A stretch of DNA of 64,000 nucleotides from Bacteroidota bacterium (GTDB lineage Bacteria; Bacteroidota; Bacteroidia; UKL13-3), in contig JAIXSO010000013.1 of the NCBI GenBank assembly GCA_027484685.1, forward strand, positions 1-64,000. The letters run 5' to 3'. The position numbers were made by a program, and so were the translations under genes. Positions 1-64,000 of the stretch are shown one piece after another; position 1 is the stretch's first letter, and each line of letters begins with the position of its first letter. The notes beneath the pieces are model-generated. The model worked only from the letters and a program-made list of their open reading frames with translations, ran no database searches and was not told the DNA's origin.

Positions 1-1095
1 ATCAATTTGCCTTTGGCAATAAGCATTAACCCAAGCAACCAAACAGTTTGTTTAGGAAGTTCAGCAAGATTTGTAACTAGAGCAACTGGTTCAGGATTAA
101 CTTACCAATGGCGCAGAGGAAATGTAAATTTAGTGAATGGTTTAAATATATCAGGTGTAACAACCGATACCCTAAGATTTAACGCTACAACCATTTTAGA
201 TACTGCCACCAATTATAATGTAATCATATCGAGCGTTTGTTCTTTAAGAGATACTTCTATAAATGTTTCATTGAATATCATAACAGCTCCAATAATTACA
301 ACAGAACCAATTAATCAAATAGCATGTGCAGGAAGTTCTGTTAGTTTTGCAACTAGTATTATTGGTAACGGACTAAATTATCAATGGCGTAAAGATGGTG
401 TTGATTTAGTGAATGGTGCAAATATTTCTGGTGCTAATGCAAATATATTAACAATTAATCAGGTGGCTTTGTCAGATACTTCTTTAAATTATTATTTAGT
501 TGTAACCAATAGTTGTGGTGTAACTGATACTTCTGTAAGAGTTTCGTTAAAAGTAAATCCAATTCCTTTAGCAATTGCTAGCAGTAATTCGCCAATATGT
601 GAGGGTAAGCCAATCAATTTAGTGGCACAAACAGTAGCAGGTGGAACTTATGCTTGGAGCGGTCCTAATGGATTTACTTCTTCAGCACAAAATCCAAATA
701 TTACTAGTGCACTTTTAGCCGACTCAGGTAACTATACTTTGGTTGTAACTCAAAATGGTTGTAATTCTATTTTGGTTAATTTAAATGTAATTGTAAAAAC
801 TTGTGTAGATATTACATTATCAATACCTGAAGGCTTTTCACCAAATAGTGATGGAATCAATGATTTATTTGTAATCAAAGGAATTGAAAATTATCCAACA
901 CTTTCGGTAAATATTTATAACCGCTGGGGTAGCTTGGTATTTGAGGCAAGTCCATATTTAAACAATTGGAATGGCAAATCAAACTCAGGTGTAACTGTTG
1001 GTGGTGATGATTTACCGATTGGAACTTATTTCTACATCATTGATTTGGGTAATGGCTCGCCTATTTTAAAAGGAACCATCTATTTAAATAAATAA
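1..1095 (+). CDS. T9SS type B cargo / Ig-repeat surface protein, 3' part (5' end outside window)
   Basis: The reading frame is open from base 1, so this is the C-terminal part of a longer secreted protein; an internal TTG at 7 is not a convincing start. The visible 364 residues contain repeated immunoglobulin-like modules of about 90 residues, each with a 'tYQWRrgnvnLvnG' core (roughly residues 30-40 and 125-135), typical of large Bacteroidota adhesins. The last ~85 residues (SPNSDGINDLF, then YNRWGSLVFE and a final GTIYLNK) match the gliding-motility/CHU_C C-terminal sorting domain that sends type B cargo through the type IX secretion system. The next gene is a PorP/SprF homologue, the usual partner of such cargo. 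Substrate or adhesion target cannot be told from sequence. Confidence 0.85.
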   Translation: MNLPLAISINPSNQTVCLGSSARFVTRATGSGLTYQWRRGNVNLVNGLNISGVTTDTLRFNATTILDTATNYNVIISSVCSLRDTSINVSLNIITAPIITTEPINQIACAGSSVSFATSIIGNGLNYQWRKDGVDLVNGANISGANANILTINQVALSDTSLNYYLVVTNSCGVTDTSVRVSLKVNPIPLAIASSNSPICEGKPINLVAQTVAGGTYAWSGPNGFTSSAQNPNITSALLADSGNYTLVVTQNGCNSILVNLNVIVKTCVDITLSIPEGFSPNSDGINDLFVIKGIENYPTLSVNIYNRWGSLVFEASPYLNNWNGKSNSGVTVGGDDLPIGTYFYIIDLGNGSPILKGTIYLNK

Positions 1096-1128
1096 TCAAA
1101 TTCATTCATTTAATCAATTCATTACATT

Positions 1129-2064
1129 ATGAAAATTAGTAATAAAATAGCAGTTGTAATTGTTTTTACAATGGCAACATTGCACATAAAAGCACAACAA
1201 GCGCCTATGTACACGCATTATATGTACAATACCATGGTGGTTAATCCGGCTTATGCCGGTAGCCGCGATGCCTTAACAGTTTCTGCCTTGCATCGTTCCC
1301 AGTGGGTAGGTTTTGATGGAGCTCCATCAACTCAAACTTTAACTTTACATGCACCTTTAAGCAATGAGCATATAGGTTTAGGATTAGCAGTTATGAACGA
1401 CAAAATTGGTCCTGTTAACTTTTCATCTGTTACCGCTAATTTTGCTTATATCATGCGTGTTTCTCGCAATGCCAAGCTATCGTTAGGTTTAAGTGCTGGA
1501 GCCAATATGCTTCAAGCCAATTTAAATAAACTTACGTTAGATCAACAAAACGATCCTGCATTTGCCAATAATATCAATAATAAAGTATCTCCCGATTTTG
1601 GTTTTGGTGTGTATTATTCACGCGAACGTTTTTATGCAGGTGTATCTATTCCTAACTTAATGGAAACAAATTATTCCAATAATAACGATGGTGTAAAATT
1701 GGCAGGTAAAGACCAACGCCATTACTTTTTTATAGCTGGAACCATGCTTAAAATAAGCAATACTCTCTCGTTTAAACCTACTACTTTAATTAAAGTTACC
1801 GCAGGTGCACCTATTCAAGCTGATGTTACTGGTTCTTTTATCATTTTTGATAAATTATTATTAGGTGCCATGTACCGCACGGGCGATGCTGCTGGTGCAT
1901 TAATTGGATTTGATTTAACCAATCAATTACATATTGGCTATTCGTTCGACTGGTCAGTAGGAGTGAGCACTGCTAAATACAATCAAGGCAGCCATGAAAT
2001 ATTATTGAGGTATGACTTTATGCTGAAAAATAAAAAACAAATTCATACACCTAGGTATTTCTAA
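1129..2064 (+). CDS. PorP/SprF family type IX secretion membrane protein
   Basis: 311 residues with an N-terminal signal peptide ending at about AQQ (residues 1-24) and the family's opening motif 'YTHYMYNTMVVNPAYAGSRD', followed by the rest of a predicted outer-membrane beta-barrel. PorP/SprF proteins work with the T9SS; members encoded directly behind a CHU_C-type cargo gene are thought to anchor or help export that cargo. The gene lies 33 bases after the cargo gene and 36 bases before the OmpA-family gene, forming the common cargo-PorP-OmpA cassette. Assignment to the family is firm; which cargo it serves is inferred from neighbourhood. Confidence 0.9.
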   Translation: MKISNKIAVVIVFTMATLHIKAQQAPMYTHYMYNTMVVNPAYAGSRDALTVSALHRSQWVGFDGAPSTQTLTLHAPLSNEHIGLGLAVMNDKIGPVNFSSVTANFAYIMRVSRNAKLSLGLSAGANMLQANLNKLTLDQQNDPAFANNINNKVSPDFGFGVYYSRERFYAGVSIPNLMETNYSNNNDGVKLAGKDQRHYFFIAGTMLKISNTLSFKPTTLIKVTAGAPIQADVTGSFIIFDKLLLGAMYRTGDAAGALIGFDLTNQLHIGYSFDWSVGVSTAKYNQGSHEILLRYDFMLKNKKQIHTPRYF

Positions 2065-2100
2065 CATTTTTAAACCACAAAAAATTTAATTCCACATATC

Positions 2101-4020
2101 ATGAAAAATAAAATTATACCCATTATCTGTTTTCTTTTATTTAGTTTTCAATTATTGGCGCAGCAAAAGTCGAGCAAAGAAATACAAGGCGATAAATACT
2201 CTTTTAGCTATTCGTATTCCGATGCTATAATTGCTTACAGCAAAGCAGAAAATTTAACTTTAGATGGCAAACGTAAATTGGCAATGGCTTACCATAAAAT
2301 GGATAATAACCAAGCAGCCGATTCGGTTTATAGTACATATATTATCAATGGTTCAGGTTTAATTCCTGAAGATTATATCAACTATGCCATGACTTTAAAA
2401 ATGAATAATAAATATGCTGAAAACCTTTATTGGATGGATAAATTTGCGCAAGTAAAACCAACTGATTTAAGGGCAATTGATTATTTAGCTAATAAAAATG
2501 AATACAATAATTGGAGCCAAGATAGTAAGGTTTTTAAAATAGAAATGCTTAACCTGAATACCAATGAAGTAGATTTTGGTCCAACATATTATAAAGATAA
2601 AATTGTATTTACTTCAAGCAGAAATAAAAAAGTTTTTAGTAAAGAAGATAATTGGCACAATGAACCTTACTTGGATTTATACATGGCAGATATTGATAAA
2701 ACCCAATTAACCAATATTGTGAATTTTGATAAAAACATCAATGGTAAAATGCACGATGGTCCTGCTACTTTCTCCAAAACAGGAACTACCATGGCTTTTA
2801 CACGAAATAACTACCACGATAAAAGCAAGGATAGAATTGTAGAACTTCAAATATTTTTTAGCGATTATAGCGATGGTAAATGGTCAACACCAACACCTTT
2901 TGCATACAATAGCATTGGTTATTCAGTTGGACATCCTTGTTTTAATGCTGCTGCTAATACTATGTATTTTATCAGCGATATGCCTGGAGGTTTTGGTGGA
3001 TCGGATATTTATAAAACTACCAAAGATGGCAGTGGAGTATGGTCAAAGCCTGTTAACTTAGGCAATCAAATTAATACCGAAGGCGATGAATTATTTCCAT
3101 TTTACGAAGAAAATAGCATGATGTTATTTTTTACTTCTGATGGGCGTTATGGTTTAGGTGGGTTAGATATTTTTATTTGCGAAATACGCGATGATAAAAT
3201 TGGTAAAATTGTAAATGTAGGTGCTCCTTTAAACTCACGTTTTGATGATATTTCGGCCATTGCTAATGATAAAATGTCAACAGGTTATTTTTCATCAAAT
3301 AGACCAGGAGGCAAAGGAACTGACGATATGTATTCATTCAGTATTCAAAAAATAGACAAAAGAATACAGGGTATTGTATTACAAAAAAATGGTAATCCCA
3401 TTCCAAAATCGTTTGTTAAGTTGTATAATGATAAAGATCTAGTTATTGATTCTGTAATCACTAAAGAAGATGGAGCCTTTATATTCAAAGCTGCTAATAA
3501 TAGTAATTTTAAATTAGTAGCTGTAAAAGAAACTTTTGCTGATGGCAATGCCTTTGCTACCACTTTAGGAACTGAATTGATTGTAAAAGCGGATATTATT
3601 TTAACTAAAATACCAATAAAAGAGCAAATAAAACCCAAAGCTGACTTAGCTAAAATATTAGAGTTAAACGAAATATTTTTCGATTTAAATAAATCTACCA
3701 TAAGAGAAGATGCCAAAGTAGAGTTAGATAAAATTGTAGCCATTATGAACGAATATCCAAAAATGAGGGTAGAGTTAAGCAGTTTTACTGATTGTAGAGC
3801 AAGCGAAAAATACAATCAAATTCTATCAGATAGCAGAGCTAAAGCATCAGCTAAGTATATAAAAAGTAGAATTACCAAACCTTCGCGCATATTTGGAAAA
3901 GGCTATGGAGAAGTTAAAAACTCTTCTGATTGCCCATGCGAGAACAATGCCATAACAGAATGTACCGAAGCTCAATACCAAGAAGCTCGAAAAACAGTAT
4001 TTACCATTTTAAGGTATTAA
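2101..4020 (+). CDS. OmpA-family protein with TPR-like and PD40 repeats (PorE-type T9SS-associated)
   Basis: 639 residues. A signal peptide (1-20, ending LLAQQ) is followed by a helical TPR-like region (about 25-125), a beta-propeller-like region with repeated 'vFtSsR', 'mYFiSDmpGGfGGsDiY' and 'LfFtSDGrYGlGGlDiF' PD40 motifs (160-415), a carboxypeptidase-regulatory-like segment (420-500) and a C-terminal OmpA/MotB domain (515-639: 'eIFFDLNKSTIRedA', later 'SDSRAKASAKYI') that should bind peptidoglycan. This architecture is that of PorE-like proteins that tie the T9SS outer-membrane parts to the cell wall. It closes the cargo-PorP cassette and is followed by a strong terminator. Its role with this cargo is inferred. 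Confidence 0.85.
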   Translation: MKNKIIPIICFLLFSFQLLAQQKSSKEIQGDKYSFSYSYSDAIIAYSKAENLTLDGKRKLAMAYHKMDNNQAADSVYSTYIINGSGLIPEDYINYAMTLKMNNKYAENLYWMDKFAQVKPTDLRAIDYLANKNEYNNWSQDSKVFKIEMLNLNTNEVDFGPTYYKDKIVFTSSRNKKVFSKEDNWHNEPYLDLYMADIDKTQLTNIVNFDKNINGKMHDGPATFSKTGTTMAFTRNNYHDKSKDRIVELQIFFSDYSDGKWSTPTPFAYNSIGYSVGHPCFNAAANTMYFISDMPGGFGGSDIYKTTKDGSGVWSKPVNLGNQINTEGDELFPFYEENSMMLFFTSDGRYGLGGLDIFICEIRDDKIGKIVNVGAPLNSRFDDISAIANDKMSTGYFSSNRPGGKGTDDMYSFSIQKIDKRIQGIVLQKNGNPIPKSFVKLYNDKDLVIDSVITKEDGAFIFKAANNSNFKLVAVKETFADGNAFATTLGTELIVKADIILTKIPIKEQIKPKADLAKILELNEIFFDLNKSTIREDAKVELDKIVAIMNEYPKMRVELSSFTDCRASEKYNQILSDSRAKASAKYIKSRITKPSRIFGKGYGEVKNSSDCPCENNAITECTEAQYQEARKTVFTILRY

Positions 4021-4030
4021 TAACATCCAA

Positions 4031-4068
4031 AACTTTGTCAGAGTAATCTACTTTGGCAAAGTTTTTTT
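4031..4068 (+). terminator. Rho-independent terminator after the OmpA-family gene
   Basis: AACTTTG pairs with CAAAGTT, continued inward through wobble pairs to AGTA/TACT around a 3-base loop, and is followed by seven T. It begins 10 bases after the stop codon and ends the T9SS cassette. Confidence 0.85.
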
Positions 4069-4072
4069 AATT

Positions 4073-4400
4073 ATTGTCTGAACACGATCTATTTGTAATG
4101 CCCTGCATGATTGGTTGATATGAAATCAACTTCAACTTGCGGGAAAGTCATTGCGATCATAGAAAAGCAATCTCAAGCTAATGTTTCCCGCAGATAGCAC
4201 AGATTACGCAGAGTTTCCCGCACATTTTCCGAACTGTGATTTTTTTGATTTTGATGATTAACTAAATTACAAAAACTAAGTACTAAAATACAAAGGGTGA
4301 AAATACCAAAAGCTCCATAGGAGCGAAACTATTATAACAAAACAAGCACCCCATCAATCTAAAGCCCCATAGGGGCGATACTTATTGTTTGTTGGTGCCG
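4073..4400. repeat. Composite intergenic repeat, left copy
   Basis: Non-coding stretch built of modules that recur in the same orientation at 7728-8470: a 'tgtctgaa...gattgatatgat' block, a 'tcattgcga...aagcaatctcaagc' block (4151-4180), two 'tttcccgcagat/tttcccgcac' blocks (4182-4227), then 'aaagctccataggagcgaaactat' and 'aaagccccataggggcgata' (4308-4382), the last two each a small hairpin (CTCCATAGGAG, CCCCATAGGGG). No open frame. These look like Bacteroidota interspersed palindromic elements. Confidence 0.8.
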
Positions 4401-4459
4401 CTTCGCTAAAACACCAACAAGAGCGAAAACAACTAAATTCTAATTTGAAATTGACAACT

Positions 4460-4571
4460 AAGTACTACGGACTAAGTACTATGAACCAAGTACTACGAAC
4501 CAAGTACTACGAATTAAGTACTACAAACTAAGTACTACAAACTAAGTACTACAAACTAAGTACTACAAACT
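4460..4571. repeat. Tandem repeat, eight 14-bp units
   Basis: Eight consecutive units of AAGTACTACRAACT. The last four (4516-4571) are identical and the first four differ by one to three bases, as expected if the array grew recently at its right end. Every unit carries the palindrome AGTACT. The array ends 8 bases before the 3' end of the minus-strand lycopene cyclase/dioxygenase gene; a lone similar unit sits near 4276. Confidence 0.95.
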
Positions 4572-4578
4572 AAAACTA

Positions 4579-6597
4579 CTACAAATATTTTTTATAAAAA
4601 TGATTCATTGCAATTACATGTGGAAAGCTGATACATGAAATAAAAATAAAAAAAGTAGGTATAAAACTTTTATCAAATTGCTGGTTTAAACTCGTATTTC
4701 TTAGTAGTAGCAAAATACCAAATAATAAAAATGCACCTAATGTAAATGGCAATGCTTTCATAAATAAAGTTTTATTATTTGTATTCAATCCTTGTTTTAA
4801 ATGAATCCAACCATTTAAACTATGCTGGCCAATAAAATACAAACCAAATGAGGTAATTAATGGAAGTTGTATACAAATGGAAATAGTAATAATACTGATT
4901 AATATGGCTAAATTTTTCTCCAATATTGCCCACGTAAGTGCAATTGATATTAATAAATAACAAATGTATTTACCTTGTAAATTACTTATTTTAAAAACAT
5001 ATACATTTAAATTGCTTAGGATTTGATTGGTTTCACTAACATGACCCAATAAAAGAATAACTAAAAGAGTAATACCCCAAATAATATTTTTATAAGTGCT
5101 ATTACTTTTTGATTGCCATTGTTGCATATCTGCTTGACCAAAATGCCATGCTGAAAAGAGTAAAAAAATAAATAAAGCTAAATTGGGAAAAAACAGCCAA
5201 ACTAGTAAATAGATAAAAGCAAATCCTAGGTATTTAACAATAAAAGCAATACTTACCTTACTTTTAATATTCCCACTTTCAAGCACATAATCTAATGCAC
5301 CATGAGGTATGCCTATAAAAAACAATCCAATCAATAGTAAAAATGGTTCAACTAAAGTTAATAAATGAGCATTGTTGTTATTTACAAATAGTAATAGAAT
5401 TGAAAAAAATAAAACCAATAAAGGAAGTACCAATTGTGTTAACTTAAATGAAATATGCCAACCTAATGATTTTAAAAATGGAGCAAACTGTAAGGTAGAA
5501 AGTATTTTTATATCTTGCCAAAGCGTTGTTTTTTCGTCCAGAAATTTCATCACTTCAAGCGCTTTATTTTTTTCAAATAATGCCATAAAAATTGGCTTTC
5601 CTTTTACAGGTTGTTTACTTAAAATGAGTAAAAGTAATCTATCGTAAAATTTATACTTTAAGTTAATGGGTAATGCCTTTGGGTGCTTACCATTTTTTAA
5701 ACACATACATATTTGCGAAGCATGCTTAAACATGTTTTTAAATGCATAACCTGTACTTGGTTTAATGGCACCTGTTTTTGCTCCAATGGGAATAACTTTT
5801 TTTAAAAGAGTAGGTTCTATTTTTGCTGTACTCATTGGAATACAGCCTTTTTCTGTTTCTATAATGGTAAAAGTTCCAAATCTTTTAGTAATATACTGTT
5901 GTAAAATTATTTGTGCTTCTTTTGGGTCAATCACCTTTTCGCCAAAACGAGTAAGTTCAACTAATATTTTGTTATCACTAAATGGAAGCACATACATAAA
6001 TTGAGTGAATCCAAGTTGTTCTACTTCAAAATCCATCAAATCTACACAGCTGTAGTCTGCTATTGGTGTATCTAATTCAATTAAGTATCCTAAAAATGAT
6101 TGAAATAAATGTGCTTCATTTTTTTTAGGTAAACTAAACTGTGGAGGCCGGCTATCAAAAACCATTTTCGCGGTAAATGTTTCCTCGTTGGTAATTACCT
6201 CTATATTATCTTCAATGGGTAGTAATTTTTTTACATAAGAACTTATTTTATTGATGTTGTTTCGGACAATTATTTTTTGTAATTCGTTGTATAAATCAAC
6301 ACTCGAAATATGGAAATATTCCATTGGTAATAAGGCTTCTGGTGTATTTTGGTTTACGCTTACTTTTTGCCATTGTTTGCTAATTAAATGCTTACAAGTT
6401 TTAACAAGGGTGTCGTTGGCATTTTCCCAAAAGCAATAAGTTTTATCGTTAAGGGTTTTTGCATCTGGTTCAATAATAACAATACTTTTACCAGTTAGCA
6501 GATTTTGTTTTTCCATTTGCATGAGTAATAGCGTAGCTGAAGCACCGCCACCAGCAAACAGATAATCAATAACAGGTAATTTTGATTTTGTTAACAC
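4579..6597 (-). CDS. Fused lycopene beta-cyclase / Brp-Blh beta-carotene 15,15'-dioxygenase
   Basis: One uninterrupted 672-residue frame carries two enzymes. Residues 1-375 are a CrtY-type lycopene cyclase: nucleotide-binding GGGAS (16-20), CFWE (55-58), 'YVLPFSDNKILVELTRFGE' (202-220), 'GAKTGAIKPSTGYAF' (272-286) and the family's C-terminal 'FMALFEKNKA...FLDEKTT' (337-358). Residues about 380-672 are a multi-pass Brp/Blh dioxygenase with its conserved histidines: GIPHGALD (H432), AWHFGQAD (H485), GQHSLNGWIH (H592, H599) and FPHVIAMNH (H660, H666). It should cyclise lycopene to beta-carotene and cleave this to two retinals at the membrane. Blh and CrtY are normally separate proteins of about 300 and 385 residues. 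Translation starts at a GTG; the next in-frame Met (26) lies beyond the Rossmann motif. It lies directly downstream of the rhodopsin gene, after a terminator hairpin. Confidence 0.92.
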   Translation of the reverse strand: MLTKSKLPVIDYLFAGGGASATLLLMQMEKQNLLTGKSIVIIEPDAKTLNDKTYCFWENANDTLVKTCKHLISKQWQKVSVNQNTPEALLPMEYFHISSVDLYNELQKIIVRNNINKISSYVKKLLPIEDNIEVITNEETFTAKMVFDSRPPQFSLPKKNEAHLFQSFLGYLIELDTPIADYSCVDLMDFEVEQLGFTQFMYVLPFSDNKILVELTRFGEKVIDPKEAQIILQQYITKRFGTFTIIETEKGCIPMSTAKIEPTLLKKVIPIGAKTGAIKPSTGYAFKNMFKHASQICMCLKNGKHPKALPINLKYKFYDRLLLLILSKQPVKGKPIFMALFEKNKALEVMKFLDEKTTLWQDIKILSTLQFAPFLKSLGWHISFKLTQLVLPLLVLFFSILLLFVNNNNAHLLTLVEPFLLLIGLFFIGIPHGALDYVLESGNIKSKVSIAFIVKYLGFAFIYLLVWLFFPNLALFIFLLFSAWHFGQADMQQWQSKSNSTYKNIIWGITLLVILLLGHVSETNQILSNLNVYVFKISNLQGKYICYLLISIALTWAILEKNLAILISIITISICIQLPLITSFGLYFIGQHSLNGWIHLKQGLNTNNKTLFMKALPFTLGAFLLFGILLLLRNTSLNQQFDKSFIPTFFIFISCISFPHVIAMNHFYKKYL

Positions 6598-6612
6598 GAT
6601 GCATTTTTTTAT

Positions 6613-6653
6613 AAAAAAAGGGAATCTATAAAAATCATAGAATCCCTTTTTTT
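6613..6653 (-). terminator. Terminator/attenuator hairpin between rhodopsin and cyclase-dioxygenase genes
   Basis: Read on the minus strand, a GGGA-TCTAT stem with one T-T mismatch closes on ATAGA-TCCC around a 7-base loop, flanked by seven A and seven T. It lies 16 bases after the rhodopsin stop codon and its T-run ends about 15 bases before the GTG start of the downstream gene. It can end rhodopsin transcripts and let a fraction read through. Confidence 0.85.
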
Positions 6654-6669
6654 GATTGATAGTAAAAAT

Positions 6670-7386
6670 TTAGTCTTCGTTTCTACTTAAAGAGTAAATA
6701 ACTAAACCAAATCCAATTTTATTGATGGCATCTGCAATATTGTAAACAATATCCATTGCATGCGAAGCTGCAGCAGGATCTGAAACTAATTGAATTCCGA
6801 ATAATCCACCTGGAGTTCCTAAAATGTAACCCAAAGGATAAATTGCCCATCCAACTAATACAAACCAAGCCAAAACTCTTGTTGCTTTTGCCACTTGTGG
6901 TCCTGCAGATTGTGCTAAGTTAGCTACTTCGCCAAACCAAATTAGGTAAGCAATGTAAAAATAAGCTGCTCCTGAAATAACACCCCATAATACACTGTTT
7001 CCTCTGTCAATTGTTTCACCAAAATAGCCTGTAACTAACATTACTAGTGAGGCTGCAATTAGTTTCCATAATAATGAAACTTTAGCACCTGCTTTTTTGG
7101 TAATTAAGTAGAACTCAACACACATCAAAGGCACTGTTAAAATCCAATCAACATACCTAAAAAATGTTGGTGAATCTCCTGTGGCTAAATTGTAACCTCT
7201 CATGTAGTAGTAGTGTACTGCTGCAATAAAGGTAATTAGCCCTGAAACTAAAACTGATGTTCTCCATTTTTGAGAAGTATTACCTAACTCAAAAAAGAAA
7301 AAAACTGATGCGGCCATCATGGCCATTGTTCCGATAAAAAACGTGAATGCCACGTAATTATCGCTCGCAATTTTTAAATGCTCCAT
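6670..7386 (-). CDS. Proteorhodopsin-type light-driven proton pump
   Basis: 238 residues, seven hydrophobic segments. Helix B has the conserved histidine (AVHYYYMRGY, H58); helix C reads RYVDWILTVPLMCVEFY, giving proton acceptor D80, T84 and donor E91 (the DTE pattern of outward proton pumps); helix G has the retinal Schiff-base lysine K223 in ADAINKIGFG. Position M88 corresponds to residue 105 of the marine green proteorhodopsin, where L or M means green and Q blue absorption. G135 falls 44 residues after E91, exactly where that protein has F152; a glycine there is the mark of rhodopsins with an opening for a carotenoid antenna (from memory). The gene is followed by a hairpin and the retinal-forming fusion enzyme. 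Function as proton pump is well supported; antenna binding is inference. Confidence 0.95.
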   Translation of the reverse strand: MEHLKIASDNYVAFTFFIGTMAMMAASVFFFFELGNTSQKWRTSVLVSGLITFIAAVHYYYMRGYNLATGDSPTFFRYVDWILTVPLMCVEFYLITKKAGAKVSLLWKLIAASLVMLVTGYFGETIDRGNSVLWGVISGAAYFYIAYLIWFGEVANLAQSAGPQVAKATRVLAWFVLVGWAIYPLGYILGTPGGLFGIQLVSDPAAASHAMDIVYNIADAINKIGFGLVIYSLSRNED

Positions 7387-7727
7387 GTAATAAATTAAAG
7401 ATTTTAAGTTTGTCCTACTCTTATGGATTTTCAGATTCTCCCCGTTTTTAAATTTGGTTTCTGGACTCCAATGAAAAAGACAACTTGCTTTTTTTTAAAT
7501 AGTTTTATGAGTGGTATTGAAATATTTAAAATTTATTTTTATATTATGCTCCTTATTTTACAAAATACTGATTATCATTAAATTGTGTTGGTTTTACAAT
7601 TTTTTAGTTTTTTAGTTTTGTAAGTTTTATCATATAATTTTACTTGGAAATTACATTAACGTAATTTTTATGTTACAAATAATGTGGTTAACCTTAAAAA
7701 ATTTATTGTTCATTTTTCCTTATTTTT
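7387..7727. other. A+T-rich upstream region of the rhodopsin gene
   Basis: About 340 bases without an open frame, rich in T-runs on the plus strand. It must hold the rhodopsin promoter on the minus strand, but I find no convincing match to the Bacteroidota TTTG / TAnnTTTG consensus and place no site. Confidence 0.5.
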
Positions 7728-8470
7728 ATTGTCTGAAATGTGTCACGCATTGCGTGATTGATTAAGATGATTGACATGATATTGACTTAAACGTGCGGGA
7801 ACTAGTGTCATTGCAATTCCGATTGCTATCGGAAACCAAGCAATCTCAAGCGAACAAAAGTTTCGCGCAGATTACACAGATTTCGCAGAGTTTCCCGAAC
7901 CTTATTCGTCATTGCGATTCCGATTGCTATCGGAAACGAAGCAATCTCAAGCGAACAAAAGTTTCCCGCAGATTTAGCAGATTCCGCAGAGTTTCCCGCA
8001 CACTGTTTTGTTTTTCATAGGGCTAACACCCTATGTTGTTTTATAACGCCCTTTCAGGGCTTACTTTTACTTATCCAATAAACCTTATCCGTAAATGTCT
8101 GAACTATGTCACGCATTACGTGATTGATTAAGATGATTGATATGATTAACCTTAAGCTCGGAAACCAGCGTTATTGCGAGGAACAGCCTGTCCCGCTGAA
8201 GCGGGAAAGCAATCTCAAGCTAACAAAAGCTTCCCGAACATTGTCTGAACTATGTCACGCATTGCGTGATTGATTAATATGATTTATTAACCAAAATGCG
8301 CGGACAAAACTAAAAACTGAATCACGCATGGCGTGAAAGTAATATGAACAGAATCACTTAAGGCGTGAGAAAAAACTAAAAAGCTCCATAGGAGCGAAAC
8401 TATGGTAACAAAACAAATAAACCCTACCAACTTAAAGCCCCATAGGGGCGATACTTATTTTTGGTAGGTT
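7728..8470. repeat. Composite intergenic repeat, right array
   Basis: Several copies of the modules seen at 4073-4400, same orientation. Palindromes of the TCACGC-att-GCGTGA type lie at 7743-7757, 8109-8123, 8255-8269 and 8322-8336, with a degenerate one at 8354-8368. The 'tcattgcg...aagcaatctcaagc' module occurs near 7808, 7910 and 8170, each time with a hairpin in its middle (TTCCGAT-tgct-ATCGGAA twice, CCCGC-tgaa-GCGGG once). 'tttcccgcagat...gcagagtttcccg' occurs twice, and the 'ctccataggag / ccccataggggc' pair at 8380-8460. An apparent short frame across 7793-8020 is only translated repeat. Confidence 0.85.
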
Positions 8471-8516
8471 CTCTGCTAAATACAAAGCCAAAAATTAAAT
8501 TATATCCTTATGGTTT

Positions 8517-9164
8517 TTAAGCTAATTTATCTTTAAGCAATTTTGCCACTTTTTCTTTATTTACTATATAGCTAAATTTTCTTTTGTAGCCAATAACTTT
8601 CAAATTCCTAAATTCTTTGAAATAAACCTCTTCATCTTGAGAAACATTACTTTTTGTAAATTTTTCAAAAACTGTTTTTCCTTCACAAATGATATATTCT
8701 GGTTTTACTATTTCAACTAATTTATAAATCCATTTTTCAGATAATTTTTCAATTTCGTGTTTTTCTAATTCTTTTATCAGTTTTAATAAATCATTGGTGT
8801 TTTTAGTTGCTAAAAAATAGTAATTTGATTTCACTGAATTTTTTAATTCCATTTTTGAGATTCCAGCAAGTTCAAATAACTTTCTTGTTTCTTTTGCCAA
8901 TCTATATTCTTGTCCAACATACTCTGAATTTTGCATTGGACTAAATCTTTTTACATTATTAATTTTTTTGCCCTCATTGTTATAATATCCTGCACCTGGA
9001 TTAATTCCAATAAACATAAATTTAGGATTATGAATCAGAGGAGTAAATAATATTTGTATTCCTCTAAAATATTTTTTGGCGACTTTTTTCAAATTCTCAT
9101 CATTTTCGAATTTGTTCAAAAAGTCTTCAACTTCTAATTTTATTTCATTGTAAGATTTTTCCAT
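8517..9164 (-). CDS. Uracil-DNA glycosylase superfamily-like protein, RM-island accessory gene
   Basis: 215 residues. After a helical N-terminus the stretch 'PKFMFIGINPGAGYY' (about 47-61) resembles the first active-site motif of the UDG superfamily (GxNPG), and the layout of alternating strands and helices to 'EYIICEG' fits that fold. I do not see the usual second motif (H-P-S/T) near the C-terminus, where 'IGYKRKFSYIVNKEKVAKLL' stands instead, so the catalytic type is uncertain. Last gene of the minus-strand block that begins with hsdR, 90 bases after the preceding gene. Could be a base-excision enzyme or a divergent nucleic-acid-binding relative; its presence in a restriction island suggests defence, which is inference. 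Confidence 0.55.
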   Translation of the reverse strand: MEKSYNEIKLEVEDFLNKFENDENLKKVAKKYFRGIQILFTPLIHNPKFMFIGINPGAGYYNNEGKKINNVKRFSPMQNSEYVGQEYRLAKETRKLFELAGISKMELKNSVKSNYYFLATKNTNDLLKLIKELEKHEIEKLSEKWIYKLVEIVKPEYIICEGKTVFEKFTKSNVSQDEEVYFKEFRNLKVIGYKRKFSYIVNKEKVAKLLKDKLA

Positions 9165-9254
9165 TGATTTTTAAAATTGTGCTTTTACTCTTAGTTGATG
9201 CCTTACAACAACATGAATACGATTTTTGAAAACGGAATAGAAACGAGTTAAAAA

Positions 9255-9608
9255 TTATAGTTTTTCAATAACATTACTTGAAAGTAAAAGTGCAAAAAAG
9301 GGTGAACGTTTTCGATATATTTTTGTGCCTTTGAAAGACTCCTTACCGGATGAAGTGTTAAATATTTCTAATTCTTTCAATCTATTAACTACAGTAACAA
9401 AATCAGTGAAACCAATTACCTCTGGTTCTTCATTATTTCTTGTTTCTGCTGAAAAACTTATTTCGTCTTTTGTTACATAATTAACTGTATAAGGAATTTT
9501 ATCCTTAATACTTTTGATGATCACATCATTTGAAAGCCCTTGCTCTATAAATGCCCAAATATCTTTAGGACTTTTATTTATTACTTTTTCTGAAAATTTG
9601 TAATTCAT
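9255..9608 (-). CDS. Hypothetical protein in the type I RM operon
   Basis: 117 residues, soluble, basic C-terminus (KIYRKRSPFF). No motif I recognise. Its ATG start (9608) lies inside the 3' end of the preceding gene, overlapping it by 35 bases in another frame, so the two are probably translationally coupled and act together. Position in the operon suggests an accessory to the restriction system, nothing more can be said. Confidence 0.6.
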   Translation of the reverse strand: MNYKFSEKVINKSPKDIWAFIEQGLSNDVIIKSIKDKIPYTVNYVTKDEISFSAETRNNEEPEVIGFTDFVTVVNRLKELEIFNTSSGKESFKGTKIYRKRSPFFALLLSSNVIEKL

Positions 9609-10083
9609 ATAACCTTTTATAAATTTTGTTACTTAATTTGTATTCATATTTTAAATGATAAATCAATACTTCATAAGATTTTAAAGGTTTAGATTTATCG
9701 CTTAATAACTCTTGTAAAATGGCTAGGTGAAAATCTTTATTTTTACTTTTAGGGGCTAATCGTAAAATGTTTCTACTATAATTTTTATAATACTTTTTGA
9801 AAAACATAAAGCTATAATCAAAATGATTTATAGAATTAAAAAATAAGTCAAGGTCTTGTTCTGAAAGATTAGCTTGAAGTGTTGACAGATCAATTGCATT
9901 AACATACTTCAAAGAGTTAGGTAAAAATGGATTTGTTTCTATTTCATTAGCTGTTATTTTTCTAGCTTGGTTTTGAGGCCGAGGTAATTTTAGTCTAAAG
10001 TCTCTTATTAACTTAAAATATGACATATTTTTGTCGTATAAAGGCTTCAAACCTAGTGTTAATATAGTCATTAATAATTCCAT
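9574..10083 (-). CDS. Hypothetical helical protein downstream of hsdMS
   Basis: About 169 residues from the ATG at 10083 (a TTG three bases earlier is possible). Mostly helical and basic, with aromatic-rich stretches such as FDYSFMFFKKYYKNY and no catalytic motif I recognise. It starts 11 bases after the hsdMS stop and overlaps the next gene by 35 bases, so it belongs to the same transcription unit. Function unknown; a partner of the 117-residue protein is likely from the overlap. Confidence 0.6.
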   Translation of the reverse strand: MELLMTILTLGLKPLYDKNMSYFKLIRDFRLKLPRPQNQARKITANEIETNPFLPNSLKYVNAIDLSTLQANLSEQDLDLFFNSINHFDYSFMFFKKYYKNYSRNILRLAPKSKNKDFHLAILQELLSDKSKPLKSYEVLIYHLKYEYKLSNKIYKRLYELQIFRKSNK

Positions 10084-10094
10084 CAAATATTCAT

Positions 10095-12728
10095 TTACTT
10101 ACTTTTTAAATATTCCACTTCTGGCTCTGCTGCCATTAATAGTTCAGGTTCTTCTTCTTTTTTTACACCCCAAACCTCAGCAATTTTTGTTTTAATTTTT
10201 TGCTCAAATATTTCAATTAAGCGTTTGTTGGCATTTACCAATTGCATTTCCTCTTCTATGGCTTTTACAATGGTTTGTTGTTCTTGGATAGGTGGCACAC
10301 TAATTTGAAGTTCCTGTACCATTCCAAGTGTTAAATATCTTGTACCTGTTCCTTTTGAAATATTTTGCAAATGACCAAGATGATCTTCAAGCTGTACCTT
10401 TAACAACTTATACTCAAATCTATTTTCGAATTCCTTCTTAATTGTAATTACATATGTCCTTTGATATGCATTAAACTTTCCTTTATAATGTTTAACATCA
10501 TAAACTGCTGCTGCATTATTTCCGGCAAGTAATAATGCTTCACAATCAAAAGCCCATTTATCAATTTTGAAAGTGTCTTTAGAACAAGTAAAAAATGGAT
10601 ATTCACCATCTTCTTTTGCTTCATTACTATTTAGTTTTCCAGTAGTGATATTTACCAAATGTTGCAGCTCCACCATTTCCCAATCAGGGTTGATAGAGAT
10701 AGTCGGTTTGTAGTTGTTTACTACCTGTTTAGCTCCGTCTATTATTTTTTGGTAGCCTTCTATTTCGGCAACTATTTGTTGTTGTATTTCAAGCGGTGGG
10801 AGGGGGATTTCAATGCTTCTAAGCAATCCCAACGAAACGTATTTTTGTGCAACACCTTTTGCTTCTGAAAGGAAGAAATCATTTATTTGTTCAGAACCTA
10901 AAATGTATTTAAGGTAAACATTATTGACTTTAGAATTTTCATTGAACTTAATTAGGGCTACATTTTTAATCCCAAATTCTCTTTCCTTTTTTACAATAAT
11001 TGGGTTACCAATTGTACCAATCATCGGCATAATGATGTCTCCATCTTCAACCAATGAACGTTTATTTATTTTATCTAAATCTTCTCTTGAAATCAGGTTC
11101 ACATTTGAAAAATCAATTTTACCATCAATAATATTTTTAGATGTCACTAATGGAAAACCATCCATTACATAGGTAGGACTATCGTGAGTTCCATCACGTA
11201 CATCACATATGTCTTCAAGTTTTACTAATTCAAATTCAGTTAATGAAACCTTGGCTTCAAAATATCTTTCGGCACTTAAAACCACATCTTTATTTCCTAA
11301 AACAATTTCTTTCTCAACTAGAGTTGCCAAGCCCGGTAAATCTTCGAAAGCAGATGTTTCACTGTCGTTCAGCATGACAAGGTAGTTTTTGTATGCTTCT
11401 AAAGTTTGCAAAGCCAAAGGCAAATCGTTTTTGTCAATCTCTCTGCGTTGTGCGCCTAAATCAAAGCCATCGTTTTCAATTTTCAAAAACAAAATATGTT
11501 TACTCTTTTTCGCCAAGCATTTGTCTAAAATCAATACACTTGTTTTTACACCACTGTATGGTTGAAACACACCTGCCGGTAAACTAATTACAGCTATCAA
11601 ACTATCTTGCACCAACATTTTACGCAATTGCTTGTAAGCAGTTTGGCTAGTGGCTACTATTCCGTTGGGTACTACTATGCCTGCTCGTCCGTTAGGGTTT
11701 AAATGTTCGGCTATATAATCGGTAAACAATACTTCAGCTTTATTGGCTTGCACGCCAAATCTTTTATGTGGTCTAATCCCGCCTTTTGGAGTCATAAATG
11801 GCGGGTTTGCCAAAATTACATCATAGGTTTCGTTCCAACGTTCTTCGCTGCTTAAGCTATCGTATTCGTGTATTAAAGGTGTAGCAAAACCATGCAAATA
11901 CATATTTACCAAACTCAAGCGTACCATATCGGGGCTAATATCGTAACCAACTATGTTTTGTGCCAATCGTTTTCTTTCGTCAGGCGTTAATTGGTCTGAA
12001 CCATGATTAATTTGATCAAATGATTTTCCTTGATTTTTGTCTTTGTTAATCATGTAATCAAAAAAATCAACTGAATCAAGGTTCAGATTTATTTTTTTAT
12101 AAGCACTCAACAAAAATCCCGCAGTTCCACAAGCAGGGTCAAGCACGGTTTCATTTTTTTGTGGGTTTACGCAAGCCGTTACAAAATCTATAATATGCCT
12201 TGGTGTTCTAAACTGTCCTGCATCGCCTTGGCTACCCATTACGCTTAATAAGTATTCAAAAGCATCGCCTAGTTTTTCGCTATGGCTATATTCAAATTCA
12301 TTAATGGTTTTAAGAAACATTTTTAACGTTTCTGGGTCGCGGTAAGGTAAATAAGCATTTTTAAAAATATCGCGAAACAAGGCAGGAATATTGGGGTTTT
12401 TATCCATTCCTGTAATAGCCTCCGAATACAGTTGAAGCATTTCGGTGGCTGTTACTTTGCTATCAAATAATTTATCCCAGCGGTATTTACTAAATTCTAT
12501 TAATTTATCTTGTTTGCGGTCGGTTGGAAATTCAGGATCAGGAATTTTATAATCAGCAAAAAATTTAACGTTACCGCCCAATTCTATTGCTTCTTTATCC
12601 ATGTCGTCCATGAATTTATAAATCAAACCAATGGTAATTTGTTCAATTTGTGCTTTAGGGTCTGGCAATTTTCCTACCAATATATCTCGACAATCGTCTA
12701 TTCTTTTCTTGGTTTGTGAATCTAACAT
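10095..12728 (-). CDS. Type I restriction-modification methyltransferase-specificity fusion (HsdM-HsdS)
   Basis: 877 residues joining two subunits that are usually separate. Residues 1-480 are an N6-adenine methyltransferase of HsdM type: helical N-domain, SAM motif LDPACGTAGF (196-205) and catalytic NPPF (308-311). Residues about 500-870 contain two target-recognition domains, each ending in the typical S-subunit phrase (IPLPPLEIQQQIVAEIEGYQ and VSVPPIQEQQ-like) and a coiled-coil spacer. The protein should methylate and provide sequence recognition for the HsdR translocase. With two complete recognition halves, a split asymmetric target is expected; the sequence cannot be predicted. It begins 6 bases after the RAYT stop codon in the hsdR-RAYT-hsdMS operon. 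Confidence 0.92.
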   Translation of the reverse strand: MLDSQTKKRIDDCRDILVGKLPDPKAQIEQITIGLIYKFMDDMDKEAIELGGNVKFFADYKIPDPEFPTDRKQDKLIEFSKYRWDKLFDSKVTATEMLQLYSEAITGMDKNPNIPALFRDIFKNAYLPYRDPETLKMFLKTINEFEYSHSEKLGDAFEYLLSVMGSQGDAGQFRTPRHIIDFVTACVNPQKNETVLDPACGTAGFLLSAYKKINLNLDSVDFFDYMINKDKNQGKSFDQINHGSDQLTPDERKRLAQNIVGYDISPDMVRLSLVNMYLHGFATPLIHEYDSLSSEERWNETYDVILANPPFMTPKGGIRPHKRFGVQANKAEVLFTDYIAEHLNPNGRAGIVVPNGIVATSQTAYKQLRKMLVQDSLIAVISLPAGVFQPYSGVKTSVLILDKCLAKKSKHILFLKIENDGFDLGAQRREIDKNDLPLALQTLEAYKNYLVMLNDSETSAFEDLPGLATLVEKEIVLGNKDVVLSAERYFEAKVSLTEFELVKLEDICDVRDGTHDSPTYVMDGFPLVTSKNIIDGKIDFSNVNLISREDLDKINKRSLVEDGDIIMPMIGTIGNPIIVKKEREFGIKNVALIKFNENSKVNNVYLKYILGSEQINDFFLSEAKGVAQKYVSLGLLRSIEIPLPPLEIQQQIVAEIEGYQKIIDGAKQVVNNYKPTISINPDWEMVELQHLVNITTGKLNSNEAKEDGEYPFFTCSKDTFKIDKWAFDCEALLLAGNNAAAVYDVKHYKGKFNAYQRTYVITIKKEFENRFEYKLLKVQLEDHLGHLQNISKGTGTRYLTLGMVQELQISVPPIQEQQTIVKAIEEEMQLVNANKRLIEIFEQKIKTKIAEVWGVKKEEEPELLMAAEPEVEYLKSK

Positions 12729-12734
12729 GTATGG

Positions 12735-13841
12735 TTATTTATAAAATTGGTCTTTACACCAATTTGCGGGGTTATTTGTAATGTATTCCGAAATTTTTTG
12801 GAACGATTCATCATTCCTAATAATATGGTCGTGAAATCGAGATTGCCATGCAAAATCAATATTTATTTTACGCGATTCAAATGCGGTACGGCCTTTATAC
12901 CATCTAATTATTTTTGATAAATTATCGTGCAACATAGGATTATGATTTCCGGTAATTCCACCAATTGGTTTATCTGGTAGAGACGCGATTAATCGCGTCT
13001 GTACGTTTGCGTCCGATGATGGAGACGCGATAAATCGCGTCTGTACGTGCGCGTTATCCTGTAGAGACGCAATTAATTGCGTCTCCTGTGATTGCGTTGA
13101 TTCATTTGCGTCCGATAATGGAGACGCGATAAATCGCGTCTGTACATTTGCGTTATCCTGTAGAGACGCAATTAATTGCGTCTCCTGTGATTGCGTTGAA
13201 TCATTTGCGTCCGATAATGGAGACGCGATAAATCGCGTCTGTACGTTTGCGTCATCCTGTAGAGACGCAATTAATTGCGTCTCCTGTGTTTGCGTTGATT
13301 CATTTGTGTCCGATGATTGAGACGCGATAAATCGCGTCTGTACGTGCGGGTTATCCTGTAAAGACGCAATTAATTGCGTCTCCTGTGATTGCGTTGTTTC
13401 ATCTGCGTCCGATAATGGAGACGCGATAAATCGCGTCTGTACATTTGCGTTATCCTGTAGAGACGCAATTAATTGCGTCTGTGATTGCGTCTGTTGTAAT
13501 TGCGTTGATTCTTTTGCGTCCGATAATGGAGACGCGATAAATCGCGTCTGTACGTCCGCATCATCCTGTTTATCAATAATTATAATGCCATGCATATGAT
13601 TAGGCATAATTACATGGTTATGCAATTTTGCAAATGGAAATTTTTCCGGAATTTGTAACCAAAAATCATTGGCCAATTTCCCAATTTCATTTAAAACCAT
13701 TTCTTCATTTATTACATCACCAAAAAAACAGGTTCTGTTTTGTGTGCAAATGGTTACAAAATAGGAAGAATTTAATCCATAATCCCAACCTATTAATCTG
13801 CTAGATGGAATGCGATATTTATTTTTATATTTATCTGACAT
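12735..13841 (-). CDS. REP-associated tyrosine transposase (RAYT, Y1 HUH family) with in-frame repeat insert
   Basis: 368 residues. The N-terminal half has the HUH motif 'HNHVIMPNHMHGI' (metal ligands H82 and H84). The C-terminal half (about 285-368) has 'KIIRWYKGRTAFE', 'FAWQSRFHDHIIR' and 'SEYITNNP', whose Y353 is at the nucleophile position of the family, so the catalytic core looks intact. Between them, residues about 93-275 consist of 33-residue repeats ('QTRFIASPLSDA...TQLIASLQDNA') encoded by 99-bp DNA units rich in palindromes; ordinary RAYTs of this type have only a short linker there. The ATG overlaps the hsdR stop (TAATG) and the stop lies 6 bases before hsdMS, so the gene is wired into the restriction operon. 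RAYTs nick and join single strands at palindromic REP-like elements. Confidence 0.9.
   Translation of the reverse strand: MSDKYKNKYRIPSSRLIGWDYGLNSSYFVTICTQNRTCFFGDVINEEMVLNEIGKLANDFWLQIPEKFPFAKLHNHVIMPNHMHGIIIIDKQDDADVQTRFIASPLSDAKESTQLQQTQSQTQLIASLQDNANVQTRFIASPLSDADETTQSQETQLIASLQDNPHVQTRFIASQSSDTNESTQTQETQLIASLQDDANVQTRFIASPLSDANDSTQSQETQLIASLQDNANVQTRFIASPLSDANESTQSQETQLIASLQDNAHVQTRFIASPSSDANVQTRLIASLPDKPIGGITGNHNPMLHDNLSKIIRWYKGRTAFESRKINIDFAWQSRFHDHIIRNDESFQKISEYITNNPANWCKDQFYK
12981..13549. repeat. Array of 12 palindromes inside the RAYT gene (99-bp tandem repeat)
   Basis: Two palindrome types alternate. Type A (half-site AGACGCGAT) begins at 12981, 13023, 13122, 13221, 13320, 13419 and 13530; type B (half-site GAGACGCAATT, perfect over 20-22 bp) begins at 13064, 13163, 13262, 13362 and 13461. 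Starts alternate by about 41 and 58 bases, a 99-bp period, which is 33 codons and keeps the frame; the last spacing is 12 bases longer. Many are framed by GTA...TAC. I find no copy elsewhere in the window. Confidence 0.95.
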
Positions 13842-16369
13842 TATGCTGCAAATTGGTCTAATTTTATATAATCTTTTATATAAACGGGTATTACATCACG
13901 GTATTTTGCAGCCACATCTTTAAACTGTGCAATGGTTAAGGTAGGGTTGGTTTGCAAGGCATGGAAATCTTTGTTTTCAATTATTTTCCTTATGTCTTGG
14001 TCCACTATATAGGCTTTAAAGAAATACTTTAATGCCCTTAGGTTTACATCTTCTTCGGGTGGATAAATGGAAATAAATTTATCAAACTCTTCTTCTAATA
14101 ATTCGTCTTTGGTTTTGAATTTTGGAATAATGCCAAAAATCTTTTCTACCATTTCTCTAATTGATACCTTGCGGTCAATCTTTGCAGATTTACGCAATTT
14201 TTCAAGGTTAAAGTATTCTTCGGGTTTGTCAAAAATTTCTTGTTGAATGTGGTTTATTACATGCTCCCAATTTCCAAGTTCTACATTTTTCTTAATAATA
14301 TCGTCCATGATAATGCGGCTTTCAAAACTTTTAAAAAGCTCACGGTCAATGCGCATACCTTCTACACCAATTTGTTGTTCATTTAACACTAACAAAGGGT
14401 CGGGTAATAAACTGGTGTATTCTTTTATAGTTTGACCACCGTTTACAATGATAGTAGCACCTAGTCTTGGTTTAGGTAATATTAGTTTTTCATCGTAATC
14501 AAACTTTTCTTCAAAATATTCGCAATTGGCAAAAAAGTCAAATAGCTTAAATAACTCTTTTTCGTGACGAATAATTTCCTCTTCGTTCAATTCGTTTTTA
14601 AATTTAAACTCAAAAGTATTTTTGCGTGTTCCTCTTCCTTTTATTTGCACAAAATCAGCAGGGCTAAATATTGGCCTCATCATACAAATATTTAATAAAT
14701 CAGGACAATCGTAACCTGTAGTCATCATTCCTACTGTAACACAAACCCTTGTTTTGCTGGTTTTGTAACCCTCTAGCCAATTTGATACGCCACTTAATTT
14801 ATTATTGGTAAAATTAATGGTCATTTGCTGTGCATCGCCAACTTGCGATGTTACTTGCATGGCAAAATCTGATTGGTATTTACCAGGGAAATATTGTTCA
14901 GCATAATCGTTCAACATTTCAGTAATTTTCCTTGCATGGTTTTGACTTACTGCAAAAATAATTGTCTTACCAATTTCGTTGGTAATAGGGTCGCGTAAAG
15001 CATTTTCTAAAAATGTTTGACAAAAAGAACTGTTGGTTTTTTCAGAGAAAAACTTCTTTTCAAAATCACGCGAAATAAAGGTTTCAACTTCTTCTCCTTC
15101 CTCAGCAGTTATTGCCACTGCATAACCTTCATCCGAAAGCAATTGAGTAGTTATTTCCGTTCTGGCATCAATGGTTTTTGGATTTTTTAAATAATCATCT
15201 TTTACACCTTCTATAAGCGAATACCTAAAAGTTGGTTCTCCACCTTCGCATCCAAAAGTGTTGTAGGTATCGCGCAGCATTCTACGTTCTATTTCTCTGG
15301 GGTCGTTATCTCTAATTTTTTGTGGGTCAACACCTTTTAAATAATCTTTTGGGGTAGCAGTTAATCCTAATTTATAACCCGAAAAATATTCAAAAACAGC
15401 TCTTGCATTTCCTGAAATAGATCGGTGAGATTCGTCAGAAATTAATAAATCAAAATCTGTAGGTGAAAATTCATTTCTATACTTGTTATTGTACATTAAT
15501 GATTGAATAGTGGTAACTATAATGTCAGCTTTTCTCCAATCGTTTTTATGTTCTTTATAAATAAAAGTGCTGTAATCAGGTTTTAAATAATTAATAAATG
15601 CTTTGCATGCTTGGTCTTCTAGTTCCAATCTATCCACCAAAAACAGTACTTTTCTTGCATTTTTTGTTCTTAAAAAGAGCCTAATAACAGCAGCAGCAGT
15701 TAATGTTTTGCCAGTTCCTGTGGCCATTTCAAACAGAAAACGGTCTTTACCTTCACTTACTGCTTGCTGTAATTTTTCAATAGCTTTTAATTGATAATTG
15801 CGAAGAAACCTTAATCCATTTGTCCAAATAAAATTTTTGCTTAGTTCAATACTTCCTTTCCAATCTGGCTTTATAGCATAATCGGGCATTTGAACTGCTA
15901 CTATATAATCGTTTGCTATCTTTTCTAGCGCTAACGCATTTCTATCAGGATTCCATTCTTTAATTGCTCCAATTTCCATTGGAGAAGGAAATTTATAAAT
16001 AGGTTTTGGATTACCTTTAGTTATATCCCAAAAATAATGAACTATTCCATTTGAAAGGATTACATATTGCGCCCCAACAGTTTTAGCGTATTTTCTGGCT
16101 TGTTCTTTAGCAACTAATGGATGAAGGCTTTCTTTTTTTGCTTCAAGTACACAAATGGGTTTGTTATTACTATCAGTTAATAAAAAATCTAAAGAACCAC
16201 CTTTTGTTTTTTCATAATCATTTCCCCAAGCATCTATTTCGGTTTGGGTAATTTTTATATGGTTTTCAAGTAAAATATTAGCTTTCCCTGCCTCATTGTC
16301 AAAGAATTTCCAGCCTGCTTCGGTTAGCAGTTGGTTTATTTTAATTCTTGCTTGGGCTTCGTTATTCAT
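13841..16369 (-). CDS. hsdR: Type I restriction endonuclease subunit R (HsdR, EcoEI-like)
   Basis: 842 residues. An N-terminal PD-(D/E)xK nuclease is visible as D61 ... E76-x-K78 (SLDFLL and VLEAKKE), followed by a superfamily 2 translocase with Walker A FEMATGTGKT (213-222), the DEAD-box variant DESH (312-315), motif III GLTATP and a helicase C-terminal half ('GMMTTGYDCPDLLNICMMRP', 'QIKGRGTR'). The C-terminal 200 residues fit the EcoEI-R C-domain. It pumps DNA past the enzyme and cuts unmethylated DNA. First gene of the minus-strand operon; its stop TAA overlaps the ATG of the RAYT gene. Confidence 0.93.
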   Translation of the reverse strand: MNNEAQARIKINQLLTEAGWKFFDNEAGKANILLENHIKITQTEIDAWGNDYEKTKGGSLDFLLTDSNNKPICVLEAKKESLHPLVAKEQARKYAKTVGAQYVILSNGIVHYFWDITKGNPKPIYKFPSPMEIGAIKEWNPDRNALALEKIANDYIVAVQMPDYAIKPDWKGSIELSKNFIWTNGLRFLRNYQLKAIEKLQQAVSEGKDRFLFEMATGTGKTLTAAAVIRLFLRTKNARKVLFLVDRLELEDQACKAFINYLKPDYSTFIYKEHKNDWRKADIIVTTIQSLMYNNKYRNEFSPTDFDLLISDESHRSISGNARAVFEYFSGYKLGLTATPKDYLKGVDPQKIRDNDPREIERRMLRDTYNTFGCEGGEPTFRYSLIEGVKDDYLKNPKTIDARTEITTQLLSDEGYAVAITAEEGEEVETFISRDFEKKFFSEKTNSSFCQTFLENALRDPITNEIGKTIIFAVSQNHARKITEMLNDYAEQYFPGKYQSDFAMQVTSQVGDAQQMTINFTNNKLSGVSNWLEGYKTSKTRVCVTVGMMTTGYDCPDLLNICMMRPIFSPADFVQIKGRGTRKNTFEFKFKNELNEEEIIRHEKELFKLFDFFANCEYFEEKFDYDEKLILPKPRLGATIIVNGGQTIKEYTSLLPDPLLVLNEQQIGVEGMRIDRELFKSFESRIIMDDIIKKNVELGNWEHVINHIQQEIFDKPEEYFNLEKLRKSAKIDRKVSIREMVEKIFGIIPKFKTKDELLEEEFDKFISIYPPEEDVNLRALKYFFKAYIVDQDIRKIIENKDFHALQTNPTLTIAQFKDVAAKYRDVIPVYIKDYIKLDQFAA

Positions 16370-16748
16370 TGTTTTATAGTTACTTGATTAACTTTTTGCT
16401 TTTAAATAGGCAATTTATGTTTTTAATATTTCAAACATATTGTAAATACAGTTAATTACAAAGTATTTAGCAAGTACTTTTTAATTTTATATACTTTTTT
16501 ATTAATCATAGGTTTTATTAGTTCATAAAGCTTTCATAACAAATTCTAGAAGTTAGCTAATTATTATTAAAGAATATATTTACTTCAGTAACCGTACTTC
16601 TAAAAGCTTAATAACTATTCGAACTACAAACTATGAACTAAAAAAGCCGTAATTTATATAACAAATTGGTGTCAATGTGTAAGGGTGGTTTATTGTTTTA
16701 TCTTCATTTTTGACTAATTATTAAACCAATACTAACCCCTAACTAATT
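16370..16748. other. Divergent promoter region between hsdR and the stress cluster
   Basis: About 380 A+T-rich bases between genes transcribed away from each other, so both promoters must lie here. No repeat copy and no open frame; I cannot place either promoter with confidence. Confidence 0.5.
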
Positions 16749-17066
16749 ATGAACAAAATAAGTGTAGCGCTTACTGTTGTTATTTTACTATTTACTTTTT
16801 TTTCGGTAAAAGCTAAAAACAAAACAGTCTCCAATAAAAATGCTGTGGCATTGCAAAGCATCCAAAATACAAAATCGAATGTTCTTTTAAAGCGTTTAGA
16901 GGTAATAAAAGAAATGGATAAAAGCCAAATGAATAAAGAAGAGTTGAATACTTTATTAACCGAAGTGCGTGTAATCAATACACAGTTGGTGGCAGTAGAT
17001 GGGGGTATTTTTATTTCGGCTGGAGCTTTAATAGTAATACTCATTGTGCTGTTATTTCTTCTTTAA
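16749..17066 (+). CDS. Small membrane/periplasmic protein of the stress cluster
   Basis: 105 residues: a signal peptide or N-terminal membrane segment (1-22), a charged helical region (30-80) and a C-terminal membrane segment (GGIFISAGALIVILIVLLFLL). No family recognised with certainty. Its stop codon is directly followed by the TTG start of the DUF1003 gene, so the two are one operon. Probably an envelope stress protein by context only. Confidence 0.7.
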   Translation: MNKISVALTVVILLFTFFSVKAKNKTVSNKNAVALQSIQNTKSNVLLKRLEVIKEMDKSQMNKEELNTLLTEVRVINTQLVAVDGGIFISAGALIVILIVLLFLL

Positions 17067-17624
17067 TTGAAAAACGAGAACATAGATAAATTGCTCTTTG
17101 ACGAAAATGAGCATTTATCAAAATTACATCAAATAGTAAAAGATACTTTAGAGTCGGAAGAACTGATTATTCGTAATTTACTAAATCCGCCTATTGAAAC
17201 CATTACCCAAGGACAACGCATTTCGGACAAGGTTGCGCAATTTGGAGGTAGTTGGAAATTTATTATCCTATTCGGGCTAGTATTCACTGTTTGGATTGTG
17301 TTTAATCTATTGGCGTTAGGAGTTTTTAAATTCGATCCTTACCCTTTTATTTTAATGAATTTAATTCTTTCGTGTATTGCTGCATTGCAGGCACCTGTTA
17401 TACTCATGAGTCAAAACAGGCAAGAAGAAAAAGATAGGATGCGTGGCGAAAACGATTACATGATTAACCTAAAGGCCGAAATGCAAATACGAAGCCTACA
17501 TCAAAAAATGGATTTATTGCTCGAAGAGCAAATAAAAACCCTATTTGAAACCCAACAAAAGCAATTTACTTTATTGAAAGAAATTAACTTAAAGCTTGAC
17601 AAACTAAAACATGCAGGCTTTTAA
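17067..17624 (+). CDS. DUF1003 domain membrane protein
   Basis: 185 residues with the DUF1003 pattern: 'ISDKVAQFGGSWKFI' before the first membrane helix (about 67-90), a second helix 'YPFILMNLILSCIAALQAPVI' and 'MSQNRQEEKDRMRGENDYMINLKAEMQI', ending in a coiled coil. The family is of unknown function and often found in stress-induced clusters. TTG is the only suitable start, immediately after the stop codon of the upstream gene. Confidence 0.85.
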   Translation: MKNENIDKLLFDENEHLSKLHQIVKDTLESEELIIRNLLNPPIETITQGQRISDKVAQFGGSWKFIILFGLVFTVWIVFNLLALGVFKFDPYPFILMNLILSCIAALQAPVILMSQNRQEEKDRMRGENDYMINLKAEMQIRSLHQKMDLLLEEQIKTLFETQQKQFTLLKEINLKLDKLKHAGF

Positions 17625-17652
17625 TATTCACTGTTTTTAAACCACCATAACT

Positions 17653-17877
17653 ATGCAAACCGAAGAAGATTTAAATAAAGAAATATTAACCATAACTATG
17701 GATATTGTAAAAAATCATCCTGAACTTTCAAAGTATTTAGATGAAATGCCTGTTACTATTCCTAATAAAGAAAATCCTGAAATTACTTTGAAGGCCTTAA
17801 AAGCTTACAGGCATTCTTTAACTACGCTATTAAGTAAATACGAGCAAGGGCACGACACAATTGTACCAAAACCTTAA
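17653..17877 (+). CDS. Small hypothetical protein
   Basis: 74 residues, soluble and acidic, no signal peptide and no motif I recognise; central 'KYLDEMPVTIPNKENPEITLKALKAY'. It lies 28 bases after the DUF1003 gene and probably shares its transcript. The following 114 bases before the CsbD gene hold no frame and may carry a promoter. Confidence 0.65.
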   Translation: MQTEEDLNKEILTITMDIVKNHPELSKYLDEMPVTIPNKENPEITLKALKAYRHSLTTLLSKYEQGHDTIVPKP

Positions 17878-17991
17878 TCAATTTAACAAGTGTGATTAAT
17901 GTAACTTAATTCCATACATATGTAATAACAGTGGTTAACTAATACATCACCTTTGAAGAGTGTTACAATACACATTTAAAACAAAAAGATA

Positions 17992-18180
17992 ATGACAAAT
18001 TTAACCGAATTAAAAGGCAACTGGAACGAAACCAAAGGTAAACTTAAACAAAAATTTGCTATACTAACTGACGATGATTTGTTATTAGTAGAAGGTAAAC
18101 ACGATGAAATGATGGGTAAAATACAAACGCGTTTAGGAAAAACCAAAGAAGAGATTCAAAAATTAATAGCTGATTTATAG
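17992..18180 (+). CDS. CsbD-family stress protein
   Basis: 62 residues with the CsbD pattern '[49 protein letters not shown]'. Members are small hydrophilic proteins induced by general stress in many bacteria; molecular role unknown. Stands between the DUF1003 operon and the lipoprotein gene of the same cluster. Confidence 0.9.
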
Positions 18181-18235
18181 TATCTGTATTTACTAAAATA
18201 TTTCATTCGCAATAAATAAAAAAAACAAAATCAAT

Positions 18236-18676
18236 ATGAAAAAAACAATTATTAAAGCCATAACAATAGGCTTTGTATCAATAAGTATTTTAGGTGCTTG
18301 TAACTCTCCTTCAAAAAAAGTAGAAAACGCCCAAACCAATGTAGATGAAGCTAACAAAGAGTTAGACGAAGCCAATGTAGCTTACCTAGTTGAGGTAGAT
18401 ACTTACCGCAAAGAAGCTGCAGAAAAAATTAATGCTAACAACAAAAGCATAGCTGAGTTTAACGAACGTATAGCTAAAGAAAAAAGTGCAGCAAAAGCCG
18501 ATTACCAAAAGAAAATAGCTGATTTAGAAACTAAAAATTCTGACTTAGAAAAAAAATTAACTGATTATAAAGATGATGGAAAAGAAAATTGGGAAAAATT
18601 TAAAACTGAGTTTAACCAACAAATGACTGATTTAGGCGAAGCAATAAAAGGTTTAACCATTAAAGATAAGAAGTAA
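18236..18676 (+). CDS. Coiled-coil lipoprotein
   Basis: 146 residues. A lipoprotein signal (ISILGAC, lipidated Cys about 22) is followed by an almost continuous, Lys/Glu/Ala-rich coiled coil (30-135) with heptads such as 'IADLETKNSDLEKKLTDYKDD'. Likely a periplasmic rod anchored in a membrane. The next gene, an outer-membrane barrel, starts one base after its stop, so the two are co-transcribed and may interact. Function otherwise unknown. Confidence 0.75.
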   Translation: MKKTIIKAITIGFVSISILGACNSPSKKVENAQTNVDEANKELDEANVAYLVEVDTYRKEAAEKINANNKSIAEFNERIAKEKSAAKADYQKKIADLETKNSDLEKKLTDYKDDGKENWEKFKTEFNQQMTDLGEAIKGLTIKDKK

Positions 18677-18677
18677 T

Positions 18678-19247
18678 ATGAAGAGATTAGCAAGTATTTT
18701 AATTATAGTATTTAGTTTATTTCAGTTAAATATTACAGCACAAGAAAAATTTGGAAACACGTTAAACCTCGGTGTGGGTATTGGTGGCAGAACTGGTTAT
18801 TATGGTTATGCAGCACGCTCATTACCGGTGTTTCATTTAAACTACGAGTTTGATGTAGCTAAGGATTTTACATTAGCGCCTTTTATCAGTGTTTCAACGT
18901 TTACTAACGATTACTATTGGGGTAATAATAACAATCCATATAGGAATTATACCTACCGCGAAACCATAATTCCAGTTGGTGTTAAGGGTACTTATTATTT
19001 TGATAATTTACTAAAAGCCAATAAAAAATGGGATTTTTATTTAGCAGGTTCTTTGGGCTTTGCCATTATAAATAAAAGTTGGGAAAATGGCTACAATGGT
19101 GATAAAAACTATTATGGTGGTGGCAGTAACTTATTTTTAGATATTCATATTGGAACCGAATATCACTTTAATAATAGTGTAGGCGCTTTCTTAGATTTAT
19201 CAAGCGGTGTATCTACTATAGGTTTGGCTTTTCACGGTAGTAAATAA
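18678..19247 (+). CDS. Small outer-membrane beta-barrel protein
   Basis: 189 residues with a signal peptide (1-21, ITAQE) and alternating hydrophobic beta-strands rich in Tyr, Gly and Asn, including a 'NNNNPYRNYTYRE' loop. Fits the general outer-membrane beta-barrel class (about 8 strands); no closer family recognised. Coupled to the upstream lipoprotein gene. Confidence 0.75.
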   Translation: MKRLASILIIVFSLFQLNITAQEKFGNTLNLGVGIGGRTGYYGYAARSLPVFHLNYEFDVAKDFTLAPFISVSTFTNDYYWGNNNNPYRNYTYRETIIPVGVKGTYYFDNLLKANKKWDFYLAGSLGFAIINKSWENGYNGDKNYYGGGSNLFLDIHIGTEYHFNNSVGAFLDLSSGVSTIGLAFHGSK

Positions 19248-19255
19248 ATAAAATT

Positions 19256-19408
19256 ATGGGCAATATATTATATGCATTTGCGGTAGTATTAATTATATTA
19301 TGGGCAATAGGCTTTGTAAGTTATAACGCTGGCGGTTTAATTCATGTACTTTTGGTAATAGCGTTAGTAGCTATTATTTTAAGAGTAATTCAAGGCCGCA
19401 AATTATAA
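19256..19408 (+). CDS. lmo0937-type two-helix membrane peptide
   Basis: A 50-residue frame beginning MGNILYAFAVVLIILWAIGF and ending in VIQGRKL, with two membrane segments separated by 'SYNAGGLIHVL'. This is the pattern of the lmo0937/DUF5670 family, tiny membrane proteins common in stress clusters next to YtxH and CsbD genes. It begins 8 bases after the preceding stop codon. Function unknown. Confidence 0.85.
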   Translation: MGNILYAFAVVLIILWAIGFVSYNAGGLIHVLLVIALVAIILRVIQGRKL

Positions 19409-19442
19409 ACAACAATTTTTTAAAATTTAATAAATAAACAAA

Positions 19443-19697
19443 ATGAACAACGGTAAAGTAGTATTAGGAATGTTAGCAGGAGTAGCTGCTGGTGCAGTAT
19501 TAGGAATTTTATTTGCTCCTGAAAAAGGATCGGTAACACGCAGAAGAATTGCACAAAAAGGTTCTGACACCATGGACGATTTAAAAGACAAATTGGATGA
19601 ATTAATGGAAACATTAACCGATAAGTTTGAAGAAGTTAAGGAAGATGCAATGGATCTTTTTGAAAAAGGAAAAGAAAAAGTTGAAGCCTCTAAATAA
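19443..19697 (+). CDS. YtxH-domain protein
   Basis: 84 residues: 'GMLAGVAAGAVLGILFAPEKGSVTRRRIAQKG' is the YtxH signature (glycine-rich membrane segment followed by APxxG-x-x-xR), then an amphipathic Lys/Glu helix. General-stress membrane protein family of unknown mechanism; usual neighbour of the holin-like gene that follows. Confidence 0.9.
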   Translation: MNNGKVVLGMLAGVAAGAVLGILFAPEKGSVTRRRIAQKGSDTMDDLKDKLDELMETLTDKFEEVKEDAMDLFEKGKEKVEASK

Positions 19698-19756
19698 GCT
19701 ATTAATTCATAAAAGAATTAACACTTAAATACACATAATTTATTTTGACTATAACA

Positions 19757-20107
19757 ATGGAAATGGAAGAGAAATCAACATTTATGGAGCCTTTATTTGA
19801 AAGAGCGGAGGCCTATGGAAAAAGCAGTTTTGAGTTATTAAAACTAAAAGCTTTGCAAAAATCAGCATCAATAATTTCAGTATTAACAGTACGTATTATT
19901 TTAGTATTATTTATGGTTTTGGTTATCCTTAATTTGAATATTGGGGTGGCACTTTGGCTAGGTAATGTATTAAATAATATGTACTTTGGATTTTTTTGTG
20001 TAGCAGCTTTTTACCTAGTTATAGTGGGTATTTTATGTGTATTTTTAAATAAATTTATTCAAAAAAGAATAAACCAGTCTATTATTAACCAAATACTTAC
20101 TAAGTAA
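19757..20107 (+). CDS. Holin-superfamily-like (YqjE/DUF1469-type) membrane protein
   Basis: About 117 residues from the ATG at 19757 (a TTG twelve bases upstream is possible). An N-terminal amphipathic helix ('AYGKSSFELLKLKALQKSASI') precedes two membrane helices (about 40-62 and 72-97), the layout of the putative phage-holin superfamily III/YqjE proteins found in envelope stress clusters rather than in phage. Followed after 2 bases by a partner gene. Confidence 0.75.
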   Translation: MEMEEKSTFMEPLFERAEAYGKSSFELLKLKALQKSASIISVLTVRIILVLFMVLVILNLNIGVALWLGNVLNNMYFGFFCVAAFYLVIVGILCVFLNKFIQKRINQSIINQILTK

Positions 20108-20109
20108 TA

Positions 20110-20499
20110 ATGGCAAAAATGGACTCAATAGAAATACTAAATTTAGCAATTGCAGAAATGGAATTGAAACAAGCCGCTGATAAAGCTTTATTGCAAGAGC
20201 AATTTAAAATTACTTATGCTAACTTATCTCCAGCTAATTTAATAAAAAATACGTTTAAAGATTTAACTCACAACGATGAGTTTAAAGACGATATTTTAGA
20301 TACAGCCATTGGTTTAGCTACTGGCTATTTATCAAAAAAGGTAATTATTGGCAATAGTCATAATCCTTTAAAACAGTTATTGGGCGTGGTATTGCAAATG
20401 GCAGTTACCAATTTAGTTACCAATAATACCGATGCTATCAAAACTACTTTGATGGGTTTAATCAATAAATTTTCAAGCAAAAAAGATACTCCTGAATAA
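20110..20499 (+). CDS. Hypothetical protein, partner of the holin-like gene
   Basis: 129 residues, N-terminal helix 'AIAEMELKQAADKALLQEQFKITY' and a weakly hydrophobic middle (GLATGYLSKKVIIGN...LLGVVLQMAVTNLVTNN). Genes of this shape often follow the holin-like gene in Bacteroidota stress clusters, but no function is known to me. Overlapping transcription unit with the next gene, which starts two bases later. Confidence 0.7.
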   Translation: MAKMDSIEILNLAIAEMELKQAADKALLQEQFKITYANLSPANLIKNTFKDLTHNDEFKDDILDTAIGLATGYLSKKVIIGNSHNPLKQLLGVVLQMAVTNLVTNNTDAIKTTLMGLINKFSSKKDTPE

Positions 20500-20500
20500 T

Positions 20501-22333
20501 TTGGGTGTTAAATATATTTTTGTTGTTATTATTATTTTACTAAGCTTTTATGCTAGCGCACAAATAGTAAAAGATACTAGCAATTTTTACTACAAATTGG
20601 AAAAACGTGCTGACAAGCATGTGTTTACTAGCATGGTTTACGATGTGATTTTTGAAAGTATTGATACCATAGAAACCATTGAACCTAATAAATTTTTAAA
20701 GAAAAACGCAGTTAATCCTTTTTTGAAATACAAAGGAAAAATAATCCGCGATATACATGTAATTGTTCTTGATCCTTTTGGTTATTCAGTTAATAATTTT
20801 TATGGCGAAAAACCAGATTATTTAGAAAAACTAGGAAATAAATTCCATGTAACTACCAAAGAACACATCATTAAAAACTTACTGCTTTTTAAACCTAACG
20901 AGCATGTTGATGTACTTGCAATTTCTGAAACGGAGCGTATTTTAAGGCTTTCGCCCTATACTTTTGATGCACGCATTTATGTACAAAAAAACACCGATTC
21001 AAAATCTGATAGCATTGATATTTTAGTAGTCACACAAGATAGATGGACTGCCACTGCTAGCAGTAATTTTGATGTTACAGCTCCTAATGTGATAGTTTAT
21101 GATAAAAATATTTTAGGGTTTGGGCATCAGTATGAACAAGGTTTTGCTTGGAATAATGGCCGACAGCATTTATCAACTTCGGGAAGGTATTCTATATTTA
21201 ATATCAAAAAAACATACATAAGTACAGCTGCATTTTACAGCACTGTTAAAGATGATAATCAGTTTGGTTTAAGTATTGAAAGATTGTTTTTTTCGCCATT
21301 AACCAAATGGGCCGGAGGTGTTAGTTCTACCAAATATTTAGGCGTTTATAGGCAAACTTATTACGAAACAGGAATTACAAATAGTTATGCTGTTGATTTC
21401 AATACTTTTGATATTTGGGCAGCTAAAAGTTTTAGTCAAGCTAAAAATAAGACCGAATCTATCAATAAACGAATCAGTAATTACATAGTTGGGGCAAGGT
21501 ATTTTAAAAGTGAATATTTTGACCGGCCTACATTTGCCATTGATACCGATAGGGTTAATAGAGACGAATCTTTATTTTTAATAAATTTAGGTTATTCGCA
21601 ACGCAAGTACTACCGCGATAGGTATTTATTTCGTTATGGTGCCAACGAAGATATTCCACAAGGAAATGTATTCGAAATAGTAGCAGGAACACTAAAAAAA
21701 GAGTTGAATACTATTGTTTATTATACAGGTATTAAATATGGCACGGGTAAGCATTTTAATAATTTTGGTTACCTCTCGTTAAGTGCAGGTTATGGCACCT
21801 TTTATAATTCAAACTATTTAAAAAATGGAGTGGTAAATTTTGATGTAAACTATTTTACCGATTTGCAACAACTTCGTAAATGGTATTACCGACAGTTTGT
21901 AAGGTTTAAATTTGTAGAAGGAATTGATAGAGAAAGTTATGAAAGTTTAAATTTAAACGGCTCTCTAATGTATGGGTTTAGCAGCAATAGCCTAAACGGA
22001 AAAAGCAAAGCCATTTTAAACTTAGAGTTTGTTTTATACATGCCATATAAGTTTATTGGTTTTCAGTTGGCTCCGGTGTTATTTTACAGTGTGGCAGGAT
22101 TAGCAAATAATTTTGGAAGTATGTTTAGCAATACATTTTACCAAGCTTTTGCAGTTGGCGTGCTTATACGAAACGAGTACTTGGTAAGTAGCACTTTTGA
22201 ACTTTCCATTGGTTTTTATCCATTCATGCCGGGCACTGCCGATAATAGTTTTGCAGCTAATCCAATAAGTAATTACAATATAAAAGCCCGTGACTATTTT
22301 ATAACCAAACCTGAATTGGTTTTGTATAAATAA
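20501..22333 (+). CDS. Outer-membrane protein with POTRA-like N-domain and C-terminal barrel (Omp85-like)
   Basis: 610 residues. Signal peptide 1-21 (FYASAQ); residues about 70-165 look like a POTRA-type module ('GKIIRDIHVIVLDPFGYS ... TKEHIIKNLLLFKPNEHVDVLAISETERILR'), and from 170 to the end there are many alternating strands with aromatic girdles, ending in 'KPELVLYK'. The layout is that of BamA/TamA/surface-antigen proteins with a single POTRA, but I cannot name a subfamily. TTG start directly after the upstream stop. The PPK2 gene follows after 10 bases. Confidence 0.7.
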   Translation: MGVKYIFVVIIILLSFYASAQIVKDTSNFYYKLEKRADKHVFTSMVYDVIFESIDTIETIEPNKFLKKNAVNPFLKYKGKIIRDIHVIVLDPFGYSVNNFYGEKPDYLEKLGNKFHVTTKEHIIKNLLLFKPNEHVDVLAISETERILRLSPYTFDARIYVQKNTDSKSDSIDILVVTQDRWTATASSNFDVTAPNVIVYDKNILGFGHQYEQGFAWNNGRQHLSTSGRYSIFNIKKTYISTAAFYSTVKDDNQFGLSIERLFFSPLTKWAGGVSSTKYLGVYRQTYYETGITNSYAVDFNTFDIWAAKSFSQAKNKTESINKRISNYIVGARYFKSEYFDRPTFAIDTDRVNRDESLFLINLGYSQRKYYRDRYLFRYGANEDIPQGNVFEIVAGTLKKELNTIVYYTGIKYGTGKHFNNFGYLSLSAGYGTFYNSNYLKNGVVNFDVNYFTDLQQLRKWYYRQFVRFKFVEGIDRESYESLNLNGSLMYGFSSNSLNGKSKAILNLEFVLYMPYKFIGFQLAPVLFYSVAGLANNFGSMFSNTFYQAFAVGVLIRNEYLVSSTFELSIGFYPFMPGTADNSFAANPISNYNIKARDYFITKPELVLYK

Positions 22334-22343
22334 ATATAATTAA

Positions 22344-23081
22344 ATGAAACACCCAATACTTTCGCACATACACACCTATCCAACCGAAAAAATAAGCAAG
22401 TTAAAAGCTAAACAGAAAATGATAGCATTAACCGAAACATTGATTCAAATTCAGGATAAGTTATTTGCACAACAAAAATATAAAGTACTGATAATACTGC
22501 AAGGAATGGACACCGCAGGAAAAGACAGTGCAGTTAAGCATGTTTTTTATGGCGTAAATCCAGCAGGATGTAATGTTAAATCGTTTAAAGCACCAACGCA
22601 CGAAGAACTTGCACATCATTTTTTATGGCGTATAAGTAATCATTGTCCTGCTAAAGGAATGATTCAAATATTTAACCGTTCACAATACGAAGATGTGTTG
22701 ATTCCGTTAATGAATGAAACATTAACTAAAAATCAGCTAACAGAAAGATGCAATGAAATCAACAACTTTGAAGCAGGTTTAATCAATAATGACACTATCT
22801 TAATTAAGTTTTTTCTGCATATTTCTCAAGACGAACAGTTAAAAAGGTTGGCAGAGCGTAAAACTAATATCACAAAAAAATGGAAGTATCAAAAAGGCGA
22901 TGTGAAGGATATTGCCAATCATAAAGCCTTTTTAGAATCATATCAATTTGTAATAAACAATTCCTTTAAAAAGTCCAATTGGCATGTAGTTCCAGCTGAT
23001 AAAAAATGGTATAAAAATTATTTCATTTTAGATAAAATTGTTAAAACCCTTCAAGAGTACAAAATTGAATATCCGAGCTGA
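22344..23081 (+). CDS. Polyphosphate kinase 2 family protein
   Basis: 245 residues with all PPK2 hallmarks: Walker A 'LQGMDTAGKDSAVKHVF' (52-68), Walker B 'FNRSQYEDVLIP' (about 112-123) and the lid with 'RLAERKTNITKKWKYQKGD'. The enzyme transfers phosphate between polyphosphate and nucleotides, so it may regenerate ATP or GTP from polyphosphate. The usual histidine in FNRSHYEDV is Gln here. Last gene of the envelope/stress run; followed by a long repeat region. Confidence 0.92.
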   Translation: MKHPILSHIHTYPTEKISKLKAKQKMIALTETLIQIQDKLFAQQKYKVLIILQGMDTAGKDSAVKHVFYGVNPAGCNVKSFKAPTHEELAHHFLWRISNHCPAKGMIQIFNRSQYEDVLIPLMNETLTKNQLTERCNEINNFEAGLINNDTILIKFFLHISQDEQLKRLAERKTNITKKWKYQKGDVKDIANHKAFLESYQFVINNSFKKSNWHVVPADKKWYKNYFILDKIVKTLQEYKIEYPS

Positions 23082-23090
23082 TTATTTCTG

Positions 23091-23480
23091 ATTTATTGAT
23101 TTTTGATTTGGAGATTTGGAGATTTTTGATTTAGAGATTGTTGGATTTAGAGATTGTTGGATTGTTAAATTGCTAGATTGTCTATTGCTTATTGCTTTTT
23201 CCGTTGGCTAATCCCGAAAGCTTTCGGGAGAACGGTAATTGATCTTTTGCCCATTGCCCATTGCCTATTGCTAATTGCCCATTGCTAATTGCCAATTACT
23301 TTTTCCGTTGGCTAATCCCGAAAGCTTTCGGGAGAACGGCAATTGATCTTTTGCTGATTGCCCATTGCCCATTGCCCATTGCCTATTGCTAATTGCATAT
23401 TGTTTATTGCTAGTTGCCAGAGGCTAGAAGCCAGAAGCTATTAGCCAGAAGCCAAAAGCCAGAAGCTAGTTTCCAGAAGC
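23091..23480. repeat. Degenerate 7/8-mer repeat region with duplicated palindrome module
   Basis: Non-coding stretch in three styles: 8-mers such as ttagagattgttggat (23091-23180), 7-mers of the ATTGCCC/ATTGCTA type (23180-23410), and 7-mers of the GAAGCCA type (23415-23480). A module of about 55 bases containing the perfect palindrome TCCCGAAAGCTTTCGGGA, framed by CCGTT/AACGG, occurs twice, centred in 23212-23229 and 23316-23333, exactly 104 bases apart. Confidence 0.9.
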
Positions 23481-23495
23481 CCCAAAAACCATCAC

Positions 23496-24317
23496 ATGAA
23501 AAAATTAACCAAAAGCATCATCAAAAATATATTCAAGCCGCGTAAGGCCGATTCACATAAAGGAGATCATGGTCATGCATTAATAATTGCTGGAAATTTA
23601 GGTAAAATGGGTGCAGCCGTTATTGCTTCAAAAGCGTGCTTACGCTCAGGAGCAGGATTGGTTACAGTTAATATTCCTAAAGAAGAAAGGTTTATTGTTC
23701 AAATAGCATTGCCTGAAGCAATGGTTAATTTTAGAACCGATTTAGGCAATGATTTAGAAAATTATTCAGCCATTGCCGTTGGTCCAGGATTAGGGTTAAA
23801 TGAGGGTAAATTAATTTCCGCTGTATTCAACAATTCTCATTGTCCATTATTGCTGGATGCAGATGCTTTAAATATGTTAGCTGCCGATAAAAATTTGTTT
23901 GCTAAAATTCCACCACAAACCATAATTACTCCTCATCCTAAAGAGTTTGATAGGTTATTTGGGGTGCATATAAACCATGATGAAAGGATACTTACCGCTG
24001 TTAATCAAGCTAAGTTGCTCAATATAATTATAGTGCTGAAAGGAGATAAAACCATTATTACTTATAATGGAATTGTTTATTTTAACGCAACAGGAAACTC
24101 TGGTTTGGCTAAAGGAGGTTCAGGCGATGCTTTAACAGGAATTATTACCGCTTTTTTAGCGCAAGGTTATGAACCTTTCAAGGCTGCTCAACTAGGAGTT
24201 TTCATGCATGGTTTAGCAGCTGATTTATCATTAAAAAAACAAAGTGTTGAAAGTTTATTGATTACTGATGTAATTGAAAATATGGGTAAAGCGTTCAAAA
24301 ATATTTATCCTAAATAA
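23496..24317 (+). CDS. nnrD: ADP/ATP-dependent NAD(P)H-hydrate dehydratase (stand-alone)
   Basis: 273 residues of the ribokinase-like NnrD fold: 'HKGDHGHALIIAGNLGKMGAAVIASKACLRSGAGLVTV' near the N-terminus, 'LDADALN' and 'TPHPKEF' in the middle, and 'GNSGLAKGGSGDALTGII' with the catalytic GSGD near 204-220. It repairs hydrated NAD(P)H. Many bacteria have it fused to the NnrE epimerase in a protein of about 500 residues; here only the dehydratase half is present and no epimerase gene is visible nearby. Confidence 0.92.
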   Translation: MKKLTKSIIKNIFKPRKADSHKGDHGHALIIAGNLGKMGAAVIASKACLRSGAGLVTVNIPKEERFIVQIALPEAMVNFRTDLGNDLENYSAIAVGPGLGLNEGKLISAVFNNSHCPLLLDADALNMLAADKNLFAKIPPQTIITPHPKEFDRLFGVHINHDERILTAVNQAKLLNIIIVLKGDKTIITYNGIVYFNATGNSGLAKGGSGDALTGIITAFLAQGYEPFKAAQLGVFMHGLAADLSLKKQSVESLLITDVIENMGKAFKNIYPK

Positions 24318-24419
24318 ACATGTGATTTATATAATAACTTCTGTTTTTAGTGTAATATAATAACCTCCTCTGCTTATCATATTTGTAAGGCATTTTTAAA
24401 TAATTAAAAAGCAGTCCTC

Positions 24420-25088
24420 ATGAATATAATTGAAGCTTTAAATTGGCGCTATGCTACGAAGCGCATGAATGGAAAAACCATTCCAAAAGAAAAATTACAA
24501 ATTATTTTAGATGCCATTTATTTAGCTCCTTCTTCATACGGTTTACAACCATATTCTATAATAGTTATTGAAAATTTGGAGTTAATGAAAAAAATTCAAC
24601 CCATTGCTTACATGCAACCTCAAATTACTGAGGCTTCTGTACTGTTGGTTTTTGCGGCTTGGGATTGTTTAACCCAACAAAAAATTGATGACTACATAAC
24701 TCATGTAGCTAAAGTTAGAAATATGAGTGAAGATAGCTTAAAACGTATCAAATTAGAAATAGGTAATTTACTTAAAAATACTGCTGAAGAAAACTTTTGT
24801 TGGCACGCCAAACAGGCAAGTATAGCTTTAGGTGTAGCCTTATGCGCAGCAGCTTTAGAGCAAATTGACTCTACTCCAATGGAAGGCTTTAACAGCGTTG
24901 ATTTAGATGAAGTATTGCAATTAAAAGAACGCGGTTTACGCAGTGTATCTATCATGGCTTTAGGTTACCGCGATATAGAAAACGATCCATTGGTGAACCT
25001 TCCTAAAGTTAGAAGAAATAAGGAAGAATTATTCATTTCCATTCAATCAGAAATTGGCTTTACTGCCAGTAATATCAATAATATTTAA
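24420..25088 (+). CDS. Nitroreductase-family NAD(P)H oxidoreductase
   Basis: 222 residues, FMN-dependent nitroreductase fold of the NfsB type: 'NWRYATKRMNGKTIPKEKLQIILDAIYLAPSSYGLQPYSIIVI' is the N-terminal FMN-binding block, 'SIALGVALCAAALEQIDSTPMEGF' the central helix and 'SIMALGYRDIENDPLVNLPKVRR' the C-terminal block. Substrate cannot be predicted (quinones, nitroaromatics or flavins). Stands next to a Dps gene, consistent with redox stress. Confidence 0.88.
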   Translation: MNIIEALNWRYATKRMNGKTIPKEKLQIILDAIYLAPSSYGLQPYSIIVIENLELMKKIQPIAYMQPQITEASVLLVFAAWDCLTQQKIDDYITHVAKVRNMSEDSLKRIKLEIGNLLKNTAEENFCWHAKQASIALGVALCAAALEQIDSTPMEGFNSVDLDEVLQLKERGLRSVSIMALGYRDIENDPLVNLPKVRRNKEELFISIQSEIGFTASNINNI

Positions 25089-25111
25089 TCATTTAAAAAA
25101 TCAAAAAAATT

Positions 25112-25585
25112 ATGAAACCACAAATAGGAATTTCAGAAAAACATTTATCAGTGAGCATTGAAATGCTTTCAATTATTTTAGCCGATGAAATGGTGCTTTA
25201 CGTAAAAACACGTAAGTTTCATTGGAATGTATCTGGCGAAAGTTTTATGGAATTACATAAACTTTTCCAAAACCAATACACTGAGTTGGAAGAAACCATT
25301 GATTTAATAGCTGAACGAATTGGAAAACTAGGTGGTAAAACCATTGGAACTATGCACGAATTTGCTAATTTAACAAGGCTTAAAGAATCGCCCAATAAAT
25401 ATCCTAATCAAAAAGATATGATGAAGGAATTATTGGAAGATTACGAAACTTTGATAGTTGAAATTAGAAAAGATATTGAAACCTGTAACGAAAAAAATAA
25501 AGATGCAGGCACTGTTGATTTTTTAACTGCTGTTATGGAACAACATGAAAGTACAGCTTGGGTTTTACGCAGGTATTTAAACTAA
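25112..25585 (+). CDS. dps: Dps-like DNA-binding ferritin
   Basis: 157 residues. The ferroxidase ligands have the Dps spacing: H37 (KFHWNV), H49, D64 and E68 (ETIDLIAERI). The protein stores iron while using peroxide and protects DNA. Starts 23 bases after the nitroreductase gene. Confidence 0.93.
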   Translation: MKPQIGISEKHLSVSIEMLSIILADEMVLYVKTRKFHWNVSGESFMELHKLFQNQYTELEETIDLIAERIGKLGGKTIGTMHEFANLTRLKESPNKYPNQKDMMKELLEDYETLIVEIRKDIETCNEKNKDAGTVDFLTAVMEQHESTAWVLRRYLN

Positions 25586-25594
25586 TTATTAGCC

Positions 25595-26440
25595 ATGAAT
25601 AATCCTTTGGCTGAATTAACTGCAAAAATAGATAGTGCGCCCGAAGCGCCCGGTAAAAGTAGGTCAAAGCCTATTGAAAAAAATAACTATATTGAACAAT
25701 TATTGGTTGATATAGCTACTTTTTGGCTGTTTGTTATGCGCTTTTTTAAAGAAATGTTTCAACCGCCTTTTGAGGTTAACGAAACACTTAAACAATCGTA
25801 TTTAATAGGTTATAAATCGTTAACCTTGGTTGGTATTACGGGCTTTATAATGGGTTTGGTATTAACTATACAATCTAGGCCAACTCTTGCTGAGTTTGGC
25901 GCTGAGTCTTGGTTACCCGCAATGATTTCAGTTTCTATTGTTCGCGAGATTGGTCCTGTAATCACTGCTTTAATTTGTGCTGGAAAAGTAGGTTCAGGCA
26001 TTGGTGCTGAGTTAGCTTCTATGCGCGTTACCGAGCAAATTGATGCCATGGAAGTTTCAGGAACTAATCCATTTAAATACATCATAGTTACTAGGGTTTT
26101 GGCTACTACATTTATGCTGCCAATTCTTACCATTTTTAACGATGTTATTTCAATGCTTGGCTCATTTGCTGGCGTAAATATAAAAGGCGATGTAAGTTTT
26201 TACTTATACTTTTCGCAGGCTTTTGCTCAACTAAGTTTTACCGATGTATTTCCTTCATTGATCAAAACTGTTTTCTTTGGTTTATCTATTGGGTTAATAG
26301 CTTGCTATAAAGGTTATAACTCCAATAAAGGTACCGAAGGTGTTGGGCAAGCAGCCAACTCATCGGTGGTGGTAACTTCACTTATGGTTTTTGTAATCGA
26401 TATAATAGCCGTTCAAATAACCAGTTTATTTATTAACTAA
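25595..26440 (+). CDS. MlaE-family lipid ABC transporter permease
   Basis: 281 residues, MlaE/YrbE permease with membrane helices from about 70 on and the signature 'GSGIGAELASMRVTEQIDAMEVSG'. Has an extra hydrophilic N-terminus of about 40 residues. Its stop overlaps the start of the ATPase gene by one base (TAATG). With the next two genes it forms an MCE-type transporter that moves phospholipids between membranes. Confidence 0.92.
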   Translation: MNNPLAELTAKIDSAPEAPGKSRSKPIEKNNYIEQLLVDIATFWLFVMRFFKEMFQPPFEVNETLKQSYLIGYKSLTLVGITGFIMGLVLTIQSRPTLAEFGAESWLPAMISVSIVREIGPVITALICAGKVGSGIGAELASMRVTEQIDAMEVSGTNPFKYIIVTRVLATTFMLPILTIFNDVISMLGSFAGVNIKGDVSFYLYFSQAFAQLSFTDVFPSLIKTVFFGLSIGLIACYKGYNSNKGTEGVGQAANSSVVVTSLMVFVIDIIAVQITSLFIN

Positions 26441-27180
26441 TGGAAAAACCTAAAGACGAATCTGTCATTCAAATTGAACATTTAAAAAAATCATTTGGCT
26501 CAAACCAAGTGTTGGTAGATATCAATTTAAATATTCAAAAAGGCGAAAATGTAGTGGTTTTGGGTAAATCAGGAAGTGGTAAATCTGTTTTAATTAAATG
26601 TATTGTAGGCCTAATAAATGCTGATGAAGGTATTTTAAAAGTTTTTGAAAATGATATCAATGGTTTGGATAATGATGCATTGAATGCATTGCGAAAAAAA
26701 ATTGGTTTTTTATTTCAAAGTGGTGCCCTTTACGATTCTATGTCGGTTAAAGAAAATTTGGCTTTTCCCTTACGCGATTTAAAAGATTTAACCAGTGCCG
26801 ATAAACAAAGTAGAATAGAGGAAGCACTTACCAATGTTGGCCTTTTAGATGTAATTGATAAAACACCATCAGAACTTTCAGGAGGGATGCGCAAACGTTT
26901 AGGCTTAGCCCGAACCTTAATTTTAAAGCCCGAAATAATGCTTTACGATGAACCAACCACAGGTTTAGATCCTATTACTTCAAAAGAAATAAGTGAACTT
27001 ATTTTAACTGTTCAAAAACAATACAATACTTCATCTATCATCATTACCCACGATATGGCTTGTGCTAAAATAACGGCCAACCGCATTGTGATTTTTAAAG
27101 ATGGAAAAATATTAACCGAAGGCACTTATCAAGAACTTGAAAAATCGGAAGATGCTTGGGTAAAATCCTTTTTTATATAA
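26440..27180 (+). CDS. MlaF-family ABC transporter ATP-binding protein
   Basis: 246 residues with Walker A GKSGSGKSVLIK (about 46-57), Q-loop 'FLFQSGALYDSM', ABC signature LSGGMRKRLGLARTL, Walker B IMLYDEPTTGLDP and the H-loop ITHDM. The 'GALYDSMSVKENL' stretch is typical of Mla/Ttg2 ATPases. Translationally coupled to the permease gene. Confidence 0.93.
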   Translation: MEKPKDESVIQIEHLKKSFGSNQVLVDINLNIQKGENVVVLGKSGSGKSVLIKCIVGLINADEGILKVFENDINGLDNDALNALRKKIGFLFQSGALYDSMSVKENLAFPLRDLKDLTSADKQSRIEEALTNVGLLDVIDKTPSELSGGMRKRLGLARTLILKPEIMLYDEPTTGLDPITSKEISELILTVQKQYNTSSIIITHDMACAKITANRIVIFKDGKILTEGTYQELEKSEDAWVKSFFI

Positions 27181-27231
27181 TTAATAGTCACTTTAAAATT
27201 AAGTATTTCAATAGCAATCAATCATATCATT

Positions 27232-27921
27232 ATGCAAAAACAATCCATTAATAAAGTAAAGTTAGGAATATTTGTAGCCATAGGGGTAGCCTTATTTTTA
27301 GCAGGTATTTATTATATAGGCGAAACTAAAAAACTGTTTAGTACCACTTTTAGAATAAGTGCCATGTTTAAAGATGTAAATGGACTGCAAGTTGGCAATA
27401 ACGTGCGTTTTGCTGGTATCAATGTGGGTACTATTGAAGCCATCGAAATCATAACAGATTCTACTGTAAAGGTTGATATGATTTTGGATGTTAAAACACA
27501 AAAATTTATTAAAAAAGATGCCAAAGCAATTATTGGTTCTGATGGATTAATGGGCAATAAAATAATGAATGTTTCGCCCGGAACAACTGCATTTGCTATG
27601 GTTGAAAACAATGATATGATTGGTACTACCATTCCTATTAGTTTAGATGATATGCTGCTAAAACTAAAAAATACTACTGATAACGCAGCTTTAATAACAG
27701 ATGATTTGGCTGCCATTATGGGCAATATTCGTTCAGGTAAAGGAACCATTGGTAAACTATTTATGGATACAGTTTTTGCTGATAATTTAGATAAAACCAT
27801 AATAAACGTAAAACAAGGCACTAAAGGCTTTAAACAGAATATGGATGCTGCTAAGGGTAGTTTTTTATTACGTGGATTTTTCAATAAAAAAGATAAAAAA
27901 ACTAAAAAGGACAAAAAATAG
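27232..27921 (+). CDS. MCE-domain substrate-binding protein (MlaD family)
   Basis: 229 residues: one N-terminal membrane anchor (11-31), an MCE/MlaD domain (about 37-120, 'FRISAMFKDVNGLQVGNNVRFAGINVGTIEAI'), a helical region and a very basic end of Lys/Asp repeats. The periplasmic MCE ring carries lipids between the permease and its outer partner. Last core gene of the Mla set; a small acidic protein follows. Confidence 0.92.
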   Translation: MQKQSINKVKLGIFVAIGVALFLAGIYYIGETKKLFSTTFRISAMFKDVNGLQVGNNVRFAGINVGTIEAIEIITDSTVKVDMILDVKTQKFIKKDAKAIIGSDGLMGNKIMNVSPGTTAFAMVENNDMIGTTIPISLDDMLLKLKNTTDNAALITDDLAAIMGNIRSGKGTIGKLFMDTVFADNLDKTIINVKQGTKGFKQNMDAAKGSFLLRGFFNKKDKKTKKDKK

Positions 27922-27923
27922 CC

Positions 27924-28283
27924 ATGAGACGAGATCACAAAAAACATACTGAAAATAAGCCTATTAAAGATACTAAAGACTTTCAATTAACTGCTTTTGA
28001 TGAAAAGGATAATAAGTTGGTTGATGTATTATTATATCCGCCAAGTGACGATATTTACAATAATTTGGTGGAGGAAACCAATATTGACCCAGAAGACATT
28101 ACCAAAAGCAAACGTATGGTAGAAGAGGCGGGAGAATGGAATGAAAAGGATTTTGACGAAGACATGGCCGGTGATGATTTAGACGTTCCAGGCAGTGAAT
28201 TAGATGACGAACAAGAAGATATTGGCAACGAAGATGAGGAGAATAATTATTACAGCTTAGGGGGAGATAATCATGATGATTGA
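27924..28283 (+). CDS. Acidic hypothetical protein downstream of mlaD
   Basis: 119 residues, very acidic in the second half (DDEQEDIGNEDEENN), no signal peptide or membrane segment. It starts 2 bases after the MCE gene, whose end is strongly basic, so a charge-based interaction is conceivable. No family function known to me. Confidence 0.65.
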   Translation: MRRDHKKHTENKPIKDTKDFQLTAFDEKDNKLVDVLLYPPSDDIYNNLVEETNIDPEDITKSKRMVEEAGEWNEKDFDEDMAGDDLDVPGSELDDEQEDIGNEDEENNYYSLGGDNHDD

Positions 28284-28500
28284 TGTTTTTGGGAATTGGG
28301 AAATGAGAGTTGTGAGGTGAGAATTGAGAGATGGGATTTGTGAAATTTGAAATAAAAAATGTGAGATTGATGTAAAGAAAAACACTAATTAACCACCTAT
28401 TTATTTACTCAGCCATTCAAACTTTTTCTCAATCATTAATCATAAATCAAAAGTCAAAAATCAGCAAATAATTTCTAAATTGCCGCCTCAAATTTTTAGA
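28284..28500. repeat. Degenerate G/A-T short repeats between the Mla operon and the S46 peptidase gene
   Basis: Irregular 7-8-base repeats (ttgggaaatgagagttg, gaattgagagatggg) up to about 28370, then 'aatcataaatcaaaagtcaaaaatc'. Similar wording is found at 38994-39060. No frame or terminator hairpin seen. Confidence 0.7.
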
Positions 28501-28502
28501 AA

Positions 28503-30644
28503 ATGAAAAGAATAGTTACAAGTTTACTACTTTTATTGATACTAGGTGTAGAGGTATCAAAGGCCGATGAGGGCATGTGGTTTTTAATGTCTATCAAGCG
28601 TTTAAACCACCGCGATATGCAAAAAATGGGCTTACAGTTAACAGCAGAAGAAATTTATGCCATTAACAATAGTTCGTTAAAAGATGCCATTGTGCAATTT
28701 AATGGCGGTTGTACTGCCGAGTTAATTTCGAAAGATGCATTGGTTTTAACCAATCACCACTGCGGATACGATGCAATAGCTGAGTTATCAACTCCAGAAG
28801 CTAATTACTTAAAAAACGGTTATTGGGCTGCTTCAAAAGATAAAGAATTGAAGCCTAAAAGCTTATTTGTTAGATTCTTTGTAAGAATGGACGATGTTAG
28901 CCAACGTATTTTATCAAAAGTAAATCCCCAAATGACTGAGGCTGATAGAGATAAAGCCATTGCTGACGAAATAGCTTTGATTGAAAAAGAAAACAACGAA
29001 GGAGGAAAATACACAGTATCAGTACGTTCGTTTTTTCAAGGTAATGAATTTTATTATTTTGTTTACCAAGATTATAAAGACGTACGTTTTGTAGGAACTC
29101 CACCTGAAAGCATTGGTAAATTTGGTGGCGACACTGATAATTGGGAATGGCCTCGTCAAACTGGCGATTTTTCTATGTTTAGAATTTATGCTGACGCAAA
29201 CGGAAATCCGGCTGAATATTCAGTAAACAATGTTCCTTTAAAACCTAAAAAATATTTAACAGTAAATACGGCTGGTGTTAAAGAAAACGATTTTGCCATG
29301 ATTTTGGGTTATCCCGGAAGAACTAACCGTTGGATGCCTGCGGGTGGAATTGAGCAAAATGTAAAATTTGCTTATCCAGCTTGGGTTGAAGGTTCAAAAA
29401 CGGGTATGGACAACATGAAAAAATACATGGTTCAAAGCGATAAATTAAATTTAATTTATGCTTCAAAATATGCTGGTGTAGCTAACTACTGGAAAAATCG
29501 TCAAGGTATGATTGATGCTTTAACCAAATTTGGAACTGCAAAATCCAAAGCTGAGCAAGAAACTAAATTTAATGCTTGGGCTAATAAACCAGCTAATAAA
29601 GCTAAATACGGAACTGTAGTTGAAAAAATTAATACTTACTACAAGCTTACTAACGAAAAAGCGCGTCACGATAATTATTTACAACAATTGTTAAGAACAT
29701 CATCATTTGGTTTTATTTCAAGAGGTTTTGGTAAACAATTAGCAAATTATGCAGCAGCAGATGCAGCTGGCAAAGAAAAAATGAAACCTGAGTTAACTGC
29801 TGAGGTAAAATCGTTTTTTGAAGAAATGCACTTACCTGCTGAAAAAGATATTTTAAAAGCACAGTTAGCATTATATAGTGCTAAATCAGTTGGTTATCCA
29901 TTAGCTCCGTCAGTAATTGCTATGGGTAAAAATTTTGACGCTTATGTAAACGCAATGTTTACCATGAGTATTTTTACTTCAGAAGAAAAATTGATGGCAT
30001 TTTTAGATGCACCTTCAAAAGGTCAAGTAACCAACGACCCAATCTATGCATTATCAAATGATTTAATGACTCATTTAGGTTTTAAATCAGATGAAGTAAC
30101 TAAAGCTCAAAACGACTTCTTAGCTTCATACCGTTTATTGGTTGAAGGTTTAAGAGAATCAAAATTAGCTACCATTCAATATCCTGATGCTAATTCAACT
30201 TTACGTTTAACTTATGGAAAAGTACGCGCTTTACCAGCAGATAAAAGAAATGATGCTAAAGTAAATTACTACACCACTATGGAAAGTATGGTGAAAAAAT
30301 ACAAAGCTGGAGATGCTGAGTTTGATTTACCTGCTAGATTGTTAGAACTTTACAAACAAAAAGATTTTGGTAAATATGCTGATGCAAAAGGTTATATGCC
30401 TGTTTGTTTTTTAACTGATAATGATATTACTGGTGGTAACTCTGGTTCGCCTGTATTAAACGGTAAAGGTCAGTTAATTGGTTTGGCTTTTGATGGTAAC
30501 ATTGAGGCTATGGCTGGTGATGTTATTTTTGATAAAAAATTACAAAGAACCATCAATGTTGATATTCGTTATGTACTTTGGGTAATTGAAAAATACGCAG
30601 GTGCGAAACACATTGTGGATGAAATGGATATTGTAAATAACTAA
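28503..30644 (+). CDS. S46-family dipeptidyl-peptidase, DPP7-like
   Basis: 713 residues, signal peptide 1-21. Catalytic triad of the S46 family: histidine in VLTNHHCGYDA (85/86), aspartate in the 'TGDFSMFRIYAD' region and serine S647 in GGNSGSPV. G665 (LAFDGNIEAM) lies 18 residues after the serine, where DPP7 enzymes have Gly and DPP11 enzymes Arg (from memory), so hydrophobic rather than acidic P1 residues are expected. A periplasmic enzyme releasing dipeptides from peptides; family restricted mostly to Bacteroidota and some Proteobacteria. Confidence 0.93.
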   Translation: MKRIVTSLLLLLILGVEVSKADEGMWFLMSIKRLNHRDMQKMGLQLTAEEIYAINNSSLKDAIVQFNGGCTAELISKDALVLTNHHCGYDAIAELSTPEANYLKNGYWAASKDKELKPKSLFVRFFVRMDDVSQRILSKVNPQMTEADRDKAIADEIALIEKENNEGGKYTVSVRSFFQGNEFYYFVYQDYKDVRFVGTPPESIGKFGGDTDNWEWPRQTGDFSMFRIYADANGNPAEYSVNNVPLKPKKYLTVNTAGVKENDFAMILGYPGRTNRWMPAGGIEQNVKFAYPAWVEGSKTGMDNMKKYMVQSDKLNLIYASKYAGVANYWKNRQGMIDALTKFGTAKSKAEQETKFNAWANKPANKAKYGTVVEKINTYYKLTNEKARHDNYLQQLLRTSSFGFISRGFGKQLANYAAADAAGKEKMKPELTAEVKSFFEEMHLPAEKDILKAQLALYSAKSVGYPLAPSVIAMGKNFDAYVNAMFTMSIFTSEEKLMAFLDAPSKGQVTNDPIYALSNDLMTHLGFKSDEVTKAQNDFLASYRLLVEGLRESKLATIQYPDANSTLRLTYGKVRALPADKRNDAKVNYYTTMESMVKKYKAGDAEFDLPARLLELYKQKDFGKYADAKGYMPVCFLTDNDITGGNSGSPVLNGKGQLIGLAFDGNIEAMAGDVIFDKKLQRTINVDIRYVLWVIEKYAGAKHIVDEMDIVNN

Positions 30645-30664
30645 TTTCCATAAAATTGCAAAGC

Positions 30665-31063
30665 ATGAAAAACAGTATTTTAGTTTTGTTAACGTTATTA
30701 GGCTTAGTAGCTTGTGGCAACGATTCAAGGTCTAAATTACCAACTTCGGGTAATTTTGGTGCCGAGGTAAAAACCGATTCGTTAAAAACCGTTAGCGATT
30801 TAGTTAATACATTACAAACTCAAACTGAAACCAATGTAAATGTAACCGGTACTATTGAAAAAGTATGCAAAGGCGAAGGCTGTTGGTTAACTTTAGAAAA
30901 CAAAGGTGGTGAAGCTTTATTTATTGAAATAGATAAAAAAGCTTTTGTTTTACCTAAAAATATTGAAGGTAAAATAGCTATTGTAACCGGTAAAGCTGTT
31001 AAAGAAACAAACAATGGCAAAACAGAAATAAAAGTTTTGGCTACTGCAATTAATATAAAATAG
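30665..31063 (+). CDS. DUF4920-family lipoprotein
   Basis: 132 residues from the ATG at 30665 (a start nine bases earlier is also possible). Lipoprotein signal LLGLVACGND with lipidated Cys about 18, then an OB-like DUF4920 domain with 'VTGTIEKVCKGEGCWLTLE' (two cysteines, KxCKGEGCW) and 'VTGKAVKE'. Possibly metal or haem related because of the Cys pair, but no function is established to my knowledge. Followed by a clear terminator. Confidence 0.82.
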   Translation: MKNSILVLLTLLGLVACGNDSRSKLPTSGNFGAEVKTDSLKTVSDLVNTLQTQTETNVNVTGTIEKVCKGEGCWLTLENKGGEALFIEIDKKAFVLPKNIEGKIAIVTGKAVKETNNGKTEIKVLATAINIK

Positions 31064-31086
31064 TTTAAACATAAACTTATAAACCC

Positions 31087-31124
31087 TAAGAGGCTGTTCA
31101 TATTTTGAGCAGCCTCTTTTTTTT
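31087..31124 (+). terminator. Rho-independent terminator after the DUF4920 gene
   Basis: AGAGGCTGtTC pairs with GAgCAGCCTCT around a short A/T loop and is followed by eight T. Confidence 0.92.
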
Positions 31125-31331
31125 GTTAAATTAATAATTACTTTTTAAAGTTATTGATTTGGTTTATATGTTTTGACAAAAATCGAATGCTATTCTAAAA
31201 ATAAATCTAGTTGATGATTGAATAAAATATTTAAGTAAAATTAAATTTTACAAATTAGTTAAAAAACAATCAGAAATAATGTTAATTGCAATCTAAGTGG
31301 CTTAATAAATAGTTTAAGCAGCTAAAAATAT

Positions 31332-34300
31332 ATGATAAACAAAGAAAACTATCCTCATTATATTGTTGCAATTGGGGCATCGGCCGGAGGATTAGAAGCA
31401 TTACAAGATTTTTTAACCAATTTTCCTATAGAACTAAAAAATATAAGTATCATTATTGCGCAGCATTTAAGTCCAACACATAAAAGTATGTTGGTACAGC
31501 TACTGGGAAAAAACTCTAAATTAAATGTACAAGAAGCCAAGCACCTTGCCATAATAGAGCCTAGTCAAGTATATATAGCTCCGCCTGATGCGGATATAAC
31601 TGTAAGCAATGAAAAAATAATTTTAACCAAACCTCAAAATCAACTAGGGCCAAAGCCTTCAGTTGATTTATTGTTTCAATCGTTGGCCAATGCTTTACAC
31701 GAAAGAGTTATTGGAGTAATTTTATCAGGTACAGGTACAGATGGCGCCATTGGAGTTAGGGCAATTAAAAAAAATGGAGGCTTTACCCTTGCCCAAGAAC
31801 CTCATACTGCTAAATACAACGGAATGCCCATAGCTGCAATAGATACTGGCGATATCGACTCTGTATTATTGCCTGAAAAAATGGGTGAGGAAATAAAAGA
31901 ATTTGTATTAAACCCTGTTCAGTTTAAAGTTATTAAGTATTCTGACAACGAAGAATACAATAGCTTAGATCAAATTTTTAAACTTTTAAGCAGCAGAACA
32001 GGCACCGATTTTTCTAACTACAAAGAAGCTACTGTAAAGCGTAGATTAGAAAAACGCATTAATGAACTAAAGTTAAAATCAATAAAAGAGTATTTAGTGT
32101 TTATTGAAAACAATCCATCTGAATTGGATGAAATGTTTAATAAAATATTGATTGGAGTAACCAGTTTTTTCAGAGATAGCGAAGCATTTATAGCATTAGA
32201 ATTATACATAAAAAAAATAATAACTAATTCAGCCAAAAAACACATTAGAATTTGGGCTCCTGCTTCGTCAACAGGCGAGGAGGCTTATTCAATAGCCATT
32301 ATTTTGGCTAGGTTATTAAAAGATAAAATTAACCAATACAATATTCAAATATTTGCTACTGATATTGACGATAGGGCAATAACAATAGCCCGAAAAGGTT
32401 TATATACTCCAGAGGTTATTCAAAACATACCTAGCGATATATTAAACGAATATTTTTTAAAAAATGGCAGTAATTACGAGTTAGTAAAATCAATTCGTTC
32501 CATGGTATTATTTTCAAAGCACGATGTAACCAATAATCCTCCTTTTTTAAAATTAGATTTGATATGCTGTAGAAACCTTCTGATATATTTTGGAGCCAAT
32601 TTACAAAAACAGATTATACCATTATTTCACTACTCATTAAATGAAAATGGTTATTTATTTTTAGGTAAATCGGAAACAGTTGGTCAGTTTTCTGATTTGT
32701 TTAATACCATTGATGCAAAAAATAAAATATTCCAACACAAAAAAGGCAATGCATTTAAAACCATTCAATTTTCAAACTTTAAAGCCAAATTACAGCATGC
32801 CACTAGGTTGGATGATAATGCAAAGACTAGTAAAGCAAAATCAAATAGCAGTTTAGAAGATATTATAAAAGAAACTATTTATTCAGATTTTGAAAATCCT
32901 TATGTAATAATTAACGAAAATTTTGATATACAAAGCGTATATGGCGATGTAAGGTTGTTTTTAAGTTTTACCTCCGGCAATATAAATGTAAACTTAATAA
33001 AAATGGTAAATGCTGAGCTGCAAATAGAGCTCAGAGCCATAATTACCAAGGCCATAAAAGACTTTAAAAACATAAAAAGTCCAATAAAAAAATTTAATTT
33101 ATTTGGGCAAATACATTTTGTAAGGCTTTGTGTTAAACCTCTTAAATCAATTAGTTTCAGTGATAATTTATTGATGGTTATTTTTGAAAAACTTGAAATA
33201 GATGAGTTTATTTTAAAAGAAAATTTAATAACCGATAAAGAGCTAATAGACAACAGAGTTCAGGAGTTAGAAAAAGAATTGCTTCAAACCAAAGAACATT
33301 TACAAACTTTTATCGAAGAATTAGAAACGAGTAACGAAGAGTTACAATCTCTTAATGAAGAGATGCACAGTACGAACGAAGAGTTACAATCATCGAACGA
33401 GGAATTAGAAACCAGTAATGAAGAATTACAAAGTACCAACGAAGAGGTTCAAATTGCTTATACAGAACTAAAATTGGTAAACGATGAATTATTTAAAAAG
33501 GAAAAATTATTAATTGAAAAACAAGCTAAATTAAATGCCTTGTTAGATAATAATTTGCAGGGTTTTATTTTGGTTGATGAATCGTATTTGGCTATAACTT
33601 TTAACGAAAAAGCCAAAAGCATTTTTAACTTATTTTCATTTAAACCTCTACAAGAAGGAGCCTCTCTTTTTGATTATTTTGAAGCAAATGCTTTAGAAGA
33701 ATTGATAGTTGATTTTAAAACTGCTATATCAGGTAAAAGCATTACCAAGGATTTTTATATTAACGATTTAACTCAAAATAAGCTATGTTTCAGTATTCAT
33801 TTTACTCCCATTATTAATGAACTTGGAGATGTAAAAAGTTTTTCATTTGGCTTAATAGAAATTACCAAGGCAATAAAAACTTTAGAACAGCTAACTAAAG
33901 CCGAAAAATTATTGGATGCCGTATTTAATGCCACCGCAGTTGGTGTTTGTATTACCGATGAAAATGGTATTTTTATTGATGTAAACAATGAATATTGTAG
34001 AATTTATGGTTACACCAAAGAAGAATTAATAGGAAATAATTTTACCTTAGTTGTTCCTGCGGAATATAAACAAGCACTTCAAAACTTACATGATGAATTT
34101 ATTAACGGCAAAGAAGAATTGGCTTCTGAATGGCAAGTACAACGAAAAAATGGTGTTATTATAGATATTTATGCCAGTGCTGAATTATTAATTCAACCTG
34201 ATGGGAAAAAATACAAAGTAACTTCTGTACGCGATATTACCGAAAATAAAAAATACAAAAACTTATTATTCGAAACCCAAGAGTCGGGAAAAATAGGTGG

Positions 34301-37190
34301 AATTGAACTTGATTTTATAAACAACGAGTTTAGTTATACCGAAGAAATTTCAATTTTATTTGATTTAGAGCCAACAGAAATATTAACTTTTAATGGATTG
34401 ATTAATTACTTTAGAGATGAAGCCAATTTATTAATTAAAAAATACTTTGATGAAATTCAAAAAAACGGTAATTCATTTGATTTAGAATTAGAGTTATTAA
34501 CCTACAAACAAAATTATAAATGGGTAAGAATAACTGCCAAAGCAACTAAAAATAACAATACGGTAGTTAAAGCTTATGCTACAGTTCAAGACATTACCAA
34601 AGAAAAGCAACACGAGCTTCAAATATTAAACAATAAGCAAAAGTATAAAGCTTTTGTTGAAAACTCGCTCAATTCATTTATTATAACCAATATGAATGGC
34701 GATATTTTAGAGGCTAATAAATCGGCTTGCGATTTATTAACCTGTAATAACGAAACCTTGTTAACTCTAAATATTGCTAATTTTTTTGATATTGAATCAC
34801 CAACATTTAAAAGTATAATTAATAATCAACAATTATATGGTAAAGCCAAAGCAGAAATTCACTCTGTTAAAGCATGTGGTAATTATTTTATTGCCGATTA
34901 TTCATCGGTGGTTTATAAAGATTTGATAAGCCTTGAAGACAGAATATTTATTTATTTATCGGATATAACAGAGCGTGTAAAAAACACCAATTTACTAAAC
35001 GAAATAAGTAAAATGGGTAATATTGGTGGTTGGGAAGTTGATTTAATTACCAATAAGGCTACTTGGAGCGATGTTACTAAGTTAATACACGAAGTACCAC
35101 TTGAATATGAACCTGATTTAACTAATGCCATTAATTTTTATAAAGAAGGTTTAAGCAGAGATACTATTAAAAATGCAGTTGAAAAAGCCATACTTAATGG
35201 AACTCCTTGGGATTTTGAATTGCAATTGATAACTGCAAAAGGAAATGAAATTTGGGTTCGTGCCAAAGGAGAAGCTAGTTTTATAAATGGAAAATGTGTT
35301 AAGTTATTTGGTGTTTTTCAAGATATTACTTACCGCAAACAGCGTGATTTAATGTTTGAATTGCAAAGCAATGAACTGGAAAATATTTTAAGTACTTCGC
35401 TTGATATTATTTGTACAGTTAATGAAAATGGACAATTTGAATTAATGAGTGCTTCGGCTGAAACCATTTTGGGTTATAAACCTGATGAAATTCAAGGAAA
35501 ACCATTTATTGATTTTGTTTTTGAAGAAGATATTGAATCAACAAAAGAAGTAGCCAATTTGGTATTTAAGGGTAAAGCAATAACCAATTTTGAAAATAGG
35601 TACAAGCATAAAAATGGCAGTTTAATTCCATTTTCTTGGGCTGCTAAATGGGACGAAAATGCACAAAAAATGTATTGCATAGCAAGAGATATTACCGAAA
35701 ATCAAAAATTTGAAAAAGAAATAATTGAAACTAACGAAAGATTTGAATATGTAACTAAAGCTACCTTTGATGCTATTTGGGATTGGGATTTAGAAAATGA
35801 TTTAATTTATTGGGGAGAAGGTTTTAAAACCTTATTTGGTTACCAAAATGTAAATTCATTTATACCTGGCAAACAAAATTGGATACAACGTATTCATAAA
35901 AACGACCTTGAAAAAGTAGAGCTAGAATTAACTAAATTTATTGAATCAAATGAAAATAATTGGAAATTTGAATACCAATATTTAAGAGCAGATGGTATTT
36001 ATGTATTTGTGGTAGATAAAGCCATTTGTATTAGAAATGAAAATGGCAAAGTACTTAGAATGATTGGCGCTATGCAAGATTTGACCGAGCAGAAATTAAA
36101 AGAAGAAAGGTTAAAGTTGTTTCAATCGGTAATAGAAAATGCCAACGATGGAGTTATTATTACCAAAGCTGAACCTTTTGATTTACCTGGTCCTGAAATT
36201 GTTTATGCCAATAAAGCCATGACTAAAATTTCTGGATATACACAAACCGAATTAATAGGATCAAGCCCAAGATTAATGCAAGGGCCTAACACCAGCAGAG
36301 AAGAACTTGATAAAATTAGAAAAGCCATTGAAAACTGGCAACCAGCAGAAACAGAAATAATCAATTATAAGAAAAATGGGGAAGAATATTGGCTTAATTT
36401 TTCAATAGTACCCGTAGCTAATGAAAAAGGATGGTTTACCCATTGGATTTCAATTGAACGCGATATTACAGCCCGCAAAAAAGCTGAAGAAGAACGCGAA
36501 CAATTGCTCAATGAGTTAACTAAAAATAATAAAGAACTCAAACAGTTTTCATACATCACATCGCATAATATGCGTTCGCCATTAACTAATATATTGGCTA
36601 TTTTAGACTTGTTTGATCATGAAAGAATTAATGACCAAGAAACCACAGAATTAATTGATGCCTTAAGGCAATCAACCAATAACTTACACGAAACCTTAAA
36701 TGATTTGATAAAAATTCTAATCATTAAAGAAAATACCAATCAGGAGTTAGAAAATATCAATATTGAAGATGTATTTATTGGTGTAAAAAATTCTATCAAT
36801 TCGTTGGTTGCAAATAGTAATGCTCAAATTCAATTTAATTTTTCGGAAGCTAACCAACTTAATTACAATAAAAGTTATTTAGAAAGCATTTTCTTAAATT
36901 TATTAACCAATTCAATTAAATATGCAAGCCAAGAAAGAAACTTGAACATAACTGTAAATACTGAATTAGAAAACAATAAAATTAGGTTAACTTACACAGA
37001 TAACGGACTTGGCTTTGATTTGGAAAAAGTTAAAGATAAAATTTTTGGGTTATATCAAAGGTTTCATACCCATACCGATAGTAAAGGAATTGGATTATAT
37101 TTGGTTTATTCTCAAATAGTAGCATTAGGTGGCAATATTAAAGTAGATAGCGAGGTAAACAAAGGAACTACTTTCACCATCCATTTTTAA
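31332..37190 (+). CDS. CheB-CheR-multiPAS hybrid sensor histidine kinase
   Basis: 1952 residues. Residues 1-195: CheB methylesterase domain with the full triad S17 (GASAGG), H45 (AQHLSP) and D137 (GTGTDGA), but without the receiver domain that normally controls it. About 205-480: CheR methyltransferase ('TSFFRDSEAF', 'STGEEAYSIA', 'CRNLLIYF'). About 640-720: a long repeated coiled coil (ELETSNEELQSTNEE). About 725-1700: a chain of seven or eight PAS modules, many ending in the 'DIT' motif. The last PAS is LOV-like but has P1646 instead of the photoactive Cys. 1720-1952: kinase with phospho-acceptor H1745 (SHNMRSPL), N-box NSIKYA and G-box DSKGIGLYL. No receiver output; the partner regulator must be elsewhere. 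A known family type, usually linked to light, redox or chemosensing. Confidence 0.93.
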   Translation: MINKENYPHYIVAIGASAGGLEALQDFLTNFPIELKNISIIIAQHLSPTHKSMLVQLLGKNSKLNVQEAKHLAIIEPSQVYIAPPDADITVSNEKIILTKPQNQLGPKPSVDLLFQSLANALHERVIGVILSGTGTDGAIGVRAIKKNGGFTLAQEPHTAKYNGMPIAAIDTGDIDSVLLPEKMGEEIKEFVLNPVQFKVIKYSDNEEYNSLDQIFKLLSSRTGTDFSNYKEATVKRRLEKRINELKLKSIKEYLVFIENNPSELDEMFNKILIGVTSFFRDSEAFIALELYIKKIITNSAKKHIRIWAPASSTGEEAYSIAIILARLLKDKINQYNIQIFATDIDDRAITIARKGLYTPEVIQNIPSDILNEYFLKNGSNYELVKSIRSMVLFSKHDVTNNPPFLKLDLICCRNLLIYFGANLQKQIIPLFHYSLNENGYLFLGKSETVGQFSDLFNTIDAKNKIFQHKKGNAFKTIQFSNFKAKLQHATRLDDNAKTSKAKSNSSLEDIIKETIYSDFENPYVIINENFDIQSVYGDVRLFLSFTSGNINVNLIKMVNAELQIELRAIITKAIKDFKNIKSPIKKFNLFGQIHFVRLCVKPLKSISFSDNLLMVIFEKLEIDEFILKENLITDKELIDNRVQELEKELLQTKEHLQTFIEELETSNEELQSLNEEMHSTNEELQSSNEELETSNEELQSTNEEVQIAYTELKLVNDELFKKEKLLIEKQAKLNALLDNNLQGFILVDESYLAITFNEKAKSIFNLFSFKPLQEGASLFDYFEANALEELIVDFKTAISGKSITKDFYINDLTQNKLCFSIHFTPIINELGDVKSFSFGLIEITKAIKTLEQLTKAEKLLDAVFNATAVGVCITDENGIFIDVNNEYCRIYGYTKEELIGNNFTLVVPAEYKQALQNLHDEFINGKEELASEWQVQRKNGVIIDIYASAELLIQPDGKKYKVTSVRDITENKKYKNLLFETQESGKIGGIELDFINNEFSYTEEISILFDLEPTEILTFNGLINYFRDEANLLIKKYFDEIQKNGNSFDLELELLTYKQNYKWVRITAKATKNNNTVVKAYATVQDITKEKQHELQILNNKQKYKAFVENSLNSFIITNMNGDILEANKSACDLLTCNNETLLTLNIANFFDIESPTFKSIINNQQLYGKAKAEIHSVKACGNYFIADYSSVVYKDLISLEDRIFIYLSDITERVKNTNLLNEISKMGNIGGWEVDLITNKATWSDVTKLIHEVPLEYEPDLTNAINFYKEGLSRDTIKNAVEKAILNGTPWDFELQLITAKGNEIWVRAKGEASFINGKCVKLFGVFQDITYRKQRDLMFELQSNELENILSTSLDIICTVNENGQFELMSASAETILGYKPDEIQGKPFIDFVFEEDIESTKEVANLVFKGKAITNFENRYKHKNGSLIPFSWAAKWDENAQKMYCIARDITENQKFEKEIIETNERFEYVTKATFDAIWDWDLENDLIYWGEGFKTLFGYQNVNSFIPGKQNWIQRIHKNDLEKVELELTKFIESNENNWKFEYQYLRADGIYVFVVDKAICIRNENGKVLRMIGAMQDLTEQKLKEERLKLFQSVIENANDGVIITKAEPFDLPGPEIVYANKAMTKISGYTQTELIGSSPRLMQGPNTSREELDKIRKAIENWQPAETEIINYKKNGEEYWLNFSIVPVANEKGWFTHWISIERDITARKKAEEEREQLLNELTKNNKELKQFSYITSHNMRSPLTNILAILDLFDHERINDQETTELIDALRQSTNNLHETLNDLIKILIIKENTNQELENINIEDVFIGVKNSINSLVANSNAQIQFNFSEANQLNYNKSYLESIFLNLLTNSIKYASQERNLNITVNTELENNKIRLTYTDNGLGFDLEKVKDKIFGLYQRFHTHTDSKGIGLYLVYSQIVALGGNIKVDSEVNKGTTFTIHF

Positions 37191-37360
37191 ATATTAAATT
37201 ATAAAATCAGAAAGCAGTTATAAGGTTTTTTACTTTGTAACTACTTTTTTGTTACTAAAATTTATCTTTTAATAGTTAATTAAGTTTAACAATACTTTAT
37301 TTACGCAATTAGTATTTGTTTTACATAAATAAATTTTAGGTTATGTAAAAATTAGGTTAA

Positions 37361-37399
37361 CAATAGTTGATTTTGTCAACTATTGATTAATTCAACTAT
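37361..37399 (+). promoter_or_regulatory. Inverted-repeat operator upstream of the MarR gene
   Basis: A perfect inverted repeat, CAATAGTTGA - 5 bases - TCAACTATTG (37361-37385), is followed by a further half-site TCAACTAT (37392-37399), ending 14 bases before the ATG of the MarR-type regulator. Size, symmetry and place fit an autoregulatory MarR-family operator controlling the efflux operon. Confidence 0.8.
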
Positions 37400-37413
37400 A
37401 TTCGCTGCCACAA

Positions 37414-37911
37414 ATGGACGATAAAAAAAACTGCAAATCGGATTTAGGCACTCCATTGGCCTATAAATTTACTCTTTTGGCCAAAAATTATTACGGTGCA
37501 GCTGCTGCTCATTTCACTGATTTTGAATTTGATAAATACTTTTATGTGTTAATGGTTATTGGTAATCATGAAAAAATTACTCAACAATGTTTAGCCAAAT
37601 ATTTTGATATTGATAAAGCAAGCATTGTTCGCATTATTGATTATTTAACCGAAAAAGGATTGGTAATTCGCGAAAAGAACACACTTGACAGAAGAGAGCA
37701 CATGATAGTTTGTACAGAAAAAGGCAAGACTTATTTACCTCAAATAAACCAAGCATTTAATTTAGTAAACAATTCGGCTTTTAAAAACTTTACAGAGCAA
37801 GAGCAAACTTTATTTTTTGAAATGCTTAACCGAATGCTCGAAAATATTTCGGGTTTACCAGCCGAGTACTACGAATTAAAATATGTAAAATCAAATAATG
37901 TGAGCAAATAG
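37414..37911 (+). CDS. MarR-family transcriptional regulator of the efflux operon
   Basis: 165 residues with a winged helix: 'ITQQCLAKYFDIDKASIVRIIDYLTEKGLVIREKNTLDRREHMIVCTEKG', the last part being the wing with the conserved D-x-R. First gene of the operon with the RND pump, 26 bases before the membrane-fusion gene, and directly behind an inverted-repeat operator, so it most likely represses itself and the pump until a ligand releases it. Confidence 0.92.
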   Translation: MDDKKNCKSDLGTPLAYKFTLLAKNYYGAAAAHFTDFEFDKYFYVLMVIGNHEKITQQCLAKYFDIDKASIVRIIDYLTEKGLVIREKNTLDRREHMIVCTEKGKTYLPQINQAFNLVNNSAFKNFTEQEQTLFFEMLNRMLENISGLPAEYYELKYVKSNNVSK

Positions 37912-37937
37912 AAGTTCGCAATAATTTAATAAAAAAC

Positions 37938-38993
37938 ATGACTAAAAAACAAATTATAACTTATTCCGTAATTATAGCCATAGTTGCCTTATTGGCCTAT
38001 CCTAAAATTTTTCCTAAAACCGAGGCAGGAGCTTCAGGAGCAAAAGGTGGTAAGCCAGCTGCTGCGCCAGTAAAAGTGAGTGTGGTAGTTGCTCAGAAAC
38101 AAAGTGTATCAAGTTCAGTGCAAGCCATTGGTAATATTATGGCCGATGAAGAAGTAGAGTTACATGCTGAAACGCAAGGTAGAATTACTAAAATTGGTTT
38201 TACAGAAGGTTCAGTGGTGACCAAAGGCAAACAGCTTATCAAAATTTATGATGGCGATTTACAAGCTCAACTAAACAAAGCATTGATAAACAAAAAGCTT
38301 AAGCAAGAAACCGAAAAACGTAATAAACAATTGTTAGATAAAGGTGGCATTAGTCAAGAAGCTTATGATTTATCGCTTACCGATTTAAATTCAATCAATG
38401 CTGATATAGAAATACTTAAAGAAAGTATCAAGCATACCGAAATTGTAGCACCATTTAGTGGCAAAATAGGTTTAAAATATATAAGCGAAGGTTCGTTTGT
38501 TAATTCGGCTTCAAAAATTGCTTCTATCCAAAAAATTGATAGGATAAAAATTGAATTTTCTGTTCCTGAAAGATACGTAGCTCAAATTAGCAACGGTACT
38601 GAAGTAAATTTTACGGTAGAAGGAATTCAAAAAACGTTTAAAGCTAAAATTTATGCCATTGAACCAAAGGTTGATGTGGTAAATAGAAACGTGGTTTTAA
38701 GAGCCATTTGCGAAAATAGCAATGGTGTGCTTTTACCTGGATTATTTGCCAAAGTAAATGTGCCATTGAACGATAAAGAAGGTGTGTTTTTAATTCCAAC
38801 ACAATCAGTGGTGCCTATTTTAAAAGGGCAAAAAGTATTTGTGGTAAAAGGCGATTCAGCTGTTGAACAAAAAGTAGAAGTAGCTGGAAGAAACGAATTA
38901 AACGTAGAAATTGTAAGTGGTTTAAAGACGGGCGATTCAGTAATTGTAAGTGGAATTATACAAATGAAACAAGGAGTTAAGGTAAAATTTTAA
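37938..38993 (+). CDS. RND efflux periplasmic adaptor (membrane fusion protein)
   Basis: 351 residues: N-terminal membrane anchor (about 8-25), a Gly/Ala/Lys linker, lipoyl halves ('AETQGRITKIGFTEGSVVTKGKQLIKI' and 'EIVAPFSGKIGLKYISEGSFV') around a short helical hairpin, then beta-barrel and membrane-proximal domains. Connects the RND pump with its outer-membrane channel. Separated from the pump gene by a 197-bp repeat insert although the three genes are clearly one unit. Confidence 0.93.
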   Translation: MTKKQIITYSVIIAIVALLAYPKIFPKTEAGASGAKGGKPAAAPVKVSVVVAQKQSVSSSVQAIGNIMADEEVELHAETQGRITKIGFTEGSVVTKGKQLIKIYDGDLQAQLNKALINKKLKQETEKRNKQLLDKGGISQEAYDLSLTDLNSINADIEILKESIKHTEIVAPFSGKIGLKYISEGSFVNSASKIASIQKIDRIKIEFSVPERYVAQISNGTEVNFTVEGIQKTFKAKIYAIEPKVDVVNRNVVLRAICENSNGVLLPGLFAKVNVPLNDKEGVFLIPTQSVVPILKGQKVFVVKGDSAVEQKVEVAGRNELNVEIVSGLKTGDSVIVSGIIQMKQGVKVKF

Positions 38994-39190
38994 ATTATGA
39001 ATTGTGAGTTGAGAAATGAGCACTGAGCTTTGAGAAATGAGAGTTGAAAATTGGGAAATTTAACTAAACAACTCCCGATTTATCGGGACAACCATTTAGC
39101 AATCTAACCATTTAGCAATCCAGCAATTTAACAATCCAACAATTTAACAATCTACAAATCACTAAATCTCCAAATCAATAAATAACTAAA
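38994..39190. repeat. Repeat insert inside the efflux operon
   Basis: 38994-39060 holds G/A-T short repeats (tgagaaatgagagttg). 39073-39088 is the palindrome TCCCGATTTATCGGGA. From 39090 to 39180 there is a 16-bp periodic repeat (accatttagcaatcta), which itself is two similar 8-mers. The reverse complement of this wording occurs at 23110-23180. Confidence 0.88.
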
Positions 39191-42100
39191 ATGAGTTTAT
39201 CAAGTGTAAGTATAAGTAGGCCAGTATTAGCAACGGTTATGTCGATAGCCATTGTATTATTTGGTGCTATTGGATATAAATATTTAGGTGTAAGGGAATT
39301 TCCTTCCATCGATCCACCAATTATAACGGTAAGAACAAGTTATACTGGTGCCAATGCCGAAATTATTGAATCGCAAATTACAGAGCCATTAGAAAAATCA
39401 ATTAATGGAATTGCGGGAATTCGCTCTATTTCGTCAGCTAGTAATTTAGGAACCAGTAATATTACTGTAGAGTTTAATTTAGATGCCAATTTAGAAGAAG
39501 CTGCAAACGATGTACGCGATAAAGTTTCGCAAGCCGTTAGGCAATTACCGCAAGATATTGATGCACCTCCTGTTGTTAGTAAAGCCGATGCAAACTCAGA
39601 TGCTATTTTGGGTATGACCATTCAGAGCGATAATAAAAACCAATTACAGGTAAGTGATTATGCCGAAAATGTGTTGTTAGAAAAACTACAAACCATTCCA
39701 GGAGTTAGTACCATTCAAATTTGGGGGCAAAAACGTTATGCCATGCGTTTATGGTTAAATCCTGCTAAACTTTCGGCTTTAGGAGTAACTGCATTAGATG
39801 TAAAACAAGCTTTAGATAGAGAAAATGTAGAACTTCCTGGAGGTAAAATAGAAGGAAATACCACAGAGTTAACTGTAAAAACGGTTGGTAAATTCACAAC
39901 TGAAGAACAATTTAATAACTTAATTATTAAAGCCGATGATACCAAAACCATCAAGTTAAAAGATGTTGGTTATGCTATTATAGGAGCAGAAAACGAAGAG
40001 ACTATTTTAAAAGAATCAGGTATTCCAATGATTGGTTTAGGCATTGTACCACAACCGGGTGCTAATTATATTGAAATAGCCGATGAGTTTTACAAACGTT
40101 TCGAGCAAATTAAGAAAGAAGTTCCCAAAGATTTTAAACTGAATGTATCTATTGATAATACCAAGTTTATAAAAACATCTATTACCGAGGTAAAGGAAAC
40201 TTTGTTAATAGCATTCATATTGGTTGTATTAATTATTTTCTTGTTTTTTAGAGATTGGTTAATTGCTTTTAGACCATTAATTGATATTCCTGTTTCGCTG
40301 ATTGGTGCATTTTTTATTATGTACTTGGCAGGTTTTTCTATCAATATTTTAACCTTATTAGCAATTGTATTAGCTACAGGTTTGGTGGTAGATGATGGAA
40401 TTGTGGTAACCGAAAATATTTTCAAGAAAATAGAAGAAGGTCTTTCACCTCGCGAGGCAGCCATAAAAGGTTCAAACGAAATATTTTTTGCTGTAGTTTC
40501 AACTTCCATTACGTTGGCAGTGGTTTTTTTACCAATCATTTTCTTACAAGGTTTTGTGGGTAGGTTATTCCGCGAGTTTGGAGTGGTGGTAGCAGGTGCA
40601 GTGTTAATTTCTGCATTTGTTTCGCTATCGTTAACGCCTATGTTAAATGTATTTTTAACTAGAAAAGACCATAAAAAACGCAGTAATTTTTATATCAAAA
40701 CCGAACCATTTTTTGAAGGATTGAACAACGCTTATAAAAAATCATTGGATGTGTTTTTTGAACGTAAATGGTTGGCATTGGTAGTTATTTTGGTTTCATT
40801 TGGTTTAATATTTTTAATTGGAAATACCATTCAAAGTGAGTTAGCTCCACTTGATGATAGAAGTGTAATGCGCATCAGTTCCACAGCGCCAGAAGGTGCA
40901 TCTTACGAGTTTATGGATAATTACCAAGATAAAATTACCCAATTAATTTTAGATTCAGTTCCTGAAAAGAAAATTATTATCTCGGTAACAGCGCCAGGTT
41001 TTACTGGAAGTGGAGCGGTAAATACAGGTTTTAACCGAATTATATTAAACGACCCTGATGAACGTAAACGTTCGCAACAGCAAATAGCTGATATGCTCAC
41101 CCGAAATTTAAAGAATTTTCCTGATGCTAAATCATTTGTAATTCAAGATCAAACCATCAATGGTTCAGGCGGTTCGCGTGCTGGTTTACCCGTTCAATTT
41201 ATTTTACAAAATCAAGATTTTAGTAAAATTCAACAATACTTACCAAAGTTTATTGAAGCAGTATCGGCCAATAAAACTTTCCAAGGGTTTGATGTAAATT
41301 TAAAGTTCAATAAACCCGAATTGGTAATAACCATTGATAGAGACAAGGCCAAAAGTTTGGGTGTTTCGGTTCAAAGTGTAGCGCAAACATTGCAATTGGC
41401 ATATAGCGGATTGCGTTATGGATATTATACACAACAAGGAAAACAGTACCAAGTTATTGGCCAAATGGACAGAGAAAACCGTGACGAACCTTTGGATTTA
41501 AAATCGCTTTATGTTAAAAATGATGCGGGTAAAATGATTCAACTGGATAACGTGGTGCAAATTACAGAGCAAAGCAGCCCGCCTCAATTGTATCATTACA
41601 ATCGTTACAAAGCAGCTACTGTTTCGGCTGGTTTAGCACCTGGTAAAACCATTGGTGATGGGATAAAGGAAATGGAAAAAATTTCGAAAAAGGTGTTAGA
41701 CGAATCGTTTACTACCGATTTGGCTGGTCCTTCTCGTGATTTTTCTGAAAGTTCGTCAAATACCACCTTCGCATTTTTATTGGCTTTGGTATTGGTTTAT
41801 TTGGTATTAGCAGCTCAATTCGAAAGTTTTATAGATCCGCTAATTATTATGATTACGGTGCCAATGGCTTTGGCAGGAGCGTTAATTTCATTGTGGTATT
41901 TTAACCAAACTATCAATATTTTTAGTCAAATTGGAATCATTGTTTTAATAGGTTTGGTTACTAAAAATGGAATTTTAATTGTAGAATTTGCTAACCATCA
42001 AAAAGAAAGTGGTTTGCAAACCATTGAAGCAGTTAAACTTGCAGCAGTGCAGCGTTTGCGCCCCATTATGATGACCAGTTTGGCTACCATTTTAGGAGCT

Positions 42101-42286
42101 TTGCCAATTGCTTTAGCTTTGGGTGCTGGCGCAAAAAGTAGAACTGCAATGGGTATAGTAATTATAGGTGGTTTGTTGTTCTCAGGATTTTTAACTTTAT
42201 ACGTAATTCCAGTTATGTACAGTTATATTTCTCGTAACAAAAAATCAAAAACCGAAGTAGAATCAACCGAAGAAATTTCGGCTTAA
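39191..42286 (+). CDS. RND multidrug efflux permease (HAE1-like)
   Basis: 1031 residues with twelve membrane helices in two halves and two large periplasmic loops. Signatures: 'ISRPVLATVMSIAIVLFGAIGY' at the N-terminus, the proton-relay 'GLVVDDGIVVTENI' in helix 4 and 'GLVTKNGILIVEFAN' in helix 10. Exports drugs or other amphiphiles using the proton gradient. Works with the adaptor before it and the TolC-like channel after it (6-base gap). Confidence 0.94.
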   Translation: MSLSSVSISRPVLATVMSIAIVLFGAIGYKYLGVREFPSIDPPIITVRTSYTGANAEIIESQITEPLEKSINGIAGIRSISSASNLGTSNITVEFNLDANLEEAANDVRDKVSQAVRQLPQDIDAPPVVSKADANSDAILGMTIQSDNKNQLQVSDYAENVLLEKLQTIPGVSTIQIWGQKRYAMRLWLNPAKLSALGVTALDVKQALDRENVELPGGKIEGNTTELTVKTVGKFTTEEQFNNLIIKADDTKTIKLKDVGYAIIGAENEETILKESGIPMIGLGIVPQPGANYIEIADEFYKRFEQIKKEVPKDFKLNVSIDNTKFIKTSITEVKETLLIAFILVVLIIFLFFRDWLIAFRPLIDIPVSLIGAFFIMYLAGFSINILTLLAIVLATGLVVDDGIVVTENIFKKIEEGLSPREAAIKGSNEIFFAVVSTSITLAVVFLPIIFLQGFVGRLFREFGVVVAGAVLISAFVSLSLTPMLNVFLTRKDHKKRSNFYIKTEPFFEGLNNAYKKSLDVFFERKWLALVVILVSFGLIFLIGNTIQSELAPLDDRSVMRISSTAPEGASYEFMDNYQDKITQLILDSVPEKKIIISVTAPGFTGSGAVNTGFNRIILNDPDERKRSQQQIADMLTRNLKNFPDAKSFVIQDQTINGSGGSRAGLPVQFILQNQDFSKIQQYLPKFIEAVSANKTFQGFDVNLKFNKPELVITIDRDKAKSLGVSVQSVAQTLQLAYSGLRYGYYTQQGKQYQVIGQMDRENRDEPLDLKSLYVKNDAGKMIQLDNVVQITEQSSPPQLYHYNRYKAATVSAGLAPGKTIGDGIKEMEKISKKVLDESFTTDLAGPSRDFSESSSNTTFAFLLALVLVYLVLAAQFESFIDPLIIMITVPMALAGALISLWYFNQTINIFSQIGIIVLIGLVTKNGILIVEFANHQKESGLQTIEAVKLAAVQRLRPIMMTSLATILGALPIALALGAGAKSRTAMGIVIIGGLLFSGFLTLYVIPVMYSYISRNKKSKTEVESTEEISA

Positions 42287-42292
42287 TTAAAA

Positions 42293-43636
42293 ATGAAATT
42301 CATGTTATTAAATAAATTGTTTTCAAATAAAATAGTTGCAGTTTTTATTTTTAGTCTTGTATTTATTGGAGCTAAAGCCCAACAAATACTTACTTTAAAC
42401 GAAGCTTTAAAATTAGCTTTAGCCAATAATTACTCCATTCAATTGGCAAAAAACGAAGCGGAAATAGCTCAAAATAGTAATTATGCTGGTGCTGCGGGAA
42501 TGTTACCAACTGTTGCTGCTACTGCAAGCCAAGATAATGTGGTAAATAATACACAACAAAAGTTTTTAAATGGAACTGAAAATAATAAAGATGGCGCCAA
42601 ATCTAATCAGTTAAATGCTGGTGTTGAATTAGGTTGGACTATTTTTGATGGTTTAAAAATGTTTGCTACTAAAAACAAGTTGAATCAATTACAGGCTATT
42701 GGTGAATTGAGGATGCGCGCTCAAATTGAGCAAAATTTTAGTCGTATTATTCGTGCTTATTTCGATATTGTTCAGAATAAAAAGCAGTTAAATGCCTTGC
42801 AACAAAGTGTAACTATTTCAACAGAAAGGCTAAAGCTGGCCAACGATAAATTGGCAGTTGGAAAAGTATCAAAAACTGAAGTTTTAAAAGCGCAGGTTGA
42901 TTTAAATACCGATAAATCGGCCATGATGAAACAACAAAATTTGGTACAAAATGCCAAAGCAAATTTAAACCAATTATTAGCCCGTGATTTAACCACCGAT
43001 TTTGAGGTAGATGGCAAAATTGAAATCAATAAAGATTTAAAATTAGCCGATTTGCAAAGCAAAGCACAAACTCAAAATACAAACTTAATGATTACCAAAA
43101 AAAATTATCAAGTTTCGGCATTTACTATTAATGAAATTAAGGCTGAACGCATGCCAACAGTTCAGTTAAGAACCGGATATAATTACAACAGACAAACTTC
43201 GGAAGCAGGTTTTTTACAGTCGAGTCAAAATATTGGTTACCATTATGGTGCTGCTTTAAACTTAAATGTATTTAATGGTTTTAGCGTAGATAAACGTTTG
43301 CAAAATGCACGGTTAAGTTTAAAATCAACCGATTTTGTGTTAAAAGATAGCTTAACAAAATTGGATTTAGCTATTCAACAAAACTATAATTCGTATGCCA
43401 TGGCATTGCAATTACTTCAATTTGAAACTGAAAATGTAACGGTAGCACAAAGTAATTTTGATTTAGCCAATGAGCAATATAAAGTAGGAGTAATTACTGC
43501 CTTAGAATTGCGCGATGCGCAACAAAACTTGGTATTGAGTCAAACCCGTTTATCGGCTGCACAATACGATGCCAAAGTAGCCGAAACCGAACTTTTAAGG
43601 CTAACTGCGGAAATATTTAAAGTGGTTGGTAATTAA
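42293..43636 (+). CDS. TolC-family outer-membrane efflux channel
   Basis: 447 residues, signal peptide ending at AKAQ (about 29), then two repeats of the outer-membrane efflux domain: 'LTLNEALKLALANNYSIQLAKNEAEIA', 'AQVDLNTDKSAMMKQQNLVQNAKANLNQLL', and 'LANEQYKVGVITALELRDAQQNLVLSQTRLSAAQYDAKVAETELLRLTA' in the second half. Forms the exit duct of the RND pump; last gene of the MarR-controlled operon. Confidence 0.93.
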   Translation: MKFMLLNKLFSNKIVAVFIFSLVFIGAKAQQILTLNEALKLALANNYSIQLAKNEAEIAQNSNYAGAAGMLPTVAATASQDNVVNNTQQKFLNGTENNKDGAKSNQLNAGVELGWTIFDGLKMFATKNKLNQLQAIGELRMRAQIEQNFSRIIRAYFDIVQNKKQLNALQQSVTISTERLKLANDKLAVGKVSKTEVLKAQVDLNTDKSAMMKQQNLVQNAKANLNQLLARDLTTDFEVDGKIEINKDLKLADLQSKAQTQNTNLMITKKNYQVSAFTINEIKAERMPTVQLRTGYNYNRQTSEAGFLQSSQNIGYHYGAALNLNVFNGFSVDKRLQNARLSLKSTDFVLKDSLTKLDLAIQQNYNSYAMALQLLQFETENVTVAQSNFDLANEQYKVGVITALELRDAQQNLVLSQTRLSAAQYDAKVAETELLRLTAEIFKVVGN

Positions 43637-43774
43637 TTGATTACAAGTAATTTCGATTTCCTCTATTTTCAATTTATTATTTCTTGAATTTGCTACTAAA
43701 TAGCTAGTTAACAATACTGGGCTAAATTTATTTTAAAAAGTAATTCATTAAGCTTACTTTTATAGCCTCAAAGT

Positions 43775-45436
43775 ATGTTACAAAAGTTAAGTATAAAAAA
43801 TTACGCTATTATTAAGCAAGTTGAAATTGAATTTCATAAAGGCTTAAATATTATAACTGGTGAAACTGGTGCTGGAAAATCTATTTTAATGGGTGCATTG
43901 GGTTTGGTTCTTGGCGAAAGAGCTGATGCTAAAGCTATTATGAATGGTGAGGAAAAGTGTGTTATAGAATCTCATTTTTATATTAAACCATATAAACTAC
44001 AAACTTTTTTTAACGAAACAGAACTTGATTACGATGACAATTGCATTGTAAGACGCGAAATTACTTCTAATGGAAAATCAAGAGCTTTTGTAAACGATAC
44101 TCCTGTAAATTTAAATCAATTAAAAGATTTAGGAGCCCTTTTGGTTGATATTGTTAGTCAACACGAAACTTTGGCATTGAACGATTTGGTTTTTCAACTT
44201 TCAATTGTAGATGCTATTGCCGAAAATGATGAACTTTTAGCGGATTACAAACAAACATTTAATACTTACAAAAAAGCTGAAAAGCAATTAAGCGAATTAA
44301 TTGAAAAGGAAGCAAAATCGAAGCAAGACGAAGATTATTTTAAGTTTATTTTGAATGAATTGGTGGAGGCTAATTTGCAAGAAAATGAACAAACAGAACT
44401 AGAGGAAAACCTAAATATTTTAAGCAATGCTGAAGAAATAAAAGCAGCAACATATAATGCTTATGCATCGTTAGATATGGCAGAGCCAAGTTTAATTGAT
44501 CAATTGCGAAGCATAAAAGGAAGTTTAGCTCCAGTAATTAAGCATAACAAAGCTATTGGTGAGTTAAGCAATAGAATGGAGCAATGCATTGTAGAGCTTA
44601 AAGATATAGCTGCCGAGTTAGATGAAATAGCTGATAAAACACAAGCCAATCCTGATGAATTAGCAAGTGTTGAAGAACGTTTACAGTTATTGTATAATTT
44701 ACAAAAAAAGCATCGTGTTGCAACCAATGTGGAGTTGTTACAATTACAACAAAAACTAGAAAATGATCTATTGGCAACAGTTTCCTTACAAACTGAAATA
44801 GAAAATTTAAATGTAAGATTAGTTGAGCTAAAAGCAGGTTTAATTAGTAAAGCGCAGCATTTAAGTAAAAAACGCACCGAAATTATTCCATTAATTGAGC
44901 AAAAAGTAAAAGAACTTTTATTACAAGTAGCTATGCCAGATGCTAGTTTAAAGATAAGTAACGAAACACTAACTGATAATGAGTTGAATGCTGTTGGAAT
45001 AGATAAAATTGAATTTTTATTTGCCGCCAATAAAGGTTCTAGTTATCAACCAATTAATAAAGTAGCAAGTGGGGGAGAGTTAAGCCGATTGATGCTTTGT
45101 ATTAAATCGTTAATTAGCGAAAAGGTAAATTTACCAAGCATTGTTTTTGATGAAATTGATACAGGAATAAGTGGTGAAGCTGCTTTAAAAGTTTCGGAAG
45201 TGTTAAAAAAACACGCTTTAAAACACCAAGTTTTAGCCATTACGCATTTACCGCAAATTGCTGCAAAAGCCGATGCACATTTTAACGTTTATAAGCAAAG
45301 TGGAACTGATAAAACGTACTCAAATATTAGATTACTTGATAAATTGGAACAAATTAATGAAATTGCTGTGATGTTGAGCGGAAATAATCCAACAGAACAA
45401 GTTTTATTAGCCGCCAAAGAATTGATGAATAACTAA
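43775..45436 (+). CDS. recN: DNA repair protein RecN
   Basis: 553 residues, SMC-like: Walker A TGETGAGKSILMGALG (about 29-44) and 'GNGKSRAFVNDTPVNLNQLKDLG'-type block, a central coiled coil (150-390), the ABC signature ASGGELSRLMLCIK and Walker B VFDEIDTGISG, with 'LAITHLPQIAA' after it. Helps repair of double-strand breaks. Length is normal for the family. Confidence 0.95.
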   Translation: MLQKLSIKNYAIIKQVEIEFHKGLNIITGETGAGKSILMGALGLVLGERADAKAIMNGEEKCVIESHFYIKPYKLQTFFNETELDYDDNCIVRREITSNGKSRAFVNDTPVNLNQLKDLGALLVDIVSQHETLALNDLVFQLSIVDAIAENDELLADYKQTFNTYKKAEKQLSELIEKEAKSKQDEDYFKFILNELVEANLQENEQTELEENLNILSNAEEIKAATYNAYASLDMAEPSLIDQLRSIKGSLAPVIKHNKAIGELSNRMEQCIVELKDIAAELDEIADKTQANPDELASVEERLQLLYNLQKKHRVATNVELLQLQQKLENDLLATVSLQTEIENLNVRLVELKAGLISKAQHLSKKRTEIIPLIEQKVKELLLQVAMPDASLKISNETLTDNELNAVGIDKIEFLFAANKGSSYQPINKVASGGELSRLMLCIKSLISEKVNLPSIVFDEIDTGISGEAALKVSEVLKKHALKHQVLAITHLPQIAAKADAHFNVYKQSGTDKTYSNIRLLDKLEQINEIAVMLSGNNPTEQVLLAAKELMNN

Positions 45437-45442
45437 TTATTG

Positions 45443-46663
45443 ATGAAGGAAAAATTTATTACATATAAACAGCAAATCATGCTATTTTTTTTATGGCTAT
45501 CTGTTGTTTCATTGTTTGTAATTGATACATTTAGAGCTCTTTCTAGCATTGCTATGATTGGCTTTACTTTAACAGGTTTGTTATCAACTCAGCCTAAAAA
45601 TTGGTTTAAAAATCTACAATTAAATAAGCCTCTTTTATTTCTAGTAATTAGTTTCTTGGTTTTAATTCCTTCTGTTTTATATTCAAGCAACTTAAAATAT
45701 TTTGGTTTAAGAATTCAAATTTTGTTGCCATTTTTGGTAATGCCATTTGCTTACGCACAAACCGAAGAATTTTCTGCTAAACAGAAAAAAGTAATTTCGT
45801 ATACGTTTATTTTTGGTGTTTTAGCAACAGCTATTCAAGCATTGGTGTATTATTATAACCATCAAAGTGAGATAAACCAAGCTTATTTAGAAAGTAGGGT
45901 TATGCCAACCGCTATTTCGCATCATCCAACTTATAGTTTAATGTGTGCTTTTTCTATCTATTTGTTATACAATGCATTTAAGGTAGAAAAAAACATTAAC
46001 CTGAAGTTTTTTTTAGTAGCCATAACACTTTTTTTGGTAGTTTTTATACATATTTTTTCCGTTAGAGCTGGCTTAATGGCTTTTTATATTTTGGTTTTAC
46101 TTATTTTTTATGAACAAATAATCTTAAAAAAGCAGTATTTATTGGCCATTGCAATAGGCATTTTATGCGTAGCTATTGCAATAAGTACATTTTTATATTC
46201 GCCAACTATTCGAAATAAAATAGCCAATACTCAAAACGATATAGAAAATTACAAATCAGGTGGAAGCGTTAATAATCAGTCACTTGGAAGTAGGGTTATT
46301 TCCTATAAAAATGCCATCGAAATAACCGAAAATTCTTCATGGCTTTTAGGCTGTGGTTTAGGCGATATTGAAGATTTAAATAATGATTTATTTACCCAAA
46401 AATATCCTGACGTAACCAAACGAATCATCCCACATAATCAATTTCTATTTTACTTAGCTTCCATTGGAATATTAGGATTGCTTATTTTTACAATTGCCTT
46501 TTATTATCCATTGTTTACTAATTTTAAAAACTTGAATTTGATAGCCCATTATTTGGTAATTTCAGTGGCATTTTTAATTGAAGCTTTCCTCACTACTCAA
46601 TTGGGAGTTGCTTTCTGCATTATTTTTCTAATATTATTTATCAATAGAGCAAAGGTAGTTTAA
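45443..46663 (+). CDS. O-antigen ligase / polymerase-like membrane protein
   Basis: 406 residues from the ATG at 45443, with about ten membrane helices. The large periplasmic loop with 'SVRAGLMAFYILVL' and the later 'GSRVISYKNAIEITENSSWLLGCGLGDIEDL ... PHNQFLFYLASIGILGLLIF' is the Wzy_C/O-antigen ligase pattern (the H of PHNQ is conserved). Likely joins or polymerises surface glycans; substrate not predictable. Lies 6 bases after recN. Confidence 0.85.
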   Translation: MKEKFITYKQQIMLFFLWLSVVSLFVIDTFRALSSIAMIGFTLTGLLSTQPKNWFKNLQLNKPLLFLVISFLVLIPSVLYSSNLKYFGLRIQILLPFLVMPFAYAQTEEFSAKQKKVISYTFIFGVLATAIQALVYYYNHQSEINQAYLESRVMPTAISHHPTYSLMCAFSIYLLYNAFKVEKNINLKFFLVAITLFLVVFIHIFSVRAGLMAFYILVLLIFYEQIILKKQYLLAIAIGILCVAIAISTFLYSPTIRNKIANTQNDIENYKSGGSVNNQSLGSRVISYKNAIEITENSSWLLGCGLGDIEDLNNDLFTQKYPDVTKRIIPHNQFLFYLASIGILGLLIFTIAFYYPLFTNFKNLNLIAHYLVISVAFLIEAFLTTQLGVAFCIIFLILFINRAKVV

Positions 46664-46751
46664 AACGATTTTTATCAATGTGGACAAACATTGAAAAACA
46701 TCAATTGGCAAAAACTTAAAAAAGTTTACTTTTGCCAAAACCCAAACCACC

Positions 46752-47852
46752 TTGAATAAGTTAATTAATAAATTTCCTGCAGTGTTACTTTTAGCCGATG
46801 GCACTGTTTTTAAAGGCACTTCTATTGGTAAAATTGGTACAACAGTTGGCGAAATATGCTTTAACACAGGCATGACAGGCTACCAAGAAGTATTTACCGA
46901 CCCTAGTTATTTTGGACAAATTTTAGTAGAAACCAATGTTCATATTGGAAACTACGGAATTCACAACGATGAAATTGAAAGCGATGATATCAAAATTGCT
47001 GGTTTAGTTTGCAAAAGTTTTAACATAGTTCACGATAGAAAACAAGCCAATCAAACCATTCAAGAGTATTTTGCTTTGAATAATTTAGTAGGTATTGCCG
47101 ATGTAGATACCAGAGCAATTGTGCGTCATATTCGCCAAAAAGGTGCTATGAATTGCATTATTTCATCTGAGGAAAAATCAATTAAAGAATTACAAGCTGA
47201 ATTGGCTAAAGCTCCTTCAATGGAAGGTTTAGAACTTTCGAGTAAAGTATCAACTACAGAAACTTATTATATCGGAAATCCTGAGGCTAGCCGTAGAGTA
47301 GCTGTGTTAGATTTAGGTATTAAGAAAAATATTTTACGTTGCTTAGCCGATAGAGATAATTATTTAGCTGTTTATAATTGCAAAACATCTTTCGAGGAAA
47401 TGATGAAATTCAATCCTAACGGTTTTATGATCTCTAATGGTCCTGGCGATCCAAGTGTAATGCCTTACGCGGTAGAAACAGTTAAGCAAATTGTTGATTC
47501 AGGTGTTCCTTTGTTTGGAATTTGTTTAGGTCATCAAATATTAGCCGAAAGCCAAGGTTTACAAACTTTCAAAATGTTTAATGGTCATCGTGGTTTAAAC
47601 CATCCGGTAAAAAATTTAGTAACAGGTTTTGCAGAGATAACTTCTCAAAATCATGGTTTTGCAGTAAAAGCTGATGATGTAAATAGTAACGAAAATATTG
47701 AAGTTACACATATTAACCTAAACGATAATACTATTGAAGGTATTAGATTAAAAGGTAAAAAAGCATTTTCGGTTCAATACCATCCTGAAGCTGCTCCTGG
47801 TCCACACGATAGCCGCTATTTATTCGATGATTTTGTTAAATTAATGAATTAA
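46752..47852 (+). CDS. carA: Carbamoyl-phosphate synthase small subunit
   Basis: 366 residues. N-terminal domain 'LLLADGTVFKGTSIGKIGTTVGEICFNTGMTGYQE' and a C-terminal class I glutamine amidotransferase with the nucleophile Cys in PLFGICLGHQILA and the partner His in YHPEAAPGPHD. Supplies ammonia from glutamine for carbamoyl phosphate (pyrimidine and arginine synthesis). Starts at TTG; no better start upstream. Confidence 0.95.
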   Translation: MNKLINKFPAVLLLADGTVFKGTSIGKIGTTVGEICFNTGMTGYQEVFTDPSYFGQILVETNVHIGNYGIHNDEIESDDIKIAGLVCKSFNIVHDRKQANQTIQEYFALNNLVGIADVDTRAIVRHIRQKGAMNCIISSEEKSIKELQAELAKAPSMEGLELSSKVSTTETYYIGNPEASRRVAVLDLGIKKNILRCLADRDNYLAVYNCKTSFEEMMKFNPNGFMISNGPGDPSVMPYAVETVKQIVDSGVPLFGICLGHQILAESQGLQTFKMFNGHRGLNHPVKNLVTGFAEITSQNHGFAVKADDVNSNENIEVTHINLNDNTIEGIRLKGKKAFSVQYHPEAAPGPHDSRYLFDDFVKLMN

Positions 47853-47907
47853 AAATAAAGCAATTTTTATTTTTTAAGTTTAATTAATAGATTGCATTTA
47901 AAAATAA

Positions 47908-49221
<1,314 letters not shown>

Positions 49222-49248
49222 TTGAAGTAAATTATATTAAAAAGCCTT

Positions 49249-49276
49249 TCAAGGTTGGTATTTTTACCAACCTTGA
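49249..49276 (+). terminator. Hairpin terminator after eno
   Basis: A perfect 12-bp stem, TCAAGGTTGGTA with TACCAACCTTGA, around TTTT, 28 bases behind the enolase stop. The T-run after it is short (TTTG TTT). It also shows that the divIC start must lie further downstream. Confidence 0.8.
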
Positions 49277-49296
49277 TTTGTTTAAAACCACAAAAA

Positions 49297-49596
49297 GTGA
49301 AGCGTTTTATAGTTAAATATTATTCTTTTATTGTAAATAAATATGCCATTGCTACGGCTGTATTTTTGTTTATTTTGATATTTAGCGACCGTAATGGATT
49401 ACTTTATCAGTGGGAGCAAAGCCGCACTTACAGTAAGGTTTTAGAGGAAAATGAATACTTTAAAGAGGAAATAAAAAAGTTGCAATACGACCACGATAAT
49501 CTATTTTCTAATCCAAAAAATTTAGAAAAATATGCCCGTGAAAAGTACCTTATGAAACGTGATGATGAAGACGTTTTTATTATTGTAAAAAAATAG
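49297..49596 (+). CDS. Cell-division protein of the FtsB/DivIC family
   Basis: 99 residues from a GTG at 49297. The in-frame TTG at 49255 would put the first 14 codons in the terminator hairpin and is rejected. One membrane segment (about 13-31) is followed by a coiled coil ('KVLEENEYFKEEIKKLQYDHDNLFSNP') and the family end 'LEKYAREKYLMKRDDEDVFII'. Part of the septal FtsQLB/DivIC complex. Confidence 0.88.
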   Translation: MKRFIVKYYSFIVNKYAIATAVFLFILIFSDRNGLLYQWEQSRTYSKVLEENEYFKEEIKKLQYDHDNLFSNPKNLEKYAREKYLMKRDDEDVFIIVKK

Positions 49597-49638
49597 CTTG
49601 TTATTTAAATTGATAATCTTACATTTGCACACCCAATG

Positions 49639-49657
49639 AAGGGAGGTGTAAAGGGAT
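49639..49657 (+). promoter_or_regulatory. Strong Shine-Dalgarno site in front of rpsU
   Basis: AAGGGAGGTG, a 7-base match (GGAGGTG) to the anti-Shine-Dalgarno sequence, sits nine bases before the ATG. Hardly any other gene in the window has such a site. An upstream ACACC (49629-49633) could pair with GGTGT (49645-49649) and cover part of it. Confidence 0.85.
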
Positions 49658-49852
49658 ATGATATATATTAACGTTAAAGAAAACGAATCATTAGATAAAG
49701 CTTTAAAAAAGTTTAAAAAGAAATTCGAAAAAACAGGTGTTGTAAAAGAATTGCGCGCTCGCCAATCATTTGTAAAACCATGTATTAAAAATCGTATGCA
49801 AAGCATTCGTGCTGCCTACAAACAAAAAATGCAACAACAAATTGAAGGATAA
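49658..49852 (+). CDS. rpsU: 30S ribosomal protein bS21
   Basis: 64 residues: 'VKENESLDKALKKFKKKFEKTGVVKELRARQSFVKP' is the bS21 signature, with a basic tail. In Bacteroidota bS21 helps hide the 3' end of 16S rRNA, so that most mRNAs are read without Shine-Dalgarno pairing; the strong site before this gene fits autoregulation. Followed by a terminator. Confidence 0.97.
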   Translation: MIYINVKENESLDKALKKFKKKFEKTGVVKELRARQSFVKPCIKNRMQSIRAAYKQKMQQQIEG

Positions 49853-49876
49853 TTGTAAAAATTTCCTAAATATTAA

Positions 49877-49905
49877 AAAAAGCCCACTTCAAGTGGGCTT
49901 TTTAT
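49877..49905 (+). terminator. Rho-independent terminator after rpsU
   Basis: AGCCCACT pairs with AGTGGGCT around a 3-base loop, flanked by A- and T-runs, 24 bases after the stop codon. Confidence 0.95.
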
Positions 49906-49955
49906 TTGTATTTTACAGTATAAAATAGCATAATTGCGCCTCATAAAAATTAAAA

Positions 49956-50543
49956 ATGAAAAAAATAGCCTTTACCATATTAGCAATTTCAACTTTAGTA
50001 TTTTTTGCATGTGAAGAGAAAAAGGACGATAAGCCTGCAACTACTACTACAGCTACAACTAGCACTACTAGTACAACTAGCACTACTAGTACAACTAGCA
50101 CTACCAGTACAACTGGAGCAACCTATTATATTAGCGCAAGTTTCAATGGAGTAAACACGCAGTTTACCAATTTAACAGTTTATAGAGATGAAACAGAAGG
50201 TAATGTTTCATTACTTATTGTTGCCAATAATACAACATCTGAAAAGCCATCTATTGAGTTTAATTTAAAACAACCCGTTTCTGGTTGGGCTGATAACTTA
50301 AGTTATGCTTTAAATATGGAACAAAGCTCTAGTTATGTTAAATATACTACAGCTGCAGGCAGGGTATATACTAGCAGTTTAATAAATATTGATGATCAAC
50401 CTTTCAATATTAACTTTAGCAAACTTGAGTTTACTAAAGGTGGAAGTGTAGTAGCTACCATGAATGGTGATTTAGCAATTGATACTGATACAAGTAGGGT
50501 GAAAATTGTAAGTGGTAAATTAAACTTAATTTGCGACAATTAG
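49956..50543 (+). CDS. Lipoprotein with Thr/Ser repeat linker
   Basis: 195 residues: lipoprotein signal (VFFACEEKKDD, Cys about 19), a Thr/Ser-only linker (about 27-53, TTSTTS repeated) and a beta-rich globular domain to the end. The linker may be O-glycosylated, since Bacteroidota glycosylate D-S/T motifs and similar, but this is inference. No domain recognised in the C-terminal part. Confidence 0.75.
   Translation: MKKIAFTILAISTLVFFACEEKKDDKPATTTTATTSTTSTTSTTSTTSTTSTTGATYYISASFNGVNTQFTNLTVYRDETEGNVSLLIVANNTTSEKPSIEFNLKQPVSGWADNLSYALNMEQSSSYVKYTTAAGRVYTSSLINIDDQPFNINFSKLEFTKGGSVVATMNGDLAIDTDTSRVKIVSGKLNLICDN
50055..50116. repeat. 18-bp in-frame tandem repeat within the lipoprotein gene
   Basis: ACAACTAGCACTACTAGT repeated three times (the third with one change) plus a partial fourth copy. 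Each unit is six codons, TTSTTS, so copy-number change would alter the linker length without a frameshift. Confidence 0.92.
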
Positions 50544-50641
50544 ATTTAATTCTAGTATAAAGGGCGTATTTTTTTTGCTGTTGAAAATAAAACACAGTAA
50601 GTTAACGTTTATATTTATATTTGATTTTTTCCCAATACCAA

Positions 50642-51874
50642 ATGCTAAAAAAAATATTATATATAATAATAGGAGTAACATTTATTAACGCTGTTGGCGC
50701 TCAATCAATTATGAGCGATAACAGCGTTTTTCTTGCTTCTATTGATTCTAATACCATAAAACTTAGAAATAAATTGTTTCCTACCGTTTGGCAAGGGGAC
50801 TTAAATATTTATGGTTTTGAGGAAAATGAAGTTCCTGTTTATTCTGATGAAGATATAAAAACTCGCTTGAGTCTGTTAGAATCAGAAATTCCATTAGATT
50901 ATAACGATCAAGTTAGACCTTACATAGATTTATATACCGTAAGAAAACGTAAGTTACTAGCAAAGGTATTAACTTTATCTAAACTATATTTTCCAACCAT
51001 CGAGGAAATTTTTGATAGAGAAGGAATTCCTTTGGAGATGAAATATTTAGCAGTTATTGAGTCTGCTTTGAACCATGCCGCAACTAGCCCTGTTGGTGCA
51101 GCAGGAATGTGGCAATTTATGGCCCCTACAGGCAATATGTATGGTTTAAAAACCACCAGTAATTTAGATGAAAGAAGAGATTTTATAAAATCAACTGAGG
51201 CCTCGGTTAAGTATTTTAAAAATTCGTATAGAGTTTATGGAGATTGGTTATTGGTTATTGCAAGCTATAACTGTGGAGTTGGTAATGTAAATAAAGCAAT
51301 CAGAAAAAGTGGTGGCAAAAGAAATTTCTGGGCTATTATGCCTTATTTGCCTCGCGAAACACGTGGTTATGTGCCAGCTTTTATAGCTGCTGCTTATGCC
51401 ATGAACTATGCTTCAGAACATAATATTTATCCTGCTGAATTGGAGTTAAATTATCATACCGATACCATTCAGGTTGATAATAGATATTCATTAGACCAGC
51501 TTTCAATGGCTTTAGATATTCCTTTAGCAGAACTTAAAACTTTAAATCCATCTCTAAAAAGAGGCTATATTCCATTTACAGGTAGCAAAATTACTTTAAC
51601 TTTACCTTACAATAAAATCATTAAGTTTTCGGCAATCAATAATTTAGAAAACTTAAATTTAGCCGATGAGCAATTGATGGCTTTGGCAAATTCAAGACCA
51701 AAAGTTAAACCTGTTCCGGAAACCATTTTTTACAGAGTACAAAAAGGTGATTTGCTTGCAAGCATTGCCAATGAATACGATGTAACTGTTAAGCAAATAA
51801 AAAAATGGAATAGGCTAAAAACTAATAAAGTAAAAAAAGGTCAGCGATTAAAAATTTACACCAATAAAGCTTAG
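50642..51874 (+). CDS. MltD-like lytic transglycosylase with LysM domains
   Basis: 410 residues from the ATG at 50642 (an upstream in-frame TTG at 50621 would put seven residues before the signal peptide). A signal peptide (1-20) precedes a transglycosylase SLT domain (about 120-260) with the catalytic glutamate in LAVIESALNHAATSPVGAAGMWQF and the 'ASYNCGVGNVNKAI' block. A weak LysM follows near 290-330 and a clear one at the C-terminus ('YRVQKGDLLASIANEYDVTVKQIKKWN'). It cleaves peptidoglycan with anhydro-muropeptide formation. Confidence 0.92.
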   Translation: MLKKILYIIIGVTFINAVGAQSIMSDNSVFLASIDSNTIKLRNKLFPTVWQGDLNIYGFEENEVPVYSDEDIKTRLSLLESEIPLDYNDQVRPYIDLYTVRKRKLLAKVLTLSKLYFPTIEEIFDREGIPLEMKYLAVIESALNHAATSPVGAAGMWQFMAPTGNMYGLKTTSNLDERRDFIKSTEASVKYFKNSYRVYGDWLLVIASYNCGVGNVNKAIRKSGGKRNFWAIMPYLPRETRGYVPAFIAAAYAMNYASEHNIYPAELELNYHTDTIQVDNRYSLDQLSMALDIPLAELKTLNPSLKRGYIPFTGSKITLTLPYNKIIKFSAINNLENLNLADEQLMALANSRPKVKPVPETIFYRVQKGDLLASIANEYDVTVKQIKKWNRLKTNKVKKGQRLKIYTNKA

Positions 51875-51895
51875 TGAAAACTAAGCTTTTTTTTT
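51867..51895 (+). terminator. Terminator overlapping the transglycosylase stop codon
   Basis: AAGCTTAG-T pairs with A-CTAAGCTT around GAAA, followed by a long T-run. The TAG stop lies inside the left arm. Confidence 0.9.
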
Positions 51896-52039
51896 GTTTT
51901 TAAATTAATGATGTACTGATTGGTAAATGGAGCTTAAGATTGTTTTAAATAAAATAATATTGTTAATAAAAACAAGCTAAACATCAAATGTAAGACTTAT
52001 TTTTCAACTAAATTTGAAAACAATTTAATTAAATAATAA

Positions 52040-52927
52040 ATGGAGATATTAGGTAACGAACAACATAAAATTATTCATGGAGATGCTTTGGAAGCACTAA
52101 AAATGCTTCCAGATAACTCTGTTGATTTGATTTTTGCCGATCCACCCTATAATATTGGTAAAAACTTTAATGGACACATAGAAAAATGGAGGACTGAGGA
52201 ATCATATTTGAATTGGTGCTATGAGTGGCTCGATTTATGTATTAAAAAACTCAAACCAAACGGTAGTTTTTATGTAATGACTGCAACACAGTTCATGCCT
52301 TATTTTGATATTTACTTGCGAAATAAACTAACTATACTTTCAAGACTTATTTGGTCTTATGATAGTTCTGGTGTGCAGGCAAAAAAATACTATGGCTCAA
52401 TGTATGAGCCGATTTTGTTTTGTGTTAAGGATAAAAACAATTACACATTCAATACTAGTGATATTTTAGTAGAAGCTAAAACAGGAGCAAAACGAAAACT
52501 TATTGATTATCGTAAAGCCGTTCCAACTGTATATAATTCAGAGAAAGTTCCTGGTAATGTTTGGGAATTTTCAAGGGTCCGTTATCGTATGGATGAATAT
52601 GAAAATCATCCAACGCAAAAGCCAATAGCTTTATTAGAGAGAATTATTAAAGCAAGTTCTCGCAATGGAGATTTAGTTTTGGATCCATTTTCCGGAACTT
52701 TTACGACCTGCTTTGTTGCAAAGGAACTTGGCCGAAATTCTATTGGAATAGAACTGCAAGACGCGTATGTAAAAATCGGCTTAAGGAGATTACAGTTAGC
52801 CAAAGAATTTAAAGGTGAAAAATTAGAGAAGGAAATTCGAACTTACGAAACAGAGAAATTAGCTGCCGCTAACACATTAAGATTATTTGAAGAACCAAAT
52901 GGAAAATATATTCACAGCAAACATTAA
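52040..52927 (+). CDS. Type II DNA methyltransferase (N6-adenine/N4-cytosine, beta class)
   Basis: 295 residues. Catalytic motif IV DPPYNIG (34-40) comes before the SAM motif DPFSGT (215-220), the beta-class order; 'HPTQKP' (190-195) is also present. N6-adenine is more likely than N4-cytosine because of DPPY. It should protect the host site of the endonuclease encoded next, which it overlaps by 29 bases. The gene pair sits between a terminated transglycosylase gene and the parC gene, as an inserted cassette would. Confidence 0.92.
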   Translation: MEILGNEQHKIIHGDALEALKMLPDNSVDLIFADPPYNIGKNFNGHIEKWRTEESYLNWCYEWLDLCIKKLKPNGSFYVMTATQFMPYFDIYLRNKLTILSRLIWSYDSSGVQAKKYYGSMYEPILFCVKDKNNYTFNTSDILVEAKTGAKRKLIDYRKAVPTVYNSEKVPGNVWEFSRVRYRMDEYENHPTQKPIALLERIIKASSRNGDLVLDPFSGTFTTCFVAKELGRNSIGIELQDAYVKIGLRRLQLAKEFKGEKLEKEIRTYETEKLAAANTLRLFEEPNGKYIHSKH

Positions 52928-54023
52928 ATCAATTTTAGAAAAACACTTTGGCAAAAATCGTGCTAGTGATATTTTCGAAAAGAGCCTAATTATTCAATAC
53001 ATAAATGAAAAAACTCGTTCAGCAAATAAGGGCTCAAAATCTCGTTCAAGCTTCGCGAATCTATATGCAATTTATGTTATCGTAGAAGATTATATAGCAC
53101 ATCATTTTGATAAAAAAGGTGGTTACTCAAAATATGAAGGTGCAGCGTTTGTAAATTTATTCAAGCGACAAAGAGAATTACCTTTTGGAAGTAAACTTCA
53201 AAATCATGCGTTAAATAATAGGATGAACTCTGAGTTTCAAAAATATTTTCCAAGTTCAGAGCTAATCCCGATTCTTCGTAATCATGATACAAATCGGTAT
53301 TGGATAAATGAAAACCTTTTGAAAATTAAGGTTGGAAATACCAATTACAATATTGCAAATGTGATTATAGAAGTTATTGACGAGTATTCTAAGACAAAGC
53401 AAGATGCTTTTCAACGTTTCGTAAAAACTTGTGAGGAATTACAAGAAATTGGTAAAACAACACCGAAAAAAATTGAAGAGTTTGTAATTGGATTGCTGGC
53501 ACCAAATGTTGATGCAAGACTATTCGAAATAGTTAGTTACTCAATTCTTAAGTATTTCTATCACGATCAGAAAATTTTCTGGGGCTATGAAGTCGAAAAA
53601 CTCAATAAAGAAAATTTAAAATTATATAAAACAGGAAGAACCAATGCTAATGATGGTGGTATAGACTTTGTAATGAAGCCACTAGGTAGATTTTTTCAAG
53701 TAACAGAAACATTGGACTTTAAAAAATACTTTCTTGATATTGACAAAATTCAAAAATATCCAATCACTTTTGTAATTAAATCAACCGAACCCACTAAAGA
53801 CCTTTTAAAGAAAATTAGAGAGAATGCAAGTAAAACGTATTCAATTAAATTAATTGTTGACAAATATATGGGCTGTATTGAAGAAGTTATTAATATTCCT
53901 ACTCTGAATAAAAGATTTAATCAAGCTGTAAAACAAGGATATTTAAACAAAATTCTTGATGAAGTTGTAATTCAAAGCAAAGTAGAGTTTAATTACGAAG
54001 AAGATAATAATATTCAGGAATAG
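52899..54023 (+). CDS. Probable type II restriction endonuclease
   Basis: 374 residues from the ATG at 52899 (a TTG twelve bases earlier is possible). I recognise no named enzyme. A likely PD-(D/E)xK core is 'ANDGGIDFVMK ... GRFFQVTE' (D256 and Q267-V-T-E270), preceded by a helical N-terminal region. The lysine usual after Q-x is not in the standard place (QVT instead of QVK/QCK), K273 or nearby residues may substitute. Identification rests mainly on the overlap with the methyltransferase gene. Recognition site unknown. Confidence 0.75.
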   Translation: MENIFTANIKSILEKHFGKNRASDIFEKSLIIQYINEKTRSANKGSKSRSSFANLYAIYVIVEDYIAHHFDKKGGYSKYEGAAFVNLFKRQRELPFGSKLQNHALNNRMNSEFQKYFPSSELIPILRNHDTNRYWINENLLKIKVGNTNYNIANVIIEVIDEYSKTKQDAFQRFVKTCEELQEIGKTTPKKIEEFVIGLLAPNVDARLFEIVSYSILKYFYHDQKIFWGYEVEKLNKENLKLYKTGRTNANDGGIDFVMKPLGRFFQVTETLDFKKYFLDIDKIQKYPITFVIKSTEPTKDLLKKIRENASKTYSIKLIVDKYMGCIEEVINIPTLNKRFNQAVKQGYLNKILDEVVIQSKVEFNYEEDNNIQE

Positions 54024-54119
54024 TAAACAATAGTTATGCATAATAATGCTAAAATTGTGGATAGTACATTGTATATTTTAAATAAATTTGTTTGCTTTTA
54101 AATACTATAAAAATTATTG

Positions 54120-56828
54120 ATGGACGAGTTGAATAACGACATAAACGAGAATAATGAAAACAATAATGGTACTGAATATCATGTTACTGCGGTAAATGGT
54201 TTGTACCAAGATTGGTTTTTAGATTATGCTAGTTATGTTATTTTAGAGCGTGCTGTACCTGCAATTGAAGATGGTTTAAAACCGGTTCAACGCAGAATAT
54301 TGCACAGCATGAAGGAAATGGATGATGGCCGATTTAATAAAGTGGCCAATATTATTGGGCAAACCATGCAATACCATCCGCATGGTGATGCTGCCATTGG
54401 CGATGCTTTGGTTAATATCGGACAAAAAGATTTATTAATTGAATGCCAAGGTAACTGGGGCGATATTAGAACAGGAGATTCTGCTGCTGCGCCTCGTTAT
54501 ATTGAAGCACGTTTATCAAAATTTGCCTTAGAAGTTGCCTTTAATGGGCAAACCACTTATTGGCAAAGCAGTTATGATGGACGTAAAAAAGAACCAATTA
54601 CATTGCCTATGAAATTTCCTTTGCTTTTAGCACAAGGAGTAGAGGGTATTGCTGTTGGTTTGGCTACCAAAATTTTACCACATAATTTTATTGAGTTAAT
54701 TGAAGCCTCAATTGATTATTTAAAAGGTCGTAAATTTGATTTAGTTCCTGATTTTCCCACCGGTGGTTCTATTGATGTTAGTAATTACAATCAAGGAATG
54801 AAAGGTGGTAAAATACGTTGCAGAGCTAAAATTGAAGAATTAGATAAGAAAACGTTAATTATTAAGGATATTCCTTATGGAATTACCACTACTAGTTTGA
54901 TTGATAGCATTATAAAAGCTAATGATAACAACAAAATCAAAATTAAAAAGGTAATTGATAACACTGCAAAAGATGTTGAAATTGAAATTCAGTTAGCACC
55001 CGGTGTATCGCCAGATATTACCATAGATGCGCTTTACGCTTTTACTGATTGCGAAATTTCAATATCGCCAAACACTTGCGTAATTATTGAAGATAAGCCT
55101 CATTTTATGCCAGTAAATGAGTTGCTTAAAATAAGTACTGAAAAAACCTTAGAACTTTTAAGACGCGAACTTGAAATTAGAAAAGGTGAATTAGAGGAAA
55201 ATTGGCATTATGCCTCTTTAGAAAAAATATTTATTGAAAATAGAATTTATCGTGATATTGAGGAGTGCGAAACTTTTGAAGATGTAATTGATACTATTTG
55301 GCGCGGTATGAATAAGTTTAAAAAGTTATTCATTCGCGATTTGAACGAAGACGATATTTTAAAATTAACTGAAATAAAAATCAAACGTATTTCAAAATAC
55401 GATGGTTTTAAAGCAGACGAATACATAGCTAGAATTCAAGCTGAATTAGAGCAAGTTAAATACGATATAGCTAACCTAAAAGCTTTTGCTGTTAAGTATT
55501 TTGAAGGTTTATTGAAAAAATATTCAAAAGGCCGTGAGCGTAAATCAGAAATAAAAACTTTTGATACCATTGATTCAAAAACGGTAGCTATTGCAAACCA
55601 AAAATTATACATTAACAGAGCTGAAGGCTTTGTGGGTACTGGTTTGAAAAAGGACGAATACATTTGCGATTGTTCTGATTTAGACGATGTAATTGTATTT
55701 AGAAAAGATGGTAAAATGCAGGTAAGTAAAGTTACCGATAAAACATTTTTTGGTAAAGATATTTTGTATGCTTATGTGTTTAAAAAGAACGATGAACGCA
55801 TGACATACAATATGATTTACATTGATGGGAAAACCAAAATTGCTTACGCTAAGCGTTTTAACGTTACTGGTATTACGCGCGACAAAGAATACGATTTAAC
55901 TTTAGGAACACCTAATTCAAAAATATTATACTTTACTGCAAATGCTAATAGCGAAGCTGAAATTGTGGCTGTAACATTAAGTCCTTTAAGCCACGCTCGA
56001 AAGCTAGCTTTTGATTACGATTTTGCTGAACTAGCCATTAAAGGAAGAGGTGTTCAAGGAAATATTGTTTCAAAATATTTGGTTAAATCTATTAAACAAA
56101 AAACCAAAGGAATAAGTACTATTGGAGGACGAAATATTTATTACGATGATGTAATTGGCAGATTAAATAGCGATTCAAGAGGTAAGTTTATTGGCTCTTT
56201 CAGTAACGATGATTTAATTTTAGTAATGTACAAAGATGGAAATTATGAATTAACCAACTTTGAACTTACCAATCATTACGATGCGCCAAATGTATTACAT
56301 ATAAATAAATTTAGACCTGATAAACCTTTAAGTGTGGTTTATTACGAGGCTAAACAAAAAACATATTATGTAAAAAGGTTCTTAATTGAAACTAAAACCA
56401 TTAATTCAAAGTTTCTATTTATAAGTGAAGGCGAAAAGAATACTTGTTTAGTTGCAACCGATTTAAAAGCTCCTGCTATTAATGTTTTAACAGGAAAAAC
56501 TAAAAAAGATGCTACTGAAGAAACCATTAATTTAGCTGAATTTATTGATGTAAAAGGATGGAAAGCCATTGGTAATAAATTAGGTGGAACTGAAATTTTA
56601 AGCATTGAATTAATTCCAGCTGAAGATGAACCCGAAGAGGAAGTAAAAACTGATGATTCGGCCGATGATTTAAATACGCAACCTGAACTTTTTAACGATG
56701 AGTTTATTAAAGAGGAGCAAGAGTTGGTTAAAAAATTATTGGAAGATGATGAAGAAACCGATAAGCCCGAAACACCTAAAGTAAAAAAGAAAATTATAGT
56801 AAAACCCGATCAACCTAAGTTGTTCTAA
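54120..56828 (+). CDS. parC: DNA topoisomerase IV / gyrase subunit A (ParC-like)
   Basis: 902 residues from the ATG at 54120. N-terminal breakage-reunion domain with 'YVILERAVPAIEDGLKPVQRRIL', 'HPHGDAAIGDALVNIGQ' and the catalytic tyrosine Y127 in AAPRYIEARL; a C-terminal pinwheel domain from about 480 and a long acidic/lysine tail (from 835). Cuts and passes DNA with ParE. I see no parE upstream; its usual place is taken by the restriction pair. Whether this is ParC or GyrA is judged from the divergent C-domain without a clear GyrA box. Confidence 0.85.
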   Translation: MDELNNDINENNENNNGTEYHVTAVNGLYQDWFLDYASYVILERAVPAIEDGLKPVQRRILHSMKEMDDGRFNKVANIIGQTMQYHPHGDAAIGDALVNIGQKDLLIECQGNWGDIRTGDSAAAPRYIEARLSKFALEVAFNGQTTYWQSSYDGRKKEPITLPMKFPLLLAQGVEGIAVGLATKILPHNFIELIEASIDYLKGRKFDLVPDFPTGGSIDVSNYNQGMKGGKIRCRAKIEELDKKTLIIKDIPYGITTTSLIDSIIKANDNNKIKIKKVIDNTAKDVEIEIQLAPGVSPDITIDALYAFTDCEISISPNTCVIIEDKPHFMPVNELLKISTEKTLELLRRELEIRKGELEENWHYASLEKIFIENRIYRDIEECETFEDVIDTIWRGMNKFKKLFIRDLNEDDILKLTEIKIKRISKYDGFKADEYIARIQAELEQVKYDIANLKAFAVKYFEGLLKKYSKGRERKSEIKTFDTIDSKTVAIANQKLYINRAEGFVGTGLKKDEYICDCSDLDDVIVFRKDGKMQVSKVTDKTFFGKDILYAYVFKKNDERMTYNMIYIDGKTKIAYAKRFNVTGITRDKEYDLTLGTPNSKILYFTANANSEAEIVAVTLSPLSHARKLAFDYDFAELAIKGRGVQGNIVSKYLVKSIKQKTKGISTIGGRNIYYDDVIGRLNSDSRGKFIGSFSNDDLILVMYKDGNYELTNFELTNHYDAPNVLHINKFRPDKPLSVVYYEAKQKTYYVKRFLIETKTINSKFLFISEGEKNTCLVATDLKAPAINVLTGKTKKDATEETINLAEFIDVKGWKAIGNKLGGTEILSIELIPAEDEPEEEVKTDDSADDLNTQPELFNDEFIKEEQELVKKLLEDDEETDKPETPKVKKKIIVKPDQPKLF

Positions 56829-56840
56829 AACTTTAAACCT

Positions 56841-57533
56841 ATGCATGAAGAAAAACACTTTGAAGGTAGCCAATTAGTAAAAGATATTGTAATTGGTATG
56901 AGCGATGGACTAACAGTTCCTTTTGCTTTAGCAGCTGGATTGAGTGGCGCTGCCATTGTTAGTAATTCAGTTATTGTTACGGCAGGCATTGCCGAAATTG
57001 TGGCTGGAAGCATTGCCATGGGTTTAGGTGGATATTTGGCAGGTAAAACAGAAATAGACCATTATAATAGTGAACTTGCTCGAGAATATTACGAAGTAGA
57101 TCATTATCCTGAGCGCGAAAGGCAAGAAGTAGCCGAAGTTTTTGCTGATTATGGTTTAAGCATGGAGCATCAAAATATAATTGTAGATGATATAGCTAAA
57201 GATAAAGATCGTTGGGTTGATTTTATGATGAAGTTTGAGTTAGGGTTAGAAAAACCAAACATCAATGCAGCTAGAAATAGTGCGGCAGCAATTGGTTTTG
57301 CTTATATTGTTGGTGGAATTATACCACTTTCGGCTTACTTCCCCATTTTTGGATTAAGTACTCAAATAGCATTGTTTTATAGTTGCTTGATCACTGCTAT
57401 TAGTTTATTTGTATTTGGTTATTTTAAAACTAAAATTATTGGTCAACCGCCAATAAAAGGTGCTTTTAAAGTATTAGGAATTGGTGCAGCTGCGGCAGCA
57501 AGTGCTTATTTTATAGCTAATTTAATTGTTTAG
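56841..57533 (+). CDS. VIT1/CCC1-family metal transporter
   Basis: 230 residues with the family signature 'VIGMSDGLTVPFALAAGLSGAAIVSN', 'IAGSIAMGLGGYLAGKTE' and a cytosolic 'EVAEVFADYGLS' stretch between helices, then three further helices. Members move Fe2+ or Mn2+ out of the cytosol. Starts 12 bases after parC. Confidence 0.9.
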   Translation: MHEEKHFEGSQLVKDIVIGMSDGLTVPFALAAGLSGAAIVSNSVIVTAGIAEIVAGSIAMGLGGYLAGKTEIDHYNSELAREYYEVDHYPERERQEVAEVFADYGLSMEHQNIIVDDIAKDKDRWVDFMMKFELGLEKPNINAARNSAAAIGFAYIVGGIIPLSAYFPIFGLSTQIALFYSCLITAISLFVFGYFKTKIIGQPPIKGAFKVLGIGAAAAASAYFIANLIV

Positions 57534-57535
57534 TT

Positions 57536-58012
57536 ATGAGAATATTAACTGTAGTTTTGTTTTTACTTTGTAGTAAAATAGTTTTTGCACAGCAAGTAGC
57601 CATTGGAACTATTAATAGTGAAGATAAAATTGAATTTTCGGAAAAGGGAAAAAGGGCCATTAAAATAGCTTATTTACGCTCGTTTACCGATGGAAGAAAA
57701 TTTGATACTGCCTTTATTGAAAAGCTAGGACAAGTAAAATACTTGGTTATTTTAGGCTCAAAGAGCAATATTAAAAGTAGGTCTGCAGTAAGTATTTTAA
57801 TAATAAATAATACAGTAAATATTGCTACCAATACCGAAATGAAAACATGCAGTAATGGTGCTTGTAATGATTGCCAATTTTTTATAGAAAACAGCAAAGT
57901 AGTTGCTTGTAAGTGTAACGATAATGGTTCAATTAGCAATAACTGTTCTTTTAGAAACAACGATGGCGCATTTTTTTACAGCGTAGTTTCAAAAATTTTA
58001 GCCGAAAAATAA
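57536..58012 (+). CDS. Secreted hypothetical protein
   Basis: 158 residues with a signal peptide (1-19, VFAQQ). Contains seven cysteines in the second half (TCSNGACNDCQFF, VACKCND, NNCSF), unusual for this window, which suggests disulphides or metal binding. No known family recognised. Two bases after the transporter gene, so probably co-transcribed. Confidence 0.65.
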   Translation: MRILTVVLFLLCSKIVFAQQVAIGTINSEDKIEFSEKGKRAIKIAYLRSFTDGRKFDTAFIEKLGQVKYLVILGSKSNIKSRSAVSILIINNTVNIATNTEMKTCSNGACNDCQFFIENSKVVACKCNDNGSISNNCSFRNNDGAFFYSVVSKILAEK

Positions 58013-58021
58013 TACACTACT

Positions 58022-58450
58022 TTGAGCAGAATTAAACTTGATTTACCAACTGAATTTAATTTTTCTACCCAAATTAAGTTACGTGTTACCGATTTAAATT
58101 ACGGTAACCATTTAAGTAACGATGTTTATTTGGCTTTTTTGCACGAAGCCAGAATGCAGTTTTTTGCTAGCATGGGTTACTCTGAAATGAATTTGGCTGG
58201 TTGCTCAGTTATTATGGGCGATTCGGCCATAGTTTACAAGGCTGAATGTTTTTATGGTGATGAATTATTAATAGAAGTTACAGCCGCTGATTTTGGTAAA
58301 CGTAGTTTTGATTTATACTACAGGTTGACAAAAGTAAATACCAATATTTTAGTAGCCGAGGCCAAAACAGGCATGGTTTGTTTTGATTATAACGAACACA
58401 AAACAGTAAATATTCCGCAAGCATTTTTAGACCATTTTACAATAAAGTAA
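58022..58450 (+). CDS. Hotdog-fold acyl-CoA thioesterase (4HBT)
   Basis: 142 residues, hotdog fold with 'LRVTDLNYGNHLSNDVYLAFLHEARMQFF', the acyl-CoA thioesterase pattern with D at the start of the loop. Start is TTG. Substrate not predictable. Confidence 0.85.
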   Translation: MSRIKLDLPTEFNFSTQIKLRVTDLNYGNHLSNDVYLAFLHEARMQFFASMGYSEMNLAGCSVIMGDSAIVYKAECFYGDELLIEVTAADFGKRSFDLYYRLTKVNTNILVAEAKTGMVCFDYNEHKTVNIPQAFLDHFTIK

Positions 58451-58453
58451 ACA

Positions 58454-61400
58454 CTAATTTGTGGTTCTTTTTTTAAATAATTCTTTTATTCCATCAAACT
58501 CTTTACGGTAGTATAAACCTAGTCCTTGGGTGGTAATATTTCTATTAAAAATGGGGTCAGTTGTAAAGCGATTAAATGCCCTTGCTTTAAAGTTTCCATT
58601 AAGTGAAATATTATATTGAGCTAAAATATTATTCTGCGAATTATCCGTAGCAAAACTGCCTTTTACTTCTAATTTATTATTAAAAAACTTTTGACCAGCC
58701 GTTATAATAACACTTCTATTTTTAGTTGGGTCAATTGTGTTTTGTAAATCAAAGTTCAAATCAAAATTGGGAATGTATTTGTTTACAATATTAGTTACTT
58801 GAGCTGAAGCAATTTCAGAAAGCGTGTTTACACCAATATTACTATTAACTCCACCAGCCAAATTATTACTATTATTTAGCGAAATAAATCTATTGAATAC
58901 TATAAAACTGATAATTTGTTGAGTCATGCTTTCTGGATCTTTGCGTAAGTTATTTACCGCTAAGTTTAAGTCAGAAATACCACTGCTATTCATCGAATTA
59001 TCAATATCAGGGAAATTTAAATCAAACGCATATTGTGGTTGTAATAATGAACCTTTTATATTCATTATAGCTTCTACATTGGTTTTAGGGTTACTATTGG
59101 TAGTGGTTCCATTATTATTTTGACTAGTGGCATTATTGCCTGTTAATTCGCTTGTCGTAGTCATACTTCTGTACACACCAGTTATATTTAATTGTGCATT
59201 CAACGGATCACCACTCCAATTGATGGTACTTTTGCGCAAAATAAACTTTTTAGAAACCAAGTTAAGAGCTGTAAACACATAGTCACCTTCATTTACATTG
59301 TACTCACCATACATATTAAATGCGCCTTGTCGTGTAAGTTCTAATTTTATGTCTCCCAAACCGGTTGCCCTAATTTTATCATCAGTTTGCTCGTTCAGTA
59401 AAATAGCTACTTCAGCATTTGGTCTTGTTTTTATCAAGCAATTTATTGAAAATCCACTTAAATTTTCTTGTCTAGTAATTAAAAGCTTTTTAGTAGTATC
59501 TGAGGAGTTAAAATGCATCAGAGTTTCGTCTTCGCCATCGCTCACACCAAAAGGAGTAATGGTAACTTTAGTGCCTTTTTCGGTAGTAGCTTCAATGTTG
59601 AGTGCAATATCATTTAAAGGCCCTTTAATTGACATATTTCCACTTCCAAATGCTTGTCCATGGTAAAGCGAATTATCTTTACTAGTGGTATTTAAAACCA
59701 TTAAGTTTTTAAATTCTTTTATGTCAATATCAAAATCAAATTTATTAAAATTATTATGGTTAATGTTACCATTTACTTTGGCTATATTGTTATTTACATC
59801 CATCAATTCAAATGGAACAAACTCTATGATGTTTTTGTTAAAATGAATGGTATTTGTACAATGGTAAGTAGTTTGTAAATAGTTAATTTTAGTATGTAAA
59901 TTATTTACCTGTAAAACACCATCAATATCTGGTTTATCTAATGTTCCACTCACTAATGCTTTTAAACTTAGTTTACCTTTATAAATAGTTATATAATCTT
60001 TTCCAAACGATTGAAATGCACTTGCATCAGCTTCACTAAAGCTTACATTGGCATCAATTACATTGGTATTAACTAACCAATAACCACTAGCTACAAAATT
60101 ATTTAATTTACCATTTAAGGCAGTTGCATCAAACGAAAGGCGATTATTTTTATTATCAAAATTGCTTATCAATTCAATATCTCCAATGGTATCGTTATCC
60201 AATTTTAAATTATTTATCAAGATATTTCCATTTAAAATATTCTTATCTTGATACGATTGATAAGAAATATTGCCATTACTTTTACCCTCAATATTGATGT
60301 ATAAATTAGGGTAAAGTAAATTGATATTATTTAACTCAAAATCAGTTAATGAAACCAAAAGATTTTTTTTGTTACTATTCTGGTTAAACTGTCCATTAAT
60401 TGCTATCAATTGATTGCCGCTGCTTAATGAAACTTGCTCTATTTTAATCAAAGAGTCGTATAAATTTATTTCTCCATCAGGATTCACTTTCCAATTTGAT
60501 TGACTATAAACAATATTTGATTCGTTAAATTTAAACTGAACTTGTTTAGGTAAAAAATTTACTGCACTAGCTAAGTTAGCATAAATTAAACTTGATGTGT
60601 CTTGAACAATAACTTGTAGTAACGCTTTATTATTTGCGCCACTAGCTTTCAATGCAAATTCCTTCATTAAAATGGTATCGTTTTGTGCAAACTTGGATAC
60701 ACCAAATAAAAATTGAGCTGAATTATTGGGTTTAATTTCAGTTTTAAGCGTTAAATCATTTAATAGATAATTTTTGTATCTAAATGTTTCAACATAGCCA
60801 AGCACCTCGGCTTTATCTTTATAATTATTTAAATTACCTTTTAACTCAAGCTGTTCAATATCTAATTCTGGAAAAAACAATACATTGAGCTTTTGAGTGT
60901 TATCCAAAGCTAAATCAAAGCTAAAGTTTTGTTTGGTTATTTCTTCATTTTTATATGGCGATAAATAGTTAGGAACTACTTTACAAAGCATGTTGTTAAA
61001 GCATTTGTAAAGATTTAAAAAATTGTATTCTCCATTAATAGTAGCATTTAAAAAATCGCTTTTTAGTACTAAATTTCGGTTTTCAGTTCCAGCATTACTT
61101 GATTTTACTTTAATTTGATTGATGGTATAATCTACATGATTAAATTCTAAATTGGTGTTACTAATATTAAGTTCACCATTATTTCTATCAATATCTTTTA
61201 CAGCAAAATCTCCATTAATTTTAGTAGTTAAAATAATGTCTTTGTCGTATAAATTAAGTGTTTTTAAATGAGCTTGATTTATATTGGTTTCAAATAAAAA
61301 CTCAGGAATTTTTTTATTTAAGTCTGCTTTACCAACCAAGCTTAGCGAAATATTTTCATCATCAATTTCTAGTTTTCCGTTAAAATACTTTCGGTCAAAA

Positions 61401-62842
61401 TCACCTATAATACTTATGTTTTTATAGTTATATTTATTGTACGTAAAATTCTGAATAAGTGTTTTGGTATTGGCTTTCAATGTTTTTAGGTCAAATCCTT
61501 TACCATTTAATTCACTTGTTAAACTAACCATTCCAAACTGTTTGGTATCATTTAATAATGCACCTAAATTAAACTCAGTTAAGTTTAAGTTTCCTGAATA
61601 AATTGATTGCAAAGCATCATCTGTAAGTTTCATGTTTAAATCGGAACTTATATTTCCAAAAGGAGTTTCTAAATTTCCATAAGCCACAAAATCGTTGTAA
61701 AAACCAGTATAACTTCCTTTAAACTTTAATAATCCAAAGCGCTCCAATTCGGCTGGTAATACCATTCCTGCCAATTTATCTAACTCTTTTTTAGTTGAAG
61801 TGGCGTAATCAGCTTTAATTTCAAAAAACGTTTGGTCAATATCGGGTAAGCCACTTAAACTAGCACTGCCATTAAATTCAGTATTATTTGCATAACGTAA
61901 ATGGCCATTTTTCATACTTAAGTTGTCAATGGTTCCTTTAATTTTAGCCGTTATGGTGGCATCATAATTATATTGATTTAAAAGTGGAGCAAAAAAAGCA
62001 ATATCTGAAATATGAACATAACTTTGTTTTAAATTAGCCTCTAGTTTTACATTGCTAATAAAGTTATTTGCCATGCTATCGTAATTAGCATAACGCATAC
62101 AAGCATAATCCTTAATTTTACTTTTGTTTAGCTGTAAATCAAGGTTGGCAAACTCCATGGTAGTAGGCGAAATGATAGTTTTGCAAGCCATTTTTTTTAT
62201 TTGCAAACCACCTTTTTCCATTCCACTTAAATTTTGTAAAAAAAAATGAAGCGAGTCTTCAATAATTTTAAAATGCGATGCTTTTATGTCAATATTGTAA
62301 AAATCTTCATCAAAAGGATTAAACCCTGGTTGATCCCATTTTGCGGTATAATCAATCATTTTGAATCGACAGTTTTTTCCATTTACCTCATCAAAAATGA
62401 GTTTAAATTTTTGAGCGTTGGGGTCAGGCGGCATGGTATCATTTGGATCTAAAATATTGAATAAAACATCAATATTAAAAGTTTTATCGGGGTAAGTAAT
62501 TATTTTACACATACCTCCATTAATATTTACTTTGGAAAGTGTAAACTTACTTGAGTCAAGTTCAACTCCACCTAAATCAAACTGTAAGTTTTTTACAAAA
62601 AATAAAGTGTCCTTTTTTTGATCGCCCCAATAAATATTATCCAAACTAAAAGTTGTCCAACCATCGTAATTAAATCTACCGATAGAAATTTCGCATTTAA
62701 AGGCTTTACTTAAGTAGTTATCAGCTTTTTGGATTATAAAATTTTGAAAAGTTCCACTGTTAAAAATAAGGTAGCCCAATAGCAATAGGGAAAAGAAAAT
62801 TCCTATAAATGTGTACGATATTTTAATTAATAGCTTTTTCAA
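58454..62842 (-). CDS. TamB-like translocation and assembly module protein
   Basis: 1462 residues. One N-terminal membrane anchor (about 8-28), then a very long stretch of repeated beta-strands (the lipid-transport groove of the AsmA/TamB group) and a C-terminal DUF490/TamB domain ('GDIKLELTRQGAFNMYGEYNVNEGDYVFTALNLVSKKFILRKSTINWSGDPLNAQLNI', 'INVVNKYIPNFDLNF'-like end). Thought to bridge inner and outer membrane for lipid or outer-membrane protein transport. Start TTG, opposite to tsaD. Confidence 0.9.
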   Translation of the reverse strand: MKKLLIKISYTFIGIFFSLLLLGYLIFNSGTFQNFIIQKADNYLSKAFKCEISIGRFNYDGWTTFSLDNIYWGDQKKDTLFFVKNLQFDLGGVELDSSKFTLSKVNINGGMCKIITYPDKTFNIDVLFNILDPNDTMPPDPNAQKFKLIFDEVNGKNCRFKMIDYTAKWDQPGFNPFDEDFYNIDIKASHFKIIEDSLHFFLQNLSGMEKGGLQIKKMACKTIISPTTMEFANLDLQLNKSKIKDYACMRYANYDSMANNFISNVKLEANLKQSYVHISDIAFFAPLLNQYNYDATITAKIKGTIDNLSMKNGHLRYANNTEFNGSASLSGLPDIDQTFFEIKADYATSTKKELDKLAGMVLPAELERFGLLKFKGSYTGFYNDFVAYGNLETPFGNISSDLNMKLTDDALQSIYSGNLNLTEFNLGALLNDTKQFGMVSLTSELNGKGFDLKTLKANTKTLIQNFTYNKYNYKNISIIGDFDRKYFNGKLEIDDENISLSLVGKADLNKKIPEFLFETNINQAHLKTLNLYDKDIILTTKINGDFAVKDIDRNNGELNISNTNLEFNHVDYTINQIKVKSSNAGTENRNLVLKSDFLNATINGEYNFLNLYKCFNNMLCKVVPNYLSPYKNEEITKQNFSFDLALDNTQKLNVLFFPELDIEQLELKGNLNNYKDKAEVLGYVETFRYKNYLLNDLTLKTEIKPNNSAQFLFGVSKFAQNDTILMKEFALKASGANNKALLQVIVQDTSSLIYANLASAVNFLPKQVQFKFNESNIVYSQSNWKVNPDGEINLYDSLIKIEQVSLSSGNQLIAINGQFNQNSNKKNLLVSLTDFELNNINLLYPNLYINIEGKSNGNISYQSYQDKNILNGNILINNLKLDNDTIGDIELISNFDNKNNRLSFDATALNGKLNNFVASGYWLVNTNVIDANVSFSEADASAFQSFGKDYITIYKGKLSLKALVSGTLDKPDIDGVLQVNNLHTKINYLQTTYHCTNTIHFNKNIIEFVPFELMDVNNNIAKVNGNINHNNFNKFDFDIDIKEFKNLMVLNTTSKDNSLYHGQAFGSGNMSIKGPLNDIALNIEATTEKGTKVTITPFGVSDGEDETLMHFNSSDTTKKLLITRQENLSGFSINCLIKTRPNAEVAILLNEQTDDKIRATGLGDIKLELTRQGAFNMYGEYNVNEGDYVFTALNLVSKKFILRKSTINWSGDPLNAQLNITGVYRSMTTTSELTGNNATSQNNNGTTTNSNPKTNVEAIMNIKGSLLQPQYAFDLNFPDIDNSMNSSGISDLNLAVNNLRKDPESMTQQIISFIVFNRFISLNNSNNLAGGVNSNIGVNTLSEIASAQVTNIVNKYIPNFDLNFDLQNTIDPTKNRSVIITAGQKFFNNKLEVKGSFATDNSQNNILAQYNISLNGNFKARAFNRFTTDPIFNRNITTQGLGLYYRKEFDGIKELFKKRTTN

Positions 62843-62914
62843 TGTAGTTTTGTCAAATATATAATAATTTATTTAAAGAGAATAAATTACCCTTATCAAA
62901 ATTTGAACCATAAA

Positions 62915-63916
62915 ATGTCATTAACCAATATTACTATACTTGCCATCGAATCAAGCTGCGATGATACTGCTGTTTCTATCATAAAAAATGGAAAAATATT
63001 AAGCAATGTAGTTGCAGGGCAAAAAGTGCATGAACAATATGGAGGTGTGGTTCCAGAATTGGCTAGCAGAGCGCATCAAGCAAATATAGTTCCGGTATTA
63101 GATGTAGCCATAAAACAAGCTAATATTCAATTATCTGAATTGCTTGCCATAGCATTTACTCAAAACCCAGGTTTAATTGGTTCGTTAATGGTTGGTTGCA
63201 GTTTTGCAAAATCGTTGGCACAAACTTTAAATATTCCGCTTATAGCTGTTAACCACATGCAGGCACATGTTCTAGCTCATTTTATTGATGAACCCAAACC
63301 TACCTTTCCTTTTTTATGCTTAACCGTAAGTGGTGGTCACACACAGATAGCTGTTTTTAAAAACTATTTTGAAAGTGAAATCATAGGAAAAACCATTGAT
63401 GATGCAGCAGGTGAGGCTTTTGATAAAGCGGCTAAAATGCTAAGCCTTCCTTATCCAGGTGGGCCTTTAATTGATAAATATGCCCAACAAGGAAAAGTGG
63501 TTTATGAATTTGCAAAACCCAATATTCCAGAACTTGACTACAGTTTTAGCGGTTTAAAAACTTCGTTTTTGTATTTCTTAAAAAATGAAATGGCTAAAAA
63601 CGAAAATTTTATTAATGAGAATAGAGATAATTTGTGTGCTTCTATACAATATAGTATTGTTACTCATCTGATGAAAAAATTGGTTTTAGCTAGTAAGAAA
63701 ACAGGAATAAAAAATATTGCTTTAGCAGGTGGAGTTTCAGCAAATAGCGGATTACGCAAGGCCATAGAAGATGCTGGAAAAAAATACCAATGGAAAACCT
63801 TTATTCCTGCTTTTGAGTATTGTACCGATAATGCTGCCATGATTGCCATGACTGCCCATTACAAATACTTAAATAATGAATTTGTAAACTTAGAAACTGC
63901 ACCAAGTGCAAGGTGA
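62915..63916 (+). CDS. tsaD: tRNA N6-threonylcarbamoyladenosine synthase catalytic subunit
   Basis: 333 residues from the ATG at 62915 (a TTG twelve bases earlier is possible). Kae1/TsaD family: 'ILAIESSCDDTAVSI', metal ligands H114 and H118 (NHMQAHVLAH), 'SGGHTQIAVF', 'GEAFDKAAKMLSLPYPGGP' and 'GGVSANSGLR'. Puts the t6A modification on ANN-reading tRNAs. Divergent from tamB. Confidence 0.96.
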   Translation: MSLTNITILAIESSCDDTAVSIIKNGKILSNVVAGQKVHEQYGGVVPELASRAHQANIVPVLDVAIKQANIQLSELLAIAFTQNPGLIGSLMVGCSFAKSLAQTLNIPLIAVNHMQAHVLAHFIDEPKPTFPFLCLTVSGGHTQIAVFKNYFESEIIGKTIDDAAGEAFDKAAKMLSLPYPGGPLIDKYAQQGKVVYEFAKPNIPELDYSFSGLKTSFLYFLKNEMAKNENFINENRDNLCASIQYSIVTHLMKKLVLASKKTGIKNIALAGGVSANSGLRKAIEDAGKKYQWKTFIPAFEYCTDNAAMIAMTAHYKYLNNEFVNLETAPSAR

Positions 63917-63918
63917 TA

Positions 63919-63943
63919 AAAACAAGTTAAAACTTGTTTTTTT
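63919..63943 (+). terminator. Terminator after tsaD
   Basis: AAAACAAGTT and AACTTGTTTT pair around AA, followed by T residues, 3 bases behind the stop codon. Confidence 0.88.
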
Positions 63944-64000
63944 ACAAATCTCTTACAAAAAATTTGTTTTTTTAATTTGCTTTTATATTTTGCATTTATA

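What the first reader, a model, noticed from the sequence alone, without database searches (positions are those of the whole stretch)
12981..13549. RAYT transposase gene that carries an in-frame array of palindromes
Twelve palindromes of two alternating types form a 99-bp (33-codon) tandem unit in the linker between the HUH motif and the tyrosine-bearing C-terminal part. The period keeps the frame exactly, and the two catalytic halves remain intact. RAYTs act on palindromic elements, so the gene may contain copies of its own substrate, spread into itself by strand transfer and tolerated because they translate into a harmless 'QTRFIAS...TQLIAS' linker. I know of no description of such a self-targeted, coding REP array. 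Spread of the elements in frame could also be a record of past activity.
Basis: partly seen in the sequence, partly recalled or inferred. Interest (0 to 1): 0.88.

Follow-up and report, generated by a model that had tools for sequence, protein, structure and literature searches.

The report
Transposase gene carrying its own targets
A bacterial single-strand DNA enzyme gene holds twelve in-frame copies of the DNA hairpin that the enzyme probably recognises; such insertions are already described, but here they match the protein helix coded right beside them, which hints at how these enzymes change target.

Summary
ORF 12735-13841 (minus, 368 aa) is a RAYT/TnpAREP with NHMH, WQ and YITNNP motifs; 12 perfect palindromes (7 of one type, 5 of another) lie in frame in its linker. 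Linker palindromes occur in 93 of 131 and, in a second sample, 62 of 79 homologues; this array is the largest found. It grew by in-frame tandem duplication: spacers are shared between units and one junction is a chimera. The palindromes look like the enzyme's own substrate: 12 of 13 genes with its helix type (WYKGR, itself included) carry this stem in the linker, against 6 of 112 others; out of sample, with a stricter pattern, 2 of 2 against 0 of 77. More generally, REP sequence follows the alpha-C helix coded after the linker better than the rest of the protein. In one same-genus pair, linker and helix differ together inside a gene otherwise about 90% identical. I suggest a linked substrate-plus-reader cassette.

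The parts
12735..13841 (-). RAYT / TnpAREP gene (REP-associated tyrosine transposase), 368 aa
   Evidence: NCBIfam NF047646 REP_Tyr_transpos E 3.9e-16, 59.2 bits, below the cut-off of 80; a linker-less family profile hits PDB 4er8, TnpAREP, E 2e-9
13590..13601 (-). HUH motif NHMH (residues 81-84)
   Evidence: H82 and H84 invariant in alignment A2 of 18 sequences
12981..13549 (-). in-frame array of 12 REP-like palindromes (7 type A, 5 type B), 99-bp unit
12924..13574 (-). linker between the N-half and C-half profiles (217 aa, residues 90-306), mostly predicted disordered; longest of the 137 ORFs with both halves
12873..12938 (-). helix alpha-C (residues 302-323, PMLHDNLSKIIRWYKGRTAFES), by alignment the equivalent of E. 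coli alpha3; type WYKGR. The 20-aa segment used in the comparisons is residues 307-326
   Evidence: helix in the model; alignment to 4er8; alpha3 contact stated in PMC8266576 section 26
12843..12848 (-). WQ motif (W332, Q333), invariant in A2
12768..12785 (-). catalytic tyrosine motif YITNNP (Y353)
   Evidence: Y353, N357 and P358 invariant in A2
12977..13000 (+). one of the 5 palindromes that keep a GTAGAGACG foot (on the template strand); the others start at 13061, 13160, 13259 and 13457

Best explanation
The gene encodes a subclass-2.4-like RAYT whose linker carries its own cognate REP. One or two founder REPs sat in the disordered linker, directly upstream of the codons for alpha-C, the helix that reads the REP. 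In-frame tandem duplication and slippage of a 99-bp A+B unit then amplified them to 12, and the disordered linker tolerated the growth. More generally in this subclass, the linker REP and alpha-C behave as one linked substrate-plus-reader cassette that can be exchanged as a block, so that enzyme specificity and a matching REP are inherited together. Shown: anatomy, frame, shared spacers, prevalence in homologues, REP/alpha-C association in and out of sample, block divergence in specific gene pairs. Inferred: cognacy in the biochemical sense, the role of alpha-C in this enzyme (from E. coli), recombination as the cause of the blocks, and any benefit of carrying the REP inside the gene.
For: Prevalence: linker palindromes in 93 of 131 homologues, at 6.96 per kb of linker against 0.40 per kb of core, and in 62 of 79 genes of a second sample. 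Linker REP matches own flanking palindrome at >=0.9 in 25 of 65 genes that have both, shuffled mean 1.7, max 6. Window helix type: 12 of 13 WYKGR genes (window gene included) have GCRATNNATYGC in the linker against 6 of 112 others, p=1.3e-11. Among 170 gene pairs with N-half identity >=0.65, REP similarity follows alpha-C (rho 0.78, 0 of 500 permutations reach it), not the rest of the C-half (0.09, 73 of 500), and weakly N (0.27, 0 of 500). The 38 pairs with N >=0.75: alpha-C same/different by REP same/different = 22,3/0,13, p=1e-7. REPs flanking the gene, which are not next to alpha-C, also follow alpha-C (59 genes, beta 0.247, 0 of 500). Out of sample: nearest alpha-C predicts the REP in 26 of 62 genes, nearest N in 17, rest of C in 7, random 4.9. 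L081/L082, same genus: DNA identity N 0.90, linker 0.55, alpha-C 0.63, rest 0.88, with different REPs. Array growth: homologous 39-bp and 24-bp spacers; 13 of 63 spacer columns vary against 0 of 36 palindrome-core columns, p=0.0035. 43 of 131 linkers hold tandem arrays of period >=12, in 42 of them with a best period divisible by 3.
Against: No biochemistry. The window gene has no matching REP within 1 kb, and its genome holds only 3 further sites within 2 mismatches, so there is no sign of recent dispersal. Only 5 of 12 palindromes keep an exact GTAGAGACG foot. Out of sample, the advantage of alpha-C over N is modest (13 against 4 discordant genes, p=0.049), and 36 of 62 genes were not predicted by alpha-C; even with a best alpha-C identity >=0.7 only 22 of 35 were. 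N also has an independent effect on REP (beta 0.20). When training genes with similar N-halves (>=0.5) are barred, alpha-C predicts only 9 of 88; the mirror test, from N with similar alpha-C barred, 6 of 88. Pairs of genes are not independent. An 8-column scan peaks in alpha-C (0.155), but an N-terminal window comes close (0.147). Counts of synonymous changes (0 in palindrome cores, 3 in spacers) are too small to show DNA-level selection.
Confidence: 0.68

Rival explanations
1. Plain slippage in a permissive linker: an ordinary REP landed in a disordered loop long ago and the array is neutral repeat growth, with no functional link to the enzyme beyond that.
For: Shared spacers and the chimeric junction; 43 of 131 linkers carry tandem arrays, some of them peptide repeats that are not REPs, e.g. 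in L163 and L178; low pLDDT.
Against: It does not explain why REPs sit in most sampled homologous linkers or why their sequence follows alpha-C and often matches flanking REPs.
Confidence: 0.22
2. One reading: the enzyme inserted REP copies one after another into its own gene by strand transfer.
For: REPs are cognate by association; judged by its peptide, an in-frame REP also lies in the neighbouring hsdM of L076, so REPs can enter genes.
Against: Spacers between copies are homologous across units and the last junction looks like a deletion chimera, as expected for tandem duplication and not for independent insertions.
Confidence: 0.05
3. The hairpins act in the mRNA or in single-stranded DNA of the gene itself, for example as an autoregulatory or pausing element, and are kept for that reason.
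For: Invariant stems against variable spacers; in some homologues the arms extend up to 13 bp beyond the GTAG foot inside the coding sequence.
Against: No expression data; stems may be intact simply because duplication was recent; 38 of 131 homologues lack any linker palindrome of arm >=8.
Confidence: 0.12
4. The repeat peptide itself is what matters (a spacer such as QTRFIAS...ETQLIAS) and the palindromes are incidental.
For: In-frame periods, which open frames require anyway.
Against: GTAG feet occur in two different frames of the homologues' linkers (45 and 23 feet), so the encoded peptides differ while the palindrome persists.
Confidence: 0.05

Closest known systems
TnpAREP subclass 2.4 (RAYT group 4), Quentin et al. 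2018, PMC6006769
   Same: WQ and YIxNNP motifs, HuH motif, variable insertion between beta3 and alpha-C, REPs inserted in frame within the tnpAREP gene; the named relatives found are six Bacteroidetes-type MAGs and one cyanobacterium, in line with its range
   Different: 12 REPs in a 99-bp tandem array, against mostly 0-2 in the homologues sampled here; no matching flanking REP found; HUH is NHMH rather than NH[IFV]H; the passages and sections I read do not describe a REP/alpha-C cassette
REP 'orthoswitch', Nunvar et al. 2013, PMC3686654 (passages)
   Same: Orthologous RAYT genes associated with different REP classes; the paper's model also assumes RAYTs act preferentially on REPs flanking their own gene
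   Different: There the REPs flank the gene, the switch is attributed to mutation of the flanking REPs, and the authors say they can only speculate about the mechanism; here the REP lies inside the gene and differs together with alpha-C as a block
Intragenic GTAG/CGTC REPs and Rickettsia palindromic elements, PMC3733652 (passages)
   Same: Palindromes in frame inside coding genes, up to clusters encoding 43-82 aa
   Different: The genes named in the passages I saw are unrelated to the REP enzyme; here the host gene is the enzyme itself
E. coli TnpAREP (PDB 4er8; PMC8266576, passages and section 26)
   Same: Same enzyme family; its alpha3 helix contacts the REP
   Different: No long linker in the aligned stretch; bulged REPs

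Membership tests
TnpAREP subclass 2.4 | HuH motif NH[IFV]H | tested here: inconclusive
   NHMH in the window protein; both histidines present, middle residue M is outside the printed [IFV]
TnpAREP subclass 2.4 | WQ and YIxNNP motifs | tested here: met
   W332-Q333, Y353-I-T-N-N-P
TnpAREP subclass 2.4 | Variable insertion between beta3 and alpha-C | tested here: met
   217-aa linker by profile boundaries, between strand 82-90 and helix 302-323 of the model
TnpAREP subclass 2.4 | REP inserted in frame inside the gene | tested here: met
   12 palindromes, all in one frame
TnpAREP subclass 2.4 | REPs flanking the gene | tested here: not met
   No matching palindrome within 1 kb; PMC6006769 section 12 states this for the large majority of genes, not all, so I do not treat it as excluding
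RAYT / REP_Tyr_transpos in general | Curated profile scores over cut-off | tested here: not met
   PF01797 16.0 bits (cut-off 23), NF047646 59.2 (cut-off 80), probably because the long linker splits the match. The linker-less family profile hits 4er8 at E 2e-9
RAYT in general | REP-dependent single-strand cleavage | not testable with these tools
   needs a purified protein
GTAG REP family | GTAG foot at the stem | tested here: inconclusive
   exact GTAGAGACG kept in 5 of 12 palindromes

The most novel reading that the evidence does not exclude
In this RAYT subclass the REP inside the gene and the adjacent alpha-C helix form a swappable specificity cassette: substrate and reader are coded side by side in one ORF, are exchanged together by recombination between conserved outer halves, and so can switch an enzyme to a new REP family while delivering the first copy of that REP. 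This would be a mechanism for the unexplained 'orthoswitch'. The window gene would be an amplified version of such a cassette.
Probability: 0.55. Interest if true: 0.78.

Novelty: new variant of a known kind. Interest (0 to 1): 0.6.

Why it matters
How RAYTs and their REPs stay matched, and how a RAYT acquires a new REP family, is an open question in print ('we can only speculate', PMC3686654, passage seen). A substrate copy embedded beside its own recognition helix makes that directly testable: swap linker and helix and see whether REP preference follows. It may also allow REP specificity to be read in part from sequence (for example WYKGR with CGATTAATCG, RSYKS often with GTTGCATGCAAC).

Tried and rejected
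Rejected: repeated self-insertion as the source of the array (spacers are shared). Rejected: a dispersed, abundant copy set of this REP in the host (3 further sites within 2 mismatches). Rejected: chance palindromes. Tried with weak result: a simple two-class N/C exchange test (nearest-N neighbour shares C class in 115 of 125, random expectation 0.81) and a triplet search for recombination (5 triplets). Synonymous-site test inside the array: too few sites. Blocked prediction: from alpha-C with genes of N identity >=0.5 barred, 9 of 88, and from N with genes of alpha-C identity >=0.5 barred, 6 of 88 (no permutation run at this threshold); at 0.55, 22 and 5 of 88, permuted mean for alpha-C 8.4, max 15; at 0.6, 36 and 10. 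The absence of GTAG feet in the third frame carries no information: it would put TAG in frame, and I only took open frames. Fold search of the full model gives modest scores, with a disordered linker in it: the best hits are IS200/IS605-type transposases, 4er8 at rank 26, E 0.016. PHROGs gave only families of unknown function.

Rows dropped: of 137 ORFs with both halves in one frame (17 further ORFs had the N-half only and were not measured), 6 were dropped as duplicates or fragments (131 left); 125 had both halves long enough; 88 had a usable linker REP. For three genes the REP core was set by hand: L119 and L186, where the longest palindrome spanned two REPs, and the window gene, to use the A type. 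The first sample is not random: loci were chosen partly for long open frames or split matches. In one search, 84 loci gave 79 new genes; of these 62 had a palindrome. The stricter WYKGR pattern used (centre TTN or NAA) was set. In one search the core comparison left out the last A copy (one base different), the 51-bp first spacer and the chimeric last spacer.

Genome counts (14 of 395 genomes hold AGACGCGATTAATCGCGTCT; 12 of these 14, the host included, also have a RAYT match at E <=0.001, against 141 of the other 381, p=3e-4) were matched by hand.

Full report
What is there. The minus-strand ORF 12735-13841 (368 aa) has the two halves of a RAYT/TnpAREP: NHMH (residues 81-84), WQ (332-333) and YITNNP (353-358). 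Curated profiles score below their cut-offs, probably because the match is split by a long linker; a family profile made without linkers hits the solved TnpAREP 4er8 at E 2e-9. AlphaFold gives block means of pLDDT 95-98 over residues 31-90 and 90-98 over 311-360, <50 for residues 133-303, and a helix at 302-323 directly after the array.

The array. Twelve palindromes lie at 12981-13549, all in the same frame: 7 of type A and 5 of type B. The 99-bp unit repeats exactly in the middle; a 12-bp in-frame difference alters one end and a missing 57 bp, also in frame, the other (spacings 69, 42/57..., 42). TRF scores it highest of 32 rows in the window.

How it grew. The 39-bp (4 copies) and 24-bp (5 copies) spacers between palindromes are homologous from unit to unit. 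The last A-A spacer begins like the 39-bp spacer and ends like the 24-bp one, with GACGCAAA shared at the join. This is what tandem duplication with slippage or unequal exchange would leave, not twelve insertions. Spacers vary at 13 of 63 columns, palindrome cores at 0 of 36 (p=0.0035; the last A copy, which differs at one base, was left out). Whether this means selection on the stems is open: synonymous counts are too small.

Genome-wide. Within 2 mismatches the palindrome occurs 15 times in the 4.5-Mb host assembly (72 contigs), 12 of them here. Other GTAG-type REPs with different stems are present. Two further RAYTs of this kind in the same genome each have a different REP between their halves: C60 (in frame) and C2 (by coordinates).

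Prior description. Quentin et al. 2018 (PMC6006769; I saw the outline, passages and sections 12 and 31, not the supplements) state that in subclass 2.4 REPs are inserted within tnpAREP genes without disrupting the frame, generally between HuH and Y. So the kind is known. PMC3733652 (passages) reports intragenic REPs in other genes.

Homologues. I collected 131 distinct homologues from 64 family and 395 class genomes plus 7 named loci (sample partly chosen for long frames). 93 have a palindrome of arm >=8 in the linker: 140 in 20.1 kb of linker, 23 in 58.0 kb of core, 160 in 77.5 kb of 300-bp flanks, and 2.7 on average in codon-shuffled linkers. A second sample from the phylum (247 genomes) gave 79 new genes, 62 with a palindrome and at most 2 per gene. 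The window gene, with 12 palindromes and 217 aa, is the extreme of both samples. GTAG feet occur in two frames (45 and 23); the third would put TAG in frame and is excluded by taking open frames.

Cognacy. Linker and flanking palindromes of the same gene match at >=0.9 in 25 of 65 genes that have both, shuffled mean 1.7, max 6; the window gene is not among the 25. Genes with the window's helix type WYKGR carry GCRATNNATYGC in the linker in 12 of 13 cases (window gene included), against 6 of 112 others; those six all have an ATGCAT centre. Out of sample, with a stricter pattern set after, 2 of 2 against 0 of 77. The exact A stem with TTAA centre is found in 14 of 395 class genomes, 12 of which (host included) have a RAYT match, against 141 of 381 others.

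REP follows the reading helix. Across 88 genes with a usable linker REP, regression of REP similarity gives standardised effects of 0.33 for alpha-C (20 aa), 0.20 for the N-half and 0.08 for the rest of the C-half; 0, 0 and 15 of 500 permutations reach them. Among the 170 pairs with similar N-halves the rank correlations are 0.78 (alpha-C), 0.09 (rest of C) and 0.27 (N); 0, 73 and 0 of 500 permutations reach them. Flanking REPs, which are not adjacent to alpha-C, show a similar order (alpha-C 0.25, N 0.20, rest of C -0.04; 59 genes), so adjacency alone is not the whole explanation. In the new sample nearest alpha-C predicts the REP in 26 of 62, nearest N in 17, rest of C in 7, random 4.9; alpha-C over N is 13 against 4 discordant, p=0.049. 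36 of 62 were not predicted, and the column scan has an N-terminal window (0.147) close to the alpha-C peak (0.155). PMC8266576 (passages and section 26) assigns REP contacts to alpha3, K82 in E. coli; by alignment this lies in the YK(S/G) segment of alpha-C.

Blocks. L081 and L082, same genus, are about 90% identical in DNA over the N-half, 0.55 in the linker, 0.63 in alpha-C and 0.88 after it; their REPs differ. L109/L110 show the same kind of dip, as do two tandem paralogues in L136 (N 0.80, linker 0.36, alpha-C 0.68, rest of C 0.95). Of 11 pairs with both outer parts >=0.75 identical, the five with different alpha-C all have different REPs, and five of the six with similar alpha-C have the same REP (some pairs share a gene). 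I infer exchange of a cassette; rapid co-divergence in place is not excluded.

Verdict. Observation confirmed; the kind is known; the array is an extreme member made by slippage; the association of linker REP with the adjacent helix appears new. My searches of the open PMC library (listings, with four papers opened) showed no description of it, but subscription journals and supplements were not available. PMC3686654 (passages) describes switching of REPs at orthologous RAYTs without a known mechanism.

Noticed in passing
window 10095-16369: The RAYT gene sits between hsdR (13841-16369; its stop overlaps the RAYT start by one base) and an hsdM gene with an hsdS-like C-terminal part (10095-12728; gene names from recall of the sequences, no family search run). 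The same hsdR-RAYT-hsdM order occurs in L076, L114/L221 and L128/L219 with hsdR 83-85% identical, while L220 (hsdR 81%) has hsdR and hsdM adjacent with no RAYT.
   Followed up: partly
L076 4673-7220: The hsdM neighbour of this RAYT carries the peptide RRDAMHGVST, which is what the RAYT's own linker REP encodes: apparently an in-frame cognate REP inside the adjacent gene (DNA not checked).
   Followed up: no
RAYT loci: Sequence similar to the window hsdM gene lies in the fetched flanks of 10 RAYT loci (L065 = window, L076, L114, L128, L173, L137, L092, L109, L164, L181), six of them only 25-33% identical; RAYTs of this type may favour restriction-modification loci. No control was run.
   Followed up: no
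L163, L109, L178, L125, L160, L181, L116 linkers: Some linker REPs have arms extending 5-13 bp beyond the GTAG foot, giving perfect arms of 19-27 bp inside coding sequence.
   Followed up: no
L163 and L178 linkers: Tandem peptide repeats in the same linker that are not made of REPs (VSPVGSGL and RDGDRN repeats), so the linker seems a general hot spot for in-frame expansion.
   Followed up: partly
window 23184-23481, 4456-4579, 39089-39183, 50038-50114: Other tandem repeats (periods among them 7, 14, 16, 18, 21 and 104 bp) listed by TRF.
   Followed up: no
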